This document shows, one piece after another, positions 1 through 64,000 of a stretch of DNA of 64,000 nucleotides; position 1 is the first letter of the stretch, and each line of letters starts with the position of its first letter. A program made the translations under genes and the position numbers. Under the pieces are notes generated by a model. It searched no databases and was not told where the DNA came from. It saw nothing but the letters and a program-made list of their open reading frames with translations. Source of the DNA: Rhodocyclaceae bacterium. Lineage in GTDB: Bacteria > Pseudomonadota > Gammaproteobacteria > Burkholderiales > Rhodocyclaceae. The stretch is from the NCBI GenBank assembly GCA_023383815.1, contig JAHDYG010000006.1, positions 25,061-89,060 on the forward strand. Direction: 5' to 3'.

Positions 1-42
1 GTGGATCACCGGGCGCAGGCCGTCGATTTCGTAACAGGGCAT
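1..42 (-). CDS. paaY: PaaY, N-terminal fragment (cut by window edge)
   Basis: Only the first 14 codons are inside the window (MPCYEIDGLRPVIH), read leftwards from an ATG at 42. This matches the usual start of PaaY, a hexapeptide-repeat (left-handed beta-helix) thioesterase of the phenylacetate pathway that hydrolyses dead-end CoA adducts. A GAGGA ribosome site lies about nine bases upstream. It follows paaN in the same direction with about 100 bases between, so the two are probably co-transcribed. The ORF track does not list it. The call rests on a short N-terminus plus context. Confidence 0.75.
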   Translation of the reverse strand, partial: MPCYEIDGLRPVIH

Positions 43-139
43 GGGGTCGGATCCTCGGGTTCGCGCGGGCGGCCGACTGCATCCGCCCGGTGTCGCTCGC
101 CCCGCCTTGGGCGCGAACCATCCGGCGGGGCACTTCGCC

Positions 140-1804
140 TTACTCGATGTGATAGCGCCGCTGCACGACGCGGAAGCGGTTCGCGACGAAGGCCGCGTCC
201 GCGTAGGCGGCGTTGGCCGCCGGGTTCATGCCGACGCCGTGGAAATCCGAGAACGCACCGGACTGGTTGACGTACACGCCTGAGGTCAGGTTGATCGACA
301 GCGCGACGCCGGCGCGCCAGCTTGCCTCGGTCATTGCGTCGATCACCGCGGGGCGGGTCGAGTAGATTCCCGCCGTGAGCGCACCGCGGGTTCGTACGAT
401 GCGTTCGGACAGCGCGATCGCCTCGGCGCTGTCCGCCACGCGGACGATAAAGGCGATCGGGCCGAAGCGCTCTTCCATGTAGGCGTCTTCGTCGGCGGCC
501 TCGCAACGCAGCAGCACCGGCGTGCGGACTTCCGCCTGCGGAAACTCCGGATGCTCGATGCGCCGCGATGCGAGCACGACCTCGCCATGGCGGCCGGCTT
601 CTTCGATGCGGTGCAGCGTCGCCGGTGACTGGATCGCGCCGAGCACGGCGGTCGCGACCGCGGGGTCGGCGAGCAGCGCGTCGATCGCTGCCGCGAGATC
701 GGTGCAGATCTCATCGTAGCCCTTGTGGCCCTGATCGGTGTCGATGCCGCCGGCCGGGACGAAGATCGCCTGCGTCGTCGTGCACATCTGGCCCGAGTAC
801 AGGCAGAGCGTGAACGCGAGATTGCGCAGCATCCCCTTGTAGCGGTCGGTGGAGTCGATGAGGACGTGATTCACGCCCGCCAGTTCGGCGTAGAGCTGGG
901 CCTGAACGGCGTTCTCCGCGAGCCACTGGCCGAATGCGCTGCTGCCCGTGAAGTCGATCGACTTCACCGCAGGGTGGGTCGCCAGCGTGCGCGTGTCGGC
1001 GGCATCCTGAACGACGGCGAGACTCACGAGGTTCGGATCCAGGCCCTGTTCGGCGAGCACCTCGCGTGCGATCCGGACCGACAGTGCGGCGGGCAGGATC
1101 GCGTTCTCGTGCGGTTTGACGATCACCGGATTGCCGGTTGCGAGGGCTGCGAAGAGGCCCGGGTAGGTGTTCCAGGTCGGGAAGGTGCTGCAGCCGATCA
1201 CCAGCGCGACGCCGCGACCGACGATCTCGTAGTGCTTTCTCATGCGCAGCGGCGGGTTCTTGCCCTGTGGCTTCTCCCATTCGGCTTCGGCCGGGATGCG
1301 GCGCATCTCGTCCCAGGCGTACGCGACCGCCTCCAGGCCGCGATCCTGCGCGTGCGGTCCGCCGGCCTGGAAGGCCATCATCCAGCCCTGTCCCGAGGTC
1401 AGCATGACTGCGTGGGCGATCTCGAAGCTGCGCCGGTTGATGCGCGCCAGGATCTCCAGGCACACACCGACCCGCCCGGCGGCGCCGAGGCGCTGCCACT
1501 GCGGCTGCGCCGCGACCGCCGCATCGATCAGCAACTGCGGTGCACAAACCGGATAGCGTATCCCGAGCTCGACTCCGTAGGGGAAGCGTTCGGGCGCGAG
1601 CCAACCCGTGCAGCCGGGCTGGTCGAGTTCGAACGCCTGACCGAAGCAGGCTTCGACGGCGCGCTTGCCGTCCTCGCTGGCCGTCTCGCCATAGACCTTC
1701 GGGCTTGGCTGCTCGGGGTATGGGGTCCAGTAGCCGCGGGTCTGGATCGCGCTCAGGGCGGCTTCGAGAGTGTCGCGATGCTGGTCGAACAGGGGGGTGC
1801 TCAT
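140..1804 (-). CDS. paaN: Phenylacetate degradation protein PaaN, aldehyde dehydrogenase
   Basis: A 554-residue NAD(P)-dependent aldehyde dehydrogenase of the PaaN type. It would oxidise the reactive 3-oxo-5,6-dehydrosuberyl-CoA semialdehyde formed when the oxepin-CoA ring is opened. The nucleophile is visible as C341 (YSGQMCTTT) and the general base as E307 (YAELAG). Unlike E. coli PaaZ (681 aa), there is no C-terminal MaoC-type hydratase domain, so ring hydrolysis must be done by another enzyme. I chose the ATG at 1804 because it has an AGGAG site directly upstream and begins MSTPLFDQHR, typical of the family; the ORF track start 30 codons earlier has no such support. It is divergent from paaG and upstream of paaY. 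Confidence 0.9.
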   Translation of the reverse strand: MSTPLFDQHRDTLEAALSAIQTRGYWTPYPEQPSPKVYGETASEDGKRAVEACFGQAFELDQPGCTGWLAPERFPYGVELGIRYPVCAPQLLIDAAVAAQPQWQRLGAAGRVGVCLEILARINRRSFEIAHAVMLTSGQGWMMAFQAGGPHAQDRGLEAVAYAWDEMRRIPAEAEWEKPQGKNPPLRMRKHYEIVGRGVALVIGCSTFPTWNTYPGLFAALATGNPVIVKPHENAILPAALSVRIAREVLAEQGLDPNLVSLAVVQDAADTRTLATHPAVKSIDFTGSSAFGQWLAENAVQAQLYAELAGVNHVLIDSTDRYKGMLRNLAFTLCLYSGQMCTTTQAIFVPAGGIDTDQGHKGYDEICTDLAAAIDALLADPAVATAVLGAIQSPATLHRIEEAGRHGEVVLASRRIEHPEFPQAEVRTPVLLRCEAADEDAYMEERFGPIAFIVRVADSAEAIALSERIVRTRGALTAGIYSTRPAVIDAMTEASWRAGVALSINLTSGVYVNQSGAFSDFHGVGMNPAANAAYADAAFVANRFRVVQRRYHIE

Positions 1805-1861
1805 GTCGGGACTCCTGTGAGGGGTAGGGACGCAACTCGGTTGCCGACATGCCAGAACGAT

Positions 1862-1890
1862 TTCATGTTGCATCGCAGCAGGCTTGTCAA
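1862..1890 (-). promoter_or_regulatory. Candidate sigma70 promoter for paaN-paaY
   Basis: On the minus strand a perfect TTGACA (-35, 1890-1885) is followed after 17 bases by CATGAA (-10, 1867-1862), which matches the consensus at only three of six positions. It points at paaN, whose ATG lies about 57 bases downstream. The -35 is convincing and the -10 is weak, so an activator or a different -10 is possible. Confidence 0.35.
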
Positions 1891-1901
1891 GCAAAAACTG
1901 G

Positions 1902-1931
1902 TTGTCTTTTGATCTGGCTCAAGATTACTAT
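1902..1931 (+). promoter_or_regulatory. Candidate sigma70 promoter for the paaG operon
   Basis: TTGTCT (1902-1907) and TACTAT (1926-1931), spaced 18 bases, form a plausible promoter driving paaG. The -10 abuts the 20-bp palindrome at 1931-1950, so the transcript would start inside that palindrome. The paaG ATG is at 2066, leaving a leader of roughly 125 bases. Confidence 0.4.
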
Positions 1932-1950
1932 TGAACGACGGGTCGGTCAA
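1931..1950. promoter_or_regulatory. Palindromic operator candidate (PaaR-type)
   Basis: TTGAACGACGGGTCGGTCAA is an imperfect inverted repeat in which 16 of 20 positions are symmetric (TTGA-CGAC--GTCG-TCAA). It overlaps the predicted start of the paaG transcript, a classic repressor position. Length and symmetry suit TetR-family regulators, and a TetR gene sits in the same cluster at 10214. Assignment to that protein is inference. Confidence 0.55.
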
Positions 1951-2065
1951 ACAATAAACGGCGGACCGCGAACGGTGCCCCGCAGGGCCCGTCCACAGGC
2001 GGTTTCAGCACGGCGACAGACCGGCGCGACACTACATCCCAACACAGAGACGACGGGGAAGATCC

Positions 2066-2884
2066 ATGCAGGATGAACTGGACTTGAACGGCGAGACGAT
2101 CCGCCTGGACGTGGCGGATGGCGTTGCCACGCTGCTGCTGAACCGGCCTGACCGGCTGAACAGCTTCAACGATCTGATGCACGAGGAAGTCCGCGCCGCG
2201 CTCGCGCGCGTGCGCGAGGGGCGGGCCGCGGGTCGCGTGCGCGTGCTGGTGCTGACCGGGGCCGGGCGCGGCTTCTGCGCCGGCCAGGATCTGTCCGATC
2301 GCAGCGTCGCACCGGGCGAGGCGGTGCCTGATCTGGGCGCTTCGGTCGAGAAGAACTACAAACCGCTGGTGCTCAACCTGCGCAGCCTCGATCTGCCGGT
2401 CATCGCCGCGGTCAATGGCGTTGCCGCCGGCGCCGGTGCAAACCTGGCGCTCGCCTGCGATCTGGTGTTCGCGGCGCGCTCGGCGAGCTTCATCCAGTCC
2501 TTCTGCAAGCTCGGCCTGATTCCCGATACCGGCGGTACCTGGATCCTGCCGCGCCTGCTCGGACCGGCCCGCGCGCTCGGTCTGAGCCTGCTGGGCGACA
2601 AGCTTTCCGCCGAGCAGGCCGAGGCCTGGGGGCTGATCTGGAAATGCGTCGACGACGAGGCGCTGATGGCGACCGTGCGTGAAGTCGCCGCGCAACTCGC
2701 GCAGGGGCCGACCTTCGGCTACGCGCAGACCAAGCACGCGATCTGGGCCAGCTCGACGCATGACTTCGAGGAACAGCTCGATCTCGAACGCAACCTGATG
2801 ACGGTGTGCGGGCGCTCGAACGACTACCGCGAAGGGGTCGCCGCCTTCATCGAGAAGCGCGCACCGCGCTTCAAGGGAGACTGA
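2066..2884 (+). CDS. paaG: Ring 1,2-epoxyphenylacetyl-CoA isomerase PaaG
   Basis: A 272-residue crotonase-fold enzyme that isomerises 1,2-epoxyphenylacetyl-CoA to oxepin-CoA and can also shift double bonds in later intermediates. It closely follows E. coli PaaG: the motifs RPDRLNSFND, GAGRGFCAGQDL and NGVAAGAGA are all present, and the catalytic aspartate is visible as D154 in LIPDTGGTW. The crotonase oxyanion-hole region is intact. It is the first gene of the plus-strand paa operon and ends 3 bases before the paaH start codon, so the two are translationally close. No separate paaF-type hydratase is seen in the window, so this protein or an unlinked gene must cover that step. Confidence 0.93.
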   Translation: MQDELDLNGETIRLDVADGVATLLLNRPDRLNSFNDLMHEEVRAALARVREGRAAGRVRVLVLTGAGRGFCAGQDLSDRSVAPGEAVPDLGASVEKNYKPLVLNLRSLDLPVIAAVNGVAAGAGANLALACDLVFAARSASFIQSFCKLGLIPDTGGTWILPRLLGPARALGLSLLGDKLSAEQAEAWGLIWKCVDDEALMATVREVAAQLAQGPTFGYAQTKHAIWASSTHDFEEQLDLERNLMTVCGRSNDYREGVAAFIEKRAPRFKGD

Positions 2885-2887
2885 GGC

Positions 2888-4420
2888 GTGAGCGCGCCCC
2901 TTCCTTCCGACGCGAAAGTCCTGGTGATCGGAGCCGGGGCCATGGGCAGCGGCATCGCCCAGGTCGCCGCGAACGCCGGGCATCCCGTCTACCTCTACGA
3001 CGTGCAGCCCGAAGCGGCGCAACGTGGCTGTGCGGCGATCGAACGCGATCTTGGCGCCCTGGTCGGGCGCGGCAAGCTCGACTCGCAGGCGGCGGTTGCG
3101 ATCCTCGAGCGCGTGACCCCGGTCGCGACGCTGGCCGAAGCGCGCGATGCGGCGCTGGCGATCGAAGCCGTGGTGGAGGATCTCGCGATCAAGCAGGCGC
3201 TGCTGCGCGAGCTCGAATCCGTGCTCGGCGAGCATGCAATCCTGGCCTCCAATACCTCCTCGCTGTCGATCACGGCGATGGCTGCCGCCCTCAAGCGGCG
3301 CGAGCGGCTGGCCGGCATGCACTTCTTCAATCCGGCCCCGCGCATGAAGCTCGTGGAGATCGTCTCGGGTCTGGAGACCGGCGCTGCGCAGGCAGCCTGC
3401 CTGCATGCGACCGCACGCGCCTGGGGCAAGATCGCCGTGCATGTGAAGTCGACGCCGGGTTTCATCGTCAACCGCGTTGCACGTCCGTTCTACGCCGAGC
3501 CCCAGCGCGTGCTGGCCGAGGGCGCCGGGGAGCCGGCCTGTCTCGATGCGGTGCTACGCGAAGGCTGCGGGTTTCCGATGGGGCCGTTCGAACTGATGGA
3601 TTTCATCGGCCACGACGTCAATTTTGCCGTCACGCGTTCGGTCTTCGACGCGTGCTTTGCCGATCGTCGCTATGTGCCCAGCCTGATCCAGCAGGAACTG
3701 GTCGCCGCCGGGCGGCTCGGGCGCAAGAGCGGTCGCGGGTTCTACGACTACTCGGAGGGCGCCGTGCGCCCGCTTCCGCGGGAGCTGACGCCCTGCGAGG
3801 GGCGCGGCCGGATCACCGTAGTCGGCGATCTCGGACCGGCGGCAGCGCTCATTGCGCGTTTCGAGGCGGCGGGGATCGAGGTGCGCCGCGATGCGGGCAG
3901 CGGCAGGGTCGGCTGGATCGAGATCGGCGAAGCGCGTCTCGCGCTGACGGATGGCCGGACGGCAACGCGGCGCGCGGTCGAGGACGACCAGGCGAATCTC
4001 GTGCTCTTCGATCTGTGTCTTGATTATGCGGCCACGCCGCGTCTGACCCTCGCCCCGGCTGACCCGTGCGGACGGGGCGCCTTCCATGATGTCGTGGGCA
4101 CCCTTCAGCGCGCCGGTTTCAAGGTCGGCGTAATCGACGATGTGGCCGGCATGCTGGCGCTGCGCACGATCGCGATGCTTGTCAACGAGGCCGCCGAGGT
4201 GGTCCTGCACGGCGTCGCGAGCGCGGCCGATGTCGACGCTGCGATGGTCCATGGCACCAACTATCCGCTGGGCGGGCCGCTCGCCTGGGCCGACCGGCTC
4301 GGCGCCGGTCCGGTCACGACGGCCTTGCGCCATCTGCGCGAACACTACGGCGAGGAGCGCTACCGCACTTCGCCCTTGCTACAGAGAAAGGCATTCAATG
4401 GGGAACCGTTTCATGAATAA
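2888..4420 (+). CDS. paaH: 3-hydroxyadipyl-CoA dehydrogenase PaaH
   Basis: A 510-residue NAD-dependent 3-hydroxyacyl-CoA dehydrogenase with a duplicated C-terminal domain, as in PaaH/PaaC proteins. It oxidises 3-hydroxyadipyl-CoA to 3-oxoadipyl-CoA. The Rossmann motif GAGAMGSG lies at residues 15-22, SNTSSLSI near 121-128 and the catalytic-region HFFNP at 145-149. The second helical domain (about 395-500) includes NYPLGGPLAW. The start is GTG at 2888, with the GGAG of the paaG stop region just upstream. Its 3' end overlaps the start of paaI, indicating translational coupling. Confidence 0.93.
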   Translation: MSAPLPSDAKVLVIGAGAMGSGIAQVAANAGHPVYLYDVQPEAAQRGCAAIERDLGALVGRGKLDSQAAVAILERVTPVATLAEARDAALAIEAVVEDLAIKQALLRELESVLGEHAILASNTSSLSITAMAAALKRRERLAGMHFFNPAPRMKLVEIVSGLETGAAQAACLHATARAWGKIAVHVKSTPGFIVNRVARPFYAEPQRVLAEGAGEPACLDAVLREGCGFPMGPFELMDFIGHDVNFAVTRSVFDACFADRRYVPSLIQQELVAAGRLGRKSGRGFYDYSEGAVRPLPRELTPCEGRGRITVVGDLGPAAALIARFEAAGIEVRRDAGSGRVGWIEIGEARLALTDGRTATRRAVEDDQANLVLFDLCLDYAATPRLTLAPADPCGRGAFHDVVGTLQRAGFKVGVIDDVAGMLALRTIAMLVNEAAEVVLHGVASAADVDAAMVHGTNYPLGGPLAWADRLGAGPVTTALRHLREHYGEERYRTSPLLQRKAFNGEPFHE

Positions 4421-4895
4421 GGCGGAATTCCGCGAAACAGCGGGTCTCGATCCGCAGGCCGTTGCCGAGCGGGTGCTGTCGGTGCTGGCCGAACGCGACA
4501 CGGCGGCACGCAGCATCGGCGCGGTCTTCGAAAGCATTGGTCCGGGCCGGGCCAGGATCAGCATGACGGTGCGCGAGGACATGCTGAACGGCTTCGGCAT
4601 CTGCCACGGGGGAATCATCACCGTGCTCGCCGACACGGCCTTCGCCTTTTCCTGCAACAGCTACAACGAAATGACCGTGGCCTCGGGCGTCAGCCTCGAT
4701 TTCGTCACCCCGGGGCAACCCGGCGACGTGCTGACCGCCGAGGCGCGCGAGGTCTTCACGACCGGACGTACCGGGGTGTACGACATCGATGTGACCAACC
4801 AGAAGGGCCAGCTCGTCGCCGTGATGCGCGGCAAGTCGTATCGCCTGAAGGGTCGCAGGATCGTGGATCTGGAAGTGGATGAATCCGTGAAGTAG
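4398..4895 (+). CDS. paaI: Phenylacetyl-CoA thioesterase PaaI (hotdog fold)
   Basis: A 165-residue hotdog-fold thioesterase that hydrolyses phenylacetyl-CoA and hydroxyphenylacetyl-CoA, freeing CoA when intermediates accumulate. The family signature ICHGGIITVLADTAFAF is clear, with the catalytic aspartate near D79, and SGVSLDF and TGVYDIDV match PaaI. The reading frame extends upstream inside paaH. I chose the ATG at 4398 because GAGAAAGG lies just before it. A second in-frame ATG at 4413 (MNKAEFRET) is also possible. Either start overlaps the end of paaH. Confidence 0.9.
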   Translation: MGNRFMNKAEFRETAGLDPQAVAERVLSVLAERDTAARSIGAVFESIGPGRARISMTVREDMLNGFGICHGGIITVLADTAFAFSCNSYNEMTVASGVSLDFVTPGQPGDVLTAEAREVFTTGRTGVYDIDVTNQKGQLVAVMRGKSYRLKGRRIVDLEVDESVK

Positions 4896-4955
4896 GCACC
4901 GAAGCGGTCCGTCGAAACGGCCGCGACACAACAATCGCAATGGAGGAGAGAGGAA

Positions 4956-6278
4956 ATGCCCGCAAGGAACCCGGCGCCCGGTGATCTGGAGCCGATCGAG
5001 AAGGCCAGTCAGGACGAACTGCGCGCGCTGCAGCTCGAACGGCTGAAATGGAGCGTGCGCCATGCGTACGAGAACGTCGCCCACTACCGCAAGCGCTTCG
5101 ATGAAAAAGGCGTCCACCCGGATGACCTGAAGACCCTTGCCGATCTGGCCAAGTTTCCCTTCACCGGCAAGACCGACCTGCGCGACAACTACCCGTTCGG
5201 GATGTTCGCCGTGCCGCGCGAGAAGGTTGCGCGGGTGCACGCCTCGTCCGGCACCACAGGCAAGCCGACCGTGGTTGGCTACACGCTGAAGGACATCGAC
5301 ACCTGGGCGAACGTCGTCGCGCGTTCGATCCGCGCTTCGGGCGGGCGACCCGGCGACATGGTGCATGTGGCCTACGGCTACGGCCTCTTCACCGGCGGTC
5401 TGGGCGCCCACTACGGTGCCGAGCGGGCCGGCTGTACGGTGGTGCCGATGTCGGGCGGCCAGACCGAGAAGCAGATCCAGCTGATCCAGGATTTCCATCC
5501 GGACATCATCATGGTGACGCCGTCGTACATGCTGACCATTCTCGACGAGATGGAGCGCATGGGCCTCGATCCGCGTTCGACCTCGCTCAAGGTCGGCATC
5601 TTTGGCGCCGAGCCCTGGACGCAGGCGATGCGTGAGGCCATGGAGGCGCGCTCGGGCATGGACGCGGTCGACATCTACGGGCTGTCCGAGGTGATGGGAC
5701 CGGGCGTCGCCAACGAGTGCATCGAAACCAAGGACGGCCCGGTGATCTGGGAAGACCACTTCTATCCCGAGATCATCGACCCGCATACCGGCGAAGTGCT
5801 GCCCGACGGTTCGGAGGGTGAGCTGGTGTTCACGACACTGACGAAGGAGGCGATGCCGGTCATCCGCTACCGCACCCGCGACCTCACCCGGCTCCTGCCG
5901 CCCACCGCGCGCAGCATGCGGCGCATGGCCAAGATCACCGGCCGCTCCGACGACATGCTGATCATCCGCGGCGTGAACGTCTTCCCGACGCAGATCGAGG
6001 AGCTGATCTGCAAGATGCCCAAGCTCGCGCCGCAGTACCTGCTGGAGGTCGACAAGGACGGCCACATGGACACCCTCACCGTCAAGGTCGAGATCAATCC
6101 GGAGGAAAACGTCGGCCGCCATCCCGAGCAGAAGGAGGCGCTCGCCAAGGAGCTCACGCACCACATCAAGAGCCTGATCGGCGTGTCCGCCCGGGTCCAT
6201 GTCGGTGAGCCGTTCTCGATCGAGCGCGTCACGATCGGCAAGGCCAAGCGCGTCGTCGACCGCCGGCCGAAGGCATAA
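4956..6278 (+). CDS. paaK: Phenylacetate-CoA ligase PaaK
   Basis: A 440-residue AMP-forming ligase that activates phenylacetate with ATP and CoA, the entry step of the pathway. The nucleotide-binding loop SSGTTGKPT is near residue 96. [11 protein letters not shown] and the hinge/lysine region [20 protein letters not shown] are typical of PaaK, and the length matches the family. The start has a strong GGAGGAGAGAGG ribosome site. It follows paaI after 60 bases and is separated from paaA by 76 bases holding a stem-loop, which may set different mRNA levels for ligase and monooxygenase. Confidence 0.95.
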
Positions 6279-6288
6279 GGCAACACCC

Positions 6289-6321
6289 GCCGGGGAGCCC
6301 CGCACAGGGTGTCTCCCCGGC
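6289..6321 (+). other. Intercistronic stem-loop between paaK and paaA
   Basis: GCCGGGGAG and CTCCCCGGC form a perfect 9-bp stem around a 15-base loop that can itself pair CCC with GGG. There is no T-tract, so it is more likely an mRNA processing or stability element, or a weak attenuator, than a full terminator. Confidence 0.5.
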
Positions 6322-6354
6322 ACCTGCAGCATTCATTTCAATAGAGGAGCAACC

Positions 6355-7359
6355 ATGTATACCCAAGCTCTCGACCTTCCCCAGCAGAACCCGGAGGGCC
6401 GTCCGCCATCCCTCGCCGAGAACCCCGCCTGGCAGGCGGAGTTCGACGCCAAGATCGATGCCGGAGGGTTCATCGAACCGAAGGACTGGATGCCCGAGGC
6501 GTATCGCAAGACGCTCGTGCGCCAGATCAGCCAGCACGCCCACTCCGAGATCGTCGGCATGTTGCCCGAGGGAAACTGGATCAGCCGCGCGCCGACGCTC
6601 AAGCGCAAGGCGATCCTGCTCGCCAAGGTGCAGGACGAGGGCGGTCACGGTCTGTATCTCTATGCCGCTGCCGAGACGCTCGGCGTGTCGCGCGACAAGT
6701 TGACCGATGCGCTGTTGTCGGGGCGTGCCAAGTACAGCTCGATCTTCAACTACCCGACGCTCTCCTGGGCCGACGTCGGGGTGATCGGCTGGCTCGTCGA
6801 TGGCGCCGCGATCATGAACCAGATTCCGCTGTGCAAATGCTCCTACGGCCCCTACGCCCGGGCGATGGTGCGCATCTGCAAGGAGGAATCCTTCCACCAG
6901 CGCCAGGGGTTCGATGCGCTGCTGCAGCTGATGCAGGGCACCGAGGCGCAGCGCGAGATGGTGCAGGACGCGGTCAATCGCTGGTGGTGGCCGTCGATCA
7001 TGATGTTCGGCCCGCACGACAGTGACTCCACACACACCGGGCAGAACACGCGCTGGGGCATCAAGCGCATCTCCAATGACGACCTGCGCCAGAAATTCAT
7101 CGACGCAACCGTCAAGCAGGCCGAGGTGCTGGGCGTGACGCTGCCCGACCCGGAGCTGAAGTGGAACGAGCAACGCGGCCATTACGACTTCGGACGCATC
7201 GACTGGGAAGAATTCTGGAACGTCGTCAACGGCCACGGCCAGTGCAACGTCGACCGCCTCGCGGCACGCCGCAAGGCCTGGGACGACGGCGCCTGGGTGC
7301 GCGAGGCCGCGATGGCGCACGCCGACAAGGCGGCACGGCGCGCGCAGGCGGCAGCCTGA
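6355..7359 (+). CDS. paaA: Phenylacetyl-CoA 1,2-epoxidase catalytic subunit PaaA
   Basis: The 334-residue diiron oxygenase subunit that inserts one oxygen atom into the ring of phenylacetyl-CoA. Ferritin-like ligand motifs are visible: DEGGH at 94-98 and EESFH at 177-181, with an earlier helix carrying HSEIVG near 63-68. [19 protein letters not shown] is characteristic of PaaA. The ORF track starts far upstream in another context. The true ATG at 6355 has AGAGGAGC before it and begins [10 protein letters not shown]. It heads the paaABCDE run; PaaA works in a complex with PaaC, PaaB and the reductase PaaE. Confidence 0.95.
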
Positions 7360-7426
7360 CCTGAACCCCGGGGGCGATGCGCCTCCCGACCAGAGAGCAC
7401 AGAACAGAGAGAAAGGAGCAGGAAAA

Positions 7427-7714
7427 ATGGAACGCAAGGAATGGCCGCTTTGGGAAGTCTTCGTCCGCAGCCGCAACGGGCTCGATCACAAGCACTGTGG
7501 AAGCGTGCACGCGCCCGATGCGCGGCTCGCGCTGCAGGTCGCGCGTGATGTGTATACGCGCCGCCAGGAGGGGGTGAGCATCTGGGTGGTGCAGGCCGAC
7601 CACATCGTTGCCTCGGATCCGGACGCCAAGCCCGAGCTGTTCGATCCGGCCGAGGACAAGATCTACCGCCACCCGACCTTCTACAAGCTGCCCGATGAAG
7701 TGAACCACATGTGA
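7427..7714 (+). CDS. paaB: Phenylacetyl-CoA epoxidase subunit PaaB
   Basis: A 95-residue subunit of the phenylacetyl-CoA epoxidase. The sequence WPLWEVFVRSRNGLDHKH, then GSVHAPD and VYTRRQEGVSIWVV, is highly typical of PaaB. It has no cofactor motif; PaaB holds the PaaAC heterodimers together. An AAAGGAGCAGG ribosome site precedes the ATG. It sits between paaA and paaC as in other paa operons. Confidence 0.93.
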   Translation: MERKEWPLWEVFVRSRNGLDHKHCGSVHAPDARLALQVARDVYTRRQEGVSIWVVQADHIVASDPDAKPELFDPAEDKIYRHPTFYKLPDEVNHM

Positions 7715-7761
7715 GGCATCCGGACCGCAGGAACGGTCCGGCCCGACGAGAGACGACAGAG

Positions 7762-8544
7762 ATGACAGAGATGGCACAACAGACCACCGCGACGAGCCCC
7801 GGGCACGTCGAATACGTGATGCGGATGGGCGACAACGCGCTCATCCTCGGCCAGCGCACCGCCGAATGGTGCGGCCACTCGCCGGTCCTCGAAGAGGACA
7901 TGGCGCTCGCCAACATGGCGCTCGACCTGATCGGGCAGGCGCGCATGCTGCTCACCCACGCGGGGCGGCTCGAAGGCCGCGGACGCGACGAGGATGCGCT
8001 CGCCTTCCAGCGCAACGAACCCGCCTTTCGCAACCTGACCCTTTGCGAGTTGCCCAACGAGGACTTCGCCCGCACCATGCTGCGGATCGCCCTCTTCAGC
8101 CGCTTTCAGCTCCTGCTGTGGGAGCGCCTGCTCAGTTCCACCGATTCCGAACTGGCCGCGATTGCCGCGAAGAGCATCAAGGAGGCGCGCTATCACGCGC
8201 AGCACTCGGGTGACTGGGTCGTGCGGCTGGGCGATGGCACCGAAGAGTCGCACCGCCGGGCGCAGGCTGCGCTCGATTACCTGTGGCCGTACACCGCCGA
8301 GTTCTTCATTCCTTCCGCGGCCGACGAGGCGGCGGCAGAGGCCGGGGTCGGGCCGCTCTGGAGCACGCTGGAAGCCGATTGGGAGGCCGCCGTGCGGCCA
8401 TTGCTCGAAGAGGCGATGCTCAGTCTCCCTGCGCCGGTCCCGTTCCGCTCCCAGGGCAAGTTCGGCCGTCATTCCGAGCACATGGGGCACCTTCTGGCCG
8501 AGATGCAGTACCTGCAGCGGATCCATCCGGGTGCGCGCTGGTGA
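7762..8544 (+). CDS. paaC: Phenylacetyl-CoA epoxidase structural subunit PaaC
   Basis: A 260-residue ferritin-like partner of PaaA. VMRMGDNALILGQRTAEWCGH and ALANMALDLIGQARMLL are diagnostic for PaaC. The subunit is structural and does not carry the catalytic diiron centre, in line with the family. The ORF track begins at a GTG (7711) overlapping the paaB stop, but that N-terminal extension is arginine-rich and unlike PaaC. I prefer the ATG at 7762 (MTEMAQQ), with the ATG at 7771 as an alternative. It is followed by paaD after 13 bases. Confidence 0.92.
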   Translation: MTEMAQQTTATSPGHVEYVMRMGDNALILGQRTAEWCGHSPVLEEDMALANMALDLIGQARMLLTHAGRLEGRGRDEDALAFQRNEPAFRNLTLCELPNEDFARTMLRIALFSRFQLLLWERLLSSTDSELAAIAAKSIKEARYHAQHSGDWVVRLGDGTEESHRRAQAALDYLWPYTAEFFIPSAADEAAAEAGVGPLWSTLEADWEAAVRPLLEEAMLSLPAPVPFRSQGKFGRHSEHMGHLLAEMQYLQRIHPGARW

Positions 8545-8557
8545 GGTGGTGGCTGCA

Positions 8558-9052
8558 ATGACGATGCTGACCGAAGCGCAGGTCTGGAAGGCGCTCGAGG
8601 CCGTGCCCGATCCGGAGATTCCGGTCATTTCGGTGGCCGAGCTGGGGATCGTGCGTGAGGTGCAGGTCCAGGGCGGAGCGGTACGGGTGGTGGTGACTCC
8701 GACTTACTCCGGTTGTCCGGCGACCGAGGTGATCGGAGAAGACATCCGCGCGGCCCTCGTGCGCGCCGGCGCGACCACGGTGGACCTCGAGTGGCGGCTT
8801 GCACCGCCGTGGACCACCGACTGGATTGGCGAGGCCGCGAGCGAGAAATTGCGGGCCTACGGCATTGCGCCGCCGGGCGAACGTGCTGCTTCGGCGACTC
8901 AGCCGCTGCGCTTCGTGAGCCGGCGCATCGCGTGCCCGAAATGCGGTTCGAACGAAACCGAGCGCGTGTCCGAGTTCGGGTCCACGGCCTGCAAGGCGCT
9001 CTACCGCTGCCGCGCCTGCCTCGAACCCTTCGATTATTTCAAGCCGATCTAG
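8558..9052 (+). CDS. paaD: PaaD, Fe-S/DUF59 maturation protein of the epoxidase
   Basis: A 164-residue protein with an N-terminal MIP18/DUF59 domain (ALEAVPDPEIPVISVAELG; YSGCPATEVI) and a C-terminal four-cysteine zinc-ribbon-like region (CPKC at about residue 127, CRAC near the end). PaaD is needed for an active epoxidase in vivo and is thought to help assemble iron or Fe-S centres. The ATG at 8558 has AGGTGG upstream; the ORF track start is inside paaC and is wrong. Only 22 bases separate it from paaE. Confidence 0.92.
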   Translation: MTMLTEAQVWKALEAVPDPEIPVISVAELGIVREVQVQGGAVRVVVTPTYSGCPATEVIGEDIRAALVRAGATTVDLEWRLAPPWTTDWIGEAASEKLRAYGIAPPGERAASATQPLRFVSRRIACPKCGSNETERVSEFGSTACKALYRCRACLEPFDYFKPI

Positions 9053-9074
9053 AGCGGCAAACGAGAGAACGAAC

Positions 9075-10142
9075 ATGACCCCAAGATTCCATTCCCTGCG
9101 CGTCGCCGAAGTGCGGCGCGAAACCCCGGAGGCAGTGAGCCTGCGCTTCGAGGTGCCGGCCGACCTGGCCGAGGACTACCGCTTCATCCAGGGCCAGCAC
9201 CTCACCGTGCGCCACACGATCGCCGGCGAGCAACTGCGTCGCTCCTACTCGATCTGTGCGGGTGTGGACGACGGCGAGCTGCGCGTCGCGATCAAGAAGA
9301 TTCCCGGTGGCCGTTTTTCCGGCTGGGCCAACTCCGGGGTCAAGGTCGGTGATGTCCTCGAAGTGATGACGCCCGAAGGGCGCTTCCACACCCCGCTCGA
9401 TCCGGCCCAGCACAAGCACTACGTGGCCTTCGCCGCCGGCAGCGGCATCACCCCGATCCTGTCGTTGATCAAGACGACCCTCAAGGCCGAACCGTTGAGC
9501 CGTTTCACGCTCGTCTATGGCAACCGCCGCCAGGCGAGCGTGATGTTTGCAGAGGCGCTGGAGGATCTCAAGAACCGCTACCTGTCGCGCTTCGTGCTGC
9601 ACAGCCTGTTCTCGCGTGAGGAGCAGGAGGTGCCGCTCTTCAACGGGCGGCTCGACCGGGCCCGCGTCGAGCAGTTCCTAGCGACGCTGATCCCGCCCGA
9701 GTCCATCGACGTTGCCTTCATCTGCGGGCCCGGAGCGATGATCGACGAGGTCGAGGCCGGCCTGCTCGCGGCGGGCGTGCCGGGCGAGCGGATCCATCTC
9801 GAACGCTTCGGCGTGCCCGATGCTGCGCCGGAGCACCATGCCGAACCCGGCGATGCAGCCCATGCGCGGGTGACCGTGATTGCCGATGGCCTGCGGCGCG
9901 AAATGGAGTTTCACGCCTCCGATCCTTCGATTCTCGACGTCGCCCTCAAGGCCGGCATGGATCTGCCCTACTCGTGCAAGGGCGGGGTGTGCTGCACCTG
10001 CCGGGCCAAGGTGCTCGAAGGCCGGGTGCGGATGGACAAGAATTTCACGCTCGAGCAGGCGGATATCGACGACGGTTACGTACTGACCTGCCAGGCGCAT
10101 CCGCTGACCGAAAGGGTCGTGATCAGCTTCGACGACCGATGA
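9075..10142 (+). CDS. paaE: Phenylacetyl-CoA epoxidase reductase PaaE
   Basis: A 355-residue oxidoreductase that passes electrons from NADPH through FAD and a plant-type 2Fe-2S cluster to PaaA. The N-terminal flavin domain shows RRSYSICAG, the nucleotide domain GSGITPILS, and the C-terminal ferredoxin domain CKGGVCCTC plus a distal cysteine in VLTCQAHP, giving the full Cx4Cx2C...C set. Length and domain order match E. coli PaaE (356 aa). A large perfect stem-loop follows six bases after the stop. Confidence 0.95.
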   Translation: MTPRFHSLRVAEVRRETPEAVSLRFEVPADLAEDYRFIQGQHLTVRHTIAGEQLRRSYSICAGVDDGELRVAIKKIPGGRFSGWANSGVKVGDVLEVMTPEGRFHTPLDPAQHKHYVAFAAGSGITPILSLIKTTLKAEPLSRFTLVYGNRRQASVMFAEALEDLKNRYLSRFVLHSLFSREEQEVPLFNGRLDRARVEQFLATLIPPESIDVAFICGPGAMIDEVEAGLLAAGVPGERIHLERFGVPDAAPEHHAEPGDAAHARVTVIADGLRREMEFHASDPSILDVALKAGMDLPYSCKGGVCCTCRAKVLEGRVRMDKNFTLEQADIDDGYVLTCQAHPLTERVVISFDDR

Positions 10143-10147
10143 TGGCC

Positions 10148-10178
10148 GGGGCGGCGACCGGTTTCCGGTCGCCGCCCC
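10148..10178 (+). terminator. Perfect 14-bp stem-loop after paaE
   Basis: GGGGCGGCGACCGG and CCGGTCGCCGCCCC pair perfectly across a three-base TTT loop. It lies between paaE and the TetR gene. No U-tract follows, so it may be a partial terminator or a 3' stability hairpin protecting the paaA-E transcript. Confidence 0.6.
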
Positions 10179-10213
10179 GCTCCTCCAACACCGCATCGCA
10201 ACAGGAGTCCGGG

Positions 10214-10843
10214 ATGGCGAGAGGCAAGGCGCCGACATTCGAGCAACAGCGCAACGCAATCATGGATGCGGCCGCGGAGTGGTTTGCGCGCAAGGGCTTC
10301 CACAATGCGACGACGGCCGAGATCGCGCGCGCCTGCGGAGTGTCCAAGCCGCTCCTGTATCACTATTACCGCGACAAGGAGCACCTGCTGTTCGACATCG
10401 CGGACAGCTACATCGACCGGCTGCTCGGCGTGGTGGCCGAAGTCGAGGCGCGCAGGAAGGAGCCCGAGGCGCATTTCGCAGCACTGGTCGAAGGCTTCCT
10501 GAAGACCTATGCCAGTGCCCAGTACTACCACGTGGTTCTGGTCCAGGACGTCAAGTTCCTGCAGGCGGAGCAGGCCGAACGGATTCGCGGGAAGCAGCGT
10601 CGGGTCGTCGCGGCAGTTGCGGTGGCGCTGCGCCGTCTCGAACCCGGTCTGCAGCCGAAGGGCCTGGAGACACCGGTCACGATGATCCTGTTCGGCATGA
10701 TCAACTGGCTCTACACCTGGGTGCATCCCGACGGGCCGTTGCGCATCGAGGATCTTGCCCCGGTCGTGACCCGTCTCTTCCTCGACGGGGTGCACGGGGT
10801 TGCCGCACGCCCCCGTGCGCTTGCAGCGACGGCTGTGGGTTAG
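10214..10843 (+). CDS. paaR: TetR-family regulator of the paa cluster
   Basis: A 209-residue TetR-type repressor. The N-terminal helix-turn-helix is clear: FARKGFHNATTAEIARACGVSKPLLYHYYRDKEHLL spans roughly residues 24-59, and the ligand-binding half is alpha-helical. In related betaproteobacteria a TetR protein called PaaR represses paa genes and is released by phenylacetyl-CoA; position and family support the same role here, by inference. The ATG at 10214 has AGGAG six bases upstream; the ORF track start lies inside paaE. Likely targets are the palindromes at 1931 and possibly 10867. Confidence 0.8.
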   Translation: MARGKAPTFEQQRNAIMDAAAEWFARKGFHNATTAEIARACGVSKPLLYHYYRDKEHLLFDIADSYIDRLLGVVAEVEARRKEPEAHFAALVEGFLKTYASAQYYHVVLVQDVKFLQAEQAERIRGKQRRVVAAVAVALRRLEPGLQPKGLETPVTMILFGMINWLYTWVHPDGPLRIEDLAPVVTRLFLDGVHGVAARPRALAATAVG

Positions 10844-10866
10844 TCGGCCATCGAGGGTGTGCGGGT

Positions 10867-10880
10867 TTGTTCGCGAACAA
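10867..10880. promoter_or_regulatory. Perfect 14-bp palindrome upstream of the thiolase
   Basis: TTGTTCGCGAACAA is a perfect palindrome in the 90-base gap between the TetR gene and the thiolase. Position and symmetry suggest a protein-binding site. It shares the TTG...CAA ends and central CG of the paaG operator but is otherwise different. Confidence 0.4.
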
Positions 10881-10933
10881 CGTGTACCCGGGACACTGGA
10901 TACAGGCACAATGGACACAAGGAGAACCGTGCA

Positions 10934-12136
10934 GTGAATGAAGTCTTTATCTGTGATGGCATCCGCACGCCGATCGGTCGCTATGGCGGCGCGCTGGCGG
11001 GCGTACGCACCGACGATCTGGCCGCGCACCCGATCAAGGCCCTGATGGCGCGCAATCCCGGCGTCGACTGGGCAGCGGTCGATGACATCTATTACGGCTG
11101 CGCCAACCAGGCGGGCGAGGACAACCGCAACGTCGCACGCATGGCGGGGCTGCTGGCCGGTCTGCCGGTGGCGGTGGCCGGCGCAACGCTCAACCGTTTG
11201 TGTGGCTCGGGCATGGATGCGGTCGGCACCGCCGCGCGCGCCATCCGCTGCGGTGAAGCGGAGCTGATGATTGCCGGCGGGGTCGAGAGCATGAGCCGCG
11301 CGCCGTTCGTGATCGCGAAGGCCGAGTCCGCGTTCTCCCGCGCCGCGAAGATCGAGGACACGACGATCGGCTGGCGCTTCGTCAACCCGCTGATGAAGGC
11401 GCGCTACGGCATCGACTCGATGCCCGAGACGGCCGAGAACGTCGTCGCCGAGTACGGGATCTCGCGCGAGCGTCAGGACGCGTTTGCGCTGCGCAGTCAG
11501 CAGCGCTATGCGGCTGCGCTGGAGCGCGGCTTCTATGCCGGAGAGATCGTGCCGGTCGAGATCGCCCAGAAGAAGGGCGATCCGCTGATCGTCGACCGCG
11601 ACGAGCACCCGCGCGCAACCACGCTGGAGGCGCTTGCGAAGCTCAAGGGCGTCGTGCGCCCCGATGGCAGTGTCACGGCGGGCAATGCCTCGGGCACCAA
11701 CGACGGTTCGGTTGCGCTGATCCTCGCATCCGAGGCCGGCGTTCGCCGCCACGGCCTGACGCCGCGCGCCCGCGTGCTGGGCATGGCCACCGCCGGGGTC
11801 GAGCCGCGCATCATGGGCATCGGACCGGCACCTGCGACGCAGAAGCTGCTGGCGCGGCTCGGGCTTACGCTCGATCGCATGGATGTCATCGAACTCAACG
11901 AAGCCTTTGCCGGGCAGGCGCTCGGTGTCCTCCATCTTCTGGGTCTGCCCGACGACGCGGCGCAGGTGAATCCCAATGGTGGCGCGATCGCACTGGGCCA
12001 TCCGCTTGGCGCGTCGGGCGCGCGACTCGTGCTCACCGCGATGCGTCAGCTCGAAGCGGGCGGGGGGCGCTACGCACTGGCGACGATGTGCATCGGGGTC
12101 GGCCAGGGAATTGCAACCGTAATCGAAAAAATTTGA
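10934..12136 (+). CDS. paaJ: Beta-ketoadipyl-CoA thiolase (PaaJ/PcaF type)
   Basis: A 400-residue thiolase that cleaves 3-oxoadipyl-CoA to succinyl-CoA and acetyl-CoA, and in PaaJ also the C8 intermediate. The acyl-accepting cysteine is C90 (LNRLCGSGMDAV), with GHPLGASGAR and a C-terminal CIGVGQG completing the active site. The start is GTG at 10934, supported by AAGGAG about nine bases upstream and by the 400-residue family length; the ORF track adds 25 non-homologous codons. PaaJ and PcaF are nearly indistinguishable by sequence, and context favours phenylacetate degradation. Confidence 0.88.
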   Translation: MNEVFICDGIRTPIGRYGGALAGVRTDDLAAHPIKALMARNPGVDWAAVDDIYYGCANQAGEDNRNVARMAGLLAGLPVAVAGATLNRLCGSGMDAVGTAARAIRCGEAELMIAGGVESMSRAPFVIAKAESAFSRAAKIEDTTIGWRFVNPLMKARYGIDSMPETAENVVAEYGISRERQDAFALRSQQRYAAALERGFYAGEIVPVEIAQKKGDPLIVDRDEHPRATTLEALAKLKGVVRPDGSVTAGNASGTNDGSVALILASEAGVRRHGLTPRARVLGMATAGVEPRIMGIGPAPATQKLLARLGLTLDRMDVIELNEAFAGQALGVLHLLGLPDDAAQVNPNGGAIALGHPLGASGARLVLTAMRQLEAGGGRYALATMCIGVGQGIATVIEKI

Positions 12137-12236
12137 TGAATCTGATACTGTTGGAAGGGTCAACTAGTGTAAATTTGTAGCACGTGGGCGCGGCAATCTT
12201 GCTGCGCTCACTCGATAACGACGAGGAGGAGACACA

Positions 12237-13385
12237 ATGAAGCTCAGAAACGCCCTGGTGGCCGCACTTGGCCTTGCCTTTGCAGCAGGCGTCGCGAACG
12301 CCCAGATCACGGTCGGCGTCACGGTCTCGGCGACCGGTCCGGCCGCTTCGCTCGGCATCCCGGAGCGCAACACCATCGCCCTGATGCCGCAGGAAATCGC
12401 CGGGCAGAAGGTCAATTACATCGTTCTCGACGACGCTTCCGACACCACCACGGCGGTCAAGAACATCCGCAAGCTGATTTCCGAAGACAAGGTCGACATC
12501 GTTCTCGGTTCGACGACCAGCCCGAACTCGCTGGCAATGATCGATGTTGCGGCCGAAGGGAAGACACCGATGATCTCGATGGCGGCCTCCAGCCGGATCG
12601 TCGAGCCGGTCGACGACAAGAAGCGCTGGGTCTTCAAGACCCCGCAGAACGACGCCCAGATGTCGACCGCGATTCTTGAGCACATGACGAACAACGGCGT
12701 CAAGACGGTTGCCTTCATTGGGTTCGCGGATGCATACGGCGAGGGCTGGTACGAGCAGTTCAACACGCTCGTCGATGTGCGCGGCCTGAAGATGGTTGCC
12801 AACGAACGCTACAACCGCACCGATACCTCGGTGACGGGCCAGATCCTGAAGATCGTCTCGGCCAATCCGGATGCGATCCTGATCGCGGGTTCCGGAACGC
12901 CTGCCGCGCTGCCGCAGAAGGCGCTCAAGGAGCGGGGCTACAAGGGCAAGATCTACCAGACCCACGGTGTTGCCAACAACGACTTCCTGCGCGTCTGTGG
13001 TCGTGACTGCGAAGGCACCTTGCTGCCCGCCGGCCCGGTGCTGGTCGCGTCTCAACTGCCCGACAGCAACCCGGTCAAGAAGAGCGCTCTGGCGTACATC
13101 ACCAAGTACGAGGCGGCTCACGGTCCCGGCAGCGTGTCGACCTTTGGTGCGCACGCATGGGATTCCGGCCTGCTGATGGCTGCTGCCGTCCCCGAGGCCC
13201 TCAAGGCGGCCAAGCCCGGCACCGCCGAGTTCCGTGCCGCCTTGCGTGATGCCCTGGAGAACCTCAAGGAAGTTCCGGCTGCGCATGGCATCTACAGCAT
13301 GAGCCCGACCGACCACCTGGGTCTCGACCAGCGCTCGCGCGTGATGGTGCAGATCCAGGGCGGTGCCTGGAAAGTCGTCCAGTAA
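12237..13385 (+). CDS. Periplasmic binding protein, branched-chain amino acid/aromatic acid type
   Basis: A 382-residue secreted ligand-binding protein of the LivK/type I periplasmic binding family. A signal peptide is evident (MKLRNALVAALGLAFAAGVANA, cut before QITVG). GVTVSATGPAASLGIPERN and the later AFIGFADAYGEGW match ABC binding proteins. It opens a four-gene transporter operon directly after the paa genes. Such transporters near aromatic-degradation clusters often import aromatic acids rather than amino acids, so phenylacetate or a related acid is a reasonable guess but is not shown by the sequence. A GACGAGGAGGAG ribosome site precedes the ATG. Confidence 0.85.
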   Translation: MKLRNALVAALGLAFAAGVANAQITVGVTVSATGPAASLGIPERNTIALMPQEIAGQKVNYIVLDDASDTTTAVKNIRKLISEDKVDIVLGSTTSPNSLAMIDVAAEGKTPMISMAASSRIVEPVDDKKRWVFKTPQNDAQMSTAILEHMTNNGVKTVAFIGFADAYGEGWYEQFNTLVDVRGLKMVANERYNRTDTSVTGQILKIVSANPDAILIAGSGTPAALPQKALKERGYKGKIYQTHGVANNDFLRVCGRDCEGTLLPAGPVLVASQLPDSNPVKKSALAYITKYEAAHGPGSVSTFGAHAWDSGLLMAAAVPEALKAAKPGTAEFRAALRDALENLKEVPAAHGIYSMSPTDHLGLDQRSRVMVQIQGGAWKVVQ

Positions 13386-13479
13386 CCGACTCATGTCGCG
13401 CCCGCCGGCACCGTCCGGTGACGGTGGGCATCGATTCGAAGCAGGTTCGTTTCACATCCTCCTGTTCCTGACTGAAGGT

Positions 13480-13505
13480 CCGGCCCGTCGCGCGCGACGG
13501 GCCGG
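13480..13505 (+). other. Perfect inverted repeat between binding protein and livH
   Basis: Eleven-base arms CCGGCCCGTCG and CGACGGGCCGG flank a CGCG loop; the whole 26-base element is a perfect palindrome. It ends 15 bases before the livH ATG. A weaker hairpin (CACCGTC/GACGGTG) lies at 13411-13428. Stem-loops between a binding-protein gene and its permease genes commonly lower permease expression, which would explain it. Confidence 0.55.
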
Positions 13506-13520
13506 TAACGAGGTTCGTTC

Positions 13521-14558
13521 ATGGATTTCCAGATAGCCCTGATCCTGGGTCTGGACGGCGTGACCAACGGTGCAATCTATGCACTGCTGGCGCTGGCACT
13601 GGTGCTGGTGTTTGCCGTGACCCGGGTGATCTTCATTCCGCAGGGGGAGTTCGTCGCATACGGTGCGCTGACCCTTGCGATGATCGAGAACGGTTTTCTG
13701 CCGGCCACCATCTGGCTGCTGATCGGTGCCGGTGTGCTGGTAGCGCTGATCGACGGTGTCGCTGCGGTGCGTGGCGGCGCGGCCCGCAAGCTGCCGGCGA
13801 TCGTTGCGCTCAATATCCTCTATCCGCTCGTGCTGCTCGGACTGGTGTGGTCGCTCCCGCTTGCGAACATGCCGCTCGCGGTGCAGGTGCTGGCGACCGT
13901 GCTGATCGTCGTGCCGATGGGGCCGATGATGTACCGCATCATCTACCAGCCAATCGCCGAAGCACCCGTGCTGGTGCTGCTCATCGTATCGGTCGCGGCC
14001 CACGTCGCGATGGTCGGACTCGGGCTGGTGTTCTTCGGTGCCGAGGGCTACCGTACCCCGCCGTTCGCCGATGCGCGGTTCGAGCTCGGACCGCTGAGCC
14101 TGACCGGGCAGATGATCTGGGTCATGATGTCCTCGCTGGTGCTGATCATTGCGCTGGCGCTGTTCTTCGGCCGCACGATCTATGGCAAGGCGCTCCGGGC
14201 GACCGCGATCAACCGCAACGGCGCCCGCCTGATGGGGATCTCGCCTGCACTCGCGGGCAAACTCACCTTCTTTCTTGCTGCGTTGATCGGCGTGCTCTCG
14301 GGCGTGCTGATCAGCCCGATCACCACCATCTACTACGACAGCGGTTTCCTGATCGGCCTCAAGGGCTTCGTTGCCGCGATCATCGGTGGGCTCGCAAGCT
14401 ATCCGATCGCCGCCGGAGGCGCGATTCTGGTCGGTCTGCTCGAATCCTTCAGCTCGTTCTGGGCGAGCGCCTACAAGGAAGTCATCGTGTTCACCCTGGT
14501 CATCCCGGTCCTGCTGTGGCGTTCGCTGACCACGCACCACATGGAGGAGGAAGAATGA
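13521..14558 (+). CDS. livH: ABC transporter permease LivH
   Basis: A 345-residue inner-membrane permease of the LivH family with multiple hydrophobic segments. The start LGLDGVTNGAIYALLALALVLVFAV is characteristic, and the FFLAALIGVLSGVLISP and GLKGFVAAIIGGLASYP regions match LivH. It is somewhat longer than typical LivH (about 290-310 aa) because of an extra hydrophobic stretch around residues 65-115. The stop overlaps the next start (ATGA), so it is translationally coupled to the LivM-LivG fusion. Confidence 0.88.
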   Translation: MDFQIALILGLDGVTNGAIYALLALALVLVFAVTRVIFIPQGEFVAYGALTLAMIENGFLPATIWLLIGAGVLVALIDGVAAVRGGAARKLPAIVALNILYPLVLLGLVWSLPLANMPLAVQVLATVLIVVPMGPMMYRIIYQPIAEAPVLVLLIVSVAAHVAMVGLGLVFFGAEGYRTPPFADARFELGPLSLTGQMIWVMMSSLVLIIALALFFGRTIYGKALRATAINRNGARLMGISPALAGKLTFFLAALIGVLSGVLISPITTIYYDSGFLIGLKGFVAAIIGGLASYPIAAGGAILVGLLESFSSFWASAYKEVIVFTLVIPVLLWRSLTTHHMEEEE

Positions 14559-16369
14559 AATCCGGTCTTTCTCCGCGCGTCGTGATGGGCGTGTTCGTCG
14601 TCGTGCTCGCGCTCGCCCCGCTCACCCTGTCGGCGTTCTACGTGACCCTGCTCAACTACATCGGCCTGTATGCGATGGTCGCGATCGGGCTGGTGCTGCT
14701 CACCGGCGTTGGCGGACTCACGAGCTTCGGCCAGGCCGCCTTCGTCGGGCTGGGCGCCTACACGACCGGTGTCCTGACGACGGCGACCGAACTTCCGGTG
14801 TGGCTCGCCTGGCTTTCGTACTCGCCCTGGCTCACCCTGGTCGCCGGGCTGGTGTTCACCGGTGTCCTTGCGATGCTCATCGGCGCGCTGACCCTCAGGC
14901 TGTCCGGGCACTATCTGCCGCTGGGAACCATTGCCTGGGGGATCAGCCTGTACTTCCTGTTCGGTACGATGGAAATCCTGGGTGGCCATACCGGCTTCGG
15001 AGGGCTGCCCGCGATCACGGTCTTCGGCTACGAGCTGCGTCAGGGGCACGAGATCTTCTACCTGATCTGGGCCTTCGTACTGCTTGCGATCATCACGACG
15101 CAGAACCTTCTCGATTCGCGTGAAGGGCGCGCCATCCGGGCGCTCAAGGGTGGCATGGTGATGGCCGAGGCGATGGGGGTGAATACCGCGCGGGCGCGGA
15201 TGATCATCTTCGTCATCGCTGCGTTGCTCGCCTGCGCCTCGGGCTGGCTCTATGCCCACATGCAGCGCTTCGTGAATCCGACCCCGTTCGGCCTGCACAT
15301 GGGCATCGAGTATCTGTTCATGGCGGTGGTCGGCGGCGCAGGGCACGTATGGGGAGCGCTGGTTGGCGCAGGGCTCATCACGGTGCTCAAGCAGTGGCTG
15401 CAGGACGTGTTGCCCAAGGTCTTCGGCCAGAGCGGCAACTTCGAAGTCATCTTCTTCGGCTTCATGATGGTGTTCATCCTGCACAAGGCCCGTGGTGGTC
15501 TGTGGCCGATTCTGGTGGCGCTGACGCAGCGTGTGCTGCCGGTGCGAGGTGTCCAGCGCAGCATCGATTCCGGTGCCGAGCAGTTGCCGCGAAGGGCGCA
15601 GCCCAAGCCAGGCGACCTGCTGCTGTCGGGTAAGGAAGTCACGCGCCGCTTCGGCGGACTGGTGGCCTGCAACGGACTGAGCCTCGATGTACGCGCCGGA
15701 GAGATCCTGGCGCTGATCGGTCCGAACGGTGCCGGCAAGAGCACGATGTTCAACCAGATCTCGGGCGTCGATACGCCGACCTCGGGTGAAGTCACCTTCC
15801 TCGGCAAATCGGTGGCTGGGCGCGGCTCGCGAGAGATCGCGCGCATGGGCATGAGCCGCACCTTCCAGCACGTCAAGCTGCTGCCGACGATGAGCGTGCT
15901 CGAGAACGTCGCGATCGGTGCCCACGTGCGCGGGTCGAAGGGCGTACTCTCGGCCGCGTGGCGACTCGACCGGCGCGAGGAGGCGCGATTGCTCGCCGAA
16001 GCTGCGCGGCAGATCGAACGCGTCGGACTGGCCGAGCACATGCACGAGGAGGCAGGCAGCCTCGCGCTGGGCCAGCAGCGCATCCTGGAGATCGCCCGCG
16101 CGCTCGCGTCCGATCCGTGCCTGCTGCTCCTCGACGAGCCGGCAGCCGGACTGCGCTACAAGGAAAAGCAGGCGCTGGGGGACCTGCTGCGCAAGTTGCG
16201 CAGCGAGGGGATGGGCATCCTCCTCGTCGAGCACGACATGGATTTCGTCATGGGGCTAGTCGATCGCATCGTCGTGATGGAGTTCGGACAGAAGATCGCC
16301 GAAGGCCTTCCGGCCGAGGTACAGGCGGATCCGGCCGTGCTGGAAGCCTATCTGGGAGGGGTGGAATGA
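14555..16369 (+). CDS. livMG: Fused LivM permease and LivG ATPase
   Basis: A 604-residue fusion. Residues 1 to about 330 form a LivM-type permease (GGLTSFGQAAFVGLGAYT; VVGGAGHVWGALVGA). After a short arginine/proline-rich linker, residues from about 353 form a LivG ATPase with Walker A GPNGAGKS at 389-396, the signature region SLALGQQR and Walker B LLLLDEPAAG. No stop or frameshift lies between the halves, so it is a real single ORF. The ATG at 14555 overlaps the livH stop; the ORF track start is within livH. Fusion enforces one ATPase per permease. The ABC signature is ALGQQ rather than LSGGQ, as is common in LivG. Confidence 0.9.
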   Translation: MKSGLSPRVVMGVFVVVLALAPLTLSAFYVTLLNYIGLYAMVAIGLVLLTGVGGLTSFGQAAFVGLGAYTTGVLTTATELPVWLAWLSYSPWLTLVAGLVFTGVLAMLIGALTLRLSGHYLPLGTIAWGISLYFLFGTMEILGGHTGFGGLPAITVFGYELRQGHEIFYLIWAFVLLAIITTQNLLDSREGRAIRALKGGMVMAEAMGVNTARARMIIFVIAALLACASGWLYAHMQRFVNPTPFGLHMGIEYLFMAVVGGAGHVWGALVGAGLITVLKQWLQDVLPKVFGQSGNFEVIFFGFMMVFILHKARGGLWPILVALTQRVLPVRGVQRSIDSGAEQLPRRAQPKPGDLLLSGKEVTRRFGGLVACNGLSLDVRAGEILALIGPNGAGKSTMFNQISGVDTPTSGEVTFLGKSVAGRGSREIARMGMSRTFQHVKLLPTMSVLENVAIGAHVRGSKGVLSAAWRLDRREEARLLAEAARQIERVGLAEHMHEEAGSLALGQQRILEIARALASDPCLLLLDEPAAGLRYKEKQALGDLLRKLRSEGMGILLVEHDMDFVMGLVDRIVVMEFGQKIAEGLPAEVQADPAVLEAYLGGVE

Positions 16370-17127
16370 GCGCCGCAGGGACCGAAATCGTTCTGGAAAC
16401 GCGCGACCTGTGCGTGTCGTACGGCAAGGTGCAGGCGCTGCACAACGCCAACATCCGCGTCGGCAAGGGCCAGATCGTCACCGTCATCGGGCCGAATGGA
16501 GCGGGCAAGACGACGATGCTCTCCGCGATCATGGGCGTGTTGCCGTCCAGCGGCGAGATCCGTTTCGATGGCGCGACCGAGCATTCACCGGAAGTCGAGC
16601 ACATGGTGGCGCGCGGGATGAACCTCGTGCCCGAAAAGCGGGATCTCTTTGGCGAGATGAGCGTCGAGGACAACCTCGTGCTCGGTGCCTTCCAGCGCTA
16701 CCGCGAAGGCAAGCGGGATCATGGCCAGACGATGGAGGAGGTGTATGCCCTCTTCCCGCGCCTGAAGGAGCGTCACAACCAGCTGGCCGGCACGCTCTCG
16801 GGGGGCGAGCGGCAGATGCTGGCGGTCGGCCGCGCACTGATGGCCAAGCCGCGGCTGCTGATGCTCGACGAGCCGAGCCTGGGCCTGGCCCCGCTGATCG
16901 TGCGCGAGATTTTCCGGATCATCTCGGAGCTGAGAAGCCGCGGCGTCTCGATCCTCCTCATCGAGCAGAATGCGCGCGCCGCGCTGCAGGTCGCGGACTA
17001 TGCTTATGTGCTGGAGATGGGCGAGATCGCAATGGAGGGTCCGGCTCATGAGCTTGCCGACGATCCGCGCGTGATCGAAACCTACCTCGGTCTGGGCGGC
17101 AAGCACCAGGACAAGCTGGCCGGCTGA
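16366..17127 (+). CDS. livF: ABC transporter ATPase LivF
   Basis: A 253-residue ATP-binding subunit. Walker A is IGPNGAGKTT, the signature is LSGGERQML and Walker B is LLMLDEPSLGLAP, all intact, followed by the LivF switch region LLIEQNARAAL. It pairs with the LivG half of the upstream fusion as the second nucleotide-binding domain. The ATG at 16366 overlaps the livMG stop (ATGA). It is the last gene of the transporter operon and faces the convergent GNAT gene. Confidence 0.9.
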   Translation: MSAAGTEIVLETRDLCVSYGKVQALHNANIRVGKGQIVTVIGPNGAGKTTMLSAIMGVLPSSGEIRFDGATEHSPEVEHMVARGMNLVPEKRDLFGEMSVEDNLVLGAFQRYREGKRDHGQTMEEVYALFPRLKERHNQLAGTLSGGERQMLAVGRALMAKPRLLMLDEPSLGLAPLIVREIFRIISELRSRGVSILLIEQNARAALQVADYAYVLEMGEIAMEGPAHELADDPRVIETYLGLGGKHQDKLAG

Positions 17128-17150
17128 ACGCTGTCACCGGGCTCCGGGAT

Positions 17151-17170
17151 CGCCCCGACTTCAAGGGGCG
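17151..17170. terminator. Possible bidirectional terminator hairpin
   Basis: CGCCCC and GGGGCG pair around an eight-base loop in the gap between the convergent livF and GNAT genes. The stem is short and lacks a T-tract, so the call is weak. Confidence 0.3.
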
Positions 17171-17200
17171 CGCCCGGCCTTTCGGCTGGCGGACCGGCCC

Positions 17201-17695
17201 CTACAGGAGGCGGTGCATGAATACCGCCTGACCTGCCGCAGGATCGAGCTCATAGGGCTGGAATCCGGCCCGTTCATAGGCCGCGATCGCGGCGCGGTTG
17301 TTCGAAAGCACTTCGAGCGTCAACTTGCAGCAGTCGCGCTCGCGCGCCGCGCGCTCGGCTGCCTGCAGCAGGGCCCGACCGATTCCCTGCCCGCGGTGAC
17401 CCGCGAGCACGGCGACGTCATGCACATTGAGCAGCGGACGGGCCGCGAAGGTCGAAAAACCAAGAAAGCAATTGATCAGGCCGACCGCCTCGTGATTGCG
17501 GAACGCGAGAAAGGCGACGTATCCGGGCTGCGTGCGCAGCCGCTCGGCCAGCACGGCGCGCACCTGCTCGGTGAGGGGCGTGCCGCCGCCCATGGGATCG
17601 CGGGCATAGTGGTCGAGCAGGGCGACGAGCGCGGAACGATGTGCTGGATCCCGCAGATCGACAGCTTCGATGCGGAGGTCGGTCTTGTGGGTCAT
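17201..17695 (-). CDS. GNAT-family N-acetyltransferase
   Basis: A 164-residue acetyl-CoA-dependent acetyltransferase. The core is VHDVAVLAGHRGQGIGRALLQAAE (acetyl-CoA pyrophosphate loop RGQGIG) followed by LTLEVLSNNRAAIAAYERAGF, the usual GNAT motif B and C-terminal strand. The substrate cannot be told from sequence. The start is probably the ATG at 17695; an upstream ATG at 17719 (MDRLAFAP) is possible and would place it 7 bases after the trhP stop, suggesting co-transcription with trhP. Neither start has a strong ribosome site. Confidence 0.8.
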   Translation of the reverse strand: MTHKTDLRIEAVDLRDPAHRSALVALLDHYARDPMGGGTPLTEQVRAVLAERLRTQPGYVAFLAFRNHEAVGLINCFLGFSTFAARPLLNVHDVAVLAGHRGQGIGRALLQAAERAARERDCCKLTLEVLSNNRAAIAAYERAGFQPYELDPAAGQAVFMHRLL

Positions 17696-17726
17696 CGGTG
17701 CGAAAGCCAGGCGGTCCATGAGCGCG

Positions 17727-19073
17727 TCAGAGGTAGCGGGCGACATAGCGGATCGTCGCACCATCGAGATCATCGGGGATGGGCAGCCAGACACGCCGCC
17801 CGCTGCCCGGGACAACCGCCAGGGTCTGGCCGTCGCCGTCCTCGATGCGATCGGCCACGACGTCACGATTTGCCCCCGGGCAGATCAGCTCCAGCCGATC
17901 CCCCTGCGCGAAGCGGTTCTTGACCTCGACTTCGAGCATCCGGCGCGCCGGATCGAAACCGATGCTCTCGCCTACGAGCAGGCTGCGCCCTGATTCGGAG
18001 TGGCCGCGCAGGTAGTTCTGGTGTGCCGGTGTGTGGTGACGCTGGTAGAAGCCGTCGGTATAGCCGCGGTTCGCGAGGCCCTCGAGCTCGCCCAGCAGGC
18101 GCGGGTTGAAGGGGCGTCCGGCAACCGCATCGTCGATCGCCCTGCGGTAGCTCTGGCACGCGCGCGCGGCGTAGTACGGGCTTTTGGTCCGACCCTCGAT
18201 CTTGAGCGAATCGATCCCGAGTGCGACGAGCCGCTCGACGTGCTCGACCGCGCGCAGATCGCGCGAGTTGAGCACATAGGTGCCGTGCTCGTCTTCCTCG
18301 ATCGGCATCAACTGCCCAGGCCGTGTGCCCTCTTCAAGCAGCCACACCCGGTCTGCGAGGCCGTGACGGTCACCGCCGCCGAGCGCAGGGCTGTGACCGG
18401 ACACATGAGCGTTCACGTCTCCGCTGTCGTCCTCGGAGGCCGGGTGCACCTGATAGTCCCAGCGGCAGGAGTTGGTGCACGATCCCTGGTTCGGGTCTCG
18501 GTGATTGAAATAGCCCGAGAGCAGGCAGCGACCGGAGTAGGCGATGCACAACGCGCCGTGCACGAAGACTTCAAGCTCGACCTCCGGGCAGCGCTCGCGA
18601 ATCTCGGCGATCTCGTCGAGCGACAGCTCGCGCGAGAGAATGACGCGCCGGATCCCGACCGATTGCCAGAAGCGTACCGCCGCGTGATTGGTCGCGTTCG
18701 CCTGCACCGACAGGTGGATCGGGATCTGCGGCCAGCGCTCGCGAACCATCATGATGAGTCCGGGGTCGGCCATGATCATCGCGTCGGGCTGCAGTTCCAG
18801 GACAGGTTCGAGATCGTCGAGGAAGGTCCTGACCTTGCTGTTGTGTGGATAGATGTTATTGACGAGATAGAAGGCCTTGCCGGCGTCGTGTGCTTCGGAG
18901 ATCGCCTCGGCCAGCGTTTCGATGCACCCGAAGCTGTTGTTGCGCACGCGCAGCGAATACCGGGGCTGACCGGCATAGACCGCATCGGCGCCGAACTCGA
19001 ACGCGGTCCGCATCATCTCGATCGAACCGGCCGGGGCGAGCAGCTCTGGTGCGGGGCTGGGGGAGTGGGTCAT
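17727..19073 (-). CDS. trhP: tRNA 5-hydroxyuridine biosynthesis protein TrhP (U32 peptidase family, YegQ)
   Basis: A 448-residue U32-family protein that closely follows E. coli YegQ/TrhP (453 aa), which acts in prephenate-dependent formation of 5-hydroxyuridine at the tRNA wobble base. The U32 signature EVFVHGALCIAYSGRCLLS is perfect. APAGS near the N-terminus, DAVYAGQPRYSLRVRNNSFG and DEHGTYVLNSRDLRA are near-identical family blocks. Conserved cysteines, probably ligands of an Fe-S cluster, are kept (GSCTNSCRW). The ATG at 19073 gives the family N-terminus; the ORF track adds 35 low-complexity residues. Confidence 0.88.
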   Translation of the reverse strand: MTHSPSPAPELLAPAGSIEMMRTAFEFGADAVYAGQPRYSLRVRNNSFGCIETLAEAISEAHDAGKAFYLVNNIYPHNSKVRTFLDDLEPVLELQPDAMIMADPGLIMMVRERWPQIPIHLSVQANATNHAAVRFWQSVGIRRVILSRELSLDEIAEIRERCPEVELEVFVHGALCIAYSGRCLLSGYFNHRDPNQGSCTNSCRWDYQVHPASEDDSGDVNAHVSGHSPALGGGDRHGLADRVWLLEEGTRPGQLMPIEEDEHGTYVLNSRDLRAVEHVERLVALGIDSLKIEGRTKSPYYAARACQSYRRAIDDAVAGRPFNPRLLGELEGLANRGYTDGFYQRHHTPAHQNYLRGHSESGRSLLVGESIGFDPARRMLEVEVKNRFAQGDRLELICPGANRDVVADRIEDGDGQTLAVVPGSGRRVWLPIPDDLDGATIRYVARYL

Positions 19074-19206
19074 GGGCGCGATTCTATGCGAAAGCGCAGC
19101 GGCCGCGGCCGCCGTGCGTGCCGCACCCGATGCACGAGCACTGGAAAATGGCGAGGGCAATGGCCGTCGCCGGTCCATTGCCCTCGTGTGGTGTCAGACC
19201 CTGCTT

Positions 19207-19230
19207 CGACCGGGCGTCCGGGCCCGGTCG
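19207..19230 (-). terminator. Stem-loop downstream of the phasin gene
   Basis: CGACCGGGC and GCCCGGTCG form a perfect 9-bp stem with a six-base loop, starting nine bases past the phasin stop. No T-tract follows on the minus strand, so it may stop transcription only with help or may stabilise the 3' end. Confidence 0.45.
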
Positions 19231-19238
19231 AGTGCGGA

Positions 19239-19796
19239 TCAGGCGCTCTTGCGGCCCTTCGTGACCGGAGCGGACACGGCCTTCGCCGCTGCGTCGCCGG
19301 CCGCCGCGAGATTCGCCTCGGCCATCTGAATCGCCTGACGGGTCGCACGGTTGACCTGGTCGAAGGTCGAGTTGGCCGCAGCGATGCCGGACTTCAGCGC
19401 CGCAACCGCAGCATCCGAACCGACGGGTGCTGCCCGGGCAGCCCTCTCAAGCTCGGCGGCGACGGTCTGGTTCATCTGCGCAACGCGCTGCTCGACCGGC
19501 TTCGCTGCAGCTTCGAATCCCTGGGTGCCGATCTCGTAGCTGTGGCGGAACCAGGCGAGGGTACGCTCGGCGAACGGCTGTGCCAGCCCGGCCTGGATGC
19601 TGAAGAAGGCTTGCGGATCCTTGGCGTCGAGCAGGGCGCGGATGGCAGCGCTGCCGTCATCGAAGGTGGCGCGCAGCGTGTTCAGGTTGAGGGCGGCCAG
19701 GCGCTCGGCGGCGTCGAATGCGACCGATACGGTGGTCAGCACGGCGTCGACGGCGGCATTGCGTTCGGCAAGAATCAGTTCGGGTTGGGGGTTCAT
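19239..19796 (-). CDS. phaP: Phasin family protein (polyhydroxyalkanoate granule coat)
   Basis: A 185-residue phasin. It is helical, with the typical pattern of a phasin_2 domain: ERLAALNLNTLRATFDDG and FEAAAKPVEQRVAQMNQTVAAELERA, then an alanine/lysine-rich tail. Phasins coat polyhydroxyalkanoate granules in the cytoplasm and control their size and number. The ATG at 19796 has AAGGAG upstream; the ORF track extends 80 codons into the promoter. A strong promoter with two flanking operator-like repeats lies upstream, which fits the usual tight regulation of phasins. No PHA synthase is in the window. Confidence 0.87.
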   Translation of the reverse strand: MNPQPELILAERNAAVDAVLTTVSVAFDAAERLAALNLNTLRATFDDGSAAIRALLDAKDPQAFFSIQAGLAQPFAERTLAWFRHSYEIGTQGFEAAAKPVEQRVAQMNQTVAAELERAARAAPVGSDAAVAALKSGIAAANSTFDQVNRATRQAIQMAEANLAAAGDAAAKAVSAPVTKGRKSA

Positions 19797-19854
19797 GTGA
19801 GGCTCCTTGTAGTCGTCGGATTTCACTGTTCCAGCTGTCGAAGAATCCGATTGC

Positions 19855-19867
19855 TGCAGTGCACAAT
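19855..19867. promoter_or_regulatory. Operator-like repeat, copy 1 (start of the phasin transcript)
   Basis: TGCAGTGCACAAT, identical to a second copy at 19910-19922. On the minus strand it lies just downstream of the phasin -10 element, covering the expected transcription start. The core TGCA-G-TGCA is a near-palindrome. TGC/GCA-type sites have been described for PhaR regulators of phasins; assignment here is inference. Confidence 0.55.
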
Positions 19868-19870
19868 TGA

Positions 19871-19898
19871 ATTGTAGTCGCCGATTTTCAAATGTCAA
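19871..19898 (-). promoter_or_regulatory. Sigma70 promoter of the phasin gene
   Basis: On the minus strand TTGACA (19898-19893) and TACAAT (19876-19871) are spaced by 16 bases. The -35 is perfect and the -10 has one mismatch to TATAAT. It is the strongest consensus promoter I found in the window and is bracketed by two identical 13-bp repeats. Confidence 0.7.
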
Positions 19899-19909
19899 GA
19901 ATTTTGTGG

Positions 19910-19922
19910 TGCAGTGCACAAT
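19910..19922. promoter_or_regulatory. Operator-like repeat, copy 2 (upstream of the phasin -35)
   Basis: A second exact copy of TGCAGTGCACAAT, 55 bases from the first and upstream of the phasin -35 in the direction of transcription. Together the two sites bracket the promoter, an arrangement that could allow looping or cooperative repression. Confidence 0.5.
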
Positions 19923-20034
19923 AACTCTCCCGGACACCTCCTGCAGGACCACGCACCGTCGCGCCCTCTTGCCCCGGGCGCCTGTGGTAGGCTGCCCCGG
20001 CCCGTGCCCTTCGCGGATTCGATCCGCCCTGACC

Positions 20035-21222
20035 ATGGCTCAGCTGCGCATCGCGATCGTCCTCTTCCTCCTGATGCTTCCGGTCACCGGGATGGTGCCG
20101 GTGCTGACCGGCCTGACCGTGGGCAGGCACCCGGAGCTTGGCGATCTTGGGCGTCACCTCTTCATGTCGGTGAACATGATCGGCGCGCTCGTTGCCGCAC
20201 CGCTTGCGGGACTCGTCTCGGACAGCCTGGGCCGTCGCACGCCGCTGATTGCGGCGGCGCTCGGCCTCAACGCGCTGACCCTGCTGCTGATCTCGGGCGA
20301 CGGATCCTACCCGGTGATCCTCATGCTGCGTTTCATCGAGGGCTGTGCCCACATGGCCTCGCTGTCGCTCTTGATGGCACTGGCAGCCGATCACGCACGG
20401 CGCGAAGGATTCGGTGCGACGATGGGTGGCGTGGGCGCTGCGATCAGCCTCGGGGTGGCGAGCGGCGCGCCGCTGGGGGGCTGGATCGGTTCGGGCGCAC
20501 CGTCGCTCGTTCCGTGGGTCGGCGGCTGGCTGATGCTCGCGCTGGCCTTGTGCGTTCCGTGGATCTTGCGCGATGCACCGGTCGAGCATGCGCGCGCGCG
20601 CCCGCGCGAACTCCTGCAGGCGCTGGCACGCAACCGCCTGCTTGCCGTGCCCTATGTGTTCGCGTTCGTCGACCGGCTGACGGTCGGTTTCATCGTATCG
20701 ACTTTCTCGCTGTATCTGGGGACCGTGCTAGGGTTCTCGACTGCGCGCATCGGCTTTGTGATGGCGGCCTTCCTGATCCCGTTCTCCTTGCTGACCTTTC
20801 CGGCGGGAATCCTGTCCCGGCACTGGGACCGACTGGGGATGATGATCCTTGGCAGTCTCCTGTACGGCGGCTTCCTCGTCGTGCTCGGGGTCGTTCCGGG
20901 CGCATGGATCCCCTGGACGATGGCGGCAGGTGGCATCGTCGCAGCCCTCATGTACGCACCCTCGCTCGTGCTGGCGACGGAGTTGGCGGGCCCCGGCCAG
21001 CGTGCCACGACGCTGGCCGGGTTCAACATTGCAGGCTCATTGGGGTTTGCGCTCGGTCCGTTGCTGGCCGGGAGTCTCGTCGCGCTGCTGCGCTCGTCCG
21101 GGGTCGACCCGTACTTGCCGGTGTTCGTCCTGATCGCTGCGATCGAGATCCTCGTTGCCGTCGCGATGATTCCGCTCTGGATGCGTCGTCGCGCAAGCCA
21201 CGCGGAAGCCGCATCCCCCTGA
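20035..21222 (+). CDS. Major facilitator superfamily transporter
   Basis: A 395-residue inner-membrane transporter with about 12 hydrophobic segments. The MFS loop motif between helices 2 and 3 is GLVSDSLGRRTPL (the GxxxDxxGRR/K pattern), and DRLTVGFIVSTFSLYLG opens the second half. Drug-efflux-like MFS members look similar, but the substrate cannot be assigned. The ATG at 20035 (MAQLRIAIVLFLL) starts at the first membrane helix. The ORF track start at 19867 lies in the phasin promoter. It is divergent from the phasin gene and stands alone, so linkage to PHA metabolism is not implied. Confidence 0.82.
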   Translation: MAQLRIAIVLFLLMLPVTGMVPVLTGLTVGRHPELGDLGRHLFMSVNMIGALVAAPLAGLVSDSLGRRTPLIAAALGLNALTLLLISGDGSYPVILMLRFIEGCAHMASLSLLMALAADHARREGFGATMGGVGAAISLGVASGAPLGGWIGSGAPSLVPWVGGWLMLALALCVPWILRDAPVEHARARPRELLQALARNRLLAVPYVFAFVDRLTVGFIVSTFSLYLGTVLGFSTARIGFVMAAFLIPFSLLTFPAGILSRHWDRLGMMILGSLLYGGFLVVLGVVPGAWIPWTMAAGGIVAALMYAPSLVLATELAGPGQRATTLAGFNIAGSLGFALGPLLAGSLVALLRSSGVDPYLPVFVLIAAIEILVAVAMIPLWMRRRASHAEAASP

Positions 21223-21305
21223 ACGGGGCTGTTTCGTGCGATCATGCGCGCGGATGCGTGCGAGCACGCGCCCGATTCTGAACGCCCGACCAGACCGATT
21301 CCGCG

Positions 21306-21791
21306 ATGAATACCGATCCCGCAGCACTGACCGATCCTGCCGACGCCGTCCAGGCAGGCTCCGAACGTTCGCCCAAGACCGCGCTCGATCCGCGTGCATT
21401 GCTCGAACGGCTGCAGGCGGACTCACCGACCTTTCGCGACTGCAAACCGGTGGCGCTTCGCATCGACAAGGCGATCGGGGAGCGCTACGCGGACGCAGAC
21501 CGCAAGGCGGTGCGTGCGGCCATGCGCATCCATACCGCTTCGACCCGTTACCTGAAAGCCCTGGAGAAGGGCACCCTGCGCTACGATCTGGACGGCAACG
21601 CGGACGGCGGGGTCACCGAGGAACACCGCAGCCATGCAGCGCAGACGCTCAAGGAGCGCTTCGCCGAAGCGACCCGACGCAAGCGCGAGAAGCAGAAGCA
21701 GGAGGAAGCGCAACGGCGCGAGCAGGAGGCCGAGCAGCGCAGGGCCGAAAAGCTGCAGCAACTGGTCGGGAAGTTCGGGCGCGGTTCCTGA
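21306..21791 (+). CDS. ProQ/FinO-family RNA chaperone
   Basis: A 161-residue protein with a FinO/ProQ domain at roughly residues 28-115 (PTFRDCKPVALRIDKAIGER; HTASTRYLKALEKGTLRYDLDGN), followed by a long charged glutamate/arginine/glutamine-rich helix and a short basic tail. ProQ-family proteins bind structured small RNAs and mRNA 3' ends and act post-transcriptionally. The protein is shorter than E. coli ProQ and lacks its C-terminal Tudor-like domain, like NMB1681-type minimal ProQ proteins. It ends 28 bases before the convergent helicase gene. Confidence 0.85.
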   Translation: MNTDPAALTDPADAVQAGSERSPKTALDPRALLERLQADSPTFRDCKPVALRIDKAIGERYADADRKAVRAAMRIHTASTRYLKALEKGTLRYDLDGNADGGVTEEHRSHAAQTLKERFAEATRRKREKQKQEEAQRREQEAEQRRAEKLQQLVGKFGRGS

Positions 21792-21798
21792 GCACGAT

Positions 21799-21817
21799 GG
21801 CACCCGCATGGGGTGCC
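21799..21817. terminator. Bidirectional terminator hairpin
   Basis: GGCACCC and GGGTGCC form a 7-bp stem with loop GCATG, fitted exactly between the convergent proQ-like and helicase stop codons. There is no long T-tract. Confidence 0.4.
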
Positions 21818-21819
21818 GC

Positions 21820-23463
21820 TCAGGGCGACTCCGTCGAAGCGCCGAGGCGTTCCGCGGCGCGCTGCGAGAGTAGCAACAGCAGTTTGAGGCTCGCGCGGGT
21901 CGCGCCCACGAAGAGCTTGCGCACCGCGCGGGGGTCGAGCGTCTCGAAGTCCACCTCGGTGAAGATTACGCATGGAGCGGCCTGCCCCTTGAACCGGTAC
22001 ACCGATTCGAGCAGCAGATCGCCTTCGGTGTACACCGGCGCGCCGAGCAGGTCGTAGCGGCCCGTGAAGCGCTTCAGCGCATGGGCGCCGAGCCGTTCCT
22101 GCCCGGTGAATACCGATCGTTCGCGGCCGCGCCACGTGATCAGTGCGATCCGCTCACGACGGAATCCCAGCCCCAGCGCGCGCGTGATGGCCCGCCGCGT
22201 CTTGTCGAGCAGATCGGCCTCGTCGCGCCAGATGCCGATCTCGAGTCCCGAGCCGGTCAGCGGACTGCCGGCCTGCGGGGGATCGTCGAGCGGCAGCATG
22301 CGGGCGAGCGCTTCGACGATGTCGGCCGGGCTGCGATAGTTACGGTCGCTTCGCAGCCGTACCCATCCGTGCAGTGCGATCTCGGGCCGTTCGTAGAGGT
22401 TCTGCAGCGGATCCTCGATCCACCATGCGCGCCCGCCGGGCTTCAGCAGGGCCATCAGGCGATCGTGCCAGGGCGCAAGAAAATCCTGTCCTTCATCGAC
22501 GATCAGCTCATCGAAGCGCCCGTCCGGATCCGTCGTCAGCGCGCCAAAGGCCTCTTCCATGCGCCCGAACGCGTCTTCTCGCGAAAAATCGGGGACCTGC
22601 CCCTGCGCCCGGAGCATGCGGTCGCACAGCTGGTGATAGCTTGCGACTTCGCCCCCGGGCGGAACGATGCGCGCGACGTGGTCTGCCAAAGGCCGGTTGA
22701 AGCACACGTACAGCGGGCGCCGACCGGCTGCGATCGCGTCGCGGAAGACGGCGACCGCGAGTTGTGTCTTGCCGCTTCCGGCGGTCGCGGTGACGCGCAG
22801 GCGAAAGGGGTTCATCTCGATGCGTCGGGCCCACTCCGCAAGGCCGCCGGACAGTCTCGTGTACAGGGTTTCGACCTGACCGACCAGGGCATTGACGTCC
22901 GGCACCAGGTCGAGCGCGTCAGCCAGAAAGCGGTGCAGAGCGGGGGGTGCGGGGGGCTCGTCTGGATCTTCGCGGACCAGCTCGCGCACCTTGACCACGA
23001 GCGCATCCCGCTGTGTGGCATCGACGATGCGAGCCGGATCGATTCCGGCTGTTGCAGGCTCGCGCACGGTGTAGTCGGGGCAGTAGAGCAAGGACTCGAT
23101 CCGGACGCGCGATCCGGAAAGGTCGCGTTCCAGCCGTGCCCGCAGCTGGTCTGCGTTGTGGGCGAGCTGCGCACCGACCCTTCGGACCGCGCGCATCGAG
23201 CGCTGCATGAGCCCTTCGGTAGTTTCGTCGAGCAGCCCCGGCTTCTGTTCGATCAGCAGCAGCCGCCCGGAAGGGCCGACGACGATGAAGTCGATCTCGC
23301 CGAACAGGATCTGGTCGCCGTCCACACGAGTCCAATGGACGCCGTGATAGACGGTGTGCCGCTCGTCGAGCCCGGACGCGAGGCGGCCAAGCGTGTCGAG
23401 CTTGCGCGCCAGTGTGCCGGTGGCGGGCAACTGGCGCCAGCCTTCAGGATGCGTTCGGGCCAT
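21820..23463 (-). CDS. NERD-domain UvrD-like helicase
   Basis: A 547-residue protein. The N-terminal part (about 30-110) looks like a NERD nuclease-related domain, with the E-x-D...E-x-K pattern visible as E56/D58 (FGEIDFIVV) and E72/K74 (LLIEQKPG). A superfamily 1 helicase follows: Walker A TATAGSGKTQ (about 225-234), VCFNRPLADHV, Walker B VDEGQDF, SDRNYRSP and a C-terminal FVGATRAS motif. ATP-driven DNA or RNA unwinding is the expected activity; the biological role is unknown. NERD-helicases occur in plasmids and defence neighbourhoods but also as lone chromosomal genes. No partner is adjacent here. Confidence 0.78.
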   Translation of the reverse strand: MARTHPEGWRQLPATGTLARKLDTLGRLASGLDERHTVYHGVHWTRVDGDQILFGEIDFIVVGPSGRLLLIEQKPGLLDETTEGLMQRSMRAVRRVGAQLAHNADQLRARLERDLSGSRVRIESLLYCPDYTVREPATAGIDPARIVDATQRDALVVKVRELVREDPDEPPAPPALHRFLADALDLVPDVNALVGQVETLYTRLSGGLAEWARRIEMNPFRLRVTATAGSGKTQLAVAVFRDAIAAGRRPLYVCFNRPLADHVARIVPPGGEVASYHQLCDRMLRAQGQVPDFSREDAFGRMEEAFGALTTDPDGRFDELIVDEGQDFLAPWHDRLMALLKPGGRAWWIEDPLQNLYERPEIALHGWVRLRSDRNYRSPADIVEALARMLPLDDPPQAGSPLTGSGLEIGIWRDEADLLDKTRRAITRALGLGFRRERIALITWRGRERSVFTGQERLGAHALKRFTGRYDLLGAPVYTEGDLLLESVYRFKGQAAPCVIFTEVDFETLDPRAVRKLFVGATRASLKLLLLLSQRAAERLGASTESP

Positions 23464-23527
23464 CGGAAGCGGAAGAAGTCAGCGCAGAAAGCAGGATACC
23501 GCGGACGCTCCGCCTCTGCCGTGCGCC

Positions 23528-24025
23528 CTAGTCACTGCGAATTGCGATCCGGCGTCCGCGCACGTGCTCGGCCTTTGGGAGTTCGATGCGCAGCACCCCG
23601 TCGCGGTAGCGGGCTTCGGCGCGCTCGGCGATGACGGGCAGCGGCAGCGGGATCGAACGCCGGAAGCTGCCATAGGCGCACTGGCGGACGCTGTAGCGCC
23701 CTTCGGTCGTCTCCTTCTCGAAGTGCTTCTCGCCGCGCACCGTGAGAACTACGTCATGGACCTCGACTTCGAAATCCTTCTTGTCCATCCCCGGAATCTC
23801 GATCCGCACGACGATGCGGTCCTGGTCCTCGAACACGTCGCTGCCAAGCAGCGCCCACGAAACCTGCGGGAACGAGGCCTCGCGCACCGCCTCCCCGGTC
23901 TGGGGCTTCGTGGGCCGGAAATGCGTCAGCGCGCTGGCCGCGCGGTCACGTACGTGTTGCCACCCTTCCGCCAGCGACTCCCAGGTGTGCTGCAACCCGC
24001 GCTTGAGTTCAGACATTCGTTCCAT
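23528..24025 (-). CDS. Small heat-shock protein, Hsp20 family (third of three)
   Basis: A 165-residue holdase with a long N-terminal arm (to about residue 60) and an alpha-crystallin domain: DVFEDQDRIVVRIEIPGMDKKDFEVEV, then RGEKHFE and DGVLRIELPKAE. It binds unfolding proteins without ATP. The N-terminal arm carries tryptophans and a basic segment, unlike its two neighbours, so it may form different oligomers. An AGGAGAAG site precedes the ATG. It lies last in a run of three hsp20 genes, 76 bases after the second. Confidence 0.88.
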   Translation of the reverse strand: MERMSELKRGLQHTWESLAEGWQHVRDRAASALTHFRPTKPQTGEAVREASFPQVSWALLGSDVFEDQDRIVVRIEIPGMDKKDFEVEVHDVVLTVRGEKHFEKETTEGRYSVRQCAYGSFRRSIPLPLPVIAERAEARYRDGVLRIELPKAEHVRGRRIAIRSD

Positions 24026-24101
24026 GCGAGCTTCTCCTGCGTTGTGCGGCCGCCCCGATTCCGTTCAGCCTGCCCGGAGCGGCCATTCGGTCCTCTGAAC
24101 C

Positions 24102-24479
24102 TCAATCCACCTTGACCTCGATGCGCCGTGGTTGTGCATGCGCATGCTTCGGGATGCGCAACGTCAGCACGCCATCGCGCAACTGTGCATCGGTGCGCGA
24201 GTTGTCCAGTTCCGAACTGAGCGTGAAGGCGCGCCGGTAGCGCGCAAGCCGCACCTCGGCGTAGACCGCCTCAAGGCCCTCGGGCGCGTCCAGCGCGATC
24301 TCGCCCTCGATGCGCAGCGAGTCGCCCTCCACGTTGAGTTCCAGCTTGTCCTTCGGCACTCCGGGCAGATCCGCGCGCAGCGTGATCCCCTCCGGATCCT
24401 CGAATACCTCGACGCGTGGCGTCAGGGTCGGGACTTCGGCCTGCGCTTCGGGGCGGGCCGCGGCTTGCTTGTCATTCAT
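24102..24479 (-). CDS. Small heat-shock protein, Hsp20 family (second of three)
   Basis: A 125-residue compact Hsp20. The alpha-crystallin domain covers most of it: VEVFEDPEGITLRADLPGVPKDKLEL and RDGVLTLRIPKHA, with a short alanine/glutamate/proline N-terminus. It has no C-terminal IxI motif that I can see after the domain; the tail ends RRIEVKVD. A GGAGGA ribosome site is five bases before the ATG. It lies 25 bases from the first hsp20 gene and is probably co-transcribed with it. Confidence 0.88.
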   Translation of the reverse strand: MNDKQAAARPEAQAEVPTLTPRVEVFEDPEGITLRADLPGVPKDKLELNVEGDSLRIEGEIALDAPEGLEAVYAEVRLARYRRAFTLSSELDNSRTDAQLRDGVLTLRIPKHAHAQPRRIEVKVD

Positions 24480-24504
24480 GTCATTCCTCCGTTCGCTTAG
24501 CCGG

Positions 24505-24954
24505 TTACTGGATCTCGATGCGGCGCGGGACTGCAGCGGTACGGCGCCCGATGGTGATCTTCAGCACGCCGTCGCGCATCCGCGCCTCGACCTGTGCCGG
24601 GTCTGCATCCTCGGACAGGCTCACCGTGCGGCGGAAGCGACCACTGAAGCGCTCGTTCGCGTAGAGCGCGACCTTGTCGCCTTCGGGCCGGCTTGCGGGC
24701 CGCTCGCCAGAGATCGTCAACACGCCGCGGTCGACCTGGACCTGGAGGCTTGCCGGATCGACTCCCGGCGCGAACGCGTAGATCACGAAGGCGGTCGGCG
24801 TGCTGCCGATGTTGATTGCGGGAAACGCGCCGCTCTCGACGGCGCGGATGCTGCCGGGTCGGCCAGGGTTGCCGAACGCTTGCTGCAACTCGCGCTGCAG
24901 GCGCTCGAGCTCGGCAAACGGGCTGGCCGGGAAGTTCAAGAGGGATTCGTACAT
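24505..24954 (-). CDS. Small heat-shock protein, Hsp20 family (first of three)
   Basis: A 149-residue Hsp20 with the N-terminus MYESLLNFPASPFAELERLQ and an alpha-crystallin domain ending DGVLKITIGRRT. Two in-frame ATGs occur, at 24960 and 24954. AAGGAG sits one base from the first but seven bases from the second, so I place the start at 24954. The ORF track start at 25083 is unsupported. It is promoter-proximal in the three-gene group and lies downstream of a sigma32-like promoter at 25041-25069. Confidence 0.87.
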   Translation of the reverse strand: MYESLLNFPASPFAELERLQRELQQAFGNPGRPGSIRAVESGAFPAINIGSTPTAFVIYAFAPGVDPASLQVQVDRGVLTISGERPASRPEGDKVALYANERFSGRFRRTVSLSEDADPAQVEARMRDGVLKITIGRRTAAVPRRIEIQ

Positions 24955-25040
24955 CGCCATGCTCCTTGACCAGGGTTGATCGTGACCGGAGATGCCGTCC
25001 GCTTCCGTGTCGGGATTCGGTGCGTCCCGGGCCTGTTGCG

Positions 25041-25069
25041 AATATGCTGGCGATTGCTCACAGTTCAAG
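25041..25069 (-). promoter_or_regulatory. Candidate heat-shock (sigma32) promoter for the hsp20 cluster
   Basis: On the minus strand CTTGAA (25069-25064) is followed after 14 bases by CAGCATAT, which resembles the sigma32 -10 CCCCATNT with two mismatches. It lies about 90 bases upstream of the first hsp20 start. The function of the genes downstream raises the likelihood that it is real. Confidence 0.5.
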
Positions 25070-25210
25070 CCCCCCGGGCGCACGACGTCCCGGGTGCGTT
25101 AGGATGTCGGCTCGATCGTCTGGAGGCATGGGGTTTCGGGGGATGTCGGGGAACGGCTTGCTCGACCGGAGAAAAGGTGTCCGTCCGTCCCTCTGCGCCG
25201 AGGGCCGCTG

Positions 25211-28200
25211 ATGCTGTCGTTGCAGTTTTCCAACCGTCAGGAAGTCCTGCTCGAACGCCTGCTCGAGCGTCTGGGCGAAGCACACCCTGGACCGTTCGGC
25301 GTGCGCGAGATCATCGTTCCGAGTACCGCGATGCGGCGCCAGGTGGAGCTGGCCGTTGCCGAACGCGAAGGCGTCGCCGTCAACCTGCGCTTTTCGTACC
25401 TCGCGCAGTGGTTGTGGGCGCAGATCGGGAAGCTCGTTCCGGTTGGCGAGGAGTCGCCTTTCTCGCCACCCGTGCTCGCGTGGCGCCTCCATGCGCTGCT
25501 CGGCGAGCGCGACTGGACCGCGCGTCAGCCGCGCCTGGCGCGCTACCTGGAGGGGGCGAGCGAACGCATGCGCTTCGAGCTCGCCGAGCGCTGCGCGCGA
25601 CTCTTCGACCAGTACCTGACCTATCGTCCGCACTGGCTGGCCCGGTGGGCCGAGGGCGGGACGATCGCCGGACTCGATGCGGAAGGGCGTGACGACGAGG
25701 CCTGGCAGTCCGAACTGTGGCGCCGTCTCGTGCGTGCGCTCGGAGTGGGGGCCGAGCATCCGTCGCACGTCTTCCTGCGGGCGCTCGAAACACGGGGATC
25801 CGCCGCGGCGGCGGGACTTCCGGCGCGTGTCGAAGTATTCTGCGTGCCGGCCCTGCCGCCGCTCTACCTTGAACTTCTGCTGCGGCTCGGACAGTGGATC
25901 GATCTGCGGCTCTACGTGCTCAATCCGTGCCGCGAATACTGGTTCGAGATCGTCGCGCCGCGCCGCCTCTCGTGGCTGGAAGCACGCGCACGCGCGCATG
26001 GTCACGAAACCGGCAACGCGCTGCTCGCAGCCTGGGGGCGCCAGACCCAGGCCCAGATCGACCTGCTCTACGAAGCCAGCGGCGACACCGTCGTCGACGA
26101 AGCCTGTTTCGTGCCGGCGAGCGGGAACCATCTTCTTGCCCGGTTGCAGAACGCCGTTCTCGATCTGGTCGATCCTGCCCCCGGGAGCGTTCCGCTCGAA
26201 GCCGCGGATCGCAGCCTCGAAGTGCACGTCTGCCACGGTCTTGCGCGCGAGCTGGAAGTCCTGCACGACCGGCTCCTCGAGTGCTTCGACCAGGACGAGG
26301 GGCTGCGCCCCCAGGACGTGTTCGTACTCACGCCGGATCTGGACCGGGCGGCGCCGCTCATCGAAGCGGTCTTCGGATCGGCCCCGGCGCACCGGCGTAT
26401 TCCGTGGCAGATCACCGGACTCGGGCAGACCCGCATCAACCCGGTCGCGCGGGTGCTCGATGCAGCGCTCACGCTGGCAGCCGGACGTCACCCCGTCAGT
26501 GCACTCTTCGAGCTGCTGCGCATGGCGCCGGTCGCACAACGCTTCGGCTTCGACCGCGAAGGACTCGAACGCGTGCATGGCTGGTTGCGGGTGGCGGGGG
26601 TCCATTGGGGGCTCGGAGCGGAGCACCGGTCCCGTCTCGGCCTGCCTGGCGGAGAGCGCCATACCCTCGGCGATGGCCTGCAACGCCTGTTCCTCGCCTA
26701 CGCCTGGGGGGAGGACGAGGCGCCTGCGGCGATTGCAGGTGCGGGGGTTCCGGCAGGCGATCCCGAAGGGGCTGCCGCGCTCGACCTTGGGCGCCTGTCG
26801 CGCTTTGCCGAGCAGATCGAGCGGTACTCGGCCGAATGTGCGCGCAACCACGATGCCGAGGGCTGGTGCGAACTGCTGTCGGACCTGCTCGACGGGCTCG
26901 TGCCGGCGACCAGCGAATGGATCGACGATCTGCGCCTGGTGCGGGCCGCAATCGAAGCGCTGCGTGCACAGTGGCGCGCGGCCGACTTCGCTGGTGCGCT
27001 CCCGCTGGAGGTCGTGCACGGGGTGCTCACCGAGGCGCTCGACGAGCCGGCACGTGGCGGGGTGCCGACCGGCGCCGTGAGCTTCGCGGCCCTGCCGAGC
27101 CTGCGCGGTCTCCCGGCCGGCATGATCTGCGCCATCGGGCTCGACGATGGCGTGTTTCCGGGTAATGCCGGATCGCTCGAGTTCGATCTGATGACCCGCC
27201 TGAGCGCGCGCGGCGACCGCCAGCGCCGGACCGATGACCGCAACCTCTTTCTCGACCTCCTGCTGGCGGCGCGCTCCCGCCTGCATCTTTCGTACTCCGG
27301 GCGCAGCGTGCGCGACAACAGCGAGGCGCCGCCCTCGGTCCTCGTCGATGAACTGCTCGATTACGCGAGCCGGCTCTGTGCAAGCGATCCGGCTCGTCCC
27401 GAGGCGCGACAGGACGTCCGCCGCCGACTGACGGTCGAGCACCCGCTGCAGGCGTTCTCGGAGCGCTACTTCGATGCGTCCGAAGGCGACCCGCGTCTGA
27501 CGAGCTATCGTGAGGACACTTGTGAGGCGCTGCGCCAGCGCGAGGCCGCCCGGGGCCTTCCCTCCGCAGGGATGCCTGCGGAGGATGCAGGCACCTTTGC
27601 CGAACGCGCGATGAGCCCGACCGACGATGCGGATGATGAGGACGACCGTCCCGACACCGCCGAGCATCGTGCAGCCCCACCCTTTCTGGCCGCTTCTCTC
27701 GCCCCCGCGGGTGAGCAGTGGCGCCAGCCCACGGTCGAACACCTGGTTCGCTTCCTGCGCCAACCCGCTGCCTACCTGCTCCGGCAACGGCTGGGCATCG
27801 CACTGCCGGGGGCGGATGAGGAGCTGGACGACGACGAAGCCTTCGTGCCCGCCTACGATGCGCCCGAGCGACTGGCCCGACGCATCCTGCCGGCCTTGCT
27901 CGCCGGGGCTGGGGCGCCGCGCGTGCGCGAACTCGCCGCGGCGGGTGGCGAGTATCCGGACGGCGCGCTCGGGGCCGCCCGACTCGACACCGAACTGGTC
28001 CGGCTGGCGGCATTCGCCGGCCCCTTGCGAGCGGCGTTGGCCGAGGGGCCGCTGCCGGCCCGTACGCAGCGGCTGCCCTTCGTGCTCGATGGCGAGGACT
28101 GGGCCCTGCAGGTCGCATTCAGCGATCTGCGCTCCGGCGGACTGGTGCGCTACCGGTACCGCGACGCGCGCGCTGCCGACCTGCTCGAAGCCTGGATCGC

Positions 28201-28630
28201 GCACCTCGCCTTGTGTGCGATGGCGCCTCCGGGGGTTGCGCTGCGCTCCGAATGGCACGCGCGCGACCGGATCTTCCACCTGCGCCCGTGCGAGCCGGCG
28301 CACGAGCGGCTCGCCGAGCTGATGGCCTTGTACCGCCAGGGGCTGCGGGAGCCCGTGCCGTTCTTTGCCAGATCGGGCTGGGCCTGGATCAGCAAGGGAC
28401 GCCGGATGGCCGATGCGCTGAGGGCGTGGCGGGGACACTGGCGTTCGGATGGCGCGCAGCGCGGTGAGCGCGACGAGCCGGCCGTGCGCCTGGCCTGGCG
28501 CGGCCGGGTCGATCCGCTGGAGCGCGCCTTCGAACGTTTCGAGGCCCTTGCCGCAACGGTGTTCGAACCCTTGCTGCAGCATCTGGATGATGAGGACGGT
28601 GTCGTGACGGAGCAGGGAGGGGAAGCATGA
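25211..28630 (+). CDS. recC: Exodeoxyribonuclease V subunit RecC
   Basis: A 1139-residue RecC protein, close to E. coli RecC in length (1122). RecC binds RecB and RecD, splits the DNA strands and scans for Chi. It is an inactivated helicase/nuclease fold and accordingly shows no Walker motif. Typical blocks are the N-terminal VPSTAMRRQVELAVAEREGVAVNL, the central VFVLTPDLDRAAPLIEAVFG and CAIGLDDGVFPGN. It starts at ATG 25211 and overlaps recB by four bases (ATGA). The large minus-strand ORF over it is a shadow. Confidence 0.92.
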   Translation: MLSLQFSNRQEVLLERLLERLGEAHPGPFGVREIIVPSTAMRRQVELAVAEREGVAVNLRFSYLAQWLWAQIGKLVPVGEESPFSPPVLAWRLHALLGERDWTARQPRLARYLEGASERMRFELAERCARLFDQYLTYRPHWLARWAEGGTIAGLDAEGRDDEAWQSELWRRLVRALGVGAEHPSHVFLRALETRGSAAAAGLPARVEVFCVPALPPLYLELLLRLGQWIDLRLYVLNPCREYWFEIVAPRRLSWLEARARAHGHETGNALLAAWGRQTQAQIDLLYEASGDTVVDEACFVPASGNHLLARLQNAVLDLVDPAPGSVPLEAADRSLEVHVCHGLARELEVLHDRLLECFDQDEGLRPQDVFVLTPDLDRAAPLIEAVFGSAPAHRRIPWQITGLGQTRINPVARVLDAALTLAAGRHPVSALFELLRMAPVAQRFGFDREGLERVHGWLRVAGVHWGLGAEHRSRLGLPGGERHTLGDGLQRLFLAYAWGEDEAPAAIAGAGVPAGDPEGAAALDLGRLSRFAEQIERYSAECARNHDAEGWCELLSDLLDGLVPATSEWIDDLRLVRAAIEALRAQWRAADFAGALPLEVVHGVLTEALDEPARGGVPTGAVSFAALPSLRGLPAGMICAIGLDDGVFPGNAGSLEFDLMTRLSARGDRQRRTDDRNLFLDLLLAARSRLHLSYSGRSVRDNSEAPPSVLVDELLDYASRLCASDPARPEARQDVRRRLTVEHPLQAFSERYFDASEGDPRLTSYREDTCEALRQREAARGLPSAGMPAEDAGTFAERAMSPTDDADDEDDRPDTAEHRAAPPFLAASLAPAGEQWRQPTVEHLVRFLRQPAAYLLRQRLGIALPGADEELDDDEAFVPAYDAPERLARRILPALLAGAGAPRVRELAAAGGEYPDGALGAARLDTELVRLAAFAGPLRAALAEGPLPARTQRLPFVLDGEDWALQVAFSDLRSGGLVRYRYRDARAADLLEAWIAHLALCAMAPPGVALRSEWHARDRIFHLRPCEPAHERLAELMALYRQGLREPVPFFARSGWAWISKGRRMADALRAWRGHWRSDGAQRGERDEPAVRLAWRGRVDPLERAFERFEALAATVFEPLLQHLDDEDGVVTEQGGEA

Positions 28631-31600
28631 ATCCCGGGCAGATACCTGGTCCGGCCGGCCCCGATCCGCTGCACTGGGCGCTCGACGGGGTGCGCCTGAT
28701 CGAGGCCTCGGCGGGGACCGGCAAGACCTACGCAATCTGCGCGCTGTACCTGCGCCTCCTGATCGAATCGGAGCTGGGGGTGGAGCGGATCCTTGTCGTC
28801 ACCTTCACGCGCGCGGCGACGGCCGAATTGCGCAGCCGCATCCGCAGCCGCCTGGCCGAGCTGCTCGCGCATCTGGACGGAACGGCGCCGAGCGTCGATC
28901 CCCTCGTACTCGGGCTGGCTACCCTTGGCTCACCCGGCGAGGGCGGTGAGGCCCGCATCGCACGCCTGCGCGAAGCGCTGCAGCGCTTCGACGAGGCGGC
29001 CATCTTCACGATCCACGGCTACTGTCAGCGCGCCCTCGCCGAGACGCCCTTTGCCGCCGGCCTACCGTTCGCGCTAGAACTCGTCGAAGACGACGAAGCG
29101 CTGCGCGCCGAAGTGACGCGCGACTTCTGGCGCCGCACTCTGAGCGAGGACGACACGCTTTCCGCGCTCGCGCCGCTTTTCGAGACGCAGGGAGACAGCC
29201 CGGAACGCTGGGCGGCGTTGCTCGGGCGCGTGATGGCGCGGCCGCTGGCCCGGCTGTGCTGGCCGTCCGCCGAGCCCGGTGCAGCAGAGCGACCGAGTGC
29301 CGAGGCGCTAGGCGACGCGCTGCAGGCTGCCCGGCGCGCCTGGGGCGAGGATGGCAAAGAGGTCCTGGCAACGCTCGACGAGGGACGCTCCGGGCTCAAC
29401 CGGAGCACCTATTCGGATGCCGCCATCGAGGCCGCAGTGGCGGGCTGGCGTGCCTTGCTCGCCGCTGCGGATCCGCTCGCAGTCGTCGGACCGGACAAGG
29501 CCCGGCTCGAGCTGCTGACGACGAGTGTCCTGCAGATACGTACGAACAAGGGGAAATCGACGCCGCAGCACCCCTTCTTCGACGCGGCGGAGGGGCTGCT
29601 GGCGCTGCGCGGACGCCATGCCGCCTGGGCCGAGGGCCGACGCCTTGCCCTGTTGCGCCGCTTCATCGAGGAGGCTGCGGTGGAGTTGCGCAGGCGGAAG
29701 CTCGAGCGGCGTGTGATCGCGTTCGACGACATCCTGCGCAACATCCACGACGCCCTGGCCAGCGGGCGCCAGCCATGGCTCGCGGGCGCGTTGCGGCAGC
29801 GCTATCCGGTCGCGCTGATCGACGAGTTCCAGGATACCGATCCGCTGCAGTTCGACATCTTCCGCCGCATCTATGGTGCGACGGAGCGCTCGCGGCGCGG
29901 GCGTCTGCTGCTCGTGGGCGATCCCAAGCAGGCGATCTACAGTTTCCGCAATGCCGATCTGTACGCCTATCTCGATGCGCGCGAGGCGACTGACGCACGC
30001 TACACGCTGGCGCACAACCAGCGCTCCGACGCCGGCCTGATCCGTGCCTGCAATGCGCTGTTCGAGACCAATCCGGAAGCATTCGTGCTGCCCGGCCTGC
30101 GTTTCGCACCGGTCGCGCTCGGTGTGCGCCCGCGCCAGCCCTTCGTGGACGACGGTGCACCGATGCGCTCGCCGCTCTGTGTCTGGTGGGCGCCGCAAGG
30201 CGAGGACGGAGCGCCACTCCCCCATCAGGATCTGATGCAGCGGGCTGCGCGTGCGACCGCGGCTGAAATCGCCCGGCTGCTGCGCGATGCGGCCACAGGC
30301 CGGGTGACGATCGGCGCGCGCGCGCTGGCGGCGGCCGACATCGCCGTTCTGGTCAAGACGCATCGCCAGGGGGCGCGCATGCGCGAGGCGCTGTCGACGT
30401 TCGGCATCGGCAGTGTCGAGCTTTCCCAGAGCAGCGTCTATCACAGTGCCGAGGCTGAGGAGCTCGAGCGGGTGCTGCTCGCGGTCGCGGAACCGTCGCG
30501 CGTCCCCTTGCTGCTGGCGGCGTGCGCGACCGTCCTGATGGGAGCCGTGGCCGGGGACCTGGAAGCGCTGGGCCAGGACGACGTGCGGCTGGCCGAACGG
30601 ATGGCGCGCTTTGCCGAGCTGCGTGAGCTGTGGCTGACGCGCGGCGTCGGGGTCGCGCTGCGTCACTGGATGGTGCAGGACGAAGTCAGCGCACGGCTGC
30701 TGCGCGCGGCCGACGGCGAGCGGCGCCTCACGAACCTCCTGCACCTGGTCGAACTCCTCCACGAGGCGGCGGCCACGCGTCCCGCGCCGGACGCGCTGCT
30801 GCGCTGGTTTGCCGCCCGTCGCGGCGAGAGCGGCAAGGGCGAGGCGGCACAGCTGCGCCTGGAGTCGGATCGCAACCTGGTGCGCATCGTCACGATCCAC
30901 CGCTCCAAGGGGCTCGAGTACGGCGTCGTGTTCTGCCCCTTCCTGTTCGATGGGCGTTCGCAGTCGCCGCAGGAGGGGGGGCTGCGGATCTATCACGAGC
31001 CGGGCAGCGTGACCGGCGACGAATCTGGAACAGAAAACCCAACGCATCAGGTGATGATCGATTTCCGCCCCGAAGCCGCGGAGGATGACGCGATCAAGGC
31101 GCGTCTGCGCGAGGCGCGCGACGCCGAGGAGGTGCGCCTCATTTACGTGGCGCTTACGCGGGCGGTGCATCGCTGCTACGTCGTCGCCGGTTTCTACGGG
31201 CGCCCGACCCGATCCGGGCTGTCGGTGCATGAGAGCACGCGCAGCCCGCTCAACTGGCTCGTGGCCGGGGCTGGAAGCGCTCCCCGCGAGTGGCGGGAGC
31301 GACGACTCGATCCGGAGCAGGTTTCGTCCGCCTGGTGTGCGTTCGCCGAGCGTGTGGGGTCGGACCTGAGCCTCGTCGAGTTGCCGGTCGGCAGTCCGGA
31401 TGGAGGATCCTGGTCCGGGATGCCCGACCCGGTCCGGTGTCTGAATGCCCGCAGGTTGACGCACCCGGTACCGTCGGGCTGGCGGATCGGTAGTTTCAGC
31501 GCGCTGCAGCACGGTGCGCAACGCGAGGAGGCCGCACGCGACCGCGATGCGCGTGCGGCCGGCTGGCCACCGCCCGCTGCGGTGGCCTCGCTCAGCGAAC

Positions 31601-32373
31601 CCGCCGACGCCGACGACTTTCTTGGTTTTCCGCGCGGAACCTGGGCCGGGGAATGCCTGCACGCGGTGTTCGAGCGCATCGAGTTTGCCCAGCCCTCGGG
31701 GCATGCAAAGGCCATTGATGCCGCGCTGGCGGCCTATCCAATGCGGGGCGAGGCGGACAGGAAGCCCGTGCCGCCCGCGCGCCTGCGGCGCATGCTCGAA
31801 TCCATGCTGACCGACGTGCTGGCGACCGAGCTCGTGCCGGACGCTGCCGCGCCGCTGCGGCTTTCGAGCCTGCCCGCAGAGCGATGCGCAGTCGAGCTCG
31901 GATTCCACCTGCCAGCGGCCGGACTTACCGCAACCGCGCTCAACGACTGGCTCCTCCGTCACGGCTACGTCACGCCCAGGCTCGTCTTCGGTGGGCTGTC
32001 GGGCTATCTGAAGGGCTACATCGATCTGGTCTTCGAGCACGCCGGCCGCTACTACGTGCTCGACTGGAAGTCGAACCATCTCGGATTTGCACTCGAGGAC
32101 TATGCGCCCGCGCGCCTGGAAGAGGTGATGCAGGCACATGGCTACCACCTGCAGCATCTGCTGTACGGACTGGCGCTGCACCGCCATCTGGTGCGCACGC
32201 TGCCCGGCTACGACTACCGGCGCGACTTTGGCGGGGCCTTCTATCTCTTCGTGCGCGGGGTGCGTCCGCGCTGGCTCGTCGATGGGCGTCCGGCCGGCGT
32301 GTGGTTCCACCGGGCGCCGGAGAACGTCATGGCGAGCCTCGATCGACTGATCGCAGGCAGGGAGGCGGGATGA
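28627..32373 (+). CDS. recB: Exodeoxyribonuclease V subunit RecB
   Basis: A 1248-residue RecB, the 3'-5' helicase and nuclease of RecBCD, which processes double-strand breaks for RecA. Walker A is EASAGTGKTYAI near residue 26. Further SF1 motifs are ALIDEFQDTDPLQF (motif II), VGDPKQAIYSFRNAD and TIHRSKGLEYGVVF. The C-terminal nuclease keeps GYIDLVF and VLDWKSNHLG, carrying the metal-binding aspartates and lysine. The start overlaps the recC stop and the stop overlaps the recD start, so the three subunits are translationally coupled. Confidence 0.93.
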   Translation: MNPGQIPGPAGPDPLHWALDGVRLIEASAGTGKTYAICALYLRLLIESELGVERILVVTFTRAATAELRSRIRSRLAELLAHLDGTAPSVDPLVLGLATLGSPGEGGEARIARLREALQRFDEAAIFTIHGYCQRALAETPFAAGLPFALELVEDDEALRAEVTRDFWRRTLSEDDTLSALAPLFETQGDSPERWAALLGRVMARPLARLCWPSAEPGAAERPSAEALGDALQAARRAWGEDGKEVLATLDEGRSGLNRSTYSDAAIEAAVAGWRALLAAADPLAVVGPDKARLELLTTSVLQIRTNKGKSTPQHPFFDAAEGLLALRGRHAAWAEGRRLALLRRFIEEAAVELRRRKLERRVIAFDDILRNIHDALASGRQPWLAGALRQRYPVALIDEFQDTDPLQFDIFRRIYGATERSRRGRLLLVGDPKQAIYSFRNADLYAYLDAREATDARYTLAHNQRSDAGLIRACNALFETNPEAFVLPGLRFAPVALGVRPRQPFVDDGAPMRSPLCVWWAPQGEDGAPLPHQDLMQRAARATAAEIARLLRDAATGRVTIGARALAAADIAVLVKTHRQGARMREALSTFGIGSVELSQSSVYHSAEAEELERVLLAVAEPSRVPLLLAACATVLMGAVAGDLEALGQDDVRLAERMARFAELRELWLTRGVGVALRHWMVQDEVSARLLRAADGERRLTNLLHLVELLHEAAATRPAPDALLRWFAARRGESGKGEAAQLRLESDRNLVRIVTIHRSKGLEYGVVFCPFLFDGRSQSPQEGGLRIYHEPGSVTGDESGTENPTHQVMIDFRPEAAEDDAIKARLREARDAEEVRLIYVALTRAVHRCYVVAGFYGRPTRSGLSVHESTRSPLNWLVAGAGSAPREWRERRLDPEQVSSAWCAFAERVGSDLSLVELPVGSPDGGSWSGMPDPVRCLNARRLTHPVPSGWRIGSFSALQHGAQREEAARDRDARAAGWPPPAAVASLSEPADADDFLGFPRGTWAGECLHAVFERIEFAQPSGHAKAIDAALAAYPMRGEADRKPVPPARLRRMLESMLTDVLATELVPDAAAPLRLSSLPAERCAVELGFHLPAAGLTATALNDWLLRHGYVTPRLVFGGLSGYLKGYIDLVFEHAGRYYVLDWKSNHLGFALEDYAPARLEEVMQAHGYHLQHLLYGLALHRHLVRTLPGYDYRRDFGGAFYLFVRGVRPRWLVDGRPAGVWFHRAPENVMASLDRLIAGREAG

Positions 32374-34259
32374 TCGAAGAGATCTCCGGCGGCGCTCGAG
32401 CGAATCACGAACTGGCCCGCGCGCTGGCTGTGCGAGTGGTCGGGTGGGCGCGCGCCGTCGGCGCCGCAGAGCCGATCCTGGAGGCGCTGCACGGAGCCGT
32501 GGAGCGCCTCCAGTTTGCACTGGGGGAAGGCCATGTGTGTCTGCCGCTCGCTGCGCTCGAGGCCTCCCCGGTTGCCGTGTCCGCGCTGCGTGCGCGCTTG
32601 CTGGCGAGCGGTGTCGTCGGACTGGCGGGAGGTGACGCCAGTGCCCCGGATCGGCCGCTGGTGCTCGATGGCGCTGATCGGCTCTACCTGCGCCGCCACT
32701 TCGAGCGCGAATCACGGCTCGCACGCGCCTTGCTGCGGATCGCCCGACCGCTGCCCGCCTCTGCCGATCCGGCGACGGTGCGGGAATGTCTGGGGCGTTT
32801 CTTCGATACGCCGAACGATGATCCGGTGGATTGGCAGCGGCTTGCGGTCGCACTCGCGCTGGAGCGCGGACTCGCGGTGATCAGCGGCGGGCCGGGCACT
32901 GGCAAGACGACGACCGTGGCCGCGCTGCTGGGTTGCCTGCTGACGCTTGCACCGGATCTGCGCATCGCGCTTGCGGCACCGACCGGCAAGGCCGCGGCAC
33001 GCCTGCTCGAAGCGATCGGCCAACGTGGTGCAAAGTTTCCCGAAGCATTGCGCGCACGCCTGCCCGACGAGGCCCGGACCCTGCACCGTCTGCTCGGGGC
33101 CGGTCCGCAGGCCGGCGACTACCGCCATCACGCCGGCAATCCCCTGCCGCTCGACGTGCTGGTCGTCGACGAGGCCTCGATGCTCGATCTGTCGCTGGCG
33201 GCGCGTCTGGTCGAAGCCCTGCCGGCACATGCGCGCCTGATCCTGCTGGGCGACCAGGATCAGCTCGCGGCGGTCGAGGCGGGTGCGGTGTTTGCGGCCG
33301 TGTCGGCCGATCCATCGCTGGCGCCGCCGACCGTCGAGCGCCTCGCACAGTGCACCGCTGCGCCGGCCAGGGCGATCCAGCCGCCGCCTGCACGCGCGCC
33401 AACGCCGCTTGCCGGCAGCGTCGTATGGCTCACACGCAGCTACCGTTTCGCCCGCGACTCCGGAATCGGGAAACTCGCGGCCGGGATCCGCGAAGGGCAT
33501 GCCGATGCGCTGCTCGGGTGGCTCGCGCAGCACGACGATGTGAACGTACGCTGGCTCGATGACGACGCTGCGCAGCCGGGCGAAGCGGCGAGGCAGCGCA
33601 TGGAGGCTGGATACGCCGCCTACGTGACGGCGGTGCGCGAGCATGCCGGCGATCCGCAGCCGGTCTTCGCGGCCTTCGAGTCGTTTCGTGTGCTGTGTGC
33701 GATTCGCGGCGGCGGTCGCGGGGTGGAGGCCATCAATGGCTGGCTGGAGCGCTGCCTGCGCGCGCAGCTCGGCGGTTCGGCGGCGGGCGCCTCGCGCGAG
33801 GAGGCAGACAGCCGGTGGTTCGCCGGCCGGGCGCTGATCGTACGGCGCAACGATTCCCTGTTGCGACTCTTCAACGGCGACATCGGAATCTGCCTGCCGG
33901 GTGCGGACGGTGCGCTCCAGGCAGTCTTCCGCGATGGCAGCGGTGGCTGGCGCAGGCTCGCCATCGCGCGCCTGCCGGACCATGAGACGGCCTTTGCGAT
34001 GACGGTCCACAAGAGCCAGGGGTCCGAGTTCCGCGATGTGCTGGTGCTGCTCCCGGCGCAGCCCGCCCGCGTCGTGAGCCGTGAACTGCTGTACACCGCC
34101 GTGACTCGCGCCACCTCCTCGGTGACCCTGGTGGCCGCGGCGTCGGTGCTGGATGCGGCCTGCCGCACGCCAGGCGAGCGCCGCAGCGGCCTCATCGACC
34201 GCATGCGCGAATGTGCGGTACAGTCGCTGCCTGTCCGAACCGAACAACTGGAGGTTTGA
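32370..34259 (+). CDS. recD: Exodeoxyribonuclease V subunit RecD
   Basis: A 629-residue RecD, the 5'-3' helicase of RecBCD. Walker A GGPGTGKTTT lies near residues 172-181, Walker B is VVDEASMLDL and motif III is LLGDQDQLAAVEAG. The C-terminal FAMTVHKSQGSEF and LLYTAVTRATS complete the SF1B set. The ATG at 32370 overlaps the recB stop (ATGA); the ORF track start lies inside recB. The gene order recC-recB-recD is complete and no ptrA-like gene is inserted. Confidence 0.92.
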   Translation: MIEEISGGARANHELARALAVRVVGWARAVGAAEPILEALHGAVERLQFALGEGHVCLPLAALEASPVAVSALRARLLASGVVGLAGGDASAPDRPLVLDGADRLYLRRHFERESRLARALLRIARPLPASADPATVRECLGRFFDTPNDDPVDWQRLAVALALERGLAVISGGPGTGKTTTVAALLGCLLTLAPDLRIALAAPTGKAAARLLEAIGQRGAKFPEALRARLPDEARTLHRLLGAGPQAGDYRHHAGNPLPLDVLVVDEASMLDLSLAARLVEALPAHARLILLGDQDQLAAVEAGAVFAAVSADPSLAPPTVERLAQCTAAPARAIQPPPARAPTPLAGSVVWLTRSYRFARDSGIGKLAAGIREGHADALLGWLAQHDDVNVRWLDDDAAQPGEAARQRMEAGYAAYVTAVREHAGDPQPVFAAFESFRVLCAIRGGGRGVEAINGWLERCLRAQLGGSAAGASREEADSRWFAGRALIVRRNDSLLRLFNGDIGICLPGADGALQAVFRDGSGGWRRLAIARLPDHETAFAMTVHKSQGSEFRDVLVLLPAQPARVVSRELLYTAVTRATSSVTLVAAASVLDAACRTPGERRSGLIDRMRECAVQSLPVRTEQLEV

Positions 34260-34260
34260 A

Positions 34261-35388
34261 GTGCCTGGCTTGCTCCCCGAAGTCGATCCCGACGGCCTGC
34301 TCGAATTCTCGGTCGTGTTCACAGACCGCTCGCTCAACCACATGTCGCAAGCCTTCCAGCAGGTGATGCGGGACATCTCCTCGACGCTCAAGGAGGTCTA
34401 TCACGCCCGCTCGGTCGTCGTCGTGCCCGGGGGCGGCACCTATGGCATGGAAGCGGTGGCGCGACAGTTCGCGACCGGGCGCAAGTGCCTCGTGATCCGC
34501 AACGGCTGGTTCAGCTATCGCTGGACGCAGATCTTCGAGGCTGGCGCGATCCCCTCCTCGCACACGGTGATGAAGGCGCGGCCCGTCAGCGACGAGCCGC
34601 AGGCGCCGTGGGCGCCGGCGCCGGTCGGGGAGGTGGTTGCGGCGATCCGCGCCGAGCGCCCGGATCTGGTGTTCGCCCCGCATGTCGAGACTTCGTCCGG
34701 AATGATGCTGCCCGACGACTACCTGCGCGCCGTCGCCGACGCCGTGCACGAAGTCGGCGGGATGATGGTGCTCGACTGCATCGCGTCGGGTGCGATCTGG
34801 GTCGACATGCAGGACTGCGGCATTGATGTGCTGATCAGTGCACCGCAGAAGGGCTGGAGCGCCTCACCGTGCAGCGCGCTGGTGATGCTCGGCGAGCGTG
34901 CCCGCGAACGCATCGATGACACGCGCAGCACCAGCTTTGCGTGCGATCTGCTGAAGTGGCTGCAGATCATGGAGGCCTATGAGAATGGTGGCCATGCCTA
35001 TCACGCGACGCTGCCCACCGATGCGCTCAAGCGCTTCCGCGATGCGATGCTCGAGACCCGTCGCGACGGATTCGAGCACCTGCGTGCGGCGCAGTCCGAA
35101 CTGGGCAGCCGCGTGCGTGCGCTGCTGGCCGGGCATGGGGTAAAGAGCGTCGCCGCGCCCGGATTCGAGGCGCCTGGCGTGGTCGTGAGCTACACCGCGG
35201 ACGATGGGATCAAGAGCGGTGCGAAGTTTGCCGCCGTCGGACTGCAGATCGCCGCTGGCGTGCCGCTGCAATGCGACGAAGGGGCCGATTTCAGGACCTT
35301 CCGCCTGGGGCTCTTCGGACTCGACAAGCTTGAGCATGTGGACCGCACCGTCGCGAGCCTGAAGGACGCGCTCGAACGCGTGCTCTGA
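34261..35388 (+). CDS. Class V PLP-dependent aminotransferase (serine/alanine-glyoxylate type)
   Basis: A 375-residue fold-type I PLP enzyme of the class V family. GGGTYGMEAVARQF is the phosphate-binding loop, VLDCIASGAIWVDMQ carries the pyridine-binding aspartate, and the Schiff-base lysine is in ISAPQKGWSASPC. Overall it resembles serine-glyoxylate/alanine-glyoxylate aminotransferases, but the amino donor is uncertain. The start is GTG at 34261, one base after the recD stop, supported by GGAGG seven bases upstream. It may be read from the recCBD transcript; no functional link to recombination is evident. A strong stem-loop follows directly. Confidence 0.82.
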   Translation: MPGLLPEVDPDGLLEFSVVFTDRSLNHMSQAFQQVMRDISSTLKEVYHARSVVVVPGGGTYGMEAVARQFATGRKCLVIRNGWFSYRWTQIFEAGAIPSSHTVMKARPVSDEPQAPWAPAPVGEVVAAIRAERPDLVFAPHVETSSGMMLPDDYLRAVADAVHEVGGMMVLDCIASGAIWVDMQDCGIDVLISAPQKGWSASPCSALVMLGERARERIDDTRSTSFACDLLKWLQIMEAYENGGHAYHATLPTDALKRFRDAMLETRRDGFEHLRAAQSELGSRVRALLAGHGVKSVAAPGFEAPGVVVSYTADDGIKSGAKFAAVGLQIAAGVPLQCDEGADFRTFRLGLFGLDKLEHVDRTVASLKDALERVL

Positions 35389-35412
35389 CCCGCCGGGTCC
35401 CGGCCCGGCGGG
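35389..35412. terminator. Perfect 9-bp GC hairpin after the aminotransferase
   Basis: CCCGCCGGG and CCCGGCGGG pair around a six-base loop immediately after the stop codon, followed only by TT. It lies between the convergent aminotransferase and cytochrome c' loci and probably terminates the recCBD-aminotransferase unit. Confidence 0.55.
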
Positions 35413-35449
35413 TTCCGGGCGCACGCGGTCCGCCGGCCCCCCGCCATGC

Positions 35450-35923
35450 TTACACGTCGGCGCGGTACTTGTCCTGGGAGGGCGGGCATGGCAGTCCAGG
35501 TTAGGCGAACTGCGCCTTGATCGCAGCCGTATCGCCGGTTGCGGCCACTTCCTGGAGCTTGTTCGCCTGTCCGATGTAGTGCATCGCGATGCGGCGCACT
35601 TCGTCCGGCTCCTGGAAGAAGTTCGCCTTGACGCGGGTCGGCTTCCAGCCCGTACCCTGTTCGGTTCCCGGCCTGAACAGCGCACCCATGCCGGAATTGG
35701 CGGTCGCCGCGATGAGGTTTGCGGCCGCGAGCACCTGGGCCTTGTCGTACGGAACCGTGCCATCGACGACCTGTGCCTTGATCTTGCTCATGTTCCAGGC
35801 CATGAAGGTGTAGCCAGACTGACGGGTCTTGATCATGTCCTCGGCCGACATCTGGGCCTGGGCGGACGGGGCGAGCAGCGCGAGGGCGAGTGCGCCGATG
35901 GGTGCGAGCAGGGTCTTGTTCAT
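35450..35923 (-). pseudogene. Cytochrome c' gene with stop codon and destroyed heme motif
   Basis: The frame encodes a signal peptide (MNKTLLAPIGALALALLAPSAQA) and a cytochrome c' four-helix body (RQSGYTFMAWNMSKIKAQV; EVRRIAMHYIGQANKLQEVA). It stops at TAA (35503-35501) after 140 codons, just before the C-terminal heme site. Reading through the stop in the same frame gives PGLPCPPSQDKYRADV and a second TAA at 35452-35450. Class II cytochromes end with a CxxCH motif at this position. Here CPPSQ stands where CxxCH is expected, so TCC replaces a Cys codon and CAG a His codon, each one substitution away. The family alignment needs no gaps. The product therefore cannot bind heme c in the normal way: either a decayed gene or an unusual heme-less four-helix protein. 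An AAAGGA site lies upstream. Confidence 0.75.
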
Positions 35924-35986
35924 TCTTGCAATCCTTTCCAGTGGTTCGACGGTGTGAAGCCTCGGTTCGGACCTTCCGGCGTGCTC

Positions 35987-36027
35987 AGCGGTTCCGCGAC
36001 CGGCACGCGCGCGGAACGCGAACCGCT
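35987..36027. repeat. Inverted repeat in the cytochrome c'/chemoreceptor divergent region
   Basis: AGCGGTT (35987-35993) and AACCGCT (36021-36027) are the outer arms of a 41-base element that also contains nested GTTCCGCG/CGCGGAAC. It lies between two divergent genes and could be a regulator site or an RNA hairpin. No clear promoter is seen beside it. Confidence 0.35.
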
Positions 36028-36137
36028 TGCGAGCGCTCAAGCCGTGGCAGTTCGGGGCCGTAGAACAGGGGTAGGGATGTGGCGGGCGAGGGGCCGGCCG
36101 CAAGCGATGCAACGATGATCGAAAGAGGCGGACGAAG

Positions 36138-37751
36138 ATGGCGAACACACCGATCTGGGTGAGGCTTACCGGGGCGATCTGGCTGATGCTGGTGATCGCA
36201 TGGGGCAGCATGATCGTCTGGGAGACTCGGGTCAATCGTGATATCGCGATCGACCAGGCATCCGATTTCGCGAGCAGTGTCAATGAGATGACGATGGCTG
36301 GCCTGACCGGGATGATGATCACCGGCACCATCGGCCAGCGCGATGTCTTTCTCGACCAGATCAAGGAGCTGTCCTCGGTACGCGATCTGAAGGTGATCCG
36401 GGCCGAGGCCGTCAACCGGATCTTCGGACCCGGAAATGCGGCCGAGTCGGCGCTCGATGACGTCGAGCATTCGGTGCTGAAGAGCGGCGAAGCCTACGTC
36501 AGGGTCGAGACCGATGGCCGCCATGGCGAGCATCTGCGCGTCGTGTTCCCGGCCCTGGCACTGTCGAACTACCTGGGCAAGGACTGCATCGCCTGTCATC
36601 AGGCGAGCGAGCGCGAGGTGCTTGGTGCGGTGTCGATGCGCATCTCGCTCGATCGCGTGAATGAGGCGGTGACGAGCTTCCGCAACCAGAGCATCCTGTT
36701 CGCGGTTCTCGTGTCGCTGCCGCTGATCGGGTTCGTGTTCCTGTTCATCCGCCGCTTCGTCACCCGTCCGCTCGAGGAGCTGTCCGGCAGCCTCGCCGAC
36801 ATCGCGCGCGGAGAGGGTGACCTGACCCGCCGTCTGGAGGCGAAGAACGACGACGAGATCGGCCGCACCGCGAGGACCTTCAACCAGATGCTGTCGGCGA
36901 TCGCCGGACTGGTCCGCCAGGTCAGCACTTCGGCGGCCGAGGTGACGAGTTCTGCGCGCGGGCTGGCGATGAGTGCGGCCGACGTCGCGAAAAGCTCACA
37001 CCGCCAGAACGATCAGTCGGTCAGTGCTGCCGAAGCCGTCGAAGGACTCAACGAGAGCATCACCCACATTGCGGCGAGCACCGAACACGTGCGCGAGCGT
37101 TCGCGCGAGAGCCTTGCACGCTCACACGAGGGCAAGGAAAGCCTCGGCCACCTGATCCGCGAGGTCGGGCAGGTCGAACAGGCCGTGCATTCGATGGCTG
37201 AGTCGGTCGGCGCCTTCGTGCATTCGACCGATGCGATCACCCGCATGACTGCCGAGGTGCGTGAGATCGCCGAGCAGACCAATCTGCTCGCGCTCAACGC
37301 GGCGATCGAGGCTGCGCGGGCCGGTGAGCAGGGACGTGGTTTTGCTGTGGTGGCCGACGAGGTGCGCAAGCTGGCCGAGAAATCGGCACGCTCGGCCGGC
37401 GAGATCGATGCGGTGACACAGGAGATCTCCCGTCAGTCGGGCACGGTTCAGCAGTCGATTCAACGCGGTCTCGACCATATCGACAGCAGCCGCAAGGCTG
37501 CCGAAGTCGTGTCCGACGTGCTGGTGGCGGCGAACGATTCGGTCGCCGAAGTCGGCGAAGGCCTCGACCGCATCGTCACGGCGACCGATGCGCAGCGGGA
37601 TTCGAGTCAGGCGGTGACGGGCAGTATCGAGGCCATTGCCGAGATGGCGCGCAGGAACAACCGGGCGATCGAAGAGACGGAACAGGCGGCACGGGCGCTG
37701 GAAACGCTGGCGGCCCGTCTGCAGGAATCGGTTTCGCGGTTTCGCGCCTGA
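36138..37751 (+). CDS. Methyl-accepting chemotaxis protein with periplasmic heme motif
   Basis: A 537-residue chemoreceptor. One membrane helix lies near residues 7-27, a periplasmic sensor at about 28-185, a second helix at about 186-204, then HAMP and a signalling domain with the conserved tip [20 protein letters not shown]. The sensor domain carries CIACH at residues 150-154, a c-type heme attachment motif, exported with the receptor and therefore open to cytochrome c maturation. Heme-c chemoreceptors such as Desulfovibrio DcrA sense oxygen or redox state, and a similar role is likely here. No C-terminal CheR-docking pentapeptide is seen. It is divergent from the degenerate cytochrome c' gene. 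Confidence 0.88.
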
Positions 37752-37774
37752 GCGCGAGCGAGACGCATCGGGAC

Positions 37775-37802
37775 CGCCCGCTCCGGAGTTCCGGAACGGG
37801 CG
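37775..37802. terminator. Bidirectional terminator hairpin
   Basis: CGCCCG-C-TCCGGA and TCCGGA-A-CGGGCG form a 13-position stem with a single C-A mismatch and a two-base gap, in the 62-base space between the convergent chemoreceptor and protease genes. Confidence 0.5.
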
Positions 37803-37813
37803 ATCGATGGTCT

Positions 37814-39274
37814 TCAGCCGATGCGGACCGGAACGTAGATCCGGTTGTTGCCGCGCTGGATCAGCAGTGCGAACCGGTTGCCGGAACGCTCCAGCAACTG
37901 GCGCAGTTGCGCGAGATTGGCCACGGGCTGGTTGTTGAGGGCAAGGATCACGTCGCCCGCCTGCAGCCCGGCGTTTGCGGCCGCGCCGCTGACTTGCTCG
38001 ACCGCCACACCGCCGCGCACCCCGAGGCGGCTGGCCTCGTCCGCGGAAAGGTTGCGCCCCTGCAGGCCGAGCTTGCCGCCCAGATCCTCACCAGGGCGGG
38101 CGCCCGGCGCAGTGGCCGTCTGCGCCTGCATCTCGTCGAGCGTCACGTCGAGCGTCTGGCGTTTGCCGTCGCGCCACACGTCGAGCCGGATCTTCGTGCC
38201 GGGGCGTTTCTCGCCGATCATGCGCGGCAGGTCGCTCGACTCGCCGACCCTGGTACCGTCGACACCGATCACGACGTCGCCCGGCTGCACGCCGGCCTTC
38301 TCGGCCGCGCTGCCGGGCTCGACGCTCGACACCAGTGCCCCCATCGGTTCGGCCAGGCCGAAGTTCTGGGCCAGATCCTTGTCGACGCCCTGGATCGTGA
38401 CCCCCAGTTTGCCGCGCTGGACGCGCCCGAACTCGATGAGCTGATCCTTGATGTGCAAGGCGACGTCGATCGGGATCGCGAACGAAATGCCCATGAAGCC
38501 GCCGGACCGGGAATAGATCTGCGAATTGATGCCGATCACCTCGCCAGCGAGGTTGAACAGGGGCCCCCCGGAATTGCCGGGGTTGATCGCGACGTCCGTC
38601 TGTATGAAGGGCACGTAGTTTTCGTCCGGCAGCCGTCGCGCCTTGGCCGAGATGATGCCGGCGGTCACGGTGTTGTCGAAGCCGAAGGGCGAGCCCATCG
38701 CTACGACCCATTCGCCCACGCGCGCCTGCTCGGCGTCGCCGAGGCGCACCGTCGGCAGCCCTTCGGCGTCGATCTTGAGAAGCGCGATGTCGGTACGCGT
38801 GTCCGAGCCGATCAGCTCGGCCTTGAACTCGCGCTTGTCGATCAGGCGCACCGTCACCTCGGTGTCGGCCCCGGCCTCGCCGACGACATGGGCATTGGTC
38901 AGGACATAGCCGTCGCTGCTGACGATGAAACCCGAGCCGATGCCACGGCTGATCCGCGGACCCCGCCCAGGATGACCGGGCATGCCAGGGGTCGGAACGC
39001 CAAAGCGGCGCAGGAAGTCGTAGAACGGATCGTCTGCGAACGGGAAGTCCATCGCCGACGTCTCCTGCCGTCGCACGACGCTGATATTGACGACGGCCGG
39101 ACCGACTTCATCGACGAGATCGCCAAAATCCGGCAGGCCATAGCGGTTCGGTTTGATGAGGGCCGCCGACGCGGTGTCGGCCGCACGTGCATGGGCCGCG
39201 GAGAGGGCGCCGTTGTGCGGCACGGGCAGGGCCAGCATGAACGACATGGCGCCAGCAAGAATCAGGGTACGCAT
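37814..39274 (-). CDS. degP: Periplasmic serine protease, DegP/HtrA (MucD) family
   Basis: A 486-residue trypsin-like protease/chaperone with two PDZ domains. An N-terminal signal region (MRTLILAGAMSFMLALPVPH) is followed by the catalytic triad: His in LTNAHVV, Asp in RTDIALLKI and Ser in NPGNSGGPLF. PDZ1 starts near RGKLGVTIQG, and PDZ2 contains GVAVEQVSGAAANAGLQAGD. It degrades or refolds damaged envelope proteins. I chose the ATG at 39274 for the signal peptide; a GGAGGA motif lies about 12 bases upstream, a little far. It is divergent from oxyR across about 200 bases. Confidence 0.9.
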   Translation of the reverse strand: MRTLILAGAMSFMLALPVPHNGALSAAHARAADTASAALIKPNRYGLPDFGDLVDEVGPAVVNISVVRRQETSAMDFPFADDPFYDFLRRFGVPTPGMPGHPGRGPRISRGIGSGFIVSSDGYVLTNAHVVGEAGADTEVTVRLIDKREFKAELIGSDTRTDIALLKIDAEGLPTVRLGDAEQARVGEWVVAMGSPFGFDNTVTAGIISAKARRLPDENYVPFIQTDVAINPGNSGGPLFNLAGEVIGINSQIYSRSGGFMGISFAIPIDVALHIKDQLIEFGRVQRGKLGVTIQGVDKDLAQNFGLAEPMGALVSSVEPGSAAEKAGVQPGDVVIGVDGTRVGESSDLPRMIGEKRPGTKIRLDVWRDGKRQTLDVTLDEMQAQTATAPGARPGEDLGGKLGLQGRNLSADEASRLGVRGGVAVEQVSGAAANAGLQAGDVILALNNQPVANLAQLRQLLERSGNRFALLIQRGNNRIYVPVRIG

Positions 39275-39480
39275 GGGGGTTCTGTTTCCTCCGGAATGAT
39301 CGGTTCGAATCGGGTAGACGCCCATCCCGCGGGCGTGTTCCCGGCTTGCCGAAGCAAGGGGCATGTGGGGGCACTTGCAGCAGGCATCAAGCACCTATCG
39401 AGGAATGGCTTGGAAAACCTGTCGCACGGTAACATGTCGACGTGACCGATGCCGCGGTCCGTGCAAGGGAGAGCCACCCG

Positions 39481-40422
39481 ATGACGCTAACCGATCTGCG
39501 ATACCTCGTTGCGCTGGCCCGCGAGCGCCATTTCGGACGGGCGGCGGAGAAGTGCCATGTCAGCCAGCCCACCCTGTCGGTGGCCATCAAGAAGGTCGAG
39601 GACGAGCTCGGCATCCAGCTCTTCGAGCGCAGTGCCACCGAGGTCAAGATCACGCCGACCGGGCAGAGGATCGTCGCCCAGGCCGAACGGGTCCTGATGG
39701 AAGCGGCCCAGATCCCCGAGATCGCATCCGCAGGCAAGGATCCGCTCGCCGGCCCATTGCGGCTCGGGGTCATCTACACGATCGGTCCCTACCTGTTGCC
39801 GCGCCTGATTCCACGTGTGCACCAACTCGCCCCGCGGATGCCGCTCGTCATTCAGGAGAACTATACGACCCGCCTCGTGGAGGCCTTGCGGCGTGGCGAG
39901 CTGGACGTGCTGATCCTGTCATTGCCCCTCGATGAGGCGGGCATCGTCGCCCAGCCGGTCTACGACGAGCCGTTCCGTGTGCTGCTGCCTGCCGATCATC
40001 CGTGGACCGCGCAGCGCCGCATCGATCCGGACACGCTGGCCGACGAGCAGTTGCTGCTGCTGGGCTCCGGCAACTGCTTTCGCGATCAGGTGCTGGAGGT
40101 CTGTCCGCAGTGCCGCAACATCAGTGGTCTCCAGCGCACGCTCGAAGGCAGCTCGCTCGAGACGATCCGTCACATGGTTGCGACCGGGCTTGGCATCACC
40201 GTGCTCCCGAGTTCGGCCGCCGACGAGCTGCCGGAGCACAATTCGTTGATCGCGGTCCGACCGTTCTCCGATCCCGAGCCGGTACGGCGGGTTGCGCTCG
40301 CGTGGCGGGTCACCTACCCGCGCAGCGGGGCGATCGACGTGCTGCGCAGCGCAATCCTCGAAAGCGCCTTGCCCGGCGTGCGGCCGGTCGGGCGAGCGCC
40401 GGCCGTGGTCGAGGCAGGCTGA
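39481..40422 (+). CDS. oxyR: Hydrogen peroxide regulator OxyR (LysR family)
   Basis: A 313-residue LysR-type activator. The N-terminal winged HTH reads MTLTDLRYLVALARERHFGRAAEKCHVSQPTLS-like. The effector domain contains the redox pair C199 and C208 (GSGNCFRDQVLEVCPQC), at the same numbering as E. coli OxyR, with an additional cysteine at 211. Peroxide should form the C199-C208 disulfide. The ORF track starts at a GTG (39442); I prefer the ATG at 39481, preceded by GGGAGAG and matching the family N-terminus. It is followed by an FAD reductase gene after 17 bases. Confidence 0.9.
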   Translation: MTLTDLRYLVALARERHFGRAAEKCHVSQPTLSVAIKKVEDELGIQLFERSATEVKITPTGQRIVAQAERVLMEAAQIPEIASAGKDPLAGPLRLGVIYTIGPYLLPRLIPRVHQLAPRMPLVIQENYTTRLVEALRRGELDVLILSLPLDEAGIVAQPVYDEPFRVLLPADHPWTAQRRIDPDTLADEQLLLLGSGNCFRDQVLEVCPQCRNISGLQRTLEGSSLETIRHMVATGLGITVLPSSAADELPEHNSLIAVRPFSDPEPVRRVALAWRVTYPRSGAIDVLRSAILESALPGVRPVGRAPAVVEAG

Positions 40423-40439
40423 GGGTGCCGGCGACGGGC

Positions 40440-41582
40440 ATGACCGCCGACCCCCTGATCATCGTCGGAACTGGCAGTGCGGGCTATGGACTGCTGCGGG
40501 CGATCCGCCAGGCGGATCTCGGTGGCGAGATCCTGATCGTGACGGCCGACGAGGGGGCATCGTACTCAAAGTCGCAACTGCTCGACGGGGTCGCGCGTGG
40601 CAAGGAGGCGGGTGATCTGGTGATTGCGACGGCCGACCAGATGGCGCACCGCTACGAGGCGACGGTGCTCGCGCACACTCGCGCGCTGGCGATCGACCGC
40701 GAACGCCGTGTGCTCCTGACCTCGCGCGGGGATTTCCGCTATGCCCGTCTGGTGCTCGCGACCGGTGCCGAACCATTGCGTCCGCCCGTGTTGCGTGGGA
40801 CGGCCGCGGACAAGGTGTTGACCGTGTCGAGCCTGTCCGATTACCGATACTTCCGCCACCAGCTCGCCGGCCGTCAGCGGGTCGCGATCCTCGGTGGCAG
40901 TGCTGCCGGGTGCGAGTTTGCCGATCACCTCCAGCGCGCCGGATGCGCGGTCTACCTGTTCGAGGCCGGCTCGCGCCTGCTGGTCGAACGCCTGCCTGCC
41001 TTGTGTGCGTCGCGTCTTGCGCAACGGCTTGCTGGAGCTGGTGTGCACGTATTGCTCGAGCAGGGCGTGCACCGGGTTGACCATGGTGTCGACGGCCTCG
41101 AACTCACGATGCTCTCCGGCGAGCGCATGACCGTCGACGTCGTCCTGTCGCTGCAGGGCGTGCGCCCGCGTACCGGACTCGCCGCGCGGGCCGGGCTGGA
41201 GGTGCGCAGGGGGATCGTTGCGGATCTGGAGCTGCGCACGTCGGATCCGGATATCCGCGCATTGGGCCGTTGCGCCGAGATCGCCGGGCGACCGTTTTCG
41301 CATCCCGACGATACCGCAGCCGCCTCCCATGTGCTGGCAAGGATCCTGGCAGGCGGGCGTGCGCGCATGGTGTGGGCGCCTCGGGCGCGTCACCTGCAGC
41401 TGTCTTCGTGCCCGCTGGTGCTGTGCGATGCGCCGCCGGTGCCGGGCGAATGGGTGGAGACGGCGACGCGAGGGGGCGTCACCGCCCGCTACCTGGATGG
41501 TCGCGGTATCCTGCGGGGCTTCGTGCTGATGGGTGATGCCGTTTCGATGGCGGAGCGGCTTTCAGCGCAGCTGGCGGGCTGA
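40440..41582 (+). CDS. FAD-dependent NAD(P)H oxidoreductase, rubredoxin-reductase-like
   Basis: A 380-residue flavoprotein of the pyridine-nucleotide-disulfide reductase superfamily. The FAD-binding start is LIIVGTGSAGYGLLRAI, the NAD(P) loop is VAILGGSAAGCEFADHL, and ARLVLATGAEPLRPP and the C-terminal IRALGRCAEI complete the fold. No redox-active CxxC pair is present, which suits rubredoxin or ferredoxin reductases. It probably belongs with oxyR in one operon and may feed electrons to a small iron protein in peroxide defence, but no rubredoxin gene is in view. Start ATG 40440; GTG 40425 is an alternative. Confidence 0.75.
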   Translation: MTADPLIIVGTGSAGYGLLRAIRQADLGGEILIVTADEGASYSKSQLLDGVARGKEAGDLVIATADQMAHRYEATVLAHTRALAIDRERRVLLTSRGDFRYARLVLATGAEPLRPPVLRGTAADKVLTVSSLSDYRYFRHQLAGRQRVAILGGSAAGCEFADHLQRAGCAVYLFEAGSRLLVERLPALCASRLAQRLAGAGVHVLLEQGVHRVDHGVDGLELTMLSGERMTVDVVLSLQGVRPRTGLAARAGLEVRRGIVADLELRTSDPDIRALGRCAEIAGRPFSHPDDTAAASHVLARILAGGRARMVWAPRARHLQLSSCPLVLCDAPPVPGEWVETATRGGVTARYLDGRGILRGFVLMGDAVSMAERLSAQLAG

Positions 41583-41613
41583 TCCGAAGGCACGCGACTG
41601 CGGGTACGGAGTC

Positions 41614-44178
41614 TCAGCCTGCGCCCCCACCCCTTTTTCTGGGCCGTGCAGTGCTCGTGGCCTCGGTTGCGGCGGGGCTTGCGTCCGGCGCCGCAGCGCC
41701 TGTGCCTGCCTTCGGGGCGCGCGGCTTCTTCGCCTCGAACTCGAAGCCGACCTTGCCGTCCTTCCCTCGCACGAGAAAGGCGGAGAACTTCCGCCGCGTC
41801 CGCGCAGAGACGAATCCCTTGAGCAGATCGGTGCGCCCTTCGGCGAGCAGCTTCGACATCTGGGCACGTTCCACGACCTGTTGCAGGATGATCTTGCCCG
41901 AGCGAAAGTCGCAGCGTCTGGCGGCGCCGACCGAATGCTCGCAGACGTAGGCCAGACCATGCTCGAAGACCCGCCCGCCGCATTTCGGGCAGGGGCCGAG
42001 TGATTCCTGGGAGGAGAAGTCGACCGGCTCGGCGTTCTCATCCGATTCCTTCGGCTGGCCGAAATCGAACTCGGGCTGCCGGTCGTCGTTGAGCCGGATC
42101 TCGGCATTGAAAAGCCGTCCCATCTTGCTGCGGAAACCGGTCAGGGGGCCGACCCGACCGGTACGCAGCAGCGTCTCGATCTCCTCGATCTCGAACTGCC
42201 GGCCGGCGACGATCTTCCAGGCGTTCCAGTCGCATGACTGGCAAGCGTACTTCTTGTAGTTCTCGCGCACGGTGCCACCGCATTTCGGACAGGGCGCGGC
42301 GAGGGTCGCGAAGTCGCCCGGCACGGTATCCGATTCGTAGCGCCGGGCGCGTTCGACGATCTCGCGCGCCATCTCCGCGATCTCGTGCATGAACGCGTCG
42401 CGTGACAGGCCGCCATGCTCCATCTGTGCGAGCTTGTGCTCCCACTCGCCCGTCAGTTCCGGCGAAGTCAGGGAACGCACGCCAAGGCCCTTGAGCAGCG
42501 TGATCAGCGAGAACGCCTTGGCGCTCGGCACCAGTTCGCGCCCTTCGCGGTGAAGGTACTGTTCGGCGATCAACCCCTCGATGATCTGAGCGCGCGTGGC
42601 CGGAGTGCCGAGCCCGCGGTCGGCCATGGCCGCACGCAGTTCCTCGTCGTCGACCATCTTGCCGGCGCCCTCCATCGCAGAGAGCAGCGTTGCTTCGTTG
42701 TAACGTGCGGGCGGCTTGGTCTGCAGCGCCTTGAGCACGATATCCTCGGTCGCCACCGATTCGCCCGGGGTTACGGCGACAAGCCGCGCGCCGCCTTCGG
42801 GACCGTCCTCGACTGCAGCTTCCTTGCCATAGACGGTGAGCCAGCCCGGGCTGACGAGCACCTTTCCTTCGGTCTTGAAGGCTTCGCCCGCGACCCGCGT
42901 GACGCGCGTGGTGAGGCGATATTCCGCGGCAGGGTAGAAGATCGCGAGGAACCGACGTACCACCAGATCGTAGATCTTGTGTTCGGGTTCGGACAGATTC
43001 TTCGGCGTCGCGCCCGTCGGAATGATCGCGAAGTGGTCGGAGATCTTCGTGTTGTTGAAGATCCGCTTGTTCGGGCGCACCCAACCGTTGCGTCCGATCT
43101 CTTCGGCGAACGGCGCGTACTCGGCCGGCAGCGAGCGCATGACCTCGCCGACTGTCGAGACGTAGTCCTCGGGCAGCGCCCGCGCATCGGTCCGGGGGTA
43201 GGTCAGGACCTTGTGCCGCTCGTACAGGGCCTGGGCGATCTGCAGCGTGGCGCGGGCGGAAAAGCCGAACCGGCCGTTGGCCTCACGCTGCAGGCTCGTC
43301 AGGTCGAACAGCAGCGGCGAGAGTTGGGTCGAAGGCTTCGATTCTTCGCTGGCGATGCCGGGCTGTCCGTCGCAGCGATCACGAATGGCTTCCGCCTTGT
43401 CCTTCTCCCAGATGCGGAAGGCGCTGGCGTGCTCGTCGCCGTCGCGCTTGCGGAAGGCTTCGTCGAACCAGCGTCCCGTGTACTCGCCCGCCGCACACTC
43501 GAAGCGGGCTTCGAGTTCCCAGTAGTCTCGCGAGCGGAACTTGCGGATGCGTTCCTCGCGCTCGACCACGATGGCAAGGGTCGGCGTCTGGACGCGTCCG
43601 ACCGTCGTCAGGTGAAAGCCCCCCGTCTTCGAGTTGAAGGCGGTCATCGCGCGTGTCCCGTTGATGCCGATCAGCCAGTCGCTCTCGGCACGGCAGACCG
43701 CCGCTGCGCGCAGACCTTCGACCTCCTCGGCCGACTTGAGCCGGGCAAAGCCATCGCGGATGGATGCCGGAGTCATCGATTGAAGCCAGAGACGGCGAAC
43801 CGGCTTCTTGGTCTTCGCGTGCTCCGCGATGAAATTGAAGATCAGCTCACCCTCTCGGCCCGCGTCACAGGCGTTGATCACGCCTTCGACGTCCTTGCGC
43901 TTGATCAGGCGCGTGAGCAGTTTGAGCCGGTCGTGGGTCTTGTCGATGGGCTTGAGCGCGAAATGGGGAGGGATCACCGGCAGGTGAGCAAAGGTCCATT
44001 TGCCGCGCTTGACCTCGAATTCCTCGGGGGCGGCCAGTTCCAGCAGATGGCCGACGGCCGAGGAGAGCACGTAATCATCCGACTCGAAGTAATCCTTCTC
44101 CTTCGTGAACCCCCCCAGCGCGCGGGCGATGTCCTGCGCGACGGATGGTTTTTCAGCGATGATCAGTTGCTTGCTCAT
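41614..44178 (-). CDS. topB: DNA topoisomerase III (TopB) with zinc-ribbon C-terminus
   Basis: An 854-residue type IA topoisomerase. The Toprim domain shows IIAEKPSVAQDIA (catalytic Glu9) and CDAGREGELIF (about 104-114). The active-site tyrosine is Y327 in VLTYPRTDARALP. It is about 200 residues longer than E. coli TopB. The extra C-terminal region has zinc-ribbon cysteines (CPKCGGTVRENYKKYACQSC and a second CPKCGG...C) plus a lysine/alanine-rich tail. It decatenates replication intermediates and resolves recombination structures. A hairpin marks the end of the upstream smg unit. Confidence 0.92.
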   Translation of the reverse strand: MSKQLIIAEKPSVAQDIARALGGFTKEKDYFESDDYVLSSAVGHLLELAAPEEFEVKRGKWTFAHLPVIPPHFALKPIDKTHDRLKLLTRLIKRKDVEGVINACDAGREGELIFNFIAEHAKTKKPVRRLWLQSMTPASIRDGFARLKSAEEVEGLRAAAVCRAESDWLIGINGTRAMTAFNSKTGGFHLTTVGRVQTPTLAIVVEREERIRKFRSRDYWELEARFECAAGEYTGRWFDEAFRKRDGDEHASAFRIWEKDKAEAIRDRCDGQPGIASEESKPSTQLSPLLFDLTSLQREANGRFGFSARATLQIAQALYERHKVLTYPRTDARALPEDYVSTVGEVMRSLPAEYAPFAEEIGRNGWVRPNKRIFNNTKISDHFAIIPTGATPKNLSEPEHKIYDLVVRRFLAIFYPAAEYRLTTRVTRVAGEAFKTEGKVLVSPGWLTVYGKEAAVEDGPEGGARLVAVTPGESVATEDIVLKALQTKPPARYNEATLLSAMEGAGKMVDDEELRAAMADRGLGTPATRAQIIEGLIAEQYLHREGRELVPSAKAFSLITLLKGLGVRSLTSPELTGEWEHKLAQMEHGGLSRDAFMHEIAEMAREIVERARRYESDTVPGDFATLAAPCPKCGGTVRENYKKYACQSCDWNAWKIVAGRQFEIEEIETLLRTGRVGPLTGFRSKMGRLFNAEIRLNDDRQPEFDFGQPKESDENAEPVDFSSQESLGPCPKCGGRVFEHGLAYVCEHSVGAARRCDFRSGKIILQQVVERAQMSKLLAEGRTDLLKGFVSARTRRKFSAFLVRGKDGKVGFEFEAKKPRAPKAGTGAAAPDASPAATEATSTARPRKRGGGAG

Positions 44179-44259
44179 GCCTGTCGGGCTGCCTTGGGCG
44201 ATGCGGGGTCGGACCCCGCCATTGGAGGAAGGTGTGCGGCGGATGATAAAGACTTCGCA

Positions 44260-44284
44260 GCAGGGCCCGCAAGCTTGGCCCTGC
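44260..44284 (-). terminator. Terminator-like hairpin after smg
   Basis: GCAGGGCC and GGCCCTGC form a perfect 8-bp stem with a nine-base loop, five bases beyond the smg stop. On the minus strand it is followed by TGCGAAGTCTTTATC, so the T-tract is weak. Confidence 0.45.
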
Positions 44285-44289
44285 CCGAC

Positions 44290-44763
44290 CTAGTGGAGCA
44301 GCGTGGGCGAGTCGTCCGGATCGTCCTCGCCGGTGAGCAGCTCGTCGAGAATCAGCGTGTCAAGGGTCTGATCCTGTTGCCACAGAATCATCAGAACGAT
44401 GATCTTGAAGCGGTGGAGCGTCAGCGTGAATCCGTTCAACGCCAGCGCCCGCTCGATGATGAGCTCCCGCATCGTGGCATCGAGGATTCCGGCGCTTTCG
44501 AGAAACAAGAGGAACCCCCGGCACTCGCCGTCGAGGCCGGACTCCTCGCGAGGCGCGAAAATGCGAACTGAATCGGGTGCCGGGCGGCGCAGCAATGGTG
44601 GGCTGGAGGCACCGGCGCGCAGGCCCGAGAGCCACGCCAGTGCCTCGGAAATCTCCTCATCCTCGAAGCCCGCGGCCGAGAGCTTGCGCGCGAGCTGGTC
44701 CGACTCGGGGCAGGCGTCTGCGTGGACGTAGTTTTCGAACAGGTAGACAAGGATGTCGAACAT
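44290..44763 (-). CDS. smg: Smg family protein (DUF494)
   Basis: A 157-residue acidic protein of the Smg/DUF494 family, recognisable from MFDILVYLFENYV at the start, GFLLFLESAGILD in the middle and the helical ALNGFTLTLHRFKIIVLMILWQQ. The molecular function is not established. In many proteobacteria smg lies beside dprA, topA/topB and def-fmt, exactly as here. It begins 18 bases after dprA ends on the same strand. Confidence 0.87.
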   Translation of the reverse strand: MFDILVYLFENYVHADACPESDQLARKLSAAGFEDEEISEALAWLSGLRAGASSPPLLRRPAPDSVRIFAPREESGLDGECRGFLLFLESAGILDATMRELIIERALALNGFTLTLHRFKIIVLMILWQQDQTLDTLILDELLTGEDDPDDSPTLLH

Positions 44764-44781
44764 GGGTGGTCCGGGCAGTCT

Positions 44782-45918
44782 TCAAAGGCGCTGGAAGCGG
44801 CCTCCGGCCGCTCGGCTGACATGGCCGTCGAGTTCCAGTGCAAGCAGGATGGCGTAGAGCGCTTCGACCGTCAAGCCGGAACGGATCGCAAGGGTGTCGA
44901 TATCGACAGGGTCGTGGCCCATCTCCTGCAGCAGCTTTGCCTCCTCGTCTTCGAGGCTGCGCAGGGAGGCGCCGCGCGCTGCTGGAGGGTCCGGATGCTC
45001 GTGCCGCGCACCCGTGCGGATGCGTGTCGTTGCCTCCGGGGTGGCTGCGCTTTGCCCCCAGCGCAGTTCCTCGAGAATGTCCTCGGCCGTCTCGACCAGT
45101 TTCGCCCCTTCCCGAATGAGGCGGTGGCAGCCACGTGCAAGTGGAGAGTGAATCGAACCGGGGATCGCAAAAACCTCCCGGCCGGCCTCGTTGGCGAGCC
45201 GGGCGGTGATCAGAGAACCACTGTTCACCGCGGCTTCGACCACGAGTACTCCGCGGCACAACCCTGCAATGATGCGGTTGCGCCGGGGAAAATGGTGGGC
45301 GTGTGGCGGCGCACCGAGTGGAAACTCGCTGACGATTGCGCCTTGCTCGGCGATCGCGTGTGCAATCTCGCGATTGCGTGCCGGATACACCCGGTCGGCG
45401 CCGGTGCCGATGACTGCGATGGTCTTCCCCTGTACCGCAAGCGCCCCGCGGTGCGCCGCGGCATCGATTCCGAGGGCGAGCCCGCTGACGACGGTGAGCC
45501 CGGTGCTTGCAAGCACGCGCGCGAAGGCGTCGGCATTGGCAACGCCCTGCGGGGTGGCCGAGCGGGCGCCGACGATCGCCAGTGCGGCGCACTCGAGCAC
45601 CGCCACGTCACCCTTGACGTACAGCAGGACCGGAGGATCTGGCGCATCGAGGAGTGCGGCCGGGTAAGCCGGATCGCCCAGCGTCAGGATGGCGTTTCCG
45701 GGTCGGGTGAGCCATTCGAGCGTCGCATCGATCCGGGCCTGATCGGGCGCGCCGAGCAGGGAGCTTGCGAGCGAGGCCCCGACGACCCTGGCCAGCGCTT
45801 GGTGATCGGCCGTAAAGATCCTGTCCGGCAGTCCGAAAGCCGCCAGCAGTGCGCGCTGCGCAGCTGGCCCCGCGCCCGGGTGCAGCGTCAGCCGCAACCA
45901 CCCGGCGATTTCTTCCAT
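44782..45918 (-). CDS. dprA: DNA processing protein DprA
   Basis: A 378-residue DprA/Smf protein. It loads RecA on incoming single-stranded DNA during natural transformation. The Rossmann-like core is evident: ALAIVGARSATPQG, SGLALGIDAAAHRGAL, FPRRNRIIAGLC and VVEAAVNSGSLITARLANEAGREVFAIPG. A C-terminal winged-helix-like domain (EALYAILLALELDGHVSRAAGGRFQ) is present. It sits between the LysM gene and smg, all on the minus strand, in the conserved dprA-smg-topB neighbourhood opposite def-fmt. Confidence 0.9.
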   Translation of the reverse strand: MEEIAGWLRLTLHPGAGPAAQRALLAAFGLPDRIFTADHQALARVVGASLASSLLGAPDQARIDATLEWLTRPGNAILTLGDPAYPAALLDAPDPPVLLYVKGDVAVLECAALAIVGARSATPQGVANADAFARVLASTGLTVVSGLALGIDAAAHRGALAVQGKTIAVIGTGADRVYPARNREIAHAIAEQGAIVSEFPLGAPPHAHHFPRRNRIIAGLCRGVLVVEAAVNSGSLITARLANEAGREVFAIPGSIHSPLARGCHRLIREGAKLVETAEDILEELRWGQSAATPEATTRIRTGARHEHPDPPAARGASLRSLEDEEAKLLQEMGHDPVDIDTLAIRSGLTVEALYAILLALELDGHVSRAAGGRFQRL

Positions 45919-45928
45919 CGGGCGCGGT

Positions 45929-46957
45929 TCAGGGGGTGCGAAGACTGTCGCCGATCTTGACCGGGCCGTCGGTGTCCATCACAAGGGCGTAGGCGACGCT
46001 GTCGAAAACACGGAAGATCAGCACGAGACCGAAACGCTGCTCGGGCAGGTCGAAGCGCTCCGTATTCTCTTCTTCATCCTTATATACCGTCGAGCCGCGC
46101 GTGCGGTGCAGCGCCAGAACGTGTCCTTCCTCCAGTCCGTCGCGCTCGCCGATGTTCATCGAGATCACGTGGTGACGACCCGTCTCCGATACCCCACGGT
46201 AGATGCCCGCCACGTGTCCGGAGACCTCGACCTCGGGCGCGTGTGGCACGTATGCGAACACGCGCGGGCGCTCGCTGGGCACGAGCCGGTCACCGGTCTT
46301 GATCTCCTCGACCGAGGACAGGATCTGCAGCGTGGTCGGGTTTCCTGCCTGGACGACCCGCGCCGAACCGAGCGACTCCGCCTCGTAACCCAGGATCTGG
46401 CCGGTGACCGGGTCCGGCAGCGGTTTGGTATTGCGAAAGATCTGCCACACCTCATGCTCGTCCGAGACGTCCTTCGCAAAGACGTTGTCGCCCTGTCCGG
46501 TCAGCACGCGTCCGATTTCGGTCGCGACGATGGTGCCGGCCTCGACCATGCGCGGATCGTCGGAAATCAGCGGATGGGTGAGGAAGGGCTCGATTGCACG
46601 CATCGGGATGGTCGGGATGAACGTCCCGACCGGTTCGCTGTAAATCTGCGGCGACAGGCGCTGATCGCCGCTGATGCGCTGGCCGATCATCAGGTACGGC
46701 CCACTGCGGTCCAGCAGGATCACCTGCCCGGGATAGATCAGGTGCGGATTGTTGATCTGTTCGCGGTTCATCCGCCAGACTTCCGGCCAGCGCCACGGCT
46801 GCTTCAGGAAACGGGCGGAGATGTCCCACAGGGTGTCGCCGCGCACCACGGTGTAGGTATCCGGTGCGTCCTCGGCCAGTGCGACCGGCTGCGCCAGGGC
46901 TGGACCGCCGAACAGGAACGCTGCGCTCAGGATCAGAGGGAATATAATGCGGATCAT
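45929..46957 (-). CDS. Secreted LysM-domain protein
   Basis: A 342-residue exported protein. A signal peptide (MIRIIFPLILSAAFLFGGPALA) is followed by one LysM domain at about residues 32-80 (YTVVRGDTLWDISARFLKQPW; INNPHLIYPGQVI), which should bind peptidoglycan. The remaining 260 residues are a conserved region of unknown function in betaproteobacteria (RGVSETGRHHVISMNIGERDGLEEGHVLAL). It is usually next to dprA and divergent from def, as here. I use the ATG at 46957 because it starts the signal peptide; the ORF track adds 16 charged residues. Confidence 0.85.
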   Translation of the reverse strand: MIRIIFPLILSAAFLFGGPALAQPVALAEDAPDTYTVVRGDTLWDISARFLKQPWRWPEVWRMNREQINNPHLIYPGQVILLDRSGPYLMIGQRISGDQRLSPQIYSEPVGTFIPTIPMRAIEPFLTHPLISDDPRMVEAGTIVATEIGRVLTGQGDNVFAKDVSDEHEVWQIFRNTKPLPDPVTGQILGYEAESLGSARVVQAGNPTTLQILSSVEEIKTGDRLVPSERPRVFAYVPHAPEVEVSGHVAGIYRGVSETGRHHVISMNIGERDGLEEGHVLALHRTRGSTVYKDEEENTERFDLPEQRFGLVLIFRVFDSVAYALVMDTDGPVKIGDSLRTP

Positions 46958-47136
46958 CGCTCGCTTCCGATTGGAGCAGACCGGATCTTCCCTTCGCCGG
47001 AACAACAGGCCCGGTCCCGGGATCCAATCCGCAGTCTACATTCAGGTGTCACGTGCCGGCGTCACGAACGCTTTCCTCCGGCATGCCAAAGCACTTGAAA
47101 TTCTGCACGTAAAGACCTAACCCGGCAAGCTTTCAT

Positions 47137-47640
47137 ATGGCTCTCCTCCCAATTCTTCGCTACCCCGATCCACGCCTTCATATTCGCGCCACGCCGGTCG
47201 CTGCCGTTGACGACCGGATCCGGCGGCTCGTTTCGGACATGGCCGAGACCATGTACGAAGCACCGGGCATCGGACTCGCGGCCACCCAGGTGGACGTACA
47301 CCAGCGCGTCGTCGTGATCGACGTGTCGGAAGACAAATCCGCCCTGCAGGTTTTCATCAATCCGGAGATCATCGAGCGGGAAGGCGAGCAGGTGTGCGAG
47401 GAAGGCTGCCTGTCCGTGCCGGGGATCTACGAGAAGGTGGCGCGTGCCGAGCGGGTTCGCGTGCGCGCGCTGGATGTCGAGGGCAAGCCGTTCGAACTGG
47501 CCGCCGAGGGCTTGCTGGCAGTGTGTATCCAGCACGAGATCGACCACCTCGACGGCAAGGTTTTCGTCGAGTACCTGTCGAACCTGAAGCTCAACCGTAT
47601 CCGGACCAAGCTCGCCAAGAAGGCGCGGATCACGGCGTGA
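47137..47640 (+). CDS. def: Peptide deformylase
   Basis: A 167-residue metalloenzyme that removes the formyl group from nascent proteins. All three family motifs are present: GIGLAATQ at 44-51, EGCLS at 89-93 with metal ligand C91, and QHEIDH at 132-137 with H133, E134 and H137. The length is standard. It is the first gene of a def-fmt pair; its stop TGA overlaps the GTG start of fmt. Confidence 0.95.
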
Positions 47641-48596
47641 CGAGTCCGGCTACGTTCAGGGTCGCCTTCGCTGGCACGCCGGAGTTTGCCGCGCGGGCGC
47701 TGGAGGCGATCATCGCCGCGGGGTTCGAGATTCCGCTCGTGCTCACGCAGCCGGACCGTCCGGCAGGGCGCGGCATGAAACTCCAGCCCGGGCCGGTCAA
47801 GCTGTGCGCGCAGCGCCATGGCATTGCGGTGGATCAACCGGAGCGGCTGCGGACCGAAGACCAGCGCGCCGCGCTGCGTGCATGCGCACCCGATGTATTG
47901 GTGGTCGCGGCCTATGGCCTCATCCTGCCGCGCGAAGTGCTCGAGCTGCCGCGCCTGGGCTGCCTCAACATCCATGCATCGCTGCTGCCGCGCTGGCGCG
48001 GGGCGGCTCCGATCCATCGTGCGATCGAAGCGGGCGACCGCGAGTCGGGCATCACGATCATGCAGATGGACGAAGGGCTCGATACCGGACCGATGCTCTT
48101 GGCGCGCGCACTTCCGATCGCACCCGGCGACACCACCGGCAGCCTGCATGACAGGCTGGCCGGGCTCGGCGCGCAGATGATCGTCGAGGCGCTCGCGGCA
48201 CTGCGGAACGGGCCGCTGCTGGCGGTGCCGCAGCCAACCAAAGGCGTGACCTACGCATCGAAGATCGGCCGCGCCGAGTCGGCCATCGACTGGCGCCGCC
48301 GCGCGGACGAGATCGACCGGCAGGTGCGCGCCTTCAATCCCTATCCGGTCGCGACTGCACGGCTGGGTGGTACGCCGCTCAAGATCTGGCGCGCCGAAGT
48401 GCTCGACGGGGCACGGGGTCTTCCTGGAGAGGTGCTGGAGGTGGGCGCGAGCGGCATCGTCGTCGCGTGCGGCCAGGGGGCGTTGCGTTTGCTGGAGTTG
48501 CAGCGCCCGGGCAGCCGCCGCATGGCAGCAGGGGAATTCCTGCGCGGGTTCGCGGTCGACCGCGGCATGCAGATGGAAGGTCAGGACGGCGCGTGA
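47637..48596 (+). CDS. fmt: Methionyl-tRNA formyltransferase
   Basis: A 319-residue enzyme that formylates initiator Met-tRNA. The N-terminal transferase domain shows [28 protein letters not shown] and the catalytic [16 protein letters not shown] with DTGPMLL. The C-terminal OB-like domain contains [13 protein letters not shown]. The start is GTG at 47637 overlapping the def stop (GTGA), indicating translational coupling; the ORF track begins inside def. Confidence 0.95.
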
Positions 48597-48607
48597 CGCA
48601 GCGCGCA

Positions 48608-48636
48608 CTTGAATCCAGACCTGGGCGGCACCATCT
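48608..48636 (+). promoter_or_regulatory. Heat-shock (sigma32) promoter for htpX
   Basis: CTTGAA (48608-48613) and CACCATCT (48629-48636) are spaced by 15 bases. The -35 matches the sigma32 consensus core exactly and the -10 differs from CCCCATNT at one position. The htpX ATG is 40 bases downstream. Heat-shock control of htpX is known in E. coli, which strengthens the call. Confidence 0.65.
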
Positions 48637-48675
48637 GTGGGACGTGTCGGAAGACTTTGGAAAGGAATGCGGAAG

Positions 48676-49521
48676 ATGTTCGGTAACTGGATCAAGACCT
48701 CGATCCTGATGGCAGGCATCGTCGCGCTCTTCGGCGCGGTCGGTGCGATGATCGGCGGGCGCGATGGAATGCTGCTCGCATTGCTGTTCGGCGGCGGGAT
48801 GAACCTGTGGGCCTACTGGTTCTCGGACAAGATGGTGCTGCGGATGTACAAGGCCCGCGAAGTCGATCCGGCGTCCTCGCCTTATCTGTACAACATGGTG
48901 CGTGAGCTGGCGCAGCGCGCCGAACTGCCGATGCCCAAGGTCTATCTGATTGACGAAGCGCAACCGAATGCGTTCGCGACCGGGCGCAATCCCGACAATG
49001 CGGCGGTTGCCGCGACCACCGGCATCCTGCGGCTCCTGTCGGAGCGCGAACTGCGCGGCGTCATGGCGCATGAGCTCGCACATGTGAAGAACCGCGACAT
49101 CCTGATTTCGACGATCTCGGCGACCGTTGCCGGAGCGATCTCGATGCTGGCGCAGTTCGGCATGTTCTTCGGCGGGCGCGGAGAAGATCGTCCGCATCCG
49201 GTGCTCGGCCTGCTGATGATGATCCTTGCTCCGATTGCCGCGATGATCATCCAGATGGCGATCTCGCGCACCCGTGAGTTCGGGGCTGACCGCGGCGGTG
49301 CAGAGATTTCGGGCGATCCCGAGGCGCTCGCGAGTGCGCTGGCAAAGATCGAAGCCTATGCGAAGGGGCTGCCGATGCACGCGGCCGAAGAGCACCCCGA
49401 GACCGCGCAGATGATGATCATGAATCCGCTTTCCGGTGGTGGCCTGCGCGGCCTCTTTTCGACCCACCCGGCCACGCAGGAGCGCATCGCACGGCTGCGC
49501 GCGATGGCGATGGGGCGCTGA
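48676..49521 (+). CDS. htpX: Membrane zinc metalloprotease HtpX
   Basis: A 281-residue M48-family protease of the inner membrane that degrades damaged membrane proteins. Two N-terminal membrane helices (about 7-47) precede the zinc motif HELAH at 132-136. A hydrophobic hairpin ([33 protein letters not shown]) and the third-ligand region [17 protein letters not shown] follow. The start is the ATG at 48676, nine bases after AAAGGA; the ORF track begins at an unsupported upstream GTG. Confidence 0.93.
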
Positions 49522-49625
49522 GCGAGAATGCGGTCGGACACTGGACCTGGAAGGGGTCGGGCCAGGCGCGGTGTCTGAGCAGACCTGTTTCGAGCCGGGG
49601 GTTGCTGCGCCGTCGCGTGGCAGAC

Positions 49626-49634
49626 TGATAGAAT
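49626..49634 (+). promoter_or_regulatory. Extended -10 promoter candidate
   Basis: TGATAGAAT has the TGn extension and a TAGAAT hexamer 42 bases before the start of the unknown secreted protein gene. No good -35 is seen, which is allowed for extended -10 promoters. Confidence 0.3.
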
Positions 49635-49675
49635 CCGCACGAGCTGTATGCCGCAGCGCCCCTCGGAGAACAGGA

Positions 49676-50308
49676 ATGAAGGCGCGGATCCTCAAAGTCA
49701 TTTTTCTGCTCGCAGTGCCGGGAGCAGGCGCGTTCGCGCAGAACACTCCTGCGCCCTATGCCTATAACGTCACCGTGACGGTGACCGCGCCATCCGGCTC
49801 GGCCGGCACCGGCTTGCCGAAGACCCAGCCGACCAACACGCGCTTCTCACCCTGCTCGTTGGCCAGCGCACTCGATCAACTCACCCTGACTGTGAAGTAC
49901 GATGCTGGCAAGACGTCCGAGAACAAGCGCGACGTCTACGTTTTCTTCCATAAACCCGACGCGGTCGGAACGGCCAAGGATCCGAAGTTCTTCAGTGTTA
50001 CCAAGCGCAGCACCGCGGTGCCCTACCTGATCACCGCGCGCACGGATCAGGCTGCGCTGACGACCAACCGTACGATCGACCGCTACGTGACGGCCGCGAA
50101 CAATCTGGGCGGCGCGATCACCGAGGTCGTGCTGGGTGGCAATACGGTGCTCGAAGGCCTGCCGACCGGTACCTGGCAGGCAATCGCGATCATCGCCGAT
50201 TCGACCGAGGTCGATTTCGACGACCCGGGCACCTGGCTCGCATGGGATGTCGCGAGCTTCGTGCTCGGCAAACCCTGGCTCGGCAAGCGCAACACCGTCT
50301 GCCTTTGA
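49676..50308 (+). CDS. Secreted protein of unknown function
   Basis: I do not recognise this 210-residue protein. A signal peptide is clear (MKARILKVIFLLAVPGAGAFA, then QNTPAPYAYN). The mature part is rich in threonine and valine and looks beta-stranded (YNVTVTVTAPSGS; QLTLTVKYDAGK; RDVYVFFHKPDAVG). A linker-like segment near residues 40-58 (SAGTGLPKTQPTNT) precedes a cysteine; a second cysteine is the penultimate residue (NTVCL), so a disulfide closing the domain is possible. No membrane anchor, lipobox or catalytic motif is seen. It stands alone between htpX and tpx. The ATG has GGAGAACAGG upstream; the ORF track start inside htpX is wrong. Confidence 0.7.
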   Translation: MKARILKVIFLLAVPGAGAFAQNTPAPYAYNVTVTVTAPSGSAGTGLPKTQPTNTRFSPCSLASALDQLTLTVKYDAGKTSENKRDVYVFFHKPDAVGTAKDPKFFSVTKRSTAVPYLITARTDQAALTTNRTIDRYVTAANNLGGAITEVVLGGNTVLEGLPTGTWQAIAIIADSTEVDFDDPGTWLAWDVASFVLGKPWLGKRNTVCL

Positions 50309-50313
50309 CCGCG

Positions 50314-50348
50314 GCGCCGAACAGGCGCAATCTTTTGCCTGTCGGCGC
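50314..50348 (+). terminator. Bulged stem-loop between the unknown gene and tpx
   Basis: GCGCCGA-A-CAGGC and GCCTG-TCGGCGC form a 12-bp stem with one bulged A and the ten-base loop GCAATCTTTT. It begins five bases after the stop codon of the secreted protein gene and may terminate it. The T-tract is in the loop, not after the stem. Confidence 0.45.
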
Positions 50349-50395
50349 GTGCGCGCCGGACAAACCCCGACAACCCACAATAAGGAGAGATTCAG

Positions 50396-50896
50396 ATGAG
50401 CATGGTTACCCAGGGCGGCAAGCCCATCGAGGTATTGGGAACGTTTCCGCGGCCCGGTGAGCTCGCACCGCCGCTGTCGCTCGTCGGCGCCGATCTGGCC
50501 GATGTCACGCTGGAGACCTTTGCCGGCAAGCGCAAGGTGCTGAACATCGTTCCCAGTCTCGACACGCCGACGTGCGCCACGTCGGCGCGCAAGTTCAACG
50601 TCGAGGCCAACGCACTGCCGAACGCCGTCGTGCTGGTCATCTCGGCGGATCTGCCGTTTGCCTCGAAGCGTTTCTGCGAGACTGAGGGCCTCAAGAACGT
50701 CATTCCGCTGTCGACGATGCGCGGGCGCGAGTTCCTGCGCAACTACGGGGTCGAGATCGCGTCTGGCCCGATCGCAGGGCTTGCCGCGCGTGCGGTCGTG
50801 GTGCTCGACGAGAACAATCGCGTCCTGCACTCGGAACTCGTTCCCGAGATCAAGAGTGAACCCGACTACGCCGCAGTCATCGCCGCGCTGAAGTAA
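50396..50896 (+). CDS. tpx: Thiol peroxidase (Tpx-type peroxiredoxin)
   Basis: A 166-residue atypical 2-Cys peroxiredoxin that reduces hydrogen and alkyl peroxides with thioredoxin. The peroxidatic cysteine is C60 ([10 protein letters not shown]) and the resolving cysteine C94 (KRFCETEG), equivalent to C61 and C95 of E. coli Tpx. Length is standard. A TAAGGAGAG site precedes the ATG and a terminator hairpin follows. It is probably monocistronic. Confidence 0.95.
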
Positions 50897-50911
50897 GGAT
50901 ATTTTTGCCGA

Positions 50912-50937
50912 CCGTCCCGCGCTGCGGGGCGGTTTCC
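50912..50937 (+). terminator. Rho-independent terminator of tpx
   Basis: CCGTCCCGC and GCGGGGCGG pair over nine positions (one G-T wobble) with a GCT loop, followed by TTTCC, 16 bases after the tpx stop. An ATTTTT run precedes the stem. Confidence 0.6.
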
Positions 50938-50964
50938 TGGGGGCGTCAGAACCGCTTCCGGATG

Positions 50965-51181
50965 CCGGGACTGTCTGCCAGCGGGCAACCGCCGGGCAGG
51001 CAGTCCCGGTTGCTGTTTGGATTGCGGCGCTGCGCTTCGTGCGTGGCGCCCGAAGACCGGACCCATGGAAGCCGATCTGCGTATCGGCTGTCCGGAGTGG
51101 AAGGGCTCGCTGAGCCTTCCCGCAAATGACCGCCCGGTCTTCGGATCGGGTCATCAAGCCCCGGCGGATTCCGCACCGGGG
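50965..51181 (+). ncRNA. Tandem stem-loop region, candidate structured RNA or leader
   Basis: The 312-base gap between tpx and the flavoprotein gene has no ORF. After the tpx terminator it contains six stem-loops in series. First, 50965-51009: 15-bp arms CCGGGACTGTCTGCC/GGCAGGCAGTCCCGG with one wobble, capped by an inner GCGG-GCAA-CCGC with a GNRA-type loop. Second, 51026-51050: a 10-bp stem GGCGCTGCGC/GCGTGGCGCC with two wobbles and a TTCGT loop. The others are 51070-51089 (AGCCGAT/ATCGGCT), 51099-51120 (GGAAGG/CCTTCC), 51126-51154 (ATGACC/GGTCAT) and 51159-51181 (CCCCGG/CCGGGG). The flavoprotein ATG follows 27 bases later. Strand and function are unknown. It could be a structured 5' leader or a separate small RNA. 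GC-rich DNA makes hairpins easily, so the call needs testing. Confidence 0.35.
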
Positions 51182-51208
51182 TGGCTATCTTGAATCGGGA
51201 GAATCGAC

Positions 51209-52582
51209 ATGAACGATCGGCACGACGCCTCGCGCAGGCGTTTCCTCGCGGCCGCGGGCAGTGCTGCCGCGGCTACTGCGGCCAGCCCGCTGCTCGCAAG
51301 CACACCCGGCCCTACCCCACCTTCCGCACTCCCGCCACTCGTCGGCCGTGCGACCGATACTTTGCTCGCGCGCGGCAAGACGCAACGCGTGGTCATCTGC
51401 GGGGGTGGCTGGGGAGGGGTGACGGCGGCGCGCTATCTGCGCCATCTCGCGCCGCAACTCGAGGTCGTCCTGCTCGAACGCAATCCGGTGTTCTTCTCCT
51501 GTCCGATGAGCAACAAGTGGCTCGTTGATATCGTCGATACCAACTACCTCACCAAGGATTACCTCTCGATTTCGGAGCAGCTTGGCTATCGCTTCATCCA
51601 GACCGAGATCCTGGAGATCGAACGCGAGCGCAAGCGCGTCGTCACCGCGGCCGGCGTGCTCGACTACGATTACCTGATCCTCTCACCCGGCATCCGTTAC
51701 CACTACGAGGCGTGGTTCGGCAACGACCGACGAGCCGCCGAAGCGGCCCGGGCGCGCTTTCCGGCCGCCTACATCCCGAACGCCGAACACTACCGCCTGA
51801 AGCAGTCGATCCACGATTTCCAGGGCGGCGACCTGGTGATGACGCTGCCTCCGCCGCCCCAGCGCTGCCCACCCAGCCCCTACGAACGAGCCTGCCTGAT
51901 TGCTGCCTTGTTCAAGGCGAAGAAGCTCAAGGCGCGGATCCTCATCCTCGATCACAAGGATGGCATCCGCCCGATCGGCCCAGGCTTCCGGGCCGCCTTC
52001 GAGGAGCTGTACAAGGATCAGATCACCTATGTGCCCAATGCCCACGTCCAGGAGGTCGACCCGTTCAACAAGCGCATCCGTACCGCGGCGGGTGAGTTCC
52101 GGTTCGACCACGCGATCCTGATGGCGCCGCACCAGGCCGGCGATCTCGCCTGGAAGGCCGGAGTCGTGCGCCCTTCCGGCCCGGGCCGCCCGGACGGCTG
52201 GGCCGACGTCGATCCGCTCTTCCTCAATGATCGCAAGGATCCGGATGTCTATGTGATCGGCGACGCGGTGGGGTTCGTCTCGCCGCAGTTCGCGTTCTAT
52301 CCGAAGGCCGGCCATGTGGCCAACCGCCATGCCCGCATCGTCGCCCGCTACATCGCGGAACGCGCCGCCGGCCGGGATCCTGCACACATCCTGCCGCATA
52401 ACCTGTGCTACATGATGGTCAACACCGAGCCGCAGGAGGGCATTTCGGTGCAGTTCGACTACAAGCTCAACGAGCAGGGCATCATCGAGCAGACCCAGGT
52501 CGACTACAACGAGCGTGCTTCGACAACGGTAGGCGATGATTTCGAGTGGGCGCGTGTCATCTACGGTGACATGTTCGGCTGA
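51209..52582 (+). CDS. Tat-exported FAD sulfide dehydrogenase-like protein (FccB/SoxF family)
   Basis: A 457-residue flavoprotein like the flavin subunit of flavocytochrome c sulfide dehydrogenase. The N-terminus has a twin-arginine signal (SRRRFLAAAGS), so the folded FAD protein goes to the periplasm. The FAD loop is VVICGGGWGGVTAARYL. Cysteines lie in FFSCPMSNKW, in QRCPPSPYERA and in NLCYMM; the last two correspond to the redox disulfide pair of FCSD. A C-terminal FCSD-type dimer/electron-transfer domain follows. Sulfide or a related sulfur compound is the likely substrate. The usual cytochrome partner is absent, and a cupredoxin gene lies 124 bases downstream. A GGGAGAA site precedes the ATG. 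Confidence 0.82.
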   Translation: MNDRHDASRRRFLAAAGSAAAATAASPLLASTPGPTPPSALPPLVGRATDTLLARGKTQRVVICGGGWGGVTAARYLRHLAPQLEVVLLERNPVFFSCPMSNKWLVDIVDTNYLTKDYLSISEQLGYRFIQTEILEIERERKRVVTAAGVLDYDYLILSPGIRYHYEAWFGNDRRAAEAARARFPAAYIPNAEHYRLKQSIHDFQGGDLVMTLPPPPQRCPPSPYERACLIAALFKAKKLKARILILDHKDGIRPIGPGFRAAFEELYKDQITYVPNAHVQEVDPFNKRIRTAAGEFRFDHAILMAPHQAGDLAWKAGVVRPSGPGRPDGWADVDPLFLNDRKDPDVYVIGDAVGFVSPQFAFYPKAGHVANRHARIVARYIAERAAGRDPAHILPHNLCYMMVNTEPQEGISVQFDYKLNEQGIIEQTQVDYNERASTTVGDDFEWARVIYGDMFG

Positions 52583-52706
52583 TTGCCCGGCGCAGATTCA
52601 AGCCCGTGAGTCATCGGGGAGATCGGGGTGGGGGAAGAACCCCCCGCGTTCGCTCTGGTCCACGAGACGGAAGCTCAACCCAATTCGTGATAGAGGAGAA
52701 TTCGCC

Positions 52707-53060
52707 ATGCATGCCCGCAGCCTCGCCACGCTCGTCATCGCCGCACTGCTTGCCAGTATGCCATTCGCAGGGCTGCAGGCCGGTGGCACCGCCGAGCCTG
52801 TCGTCATCCAGATCAAGGACTACCGCTTCATTCCGGACGAACTCACGGTCAAGGTCGGCACCACGGTGCGCTGGGAGAATGTCGAAAAGCGTCAGTTCCA
52901 CAGCGTGTATTTCGAGTCGCTCGGTGATCCAGTCCGTGACGATTTTTTCCCCGGTGAAGTGCGCGAGCGCACGTTCGAAAAACCAGGGACCTATCCTTAC
53001 ATCTGCGAACCTCACGACAGCTCACACAAGATGCGCGGGGTCATTCACGTCGTGGAGTGA
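52707..53060 (+). CDS. Periplasmic cupredoxin (plastocyanin-like)
   Basis: A 117-residue secreted blue-copper protein. A signal peptide (MHARSLATLVIAALLASMPFAGLQA) is followed by a cupredoxin fold: IKDYRFIPDELTVKVGTTVRWEN and PGTYPYICEPHDSSHKMRGVIHV. The copper ligands are H65, C100, H103 and M109 (pattern C-x2-H-x5-M). It is expected to carry single electrons in the periplasm. An AGAGGAGAA site fixes the ATG at 52707; the ORF track starts inside the flavoprotein gene. Its position suggests it accepts electrons from that flavoprotein, which is inference. Confidence 0.87.
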   Translation: MHARSLATLVIAALLASMPFAGLQAGGTAEPVVIQIKDYRFIPDELTVKVGTTVRWENVEKRQFHSVYFESLGDPVRDDFFPGEVRERTFEKPGTYPYICEPHDSSHKMRGVIHVVE

Positions 53061-53225
53061 CGGCGCGACTCTGGGCGCTTCTGCGCCCAGTGGATCACGA
53101 TCGCAGACGCGATCGTTCTCGCGCGTGCGCGTCGAATTGCCGATCGATGCGATTTGATCGGTTGCGGGATTGCGGTACCCTGACACCCACAGTTGCAGCG
53201 TGCGACTGTTCAAGGGGGGCTCCGG

Positions 53226-53639
53226 GTGAGCATCGAGACCATTCACTCAGTCGTGACCGTGGTTTTCTATGCGATCAGCCTGACGGGGGTGATCGTCGTC
53301 GCGTGGGGTGTCACCGAGGCGGTGTATCGCTTTCTTGCGCTCAAGCTTGAAGGCCACCTGCCTCACGCGCGCATTGTCGCGGCCACCGCGCGCATCCGCG
53401 AGCGGCTGGGTTCTCACCTGCTGCTTGCACTGGATCTGTTCATTGGCGCAGACATCATCAAGTCGGTGGTGACCCCGGGCTGGGAGAACATTGCGATGCT
53501 CGGCGCGATCGTCGTCATCCGCATCACGCTCAGCTACTTTCTCGAACGCGAGATGGAGCATACGCACCTTTCCGCCCAGTCGGGGCGACTGGCGGCGGAC
53601 GGCACTCGTGCGGACCGAGGCGAGCCGCCTGCGCATTGA
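53226..53639 (+). CDS. DUF1622 family membrane protein
   Basis: A 137-residue protein with three hydrophobic segments: TVVFYAISLTGVIVVAWGVTEAVY, LLLALDLFIGADIIKSVV and IAMLGAIVVIRITLSYFLEREM. The pattern GSHLLLALDLFIGADIIKSV...RITLSYFLE is that of DUF1622, whose function is unknown. The C-terminal tail is hydrophilic. I use GTG 53226 because an AGGGGGG motif lies upstream; the ORF track TTG at 53193 is less likely. It is 40 bases from corA, which suggests co-transcription with the ion channel. Confidence 0.75.
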   Translation: MSIETIHSVVTVVFYAISLTGVIVVAWGVTEAVYRFLALKLEGHLPHARIVAATARIRERLGSHLLLALDLFIGADIIKSVVTPGWENIAMLGAIVVIRITLSYFLEREMEHTHLSAQSGRLAADGTRADRGEPPAH

Positions 53640-53679
53640 ACCTGCGCCATTCGCGCCTGGCATGCATCGGGGAGGCTTC

Positions 53680-54744
53680 ATGGCACGCAAGCTCGTCGTC
53701 AAACGCAGCAAGAAGAGCGGGGCTGGGCCGGGTACGCTGGTCCACATCGGACGCCCCTCCCACCGGAACCCCGAGATCCTGCTCATCCGCTACGATCGTG
53801 ACGCCCTGCAGGAGCGGCGCATCGACGATCCTGCGCACTGCGCGGAGCACCTGGGTGCCGAAGAGGTGCGCTGGCTTCACGTGGACGGCGTGCACCGACC
53901 TGAAATGGTTGAGACACTCGGCAGCATGCTCGGGCTGCATCCATTGGTGATGGAAGACATCCTCAACACCGATCAGCGTCCCAAGGTCGAGGACTACGAA
54001 GGCTACCTCTACATCGTGCTGCGCTTGCCGCACTACGACGCGGAACATGAGCAGATCAGTTCGGAGCAGATCAGCCTCGTGCTCGGGGAGCGATTCGTCC
54101 TGTCGTTGCAGGAGCATCCGGGCGATGTGTTCGACAGCGTGCGCGAGCGCCTGCGCAGCGGCCGCAAGCTTCGCCTGATGCAAGCCGATGCGCTCGCCTA
54201 CGCGCTGATCGACGCGGTGGTCGATCGCTATTTCATCGTGCTGGAGCAACTTGGCGACCGAATCGAGGTGCTCGAGGACGAACTGATCGAACGCCCGACC
54301 TCGGTCACGCTGAATCGAATCCACCACTTCAAGCGCGAGATGCTGATGCTGCGCAAGTCGGTGTGGCCGCTGCGCGAGGTGCTCGGGCGGCTTTCGCGCG
54401 ATGACAGCCCGCTGATCACGACCGATACCCGGCTCTTCCTGCGCGATGTCTTCGACCACAGCGTCCACATCATGGACACCATCGATACGGTTCGGGAGCT
54501 GCTCGCCAACATGCTCGACATTTATCTGTCGAGCCTCAGCAACCGCATGAACGAGGTGATGAAGATGCTCACGCTGATCGCCACGGTGTTCATGCCGCTG
54601 ACCTTCATCGCGGGCATCTACGGCATGAACTTTGTGCACATGCCTGAACTGCACTGGCCCTGGGCCTACCCCACGGTGCTGGGGCTGATGTTGTTCGTTG
54701 CGCTTGGACTGGTCGTCTTTTTCCGGCGACGGCGCTGGATGTAG
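53680..54744 (+). CDS. corA: Magnesium/cobalt transport protein CorA
   Basis: A 354-residue CorA-family ion channel. A large cytoplasmic domain with the long willow helix (HHFKREMLMLRKSVWPLREVL) is followed by two C-terminal membrane helices (MLTLIATVFMPLTFIAGIYGMNF and TVLGLMLFVALGLVVFF). The selectivity-filter motif GMN is intact in YGMNFVHMPEL. It likely imports Mg2+ or other divalent metals as a pentamer. The ATG at 53680 is preceded by GGGGAGG. The N-terminus carries about 25 extra basic residues compared with short CorA proteins. Confidence 0.9.
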   Translation: MARKLVVKRSKKSGAGPGTLVHIGRPSHRNPEILLIRYDRDALQERRIDDPAHCAEHLGAEEVRWLHVDGVHRPEMVETLGSMLGLHPLVMEDILNTDQRPKVEDYEGYLYIVLRLPHYDAEHEQISSEQISLVLGERFVLSLQEHPGDVFDSVRERLRSGRKLRLMQADALAYALIDAVVDRYFIVLEQLGDRIEVLEDELIERPTSVTLNRIHHFKREMLMLRKSVWPLREVLGRLSRDDSPLITTDTRLFLRDVFDHSVHIMDTIDTVRELLANMLDIYLSSLSNRMNEVMKMLTLIATVFMPLTFIAGIYGMNFVHMPELHWPWAYPTVLGLMLFVALGLVVFFRRRRWM

Positions 54745-54755
54745 TGGAACCGAAG

Positions 54756-54774
54756 GCGCCCGGTGATCGGGCGC
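54756..54774. terminator. Terminator hairpin between corA and dinB
   Basis: GCGCCCG and CGGGCGC pair perfectly around GTGAT, 12 bases after the corA stop. No T-tract follows. Confidence 0.45.
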
Positions 54775-54920
54775 GAGACTCGTGTTCGACCTACCTCCGT
54801 ACGGCCCGGTAGGCTTGCCTGCTTTCCGCGTTCCTGCGCACTGCGGTGATGAAGATCCGCAAGGCCAGCGGCTGGCAGATGAATGCGCCGTCCAGCGGGA
54901 TCTCTTTCCCGGTTTCGTCG

Positions 54921-56072
54921 CTAGAACGGCAGCTCGCCCTGCAGTGCAGGCGGGCGAAGCGCGGGCTGCGACGAGGCCGGCGTGAGGGTACCGACCCGCA
55001 CGCCGAGCAGGCGCAGCCGTTGATCGAGTGGCGCGCGGCGCAGGCATTCGCCGGCTGCACGACGGATGACGCCGGGATCGTCGGTGGGTTCGGTGAGGGT
55101 GTGGTCGCGCGTGAGGGTGCGGAAATCCTGATAGCGCAGCTTGATGCCGATCCCTCGCCCGACATAGCCCTTGCGCCGCAGGTCTGCCGCGACGCGCGTG
55201 CAGAGCTCGGTGAAGATTCCGGAGAGCAGGGCGCGATCGTGCACGGCATGCAGATCGCGGTCGAAGGTGGTTTCCCGGCTGATCGAACGCGGTTCGGAGG
55301 TCGTGACGACCGGACGGTCGTCGAGACCGTGGGCCGAGGCGTTGAGCCACGCTGCGTAGCTGCGGCCAAAATGGGCCTGCAGGATTTCGACATCGGCGCG
55401 GGCGAGTTCGGCGATGGTGTTGATACCCAGGGATGCCAGGCGCGCGGCGGCCTTGGGTCCGACGCCGTTGATCTTGCGCACCGGCAACGGCCAGATCCGG
55501 GTGGGTAGATCGGCCGGGCTCAGCAGCGTGGTGCCGTCGGGTTTGTCGAGGTCGGAACCGATCTTCGCGAGCAGCTTGTTGGGCGCGATTCCGATCGAGC
55601 ACGACAGGCCGGTCGCTTCACGCACGGCGGCCTTGATGCGGTGGGCGAGGACAAGGCTCTCCTCTGGCAGGGGCGTCAGATCGAGGTAGATCTCGTCGAT
55701 GCCGCGGTCTTCGATCTCGGGGGCGATCGTCGCGACGGCGGATTTGAACCGTCGCGAGTAGTGGCGGTAGGCGTCGAAATCCGCCGGCAGCAGGAGGGCG
55801 TCGGGCGCAAGCCGGGCGGCCTTCATCAGGCCCATGCCCGAACTCACGCCGAAGGCGCGCGCTTCGTAGGTGGCGGTGGTGATGACGCCGCGACCGACGT
55901 AGCCGCTCAAGCGTGCAAAGGCGAGCGTGCCGTCGGGTGCCAGGGTCGGACGATCGATCGCGCGTCCGCCGACCACGACCGGCTTGCCACACAGTTCCGG
56001 ATAGCGCAGCAATTCGACCGACGCAAAGAAGGCGTCCATGTCGAGATGGGCGATGCGGCGTTCGGGGCTCAT
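54921..56072 (-). CDS. dinB: DNA polymerase IV (DinB)
   Basis: A 383-residue Y-family translesion polymerase. The catalytic motifs are RIAHLDMDAFFASVE at the N-terminus and EDRGIDEIYLDLT with the paired acidic residues; SIGIAPNKLLAKIGSDLDKPDG is diagnostic. The little-finger domain covers about 240-355 and the protein ends QGELPF, a likely sliding-clamp-binding motif. An insertion of about 20 residues (AIDRPTLAPDGTLAFARLSG) sits between KPVVVGG and RGVITTATYEAR. No LexA box is obvious upstream. Confidence 0.92.
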   Translation of the reverse strand: MSPERRIAHLDMDAFFASVELLRYPELCGKPVVVGGRAIDRPTLAPDGTLAFARLSGYVGRGVITTATYEARAFGVSSGMGLMKAARLAPDALLLPADFDAYRHYSRRFKSAVATIAPEIEDRGIDEIYLDLTPLPEESLVLAHRIKAAVREATGLSCSIGIAPNKLLAKIGSDLDKPDGTTLLSPADLPTRIWPLPVRKINGVGPKAAARLASLGINTIAELARADVEILQAHFGRSYAAWLNASAHGLDDRPVVTTSEPRSISRETTFDRDLHAVHDRALLSGIFTELCTRVAADLRRKGYVGRGIGIKLRYQDFRTLTRDHTLTEPTDDPGVIRRAAGECLRRAPLDQRLRLLGVRVGTLTPASSQPALRPPALQGELPF

Positions 56073-56123
56073 GAAGCGGTGAAGATACCCGAAGCGCGGG
56101 GCCGCTGTCTCGCTGAGAAATTA

Positions 56124-56156
56124 CGGCCGCCAGCCGGGAGATCCGGCGGGCGGCCG
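56124..56156 (-). terminator. Intrinsic terminator of the acyl-CoA dehydrogenase gene
   Basis: CGGCCGCC-A-GCCGG and CCGGC-G-GGCGGCCG form a 13-bp stem with one mismatch and loop GAGAT. On the minus strand it is followed by TAATTTCTC. A second palindrome, CTGAGCGCAG-G-CTGCGCTCAG, overlaps the stop codon at 56162-56182. Confidence 0.6.
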
Positions 56157-56178
56157 CGGGGCTGAGCGCAGGCTGCGC

Positions 56179-57984
56179 TCAGAAATCGAGTGCGAAGTCG
56201 GACTCGGCCATCGACATCAGGTTGCCAGCCCCCGAAAGCATGGTTTCGACGTGTGCACGTGTACGCGGCAGGATGCGCTGGTAGTAGAAGCGGGCGGTCT
56301 GCAGCTTGGCTGTGTAGAAGGCTGCGTCGCCGCTGCCGGTGGCGAGCTTGGCGGCGGCGACCCGAGCCATGTCAGCCCAGAAGTAGGCGAGGCAGACGTA
56401 GCCCGAGTACATCAGGTAGTCGAACGAGGCCGCGCCGACTTCCTCCGGGTTCTTCATCGCCGCCATGCCGATCTTCATCGTCAGCTCTCCCCATTCGCGA
56501 TTGAGCTTCGCAAGCGGTGCGACGAACTCGCCGAGTGCCTGGTCGCCCTCATGGGCCTGGCAGAATCTGTGTACGATCTTCGTAAAGCCCTTGAGCGCTT
56601 CGCCCTGGGTCTGCAAGACCTTGCGGCCGAGCAGATCGAGTGCCTGCACGCCGGTCGTGCCTTCATAGAGCATCGAGATCCGGGCGTCGCGCACGTTCTG
56701 CTCCATGCCCCATTCGGCGATGTAACCGTGACCGCCGTAGATCTGAAGACCGAGGTTGGCTGCCTCGAAGCCGGCTTCCGTCATGAAGGCCTTGGCGATC
56801 GGAGTCAGGAAGGCAAGCAGCGCGTCGGCCCGCTCGCGGGCTTCGGGGTCCGGGCTGTACTTGACGATGTCGACCTGCTTGGCAGTGAAGTACACCATCG
56901 CGCGCGAGCCTTCCGCGAATGCCTTCGTGGTGAGCAGCATGCGCCGCACGTCGGGGTGCACGATGATCGGGTCGGCGGGCTTGTCGGGTGCCTTGGGGCC
57001 GGACAGCGAGCGCATCTGCAGGCGTTCGCGGGCATAACGCAGGCCTCCCTGGAAGCCGATCTCGGCGTGCGCGAGCCCCTGGATCGCAGTGCCGAGGCGG
57101 GCGGTGTTCATGAAGGTGAACATGCAGTTCAGGCCCTTGTTCGGCGGCCCGATCAGGTAGCCGGTGGCGCCGTCGAAGTTCAGCACGCAGGTGGCGTTGC
57201 CGTGGATGCCCATCTTGTGCTCGATCGAACCGCAGGATACGGCATTGCGCTCGCCGGCACTGCCGTCGGCGGCGGGCAGGCACTTGGGCACGATGAAGAG
57301 CGAGATGCCCTTGGTGCCGCCGGGCGCATCGGGCAGGCGGGCGAGTACGATGTGCACGATGTTCTCGGCCATGTCGTGCTCACCGGCCGAAATGAAGATC
57401 TTGGTGCCGGTGACGCGATAGCTGCCGTCGGCCTGCGGCTCGGCGCGCGTGCGCAGCAGCCCCAGGTCGGTGCCGCAATGCGGTTCGGTCAGGCACATCG
57501 TGCCGGTCCATTCGCCCGAGACGAGCTTCGTCAGGTAGGTGTGCTTCTGCTCGTCGGTGCCGTGCGCGGTGAGCGTATTCATCGCGCCGTGCGACAGACC
57601 GGGGTACATGCCCCAGGCCCAGTTTGCCTGACCGGTCAGTTCGCTCAGGACGAGACCGAGCGATTCGGGCAGGCCCTGGCCCCCGTGGGCTGGATCGTGC
57701 GCAAGACTCGGCCAGCCGCCTTCGACATACTGGCGGTAGGCTTCCTTGAAGCCGGTCGGAGTGGTCACGCCTTCGGGCGACCAGGTGCAGCCCTCGGTGT
57801 CGCCGACCCGGTTGAGCGGCGCAATGACTTCCTCGCAGAAGCGGGCGCCCTCTTCGAGGATCGCGTCGACCATGTCGGGGCTCGCTTCCTGGCAGGCAGG
57901 AAGGCTCTGATAGTGGGCTTCGTAGTCGAGCACTTCGTTGCGGACGAAGCGGATATCGCGCAGCGGGGCCTTGTATTCGGGCAT
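56179..57984 (-). CDS. Acyl-CoA dehydrogenase, long C-terminal type
   Basis: A 601-residue FAD acyl-CoA dehydrogenase with the extra C-terminal domain of FadE-like betaproteobacterial enzymes. Typical blocks are MCLTEPHCGTDLGLLRTRAEP, VTGTKIFISAGEHDMAENIVHIVLARL and MLYEGTTGVQALDLLGRKV, the last holding the catalytic glutamate. It introduces the alpha-beta double bond in fatty or aryl-fatty acyl-CoA; the chain-length preference cannot be read from sequence. It appears monocistronic, with its own promoter/operator upstream and terminator downstream. No electron-transfer flavoprotein gene is adjacent. Confidence 0.9.
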   Translation of the reverse strand: MPEYKAPLRDIRFVRNEVLDYEAHYQSLPACQEASPDMVDAILEEGARFCEEVIAPLNRVGDTEGCTWSPEGVTTPTGFKEAYRQYVEGGWPSLAHDPAHGGQGLPESLGLVLSELTGQANWAWGMYPGLSHGAMNTLTAHGTDEQKHTYLTKLVSGEWTGTMCLTEPHCGTDLGLLRTRAEPQADGSYRVTGTKIFISAGEHDMAENIVHIVLARLPDAPGGTKGISLFIVPKCLPAADGSAGERNAVSCGSIEHKMGIHGNATCVLNFDGATGYLIGPPNKGLNCMFTFMNTARLGTAIQGLAHAEIGFQGGLRYARERLQMRSLSGPKAPDKPADPIIVHPDVRRMLLTTKAFAEGSRAMVYFTAKQVDIVKYSPDPEARERADALLAFLTPIAKAFMTEAGFEAANLGLQIYGGHGYIAEWGMEQNVRDARISMLYEGTTGVQALDLLGRKVLQTQGEALKGFTKIVHRFCQAHEGDQALGEFVAPLAKLNREWGELTMKIGMAAMKNPEEVGAASFDYLMYSGYVCLAYFWADMARVAAAKLATGSGDAAFYTAKLQTARFYYQRILPRTRAHVETMLSGAGNLMSMAESDFALDF

Positions 57985-58038
57985 CGTGGGGCAACCTCGG
58001 AGTGGCGTCGCCGGGAAGCGACGGGTGACGGAAGTAAA

Positions 58039-58061
58039 CGAACGTTTGAAACATACGTTCG
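58039..58061. promoter_or_regulatory. Palindromic operator over the acyl-CoA dehydrogenase promoter
   Basis: CGAACGT (58039-58045) and ACGTTCG (58055-58061) are perfect 7-bp arms of a 23-base inverted repeat, with partial symmetry inside. It covers the -10 hexamer of the promoter. This type of site is used by TetR-family fatty-acid regulators; the regulator is not in the window. Confidence 0.55.
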
Positions 58062-58078
58062 CATGACTTTCTTGTCAA
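58050..58078 (-). promoter_or_regulatory. Sigma70 promoter of the acyl-CoA dehydrogenase gene
   Basis: On the minus strand a perfect TTGACA (58078-58073) and TATGTT (58055-58050) are spaced exactly 17 bases. The start codon is about 66 bases downstream. The -10 lies inside the palindrome at 58039-58061. Confidence 0.6.
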
Positions 58079-58184
58079 GCGTCGAAATGGGGTGCAGGCG
58101 TTGGGCAGAACATGCGGGAAGGCGCGCGGCGGAGAGGTGTGGCCGGTCCCGTTGCAAAGTGCCAGGTCGTGCTGGAAGGCCGCT

Positions 58185-59294
58185 TCAGGCTTCGCGCATC
58201 ATCAGCCAGTACTGGACCTTCATCGTTGCCGCGGCTCCGGCGATGATTGACGCGGTAGTCAGGATCGAACCCAGCGCGAGGGTCGAAAAACCGCTCACGC
58301 CCTGGCCGATCGTGCAGCCGAGAGCGGTGACGCCGCCAAACCCCATCAGAACGGCTCCGATGAGATGGCGGACCAGGTCGTCGGCGCTATTGAAGGACTC
58401 GATGCGGAAGGTTCGCGACGTCAGTGCGTACACCGCCGAGCCGACCACCAGCCCGAGGCTGCCCGCGATACCGAAGGTGACGATGCGCGTGGTGTCGCTC
58501 CACAGCATCAGCAGTTCAAGCGTGTACGCGACCGGTGCGACGAAAGAGAAGGATTCGGCCCGGCCGCTGTTGGTGCCGATGAATGCGGGTTCCAGCGTGA
58601 GTGGGTGCTCTGCGACGTAGCCGATGTGCGCCGTGACGTACCAGCCGGCAACGGTCAGGGCGCCGATGACGAGTCCGCCCGCGAGCGTTTCTGCTTCGCG
58701 TGCTTCGCGGCTCGCCAGTCCGAACACCAGAAGTCCGCCTCCGATGGCGGCTGCGGCACCCAGGATCGCGGATTCACGCGCCAGGCCGAAGCCGGTCAGC
58801 AGCGAAGGCAGATCCTGCGCGCTGCCAAGCTGCAGCGCGACCGGGTCGAGCCAGGCTACGCGCCAGGTGCCGAAGAGCCCGCGCAGCGTCATGTACGCGG
58901 CGAGGCCCATGAAGACAAAGACAATCAGGGATTTCAGGTTGCCGCCGCCTATCCGGATCAGGGTCTTGCTGCCGCAACCGGACGCGAGCGTCATGCCTAC
59001 GCCGAAGAGCGCACCGCCCGTGAGGTGCGAAAGCCACATCAGCCGCGTCCCGCCGTAGATCGTCGAGGACGGATCGAACCAGCCGCCCAGACGCAGGGCC
59101 GCCGTACCCAGGATCGCAACGCCGATCGCCAGCATCCACATGCGCATGCGCGTCCAGTCACCCATGTTCACGATGTCGGAGACGGCACCCATCGTGCAGA
59201 AGCTCGAGCGGTTGCCGACATACCCGAACACCAGGCCGAGTGCGAACGCGAGCCAGGCAATCAAGGAAGCGGCGACCACGGGTTCTTCGACCAT
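58185..59294 (-). CDS. YeeE/YedE-family membrane transporter (sulfur compound uptake type)
   Basis: A 369-residue polytopic membrane protein of the YeeE/YedE (DUF395, Sulf_transp) family. Both halves keep the family's cysteine signatures: NRSSFCTMGAVSD and TLASGCGSKTLIRIGGGN in the first, TALGCTIGQGVSGFS in the second. E. coli YeeE takes up thiosulfate by a relay of such cysteines, so a reduced sulfur compound is a plausible substrate. No TusA-like partner gene is adjacent. It is transcribed alone on the minus strand and lies 7 kb from the sulfide-dehydrogenase-like flavoprotein gene. Confidence 0.82.
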   Translation of the reverse strand: MVEEPVVAASLIAWLAFALGLVFGYVGNRSSFCTMGAVSDIVNMGDWTRMRMWMLAIGVAILGTAALRLGGWFDPSSTIYGGTRLMWLSHLTGGALFGVGMTLASGCGSKTLIRIGGGNLKSLIVFVFMGLAAYMTLRGLFGTWRVAWLDPVALQLGSAQDLPSLLTGFGLARESAILGAAAAIGGGLLVFGLASREAREAETLAGGLVIGALTVAGWYVTAHIGYVAEHPLTLEPAFIGTNSGRAESFSFVAPVAYTLELLMLWSDTTRIVTFGIAGSLGLVVGSAVYALTSRTFRIESFNSADDLVRHLIGAVLMGFGGVTALGCTIGQGVSGFSTLALGSILTTASIIAGAAATMKVQYWLMMREA

Positions 59295-59350
59295 GTAGGG
59301 CGGGACGGTGGGTTCGAAGGGTGCGGTGATTCTATCAGCGCGACCGAGAA

Positions 59351-60031
59351 CTAACGGTATCGGGTCGGATCAGCCACACCAGCGGCGGTGAAGCCTTCCC
59401 GGCGCAGCCGGCACGCATCGCACACGCCGCAGGCACGGCCTGATTCGTCAGCCTGATAGCATGACACGGTCTGTTCGTAGCGGACGCCAAGCGCGAGTCC
59501 GCGCCGGATGATGTCGGCCTTCGAGAGATGCATCAGCGGAGCGTGAACTTTCAGGTGCTGGCCCTCGACTCCAGATCGCGTGGCGAGATTGGCCATTGCC
59601 TCAAAGGCGCGGATGAACTCGGGCCGACAGTCTGGGTATCCCGAGTAATCGACTGCGTTGACGCCGATGAAGATGTCGCCAGACTGCAGGATTTCGGCCC
59701 ATGCAAGCGCCATCGAAAGCATCACGGTGTTGCGCGCGGGCACGTAGGTGGAGGGAATGCCGCCTCCGGGCCCGTCTACCGGGATGTCGATGCTCGCATC
59801 GGTCAGGGCAGAGCCGCCGAACTGACCGAGCCCGACACTTGCGAGCCGATGTTCGTGCGCGCCGAGTGCCTGGGCGACGCGCCTCGATGCGGTGAGTTCT
59901 GCCGCATGACGCTGGCCGTACGCCACCGACAGGGCATGGCACGTGAACCCTTCAGCGCGCGCGATCGCCAGGCAGGTCGCCGAGTCGAGTCCACCCGAGA
60001 GCAGGATGACGGCAGGTTTGCGAGAGGGCAT
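59351..60031 (-). CDS. queC: 7-cyano-7-deazaguanine synthase QueC
   Basis: A 226-residue ATP-dependent enzyme that turns 7-carboxy-7-deazaguanine into preQ0, a precursor of queuosine in tRNA. The PP-loop is [14 protein letters not shown], followed by [22 protein letters not shown] and [17 protein letters not shown]. The C-terminal zinc site uses four cysteines ([18 protein letters not shown]). The ATG at 60031 has an ACGAGG site; the ORF track adds 32 unrelated residues. It follows queE after 14 bases. Confidence 0.94.
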
Positions 60032-60045
60032 CGTTCGACCTCGTT

Positions 60046-60720
60046 TCAGCGCCCGCGGGTGTCGTTCCAGAGAATCTTGTGCAGCTGAAGCTGCAAGCGC
60101 ACGGGCAGGCGGTCGCGAACGATCCATTCGGCCAGCTGCGCGGGATCGAGGCGTCCCTGAACCGGAGAAAGCAGCACCGCGCAGCGCGTGGCCAGAGCGA
60201 GGGTGTCGATCTGGGTGCGTGCCCAGAGGTAGTCGCCCTCATCGGCCAGAACGATCTTGATCTCGTCGTCGGGCCGAAGCGAAGCGAGGTTTTCGAGCAG
60301 GTTGCGCTCGGACTCGCCCGAGCCGGGGGCCTTGAGATCCATGATCCGCGAAACGCGTGGATCGACCTCGCTGACGTCGAGCGCCCCGCTGGTTTCCAGC
60401 GACACGGAATGCCCTGCATCACAGAGCGCAGTGAGCAGCAGCAGGCAAGCCTTCTGTGCGAGTGGCTCACCCCCGGTGACGCAGACATGACGAAGCCCGT
60501 GGCATGCCACCTCGGCGAGTACATCGGAGACTTCTCGCAGCTGCCCGCCCTGAAAAGCGTACTCCGTGTCGCACCATACGCAGCGCAGCGGACATCCCGT
60601 CAGGCGGACAAAGACCGTTGGCAACCCGGTGCGCGTGGACTCTCCCTGGATCGATGCGAATACTTCGCTGATCCGCAGCCTCGCAGACGTGCGAAGCGCG
60701 GCTGGACCACCGGTGCTCAC
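60046..60720 (-). CDS. queE: 7-carboxy-7-deazaguanine synthase QueE (radical SAM)
   Basis: A 224-residue radical SAM enzyme that contracts 6-carboxytetrahydropterin to 7-carboxy-7-deazaguanine. The cluster motif CPLRCVWC is a standard Cx3Cx2C, after the family blocks [10 protein letters not shown] and [14 protein letters not shown] is the SAM-binding GGE region. Its start overlaps the cpoB stop by four bases, so queuosine precursor genes are translationally coupled to the tol-pal operon. Confidence 0.93.
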
Positions 60721-61472
60721 CGCTGAGTCGACGACAGTCGTTGAGTGGCGACCTGGGCGGCAGAGCTGCCAGGGTAGCGGGCGACGATCTGGCGCAGCGT
60801 CTCCTGTGCCGAACGCGCCTCGCCCATCAGCTGCTGACTGTTCGCCAGCCCGAGCATCGCGTCGGAGGCGATGGCATCGTTGGGCCAGTTGTTGAGCACG
60901 GTCTGAAAGTAGTTCTGAGCGGCAGCAACCTCCTTGGCCTGAAGTGCTGCGTTCCCTGCCCAGAAGGTCGCGCCGGGCATCATCGGACTGCGCGGAAACT
61001 GCACGATGAACTGCTTGAAGGCGGCCAGCGCTTCAGTGCTTTGACCGCCTTTGAGCAACCCCAGTGCGGCTTCATAGCTCGCTGCTTCGCTGCCTGCCGG
61101 CGCACTCGCGCCACCGGATCCGGTCTCGGTGCCAGGTGATGCTGCCAACTGTCCAGGCTGTTCGATGCGACGCAGGCGGTCGTCGAGGTCGACGTAGAAA
61201 TCGCGCTGGCGTTGCTTGAGAGACTCGAGCTCGTGCGTGAGCACTTCGATCTGACCACGCAGTTTCGCCACCTCGGCGCGCAGCATCTCGTTCTGGTTGG
61301 CGAGTTCCAACTGCCCCCGGCCGACCGCGTCGATCCGTGTCCCGAGCTCCTGGCGGGTCTCGACGATCTGGCGCCGCGCCTGATCGTCGCCGCCGAACAT
61401 CTGCGCATGGGCGCTTGGCAACAGGATCGATGCAAGAGCTGCACACACGACAGCCGGGAGCAGTTTATTCAT
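60717..61472 (-). CDS. cpoB: Cell division coordinator CpoB (YbgF)
   Basis: A 251-residue periplasmic protein. A signal peptide (MNKLLPAVVCAALASILLPSAHA) leads into a coiled coil (about 30-100, ELANQNEMLRAEVAKLRGQIEVLTHELESLKQRQ-type heptads). A glycine/serine linker and C-terminal TPR repeats follow (YEAALGLLKGGQSTEALAAFKQFIVQFP). CpoB links peptidoglycan synthesis to Tol-mediated outer-membrane constriction. The start overlaps the pal stop (ATGA). Confidence 0.92.
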   Translation of the reverse strand: MNKLLPAVVCAALASILLPSAHAQMFGGDDQARRQIVETRQELGTRIDAVGRGQLELANQNEMLRAEVAKLRGQIEVLTHELESLKQRQRDFYVDLDDRLRRIEQPGQLAASPGTETGSGGASAPAGSEAASYEAALGLLKGGQSTEALAAFKQFIVQFPRSPMMPGATFWAGNAALQAKEVAAAQNYFQTVLNNWPNDAIASDAMLGLANSQQLMGEARSAQETLRQIVARYPGSSAAQVATQRLSSTQR

Positions 61473-61993
61473 CAGAATTCGCCTGAGTAGAGCATGTCAC
61501 CGCGGCGGTTCTCGGCATAGCAGCTTTCCGTGCGTTCGAGGCAACGGGGCTTTTCCTCGCCGAGGCTGACCGATTCGACCTGGGTCTCGCGCGCGCCCAT
61601 CAGGACCAGCGCCTGCTTGACCGCCTCGGCACGCTTCTGGCCCAAGGCGAGATTGTACTCGCGGCTGCCCCGTTCGTCGGCATTTCCCTGCACCAGCATG
61701 CGCATCTGCGGATTCTGCGCGAGAAAGCCGGCATGGGCCTGCAGCTGGGACTGGAACTCGGAACGGATCACGAACTGATCGAAATCGAAGTACACGCTGC
61801 GCTTCGACAGGATGTTGTTCGGGTCTGTCAGCGCGGCGATTCCAGCGCCCGAGACATCCGACGCGTTCACGGTGGCGACGCCCGTCGTGGCCGAGCGGTC
61901 GTCGACGGCCGCGCCGCCCTGCTGGGTACCGCCGGTGCCGCCGCAGGCGACGAGCAGGGTAGAGAGGAGGACCGGGAGAATGAGGCGTTTCAT
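61472..61993 (-). CDS. pal: Peptidoglycan-associated lipoprotein Pal
   Basis: A 173-residue outer-membrane lipoprotein. The lipobox LVAC gives the lipid-bearing cysteine after MKRLILPVLLSTL. The OmpA-like domain that binds peptidoglycan is seen in VYFDFDQFVI, LVQGNADERGSREYNLALGQKRAEAV and the C-terminal RRGDMLYSGEF. It works with TolB and TolA in outer-membrane constriction. The start is the ATG at 61993; the ORF track extends upstream into tolB. Confidence 0.95.
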   Translation of the reverse strand: MKRLILPVLLSTLLVACGGTGGTQQGGAAVDDRSATTGVATVNASDVSGAGIAALTDPNNILSKRSVYFDFDQFVIRSEFQSQLQAHAGFLAQNPQMRMLVQGNADERGSREYNLALGQKRAEAVKQALVLMGARETQVESVSLGEEKPRCLERTESCYAENRRGDMLYSGEF

Positions 61994-62030
61994 CTGGATT
62001 TCCATTTTCAGGTTTGTGGGTTGGACTGCA

Positions 62031-63314
62031 TCAGGGACGGGGCAGGGGGCCCCAGGCGGGCTCGCGCACATCGGCGGCCTGCACGGAAAGACGTTGGCTG
62101 ACTCGCCGATCGGCTGAGACTGCCGCGAGGACACCGCGGTTCCCGATCTCCGAGGCATACAAGAGCATTCGGCCGTTCGGTGCGAAACTCGGCGACTCGT
62201 CGCGCACGGAGTCGGTCAGGATCGTCGTCTGGCGGCTAGCGAGTTCCATGATCGCGAGCTGAAAGCCGCGGTCATTTCGGGTGACGAAGGCTAGGCTGCG
62301 CCCGTCCGGAGAAGGGCGCGGAGTGACGTTGTAGCTGCCTTCCAGTGTTACCCGCTGGGCAGTGCCGCCGCTTGTGGGCACGCGGTAGATCTGGGCGCCG
62401 CCACCGCGGTCGGACGTGAAATAGATCCACTGGCCGTCGGCCGACCAGGCTGGTTCCGTGTCGATCCCGGAGGAAGTCATCAGCCGCCGTACGCCGGAGC
62501 CGTCGGCGTTGACCAGATAGATCTGTGATGGACCATCCTTGGTCAGCACTACCGCCAGTCGCTGCCCGTCTGGAGACCAGGCGGGAGCGGAGTTCGAACC
62601 GCGGAAGTTGGCGACGACCTGGCGCTGACCGGTCGGTAGGTGGTGGACGTAGATGATGGGCTTCTTGGCTTCGAATGAAACATAAGCGAGGCGCTGACCG
62701 TCGGGCGCCCATGCGGGAGAAATGATCGGTTCGCGCGAAACGAGTGCAGTCTGTGGATTTTCGCCATCTGCGTCGGCGACCTGCAGTTCGTAGCGCTGCC
62801 CGCTCTTGACTACATAGGCGATCCGCGTCGAAAAATAGCCTGGCTGGCCGGTGAGCTTCTCGTAGATGAAATCGGCGATCCGGTGCGCGGTCGCACGGCT
62901 CTGGGCCGGTGCGATGCGCATTGCGATGGCGCCGATCTCCAGCCCCTTCTGGGTATCGAAAAGCCGTACGCGGATGTCGTGACGGCCATCCGAGAGCGGT
63001 GTCACGCTACCGGTGAGCACGGCGTCGGCGCCGCGCTGGCGCAGCCCCTGCAGATCGGGAATCGCCGCTTCGGGCAGTGCAACGAGGCCCATGTCGACCA
63101 GGCTGAAGAGTCCGCTGCGCTCCAGGTCAGCGCGTACCACGTCGGTGATGCTGCGCGGCAACGAGGCTTCCCTCTCGAGCAACGGAATCGCAACCGGGAA
63201 GCGGGTTGCCCCAGCGCCGGTGATCTCGATCGAAAGCTGGGCATGAACCGGAATCGCAAGCGCCCACAGGAGCAGCGCAAGCGCGGTGCGAAGGGAGGTG
63301 AGGAACTGGGTCAT
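62031..63314 (-). CDS. tolB: Tol-Pal system protein TolB
   Basis: A 427-residue periplasmic protein with a signal peptide (ALALLLWALAIPVHA), an N-terminal domain (about 25-160) and a C-terminal six-bladed beta-propeller. The propeller repeats are visible as ISPAWAPDGQRLAYVSF, APAWSPDGQRLAVVL, EPAWSADGQWIYFTSD and PRPSPDGRSLAFVTR. TolB connects Pal at the outer membrane with TolA. It lies between tolA and pal on the same strand with short gaps. Confidence 0.95.
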   Translation of the reverse strand: MTQFLTSLRTALALLLWALAIPVHAQLSIEITGAGATRFPVAIPLLEREASLPRSITDVVRADLERSGLFSLVDMGLVALPEAAIPDLQGLRQRGADAVLTGSVTPLSDGRHDIRVRLFDTQKGLEIGAIAMRIAPAQSRATAHRIADFIYEKLTGQPGYFSTRIAYVVKSGQRYELQVADADGENPQTALVSREPIISPAWAPDGQRLAYVSFEAKKPIIYVHHLPTGQRQVVANFRGSNSAPAWSPDGQRLAVVLTKDGPSQIYLVNADGSGVRRLMTSSGIDTEPAWSADGQWIYFTSDRGGGAQIYRVPTSGGTAQRVTLEGSYNVTPRPSPDGRSLAFVTRNDRGFQLAIMELASRQTTILTDSVRDESPSFAPNGRMLLYASEIGNRGVLAAVSADRRVSQRLSVQAADVREPAWGPLPRP

Positions 63315-63400
63315 GGGTCTGTTGGCTCGTCAGGAGATCCTGGAATTATAGCGAACGCATTTCCTGGGACATCTTCCGGTCGTCGTCGGTCGAAGTGCGA

Positions 63401-64000
63401 TCAAGGCTGCTCGTTGGGGCGGAACTTCAGTTCGAGGTCGGCCCGGAAGAGTTCGTTCGCAGCCGGCAGCGGCAGCGGACTGGAGCGCAGGATCGCGCGC
63501 TCGATTGCGTCGTCGAGCGCGGGCACACCTGAGGAACGCACGAGCCGGACGCTGACTACGCTGCCATCGGGATGCTGGCGGACCATGAACACCGCTTCCG
63601 GGTTGCCTTCGAGACCGGGCGGGCGCATCAGGTTGCCACGCACCTTGGCGGCGATGCGGGCCTGATAGTCCGCCAGTCCCGCTTGAGTGGCGGGAGTTGC
63701 GGTCGGGCGTGTGCTGGGTTCGCCTTGCATCATGCGCTCGATCTGGGTGCGCTCGAGATCCTGCGCCAGCCGTTGCGCGAAATAGTCGTCGGTCGCCGGA
63801 TCCGCCGGTTTCGCCTCGGATTTCGGGGCCGGCTTTGGCTCAGGTTTTGGTTCCGGTTTCGGCCGCGGCTTCGGCTTCGGCTCCGGCTTGGGTTCGGGCT
63901 TCGGCTCCGGGGCCTTCGTCGCGATCTCGGGCTTCGGCTCAGGCTTCGGTTCAGGCTTCGGTTCAGGCTTCGGTTCAGGCTTCGGTTCAGGCTTCGGTTC
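63401..64000 (-). CDS. tolA: TolA, C-terminal part with Pro-Glu-Lys repeats (cut by window edge)
   Basis: The frame enters from beyond position 64000 and runs 199 codons to the stop at 63401. The C-terminal domain (ADYQARIAAKVRGNLMRPPG; HPDGSVVSVRLVRSSGVPALDDAIERAI) is a TolA/TonB-like domain. The upstream part is made of EPKP repeats, more like the rigid periplasmic linker of TonB than the usual alanine/lysine-rich TolA helix. Position next to tolB supports TolA. The ORF track shows only 63401-63733 because it starts at an internal ATG; the real gene is longer. The N-terminal membrane anchor is outside the window. Confidence 0.85.
   Translation of the reverse strand, partial: EPKPEPKPEPKPEPKPEPKPEPKPEIATKAPEPKPEPKPEPKPKPRPKPEPKPEPKPAPKSEAKPADPATDDYFAQRLAQDLERTQIERMMQGEPSTRPTATPATQAGLADYQARIAAKVRGNLMRPPGLEGNPEAVFMVRQHPDGSVVSVRLVRSSGVPALDDAIERAILRSSPLPLPAANELFRADLELKFRPNEQP
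63930..64000. repeat. tolA: 12-bp tandem repeat in tolA encoding Pro-Lys-Pro-Glu
   Basis: The unit GGCTTCGGTTCA (plus strand) repeats at least five times with the same phase, the first copy at 63930 having one substitution, and continues past the window end. On the coding strand it reads Glu-Pro-Lys-Pro per unit. A more degenerate stretch of the same kind covers about 63821-63909. Such repeats can change copy number without shifting the frame. Confidence 0.85.

Follow-up and report, generated by a model that had tools for sequence, protein, structure and literature searches.

The closest solved homologue of the protein described here is PHCP, the cytochrome c' of Hydrogenophilus thermoluteolus, for which thioether attachment of the heme has been reported to be a prerequisite for stability (PMC5368077). 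The same study provided the ten heme-contact residues of PHCP that fall in the region we call the body (PMC5368077). A related gene, in which the heme-attachment site is damaged, was found in a 64-kb stretch of DNA, the whole of which is referred to as the window. The gene and its surroundings comprise the following features.

35388 to 35413, no strand assigned: perfect inverted repeat of 10 bp resembling a terminator, located where the window is richest in GC
35450 to 35473, minus strand: undamaged rest of the original tail, DKYRADV plus an in-frame TAA; codons 151 to 154 match those of most near relatives
35474 to 35506, minus strand: damaged block, codons 140 to 150, reading A-stop-PGLPCPPSQ; low nucleotide identity, private transversions
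35501 to 35923, minus strand: truncated cytochrome c' frame of 140 aa, ATG at 35923, TAA at 35501 to 35503; PF01322 match
35507 to 35851, minus strand: four-helix body, codons 25 to 139, fully conserved as judged by constraint, pLDDT, and Foldseek
35855 to 35923, minus strand: probable signal peptide, MNKTLLAPIGALALALLAPSAQA; cleavage placed by eye, in a part of low model confidence
36138 to 37751, plus strand: methyl-accepting chemotaxis protein with an intact CIACH heme motif; divergent, conserved neighbor of the cytochrome c' gene

An earlier note on this DNA had described a cytochrome c' frame that halts before its heme site, and such a frame is present in the given sequence. Its ATG is preceded by a plausible ribosome site, and by eye its N terminus looks typical of a Sec signal peptide. 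The 140-aa product matches the Pfam family PF01322 (Cytochrom_C_2) with an E value of 3.4e-23 and 83 bits (cutoff, 26.5); the match spans profile positions 1 to 106 of 121, which is everything except the heme-attachment end. The best solved homologue is 5b3i, the Hydrogenophilus cytochrome c' (E value, 3.2e-41). The stop is codon 141, the C-terminal CxxCH is absent from the open frame, and CPPSQ lies beyond it. Translation in frame past the stop gives FA, stop, PGLPCPPSQDKYRADV, stop, with the second TAA at 35450; this tail is readable and has neither the second Cys nor the His of CxxCH, which bears out the proposed loss of the heme motif. A search of the genome for a second cytochrome c' copy found none, and the gene is the sole PF01322 member.

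To collect relatives, sequenced prokaryote genomes were scanned, and up to 399 genomes from the family to which this one belongs were searched. Those recovered reach 74 to 75% identity, and 79% at best over the body alone. When they were aligned with the frame, CxxCH proved to be intact in every one of the 127 relatives extracted. All of them read through the position of the TAA at 35501 to 35503, so that a functional relative ending at the same stop, which would have spoken against a lesion, was found in 0 of 127. The PF01322 matches listed from the 399 family genomes are full length, with no internal stops, and viral contigs yielded no relatives. In a tree, the window protein groups among proteins of Aromatoleum, Denitromonas, and Azoarcus, with weak support. 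Cytochrome c' was not found in the genus mate (G001), the only other genome of the genus compared, and is absent from many family genomes as well.

All of the damage lies within 33 bases. Where relatives show (G/A)xxGxxCxxCH, codons 140 to 150 retain the first Cys (codon 146) and have lost the second Cys and the His. The earlier note counted three damaging changes; the early stop and the loss of Cys and His are present in the given sequence, but the count was too low, as the block differs from the closest codons that relatives use by at least 10 bases, spread over codons 141 to 150, with no net indel. At the nucleotide level, identity with the nearest relatives stands at 0.75 to 0.80 over codons 25 to 139, falls to ∼0.50 over codons 140 to 150, and returns to 0.75 to 1.0 over codons 151 to 154, where DKYR is identical to that of most near relatives. 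In a control with 101 relatives, conservation of the equivalent block was usually a little higher than that of the body, and an equal drop was seen in none of the 101. The seven codons after the block and the old stop are nearly untouched, a sparing with a post hoc P value of ∼0.02. Matches of the block to relatives in register numbered 15.9, against 9.1 ± 1.9 for shuffled blocks; the block thus keeps register with the relatives and represents the damaged original heme site rather than chance or foreign DNA. Bases absent from all 15 nearest relatives make up 13 of 33 positions in the block and 16 of 342 in the body, counts that are approximate and perhaps too high, given that these relatives are just ∼79% identical over the body. 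Transversions account for all 13 private changes in the block and for 6 of the 16 body ones (Fisher P = 4e-4).

Several ways of generating the block were considered. Compensating frameshifts were rejected, since the optimal gapped alignment is gap free and register 0 is best. A template switch or short inversion found no support in local direct or inverted matches, the longest of which were 6 to 8 bases, the same as in shuffled blocks. The reverse complement, the reverse, and the complement of the block all failed to fit the relatives. A search elsewhere in the genome for a donor found none within 3 mismatches, and the single-strand fold of the region was unremarkable (z = −0.55).

The body, on the other hand, is as well kept as had been claimed. 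Over codons 25 to 139 (115 codons), all 34 positions at which 90% or more of the relatives agree are unaltered; at the rate of the block, ∼18 amino acid changes would be expected at conserved body codons (P of finding none, ∼1e-8). The dN/dS ratio of the body, a check that had been suggested, is 0.16 to 0.38 against the nearest relatives, equal in constraint to functional relatives among themselves (0.16 to 0.46). Seven of the ten PHCP heme-contact residues in the body are identical here, and the other three are alternates also found in relatives. An AlphaFold model built with 29 sequences has a mean pLDDT of 87, mostly above 90 in the body, and shows a four-helix bundle with a shortened last helix; Foldseek aligned it to 5b3i with an rmsd of 0.9 Å. 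Together, the constraint on the body and its intact heme pocket indicate that selection maintained the gene as that of a heme protein until a short time ago, or does so even now.

The damaged block adjoins the GC maximum of the window. GC content in 70-base segments near it rises to 0.857, a value reached at 4 of ∼63,900 positions, and the motif GGCGGG occurs four times within the 98 bases from 35389 to 35486, compared with 98 times in the whole window. According to a review, GC-rich sequence, GGCGGG, and inverted repeats are error contexts in Illumina sequencing, raising the indel rate above all, and transversions are the commonest Illumina substitution errors (PMC4719071). A class V aminotransferase gene (34270 to 35388, plus strand) is convergent with the cytochrome gene, and the terminator region is common to both; its product has 2-aminoethylphosphonate and aspartate-glyoxylate aminotransferases as relatives, with scores under the cutoffs of the named families.

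On the other side of the cytochrome gene, the chemotaxis receptor carries its CIACH c-type heme motif in the sensor part, which gives a weak match, below the cutoff, to PF21563. The receptor and cytochrome c' genes are adjacent at nine loci in relatives (L040, L094, L085, L055, L037, L136, L133, L020, and L004), and the receptor CxxCH is intact in 9 of the 9 relatives keeping the pair. The genus mate (L153, contig C110) retains the DegP-type protease locus, which there has neither a cytochrome c' gene nor one for the heme chemotaxis receptor; this joint absence suggests that the two genes may be gained and lost together. A literature search for a pairing of cytochrome c' with a heme chemotaxis receptor found none.

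From the observed damage, its confinement, the intact body and relatives, and the GC-rich setting, we infer a cause, and hold with moderate confidence that this is an ordinary cytochrome c'-alpha gene whose heme end was corrupted by a local consensus error. The gene itself would be a vertically inherited cytochrome c'-alpha, predicted from its sequence to encode a periplasmic, four-helix, gas-binding c-type cytochrome; a consensus or base-calling error beside the very GC-rich hairpin most likely corrupted the 33-base block in the given sequence, and the living cell would then carry a normal CxxCH protein. Drift or decay would be expected to leave many transitions and to extend into the body or past the block into the codons that follow, which makes error the first suspect. 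More generally, the 33-base confinement, the restriction to transversions, the preserved register, and the GC-rich hairpin make ordinary decay less plausible than a sequence error or one clustered event. The GC and motif setting is circumstantial evidence, and some observations count against an error: the genome is of good quality in other respects (completeness, 99.98%; 58 contigs), the block consists of substitutions without net indel, though GC-rich and hairpin contexts mainly bring indels, and consensus errors at such density are unusual. In favor of an error, the other genes in the window are apparently unbroken. Of the options in the earlier note, a local sequencing or assembly problem is the more probable, and recent decay, in the form of a very recent clustered lesion, is the less probable.

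Such a lesion, in which the heme site was lost to clustered mutation within the cell, leaving a fresh pseudogene that has not drifted elsewhere, is a possible but less likely explanation than a consensus error. Cytochrome c' is evidently dispensable in the group, given its absence from the genus mate and many family genomes; at least 10 changes in 33 bases, with 13 private ones that are all transversions and with the flanks spared, are nevertheless not ordinary mutation, and a template-switch donor or inverted source was found neither locally nor in the genome. If the sequence is correct, the stop and the Cys and His losses constitute a disabling lesion relative to 127 relatives, one hallmark of a pseudogene; another hallmark, a relaxation of constraint along the coding sequence, was not observed, the body being constrained like that of functional relatives. 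The same 345 body bases free of decay contradict an old pseudogene decaying throughout, which would explain the stop and the loss of the heme site and which we regard as hardly credible. That a heme-free four-helix protein is retained for another purpose, with its body under selection and the untranslated rest drifting, is improbable. Purifying selection on the body, its foldability in silico, and the divergent chemotaxis receptor gene next door are compatible with such a protein; however, neither the stop nor the loss recurs in any relative (0 of 127), the heme-pocket residues are kept, which would be pointless if heme were unbound, and drift after the stop would neither spare codons 151 to 157 and the old stop nor yield transversions alone. 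The thioether attachment on which PHCP reportedly depends for stability (PMC5368077) also speaks against it and makes an unstable apo-protein, and hence a null allele, the likely outcome of a real lesion. The notion of a heme-free protein is thus unsupported, with CxxCH kept in all relatives and the body contacts still of the heme type, and it is even more doubtful that the product is a heme-free or noncovalently heme-binding periplasmic protein, perhaps acting as a partner of the adjacent heme-bearing receptor. Literature searches joining cytochrome c prime with pseudogene, or seeking a heme-free member of the family, found none; both were weak searches, the prime sign being unsearchable.

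If the sequence is wrong, the gene in the cell may still have its C-terminal CxxCH. A real lesion would make this a fresh null allele, whose product has neither the second Cys nor the axial His and is cut short in the last helix; normal heme attachment would then be impossible and the protein unstable. The organism would have lost its sole cytochrome c' very freshly, providing a usable natural knockout, and the gene would best be called a fresh, ordinary pseudogene from a known family. A clean active-site loss beside a GC-extreme hairpin calls for a check of the reads before decay or a new function is claimed.

Among known systems, the closest solved homologue of the window gene is PHCP (cytochrome c'-alpha, class II; 5b3i and 8brl), to which its body is 62 to 63% identical, with a modelled rmsd of 0.9 to 1.0 Å. 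The two are alike in the heme-contact residues of the body, which are retained here; they differ in that the window gene carries other residues in place of the second Cys and of the axial His, with a stop ahead of both. Cytochrome b562, which binds heme noncovalently in a four-helix protein, shares the general fold alone: engineered variants were weak Foldseek hits at ranks 44 and 49, and no match appeared in the PDB sequence search. The window gene keeps the covalent-type pocket of a cytochrome c'. The nearest proteins in the tree, the cytochromes c' of Aromatoleum, Denitromonas, and Azoarcus (L032 to L036, L042, and L043), are 79% identical at best over the body, and unlike the window gene, all of them have an intact CKACHDKYR/F tail.

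Follow-up and report, generated by a model that had tools for sequence, protein, structure and literature searches.

The window analysed here is a 64,000-nt stretch of DNA in which the thiol peroxidase gene tpx (50396–50896) is followed, after a gap of 312 nt, by a gene encoding an FccB-like flavoprotein (51209–52582). Both lie on the + strand, as do all features described below unless indicated otherwise. Sequence comparison of the FccB-like protein (81 bits to the FCSD central domain PF21706; E 4e-56 to 5n1t_A) clearly identifies it as a relative of the flavin subunit of flavocytochrome c sulfide dehydrogenase. The genes that follow fccB (52707–53636) encode a cupredoxin-like protein and a DUF1622 membrane protein.

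The gap is GC-rich. An earlier note on this DNA had described seven consecutive stems in it, and all seven are present at these positions in the predicted fold. The first, directly after tpx (50909–50934), had been called terminator-like; the hairpin is there, but its T run is weak and short, and our terminator scan did not score it as a terminator. It is followed by a long hairpin with an outer stem of about 16 bp and an inner stem (50964–51010), and by a hairpin denoted P0 (51022–51053). Then come P1 (51057–51095), with the outer stem CCGGAC/GTCCGG, a 5′ bulge, the inner stem AGCCGAT/ATCGGCT and the apical motif U-CUGCGU-A (loop CUGCGU at 51077–51082), P2 (51097–51123), P3 (51126–51154) and P4 (51158–51182; GCCCCGG...CCGGGGT). 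P4 is flanked by UCAA on its 5′ side (51154–51157) and by GGCU on its 3′ side (51183–51186), and the Shine-Dalgarno sequence (SD) of the FccB-like gene is located at 51196–51201.

The + strand of the gap folds with −176.6 kcal/mol, compared to −143.4 ± 6.0 for dinucleotide shuffles (z −5.5), and 0 of 100 shuffles were as stable. For positions 50940–51190 we obtained z −5.5 on the + strand and z −4.3 on the − strand. When 640 segments of 250 nt from both strands of the window were ranked by folding excess, 50940–51189 (+) came first; as only 12 shuffles were made per segment, the rank counts more than the z value. The second most over-structured segment of the window was 27401–27650 (−), with z about −5.3. 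ORFs do overlap the gap, but none offers a convincing coding alternative, and conservation in this region takes the form of RNA stems with compensatory substitutions. Rfam 15 gave no match in the window at the gathering score, and at permissive thresholds the leader and its strong relatives returned weak unrelated matches only.

FccB-like orthologues were taken from 80 genomes and their upstream sequences compared. The series of stems was also found upstream of the orthologues of Thauera, Azoarcus, Pseudothauera, Dechloromonas, Azonexus and Accumulibacter. The element is not tied to the tpx-fccB pair: tpx is the upstream neighbour in the window genome only and was adjacent in none of the orthologous fccB loci examined, which rules it out as a conserved partner; the usual upstream gene is selA. 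A MAFFT alignment of 44 leaders showed invariant UAA... and GGNU flanks around P4. A DNA similarity search with the gap returned mostly noise, although three matches led to leaders of genes for PhnD-like binding proteins (SBP).

A covariance model comprising P3, P4 and the SD (R1) found 58 places in 90 sources. In the window's family, the Rhodocyclaceae, 86 of 399 genomes contained a total of 94 matches, compared with 8 genomes in a sample of 399 from the order; the first pass of this search was lossy, and these counts are therefore lower bounds. A second model, R2, also includes the 5′ hairpin, and the window sequence was left out of its construction. It recovers the window with 36 bits (E 1.5e-5 over 478 kb) and identified three true members from a second family (G168, G128, G929), in each case upstream of a binding-protein-like gene. 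The R1 match in G284 and the weakest R2 matches in the second family look spurious. Two weak copies lacking the 5′ hairpin (L227, L230) lie downstream of a CobJ-like gene and upstream of a kinase/exonuclease-like gene, and are possibly decayed.

Stems four to seven of the earlier description (51057–51182) together with the SD make up the conserved unit. Many relatives have some hairpin at the place of P0, though with another sequence, so that the counterparts of this third stem are positional only. No counterpart was found in relatives for the second and longest stem (50964–51010), a hairpin present in a single copy, which thus accounts for part of the folding energy and not for the conserved element. 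The terminator-like hairpin likewise lies outside it.

From 5′ to 3′ the element consists of a hairpin carrying the apical motif, the variable P3, [GU]YAA, P4, GG[CUA]U (GGYU in its narrower form) and the SD. The 5′ hairpin, with its U-CUGCGU-A motif, occurs as GCGGUCUGYGUACCGC or as CCGAUCUGCGUAUCGG, sometimes with both in tandem; many relatives carry the former at the place of P2, where the window sequence has drifted. It varies little, but U-A to C-G and G-C to A-U double changes are seen. P3 is variable in sequence and its stem is kept by compensatory changes, while P4 has 7–8 bp and 51 distinct arm pairs among the members. The 5′ flank reads GUAA, UUAA or UCAA in 98 of 107 parsed members and GG[CUA]U is present in 100 of 107; the parser favours AA/GG flanks, and alignments not fitted to the structure show the same flanks. 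The distance from P4 to the SD is 12–14 nt in 81 of 98 members.

In the alignment fitted to R1, double changes occur at 14 of 14 pairs, 80% of the cells pair as compared to 36–47% in slid versions, and the covariation score is 0.394 versus 0.06–0.17 (slid) and 0.178 (shuffled). The MAFFT alignments, which are not fitted to any structure, score 0.326–0.329 versus at most 0.168 (slid) and 0.164–0.168 (shuffled). The paired columns thus covary well above both kinds of control; a test for covariation was among the checks that the earlier note had proposed. RNAalifold on the R1 alignment returned only local CCGY/GG pairing, a possible alternative fold. Judged by these comparisons, the 3′ half of the gap is a conserved and probably cis-regulatory RNA, and the 5′ half is not conserved. 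A terminator of tpx combined with chance hairpins, or an independent small RNA, would suit the terminator-like hairpin at the start of the gap and the high GC content. It is at odds with the folding excess (z −5.5, rank 1 of 640), with the covariation and with an element that always ends at the start codon; we regard it as extremely improbable and, for 51057–51201, as refuted, although it may apply to the hairpins at 50909–51010.

The loop of P4 reads CUCC or UYCC(G). In the window it is UUCCG (51169–51173), a predicted anti-SD that is complementary to CGGGA at 51196–51200. Among 100 leaders, UYCC goes with CGGGA in 48 and CUCC with UGGAG in 34, one is crossed and 17 fall outside both types. 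Duplexes of loops with their own SD have an energy of −8.9, compared to −7.6 ± 0.2 for permuted partners (0 of 1000), in a permutation that ignores relatedness; as the two main types in part follow clades, the matching is strong but not phylogenetically corrected. This strongly supports the prediction that the P4 loop is an anti-SD that pairs with its own SD 12–14 nt downstream, forming an H-type pseudoknot that would occlude it. Computationally, the loop-SD complementarity and the fixed spacing give the element the expression platform of a riboswitch. Sequestration by the pseudoknot is not universal, since the SD lies further off in the SBP1 leaders, within its own hairpin such as GCUUCCGA-CAA-UCGGGAGC, and also in some TlpA leaders, where it likewise seems to sit in its own hairpin. 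In the leaders L003, L004 and L030 the SD is contained in its own hairpin and not in the P4 pseudoknot. In L003 and L004 the gene for a TIGR04553-like binding protein adjoins a divergent tpx; in the window, tpx precedes fccB.

In four leaders (L201, L215, L225, L228) a −10 box ends 6–8 nt before the 5′ hairpin, so the RNA probably begins with the element there. Elsewhere the element is often intercistronic, including in selA operons.

The genes downstream of 95 matches encode FccB-like proteins (40), TlpA-like together with transglutaminase-like proteins (about 33) and binding proteins (12); acyl-CoA-dehydrogenase-like genes (3) and one EgtB gene are rarer, and a few are unclear. The same element hence stands before several unrelated genes of one process, as is characteristic of a conserved cis-regulatory RNA. 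In at least 37 of the 95 matches, for which about 1.5 kb of upstream sequence was covered, selA lies directly upstream, and selB is often found downstream; the regulon is thus linked to selenium. Typically, selA is followed by the element, then by fccB and/or tlpA, the transglutaminase gene and selB. The downstream binding protein corresponds to TIGR04553, “putative selenate ABC transporter substrate-binding protein” (386 bits in G436, cut-off 250), and a second SBP subgroup reaches about 200–228 bits, below that cut-off. These neighbourhoods show that the genes behind the element form one selenium-associated set, characterized by selA and selB as neighbours and by the TIGR04553 binding proteins. 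In two genomes (G001:C18, G019:C1) TIGR04553 binding-protein genes adjoin long fused SelD open frames. The single EgtB (ergothioneine) gene behind an element (L211 in G009) lies between ahpF-like and katG-like genes. An assignment of its product as SenA (selenoneine) was rejected, since it scores 385 against a SenA cut-off of 420 and EgtB fits better (578 bits).

With or without the element, the TAT-exported FccB-like flavoprotein is accompanied by selA in 53 of 80 fccB loci (L032–L111), often also by TlpA, transglutaminase-like and TIGR04553 genes, and in many by selB. We regard this selA-linked group, with selB, as a candidate set of selenium genes. In Hydrogenophaga-type genomes fccB follows selA and the element is absent, so the link between the genes is wider than the RNA. 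Synteny points to a selenium role of the FccB-like gene, and the earlier label of a sulfide-dehydrogenase-like operon, although correct about the relationship to FccB, understates the selenium-associated context.

Since the same RNA precedes several unrelated genes in selenium operons, it looks like a switch for selenium-related genes. Of the two possibilities the earlier note had raised, a long structured 5′ leader is favoured by the covariation, the recurrence before unrelated genes, the predicted SD pairing and the lack of an Rfam family. A separate small RNA finds no support, as the element always ends at the gene start, its 3′ hairpin is predicted to pair with the SD and its position in selA operons is intercistronic.

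In many genomes the element sits between selA and genes linked to selB, which could suggest a SECIS-like leader bound by SelB, as at E. coli selAB, with SelB and Sec-tRNA repressing translation when selenocysteine is plentiful. The motif GGUCUGC also resembles the loop string of the E. coli fdhF SECIS. A SECIS is, however, characterized by a bulged U and a GGUC-type loop, whereas the conserved hairpin has a stem of 5–6 bp and a 6-nt loop, and its GCGGUCUGYGUACCGC form folds as an unbroken stem. Moreover, SelA is missing in 35 of 80 genomes that carry the element, including the complete genome G000, and in 31 of the 69 near-complete ones (at least 90% complete with no more than 5% contamination), among them the window's own (99.98% complete). 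SelB exceeds its cut-off in only 45 of the 80 and is missing from the other 35; G000 gave only weak EF-like matches, none over the cut-off. We therefore reject SelB as the general sensor; a SelB-bound leader is very unlikely and, as a general mechanism, largely refuted. SelD is present in 33 of the 35 SelA-less element genomes (the two exceptions are 76% and 53% complete) and in 31 of 33 other genomes of the family. Being nearly universal there, it is uninformative as a marker and does not discriminate element genomes, and in the many that lack SelA and SelB the selenium link rests on it.

The E. coli selAB leader is reported to be SECIS-like and bound by SelB (Thanbichler and Boeck, 2002, cited in PMC8124441). 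The element resembles it as a leader structure at selenium genes, for which translational control is predicted here, but differs in lying after selA, in not adopting a SECIS fold and in occurring in genomes without SelA and SelB.

In the mechanism that we propose, the P4 loop would pair with the downstream SD and block ribosome binding, giving the OFF state. Sufficient selenium, or enough of a metabolite from its pathway, would lead the pseudoknot to close and turn acquisition or handling genes off, and the SD would be free when selenium is short. The RNA itself, rather than a protein reading it, would bind the signal, and this step is the least certain. Alternatively, an RNA-binding protein might read the signal by recognizing the hairpin loop of CUGCGU type and shifting the pseudoknot between P4 and the SD. 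The conserved sequence of the apical loop would fit a protein site equally well, and several leaders carry the loop twice, in P1 and in P2, as is seen with sites for dimeric proteins. Yet the conservation of [GU]YAA and GGYU on either side of P4 is as high as that of the loop, a pattern in keeping with a compact ligand pocket, and we find a protein reader rather doubtful. A passive structure that merely keeps basal translation low or couples it to selA, without sensing, is unlikely. SD-occluding hairpins are common and many copies are intercistronic behind selA, but occlusion alone would not require so many hairpins or the conserved single-stranded flanks, and the element is found before at least five gene families as well as before units that have a promoter of their own.

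Taken together, we consider it probable on comparative grounds that the element is a cis-acting translational control leader of selenium operons, with an SD-occluding pseudoknot and a response to selenium, in which the RNA reads the signal. Plausibly, it is a riboswitch. That it represents the first riboswitch class to sense a selenium metabolite (e.g., one derived from selenide or selenophosphate), closing the SD pseudoknot and shutting off selenium-acquisition genes in Rhodocyclaceae and relatives, is a possibility that we put forward tentatively.

Like the H-type pseudoknot translational riboswitches SAM-II, preQ1-I/II and SAM-VI, the element is a small leader with a predicted 3′-end loop-SD pseudoknot and a predicted translational OFF state. 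Unlike them, it has a separate 5′ hairpin with an apical loop, a variable P3 and a P4 flanked by [GU]YAA and GGYU, and it precedes different genes without an Rfam match. Comparative genomics of selenium gene neighbourhoods has previously tied YedE, YedF, DUF3343 and LysR_Se to selenium metabolism by synteny (Lin et al., 2015; PMC5322559), as is done here; LysR_Se is a protein regulator, whereas the element is RNA. A text search of that paper for oxidoreductase, sulfide, FAD and Betaproteobacteria returned no mention, so the selA-linked set of FccB-like, TlpA, transglutaminase and acyl-CoA-dehydrogenase genes appears to be absent from it. Our literature search, which covered few subscription papers, so that an earlier description is possible, found neither a selenium riboswitch nor a description of this leader.

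According to reviews published in 2022 and 2026, a dedicated high-affinity system for selenium uptake has yet to be identified in prokaryotes (PMC9312934; PMC13188914). The element marks a probably co-regulated set near selA and selB, comprising the TIGR04553 transporter, the FccB-like flavoprotein, the TlpA-like thioredoxin and the transglutaminase-like and acyl-CoA-dehydrogenase-like proteins, and because this set adjoins selA and selB it names candidates for such a system. It also provides a handle on bacterial selenium sensing. If the RNA binds the signal directly, it would constitute a new riboswitch class; even without ligand binding, it represents a new family of regulatory RNAs that Rfam 15 lacks and that carries a predicted pseudoknot switch.
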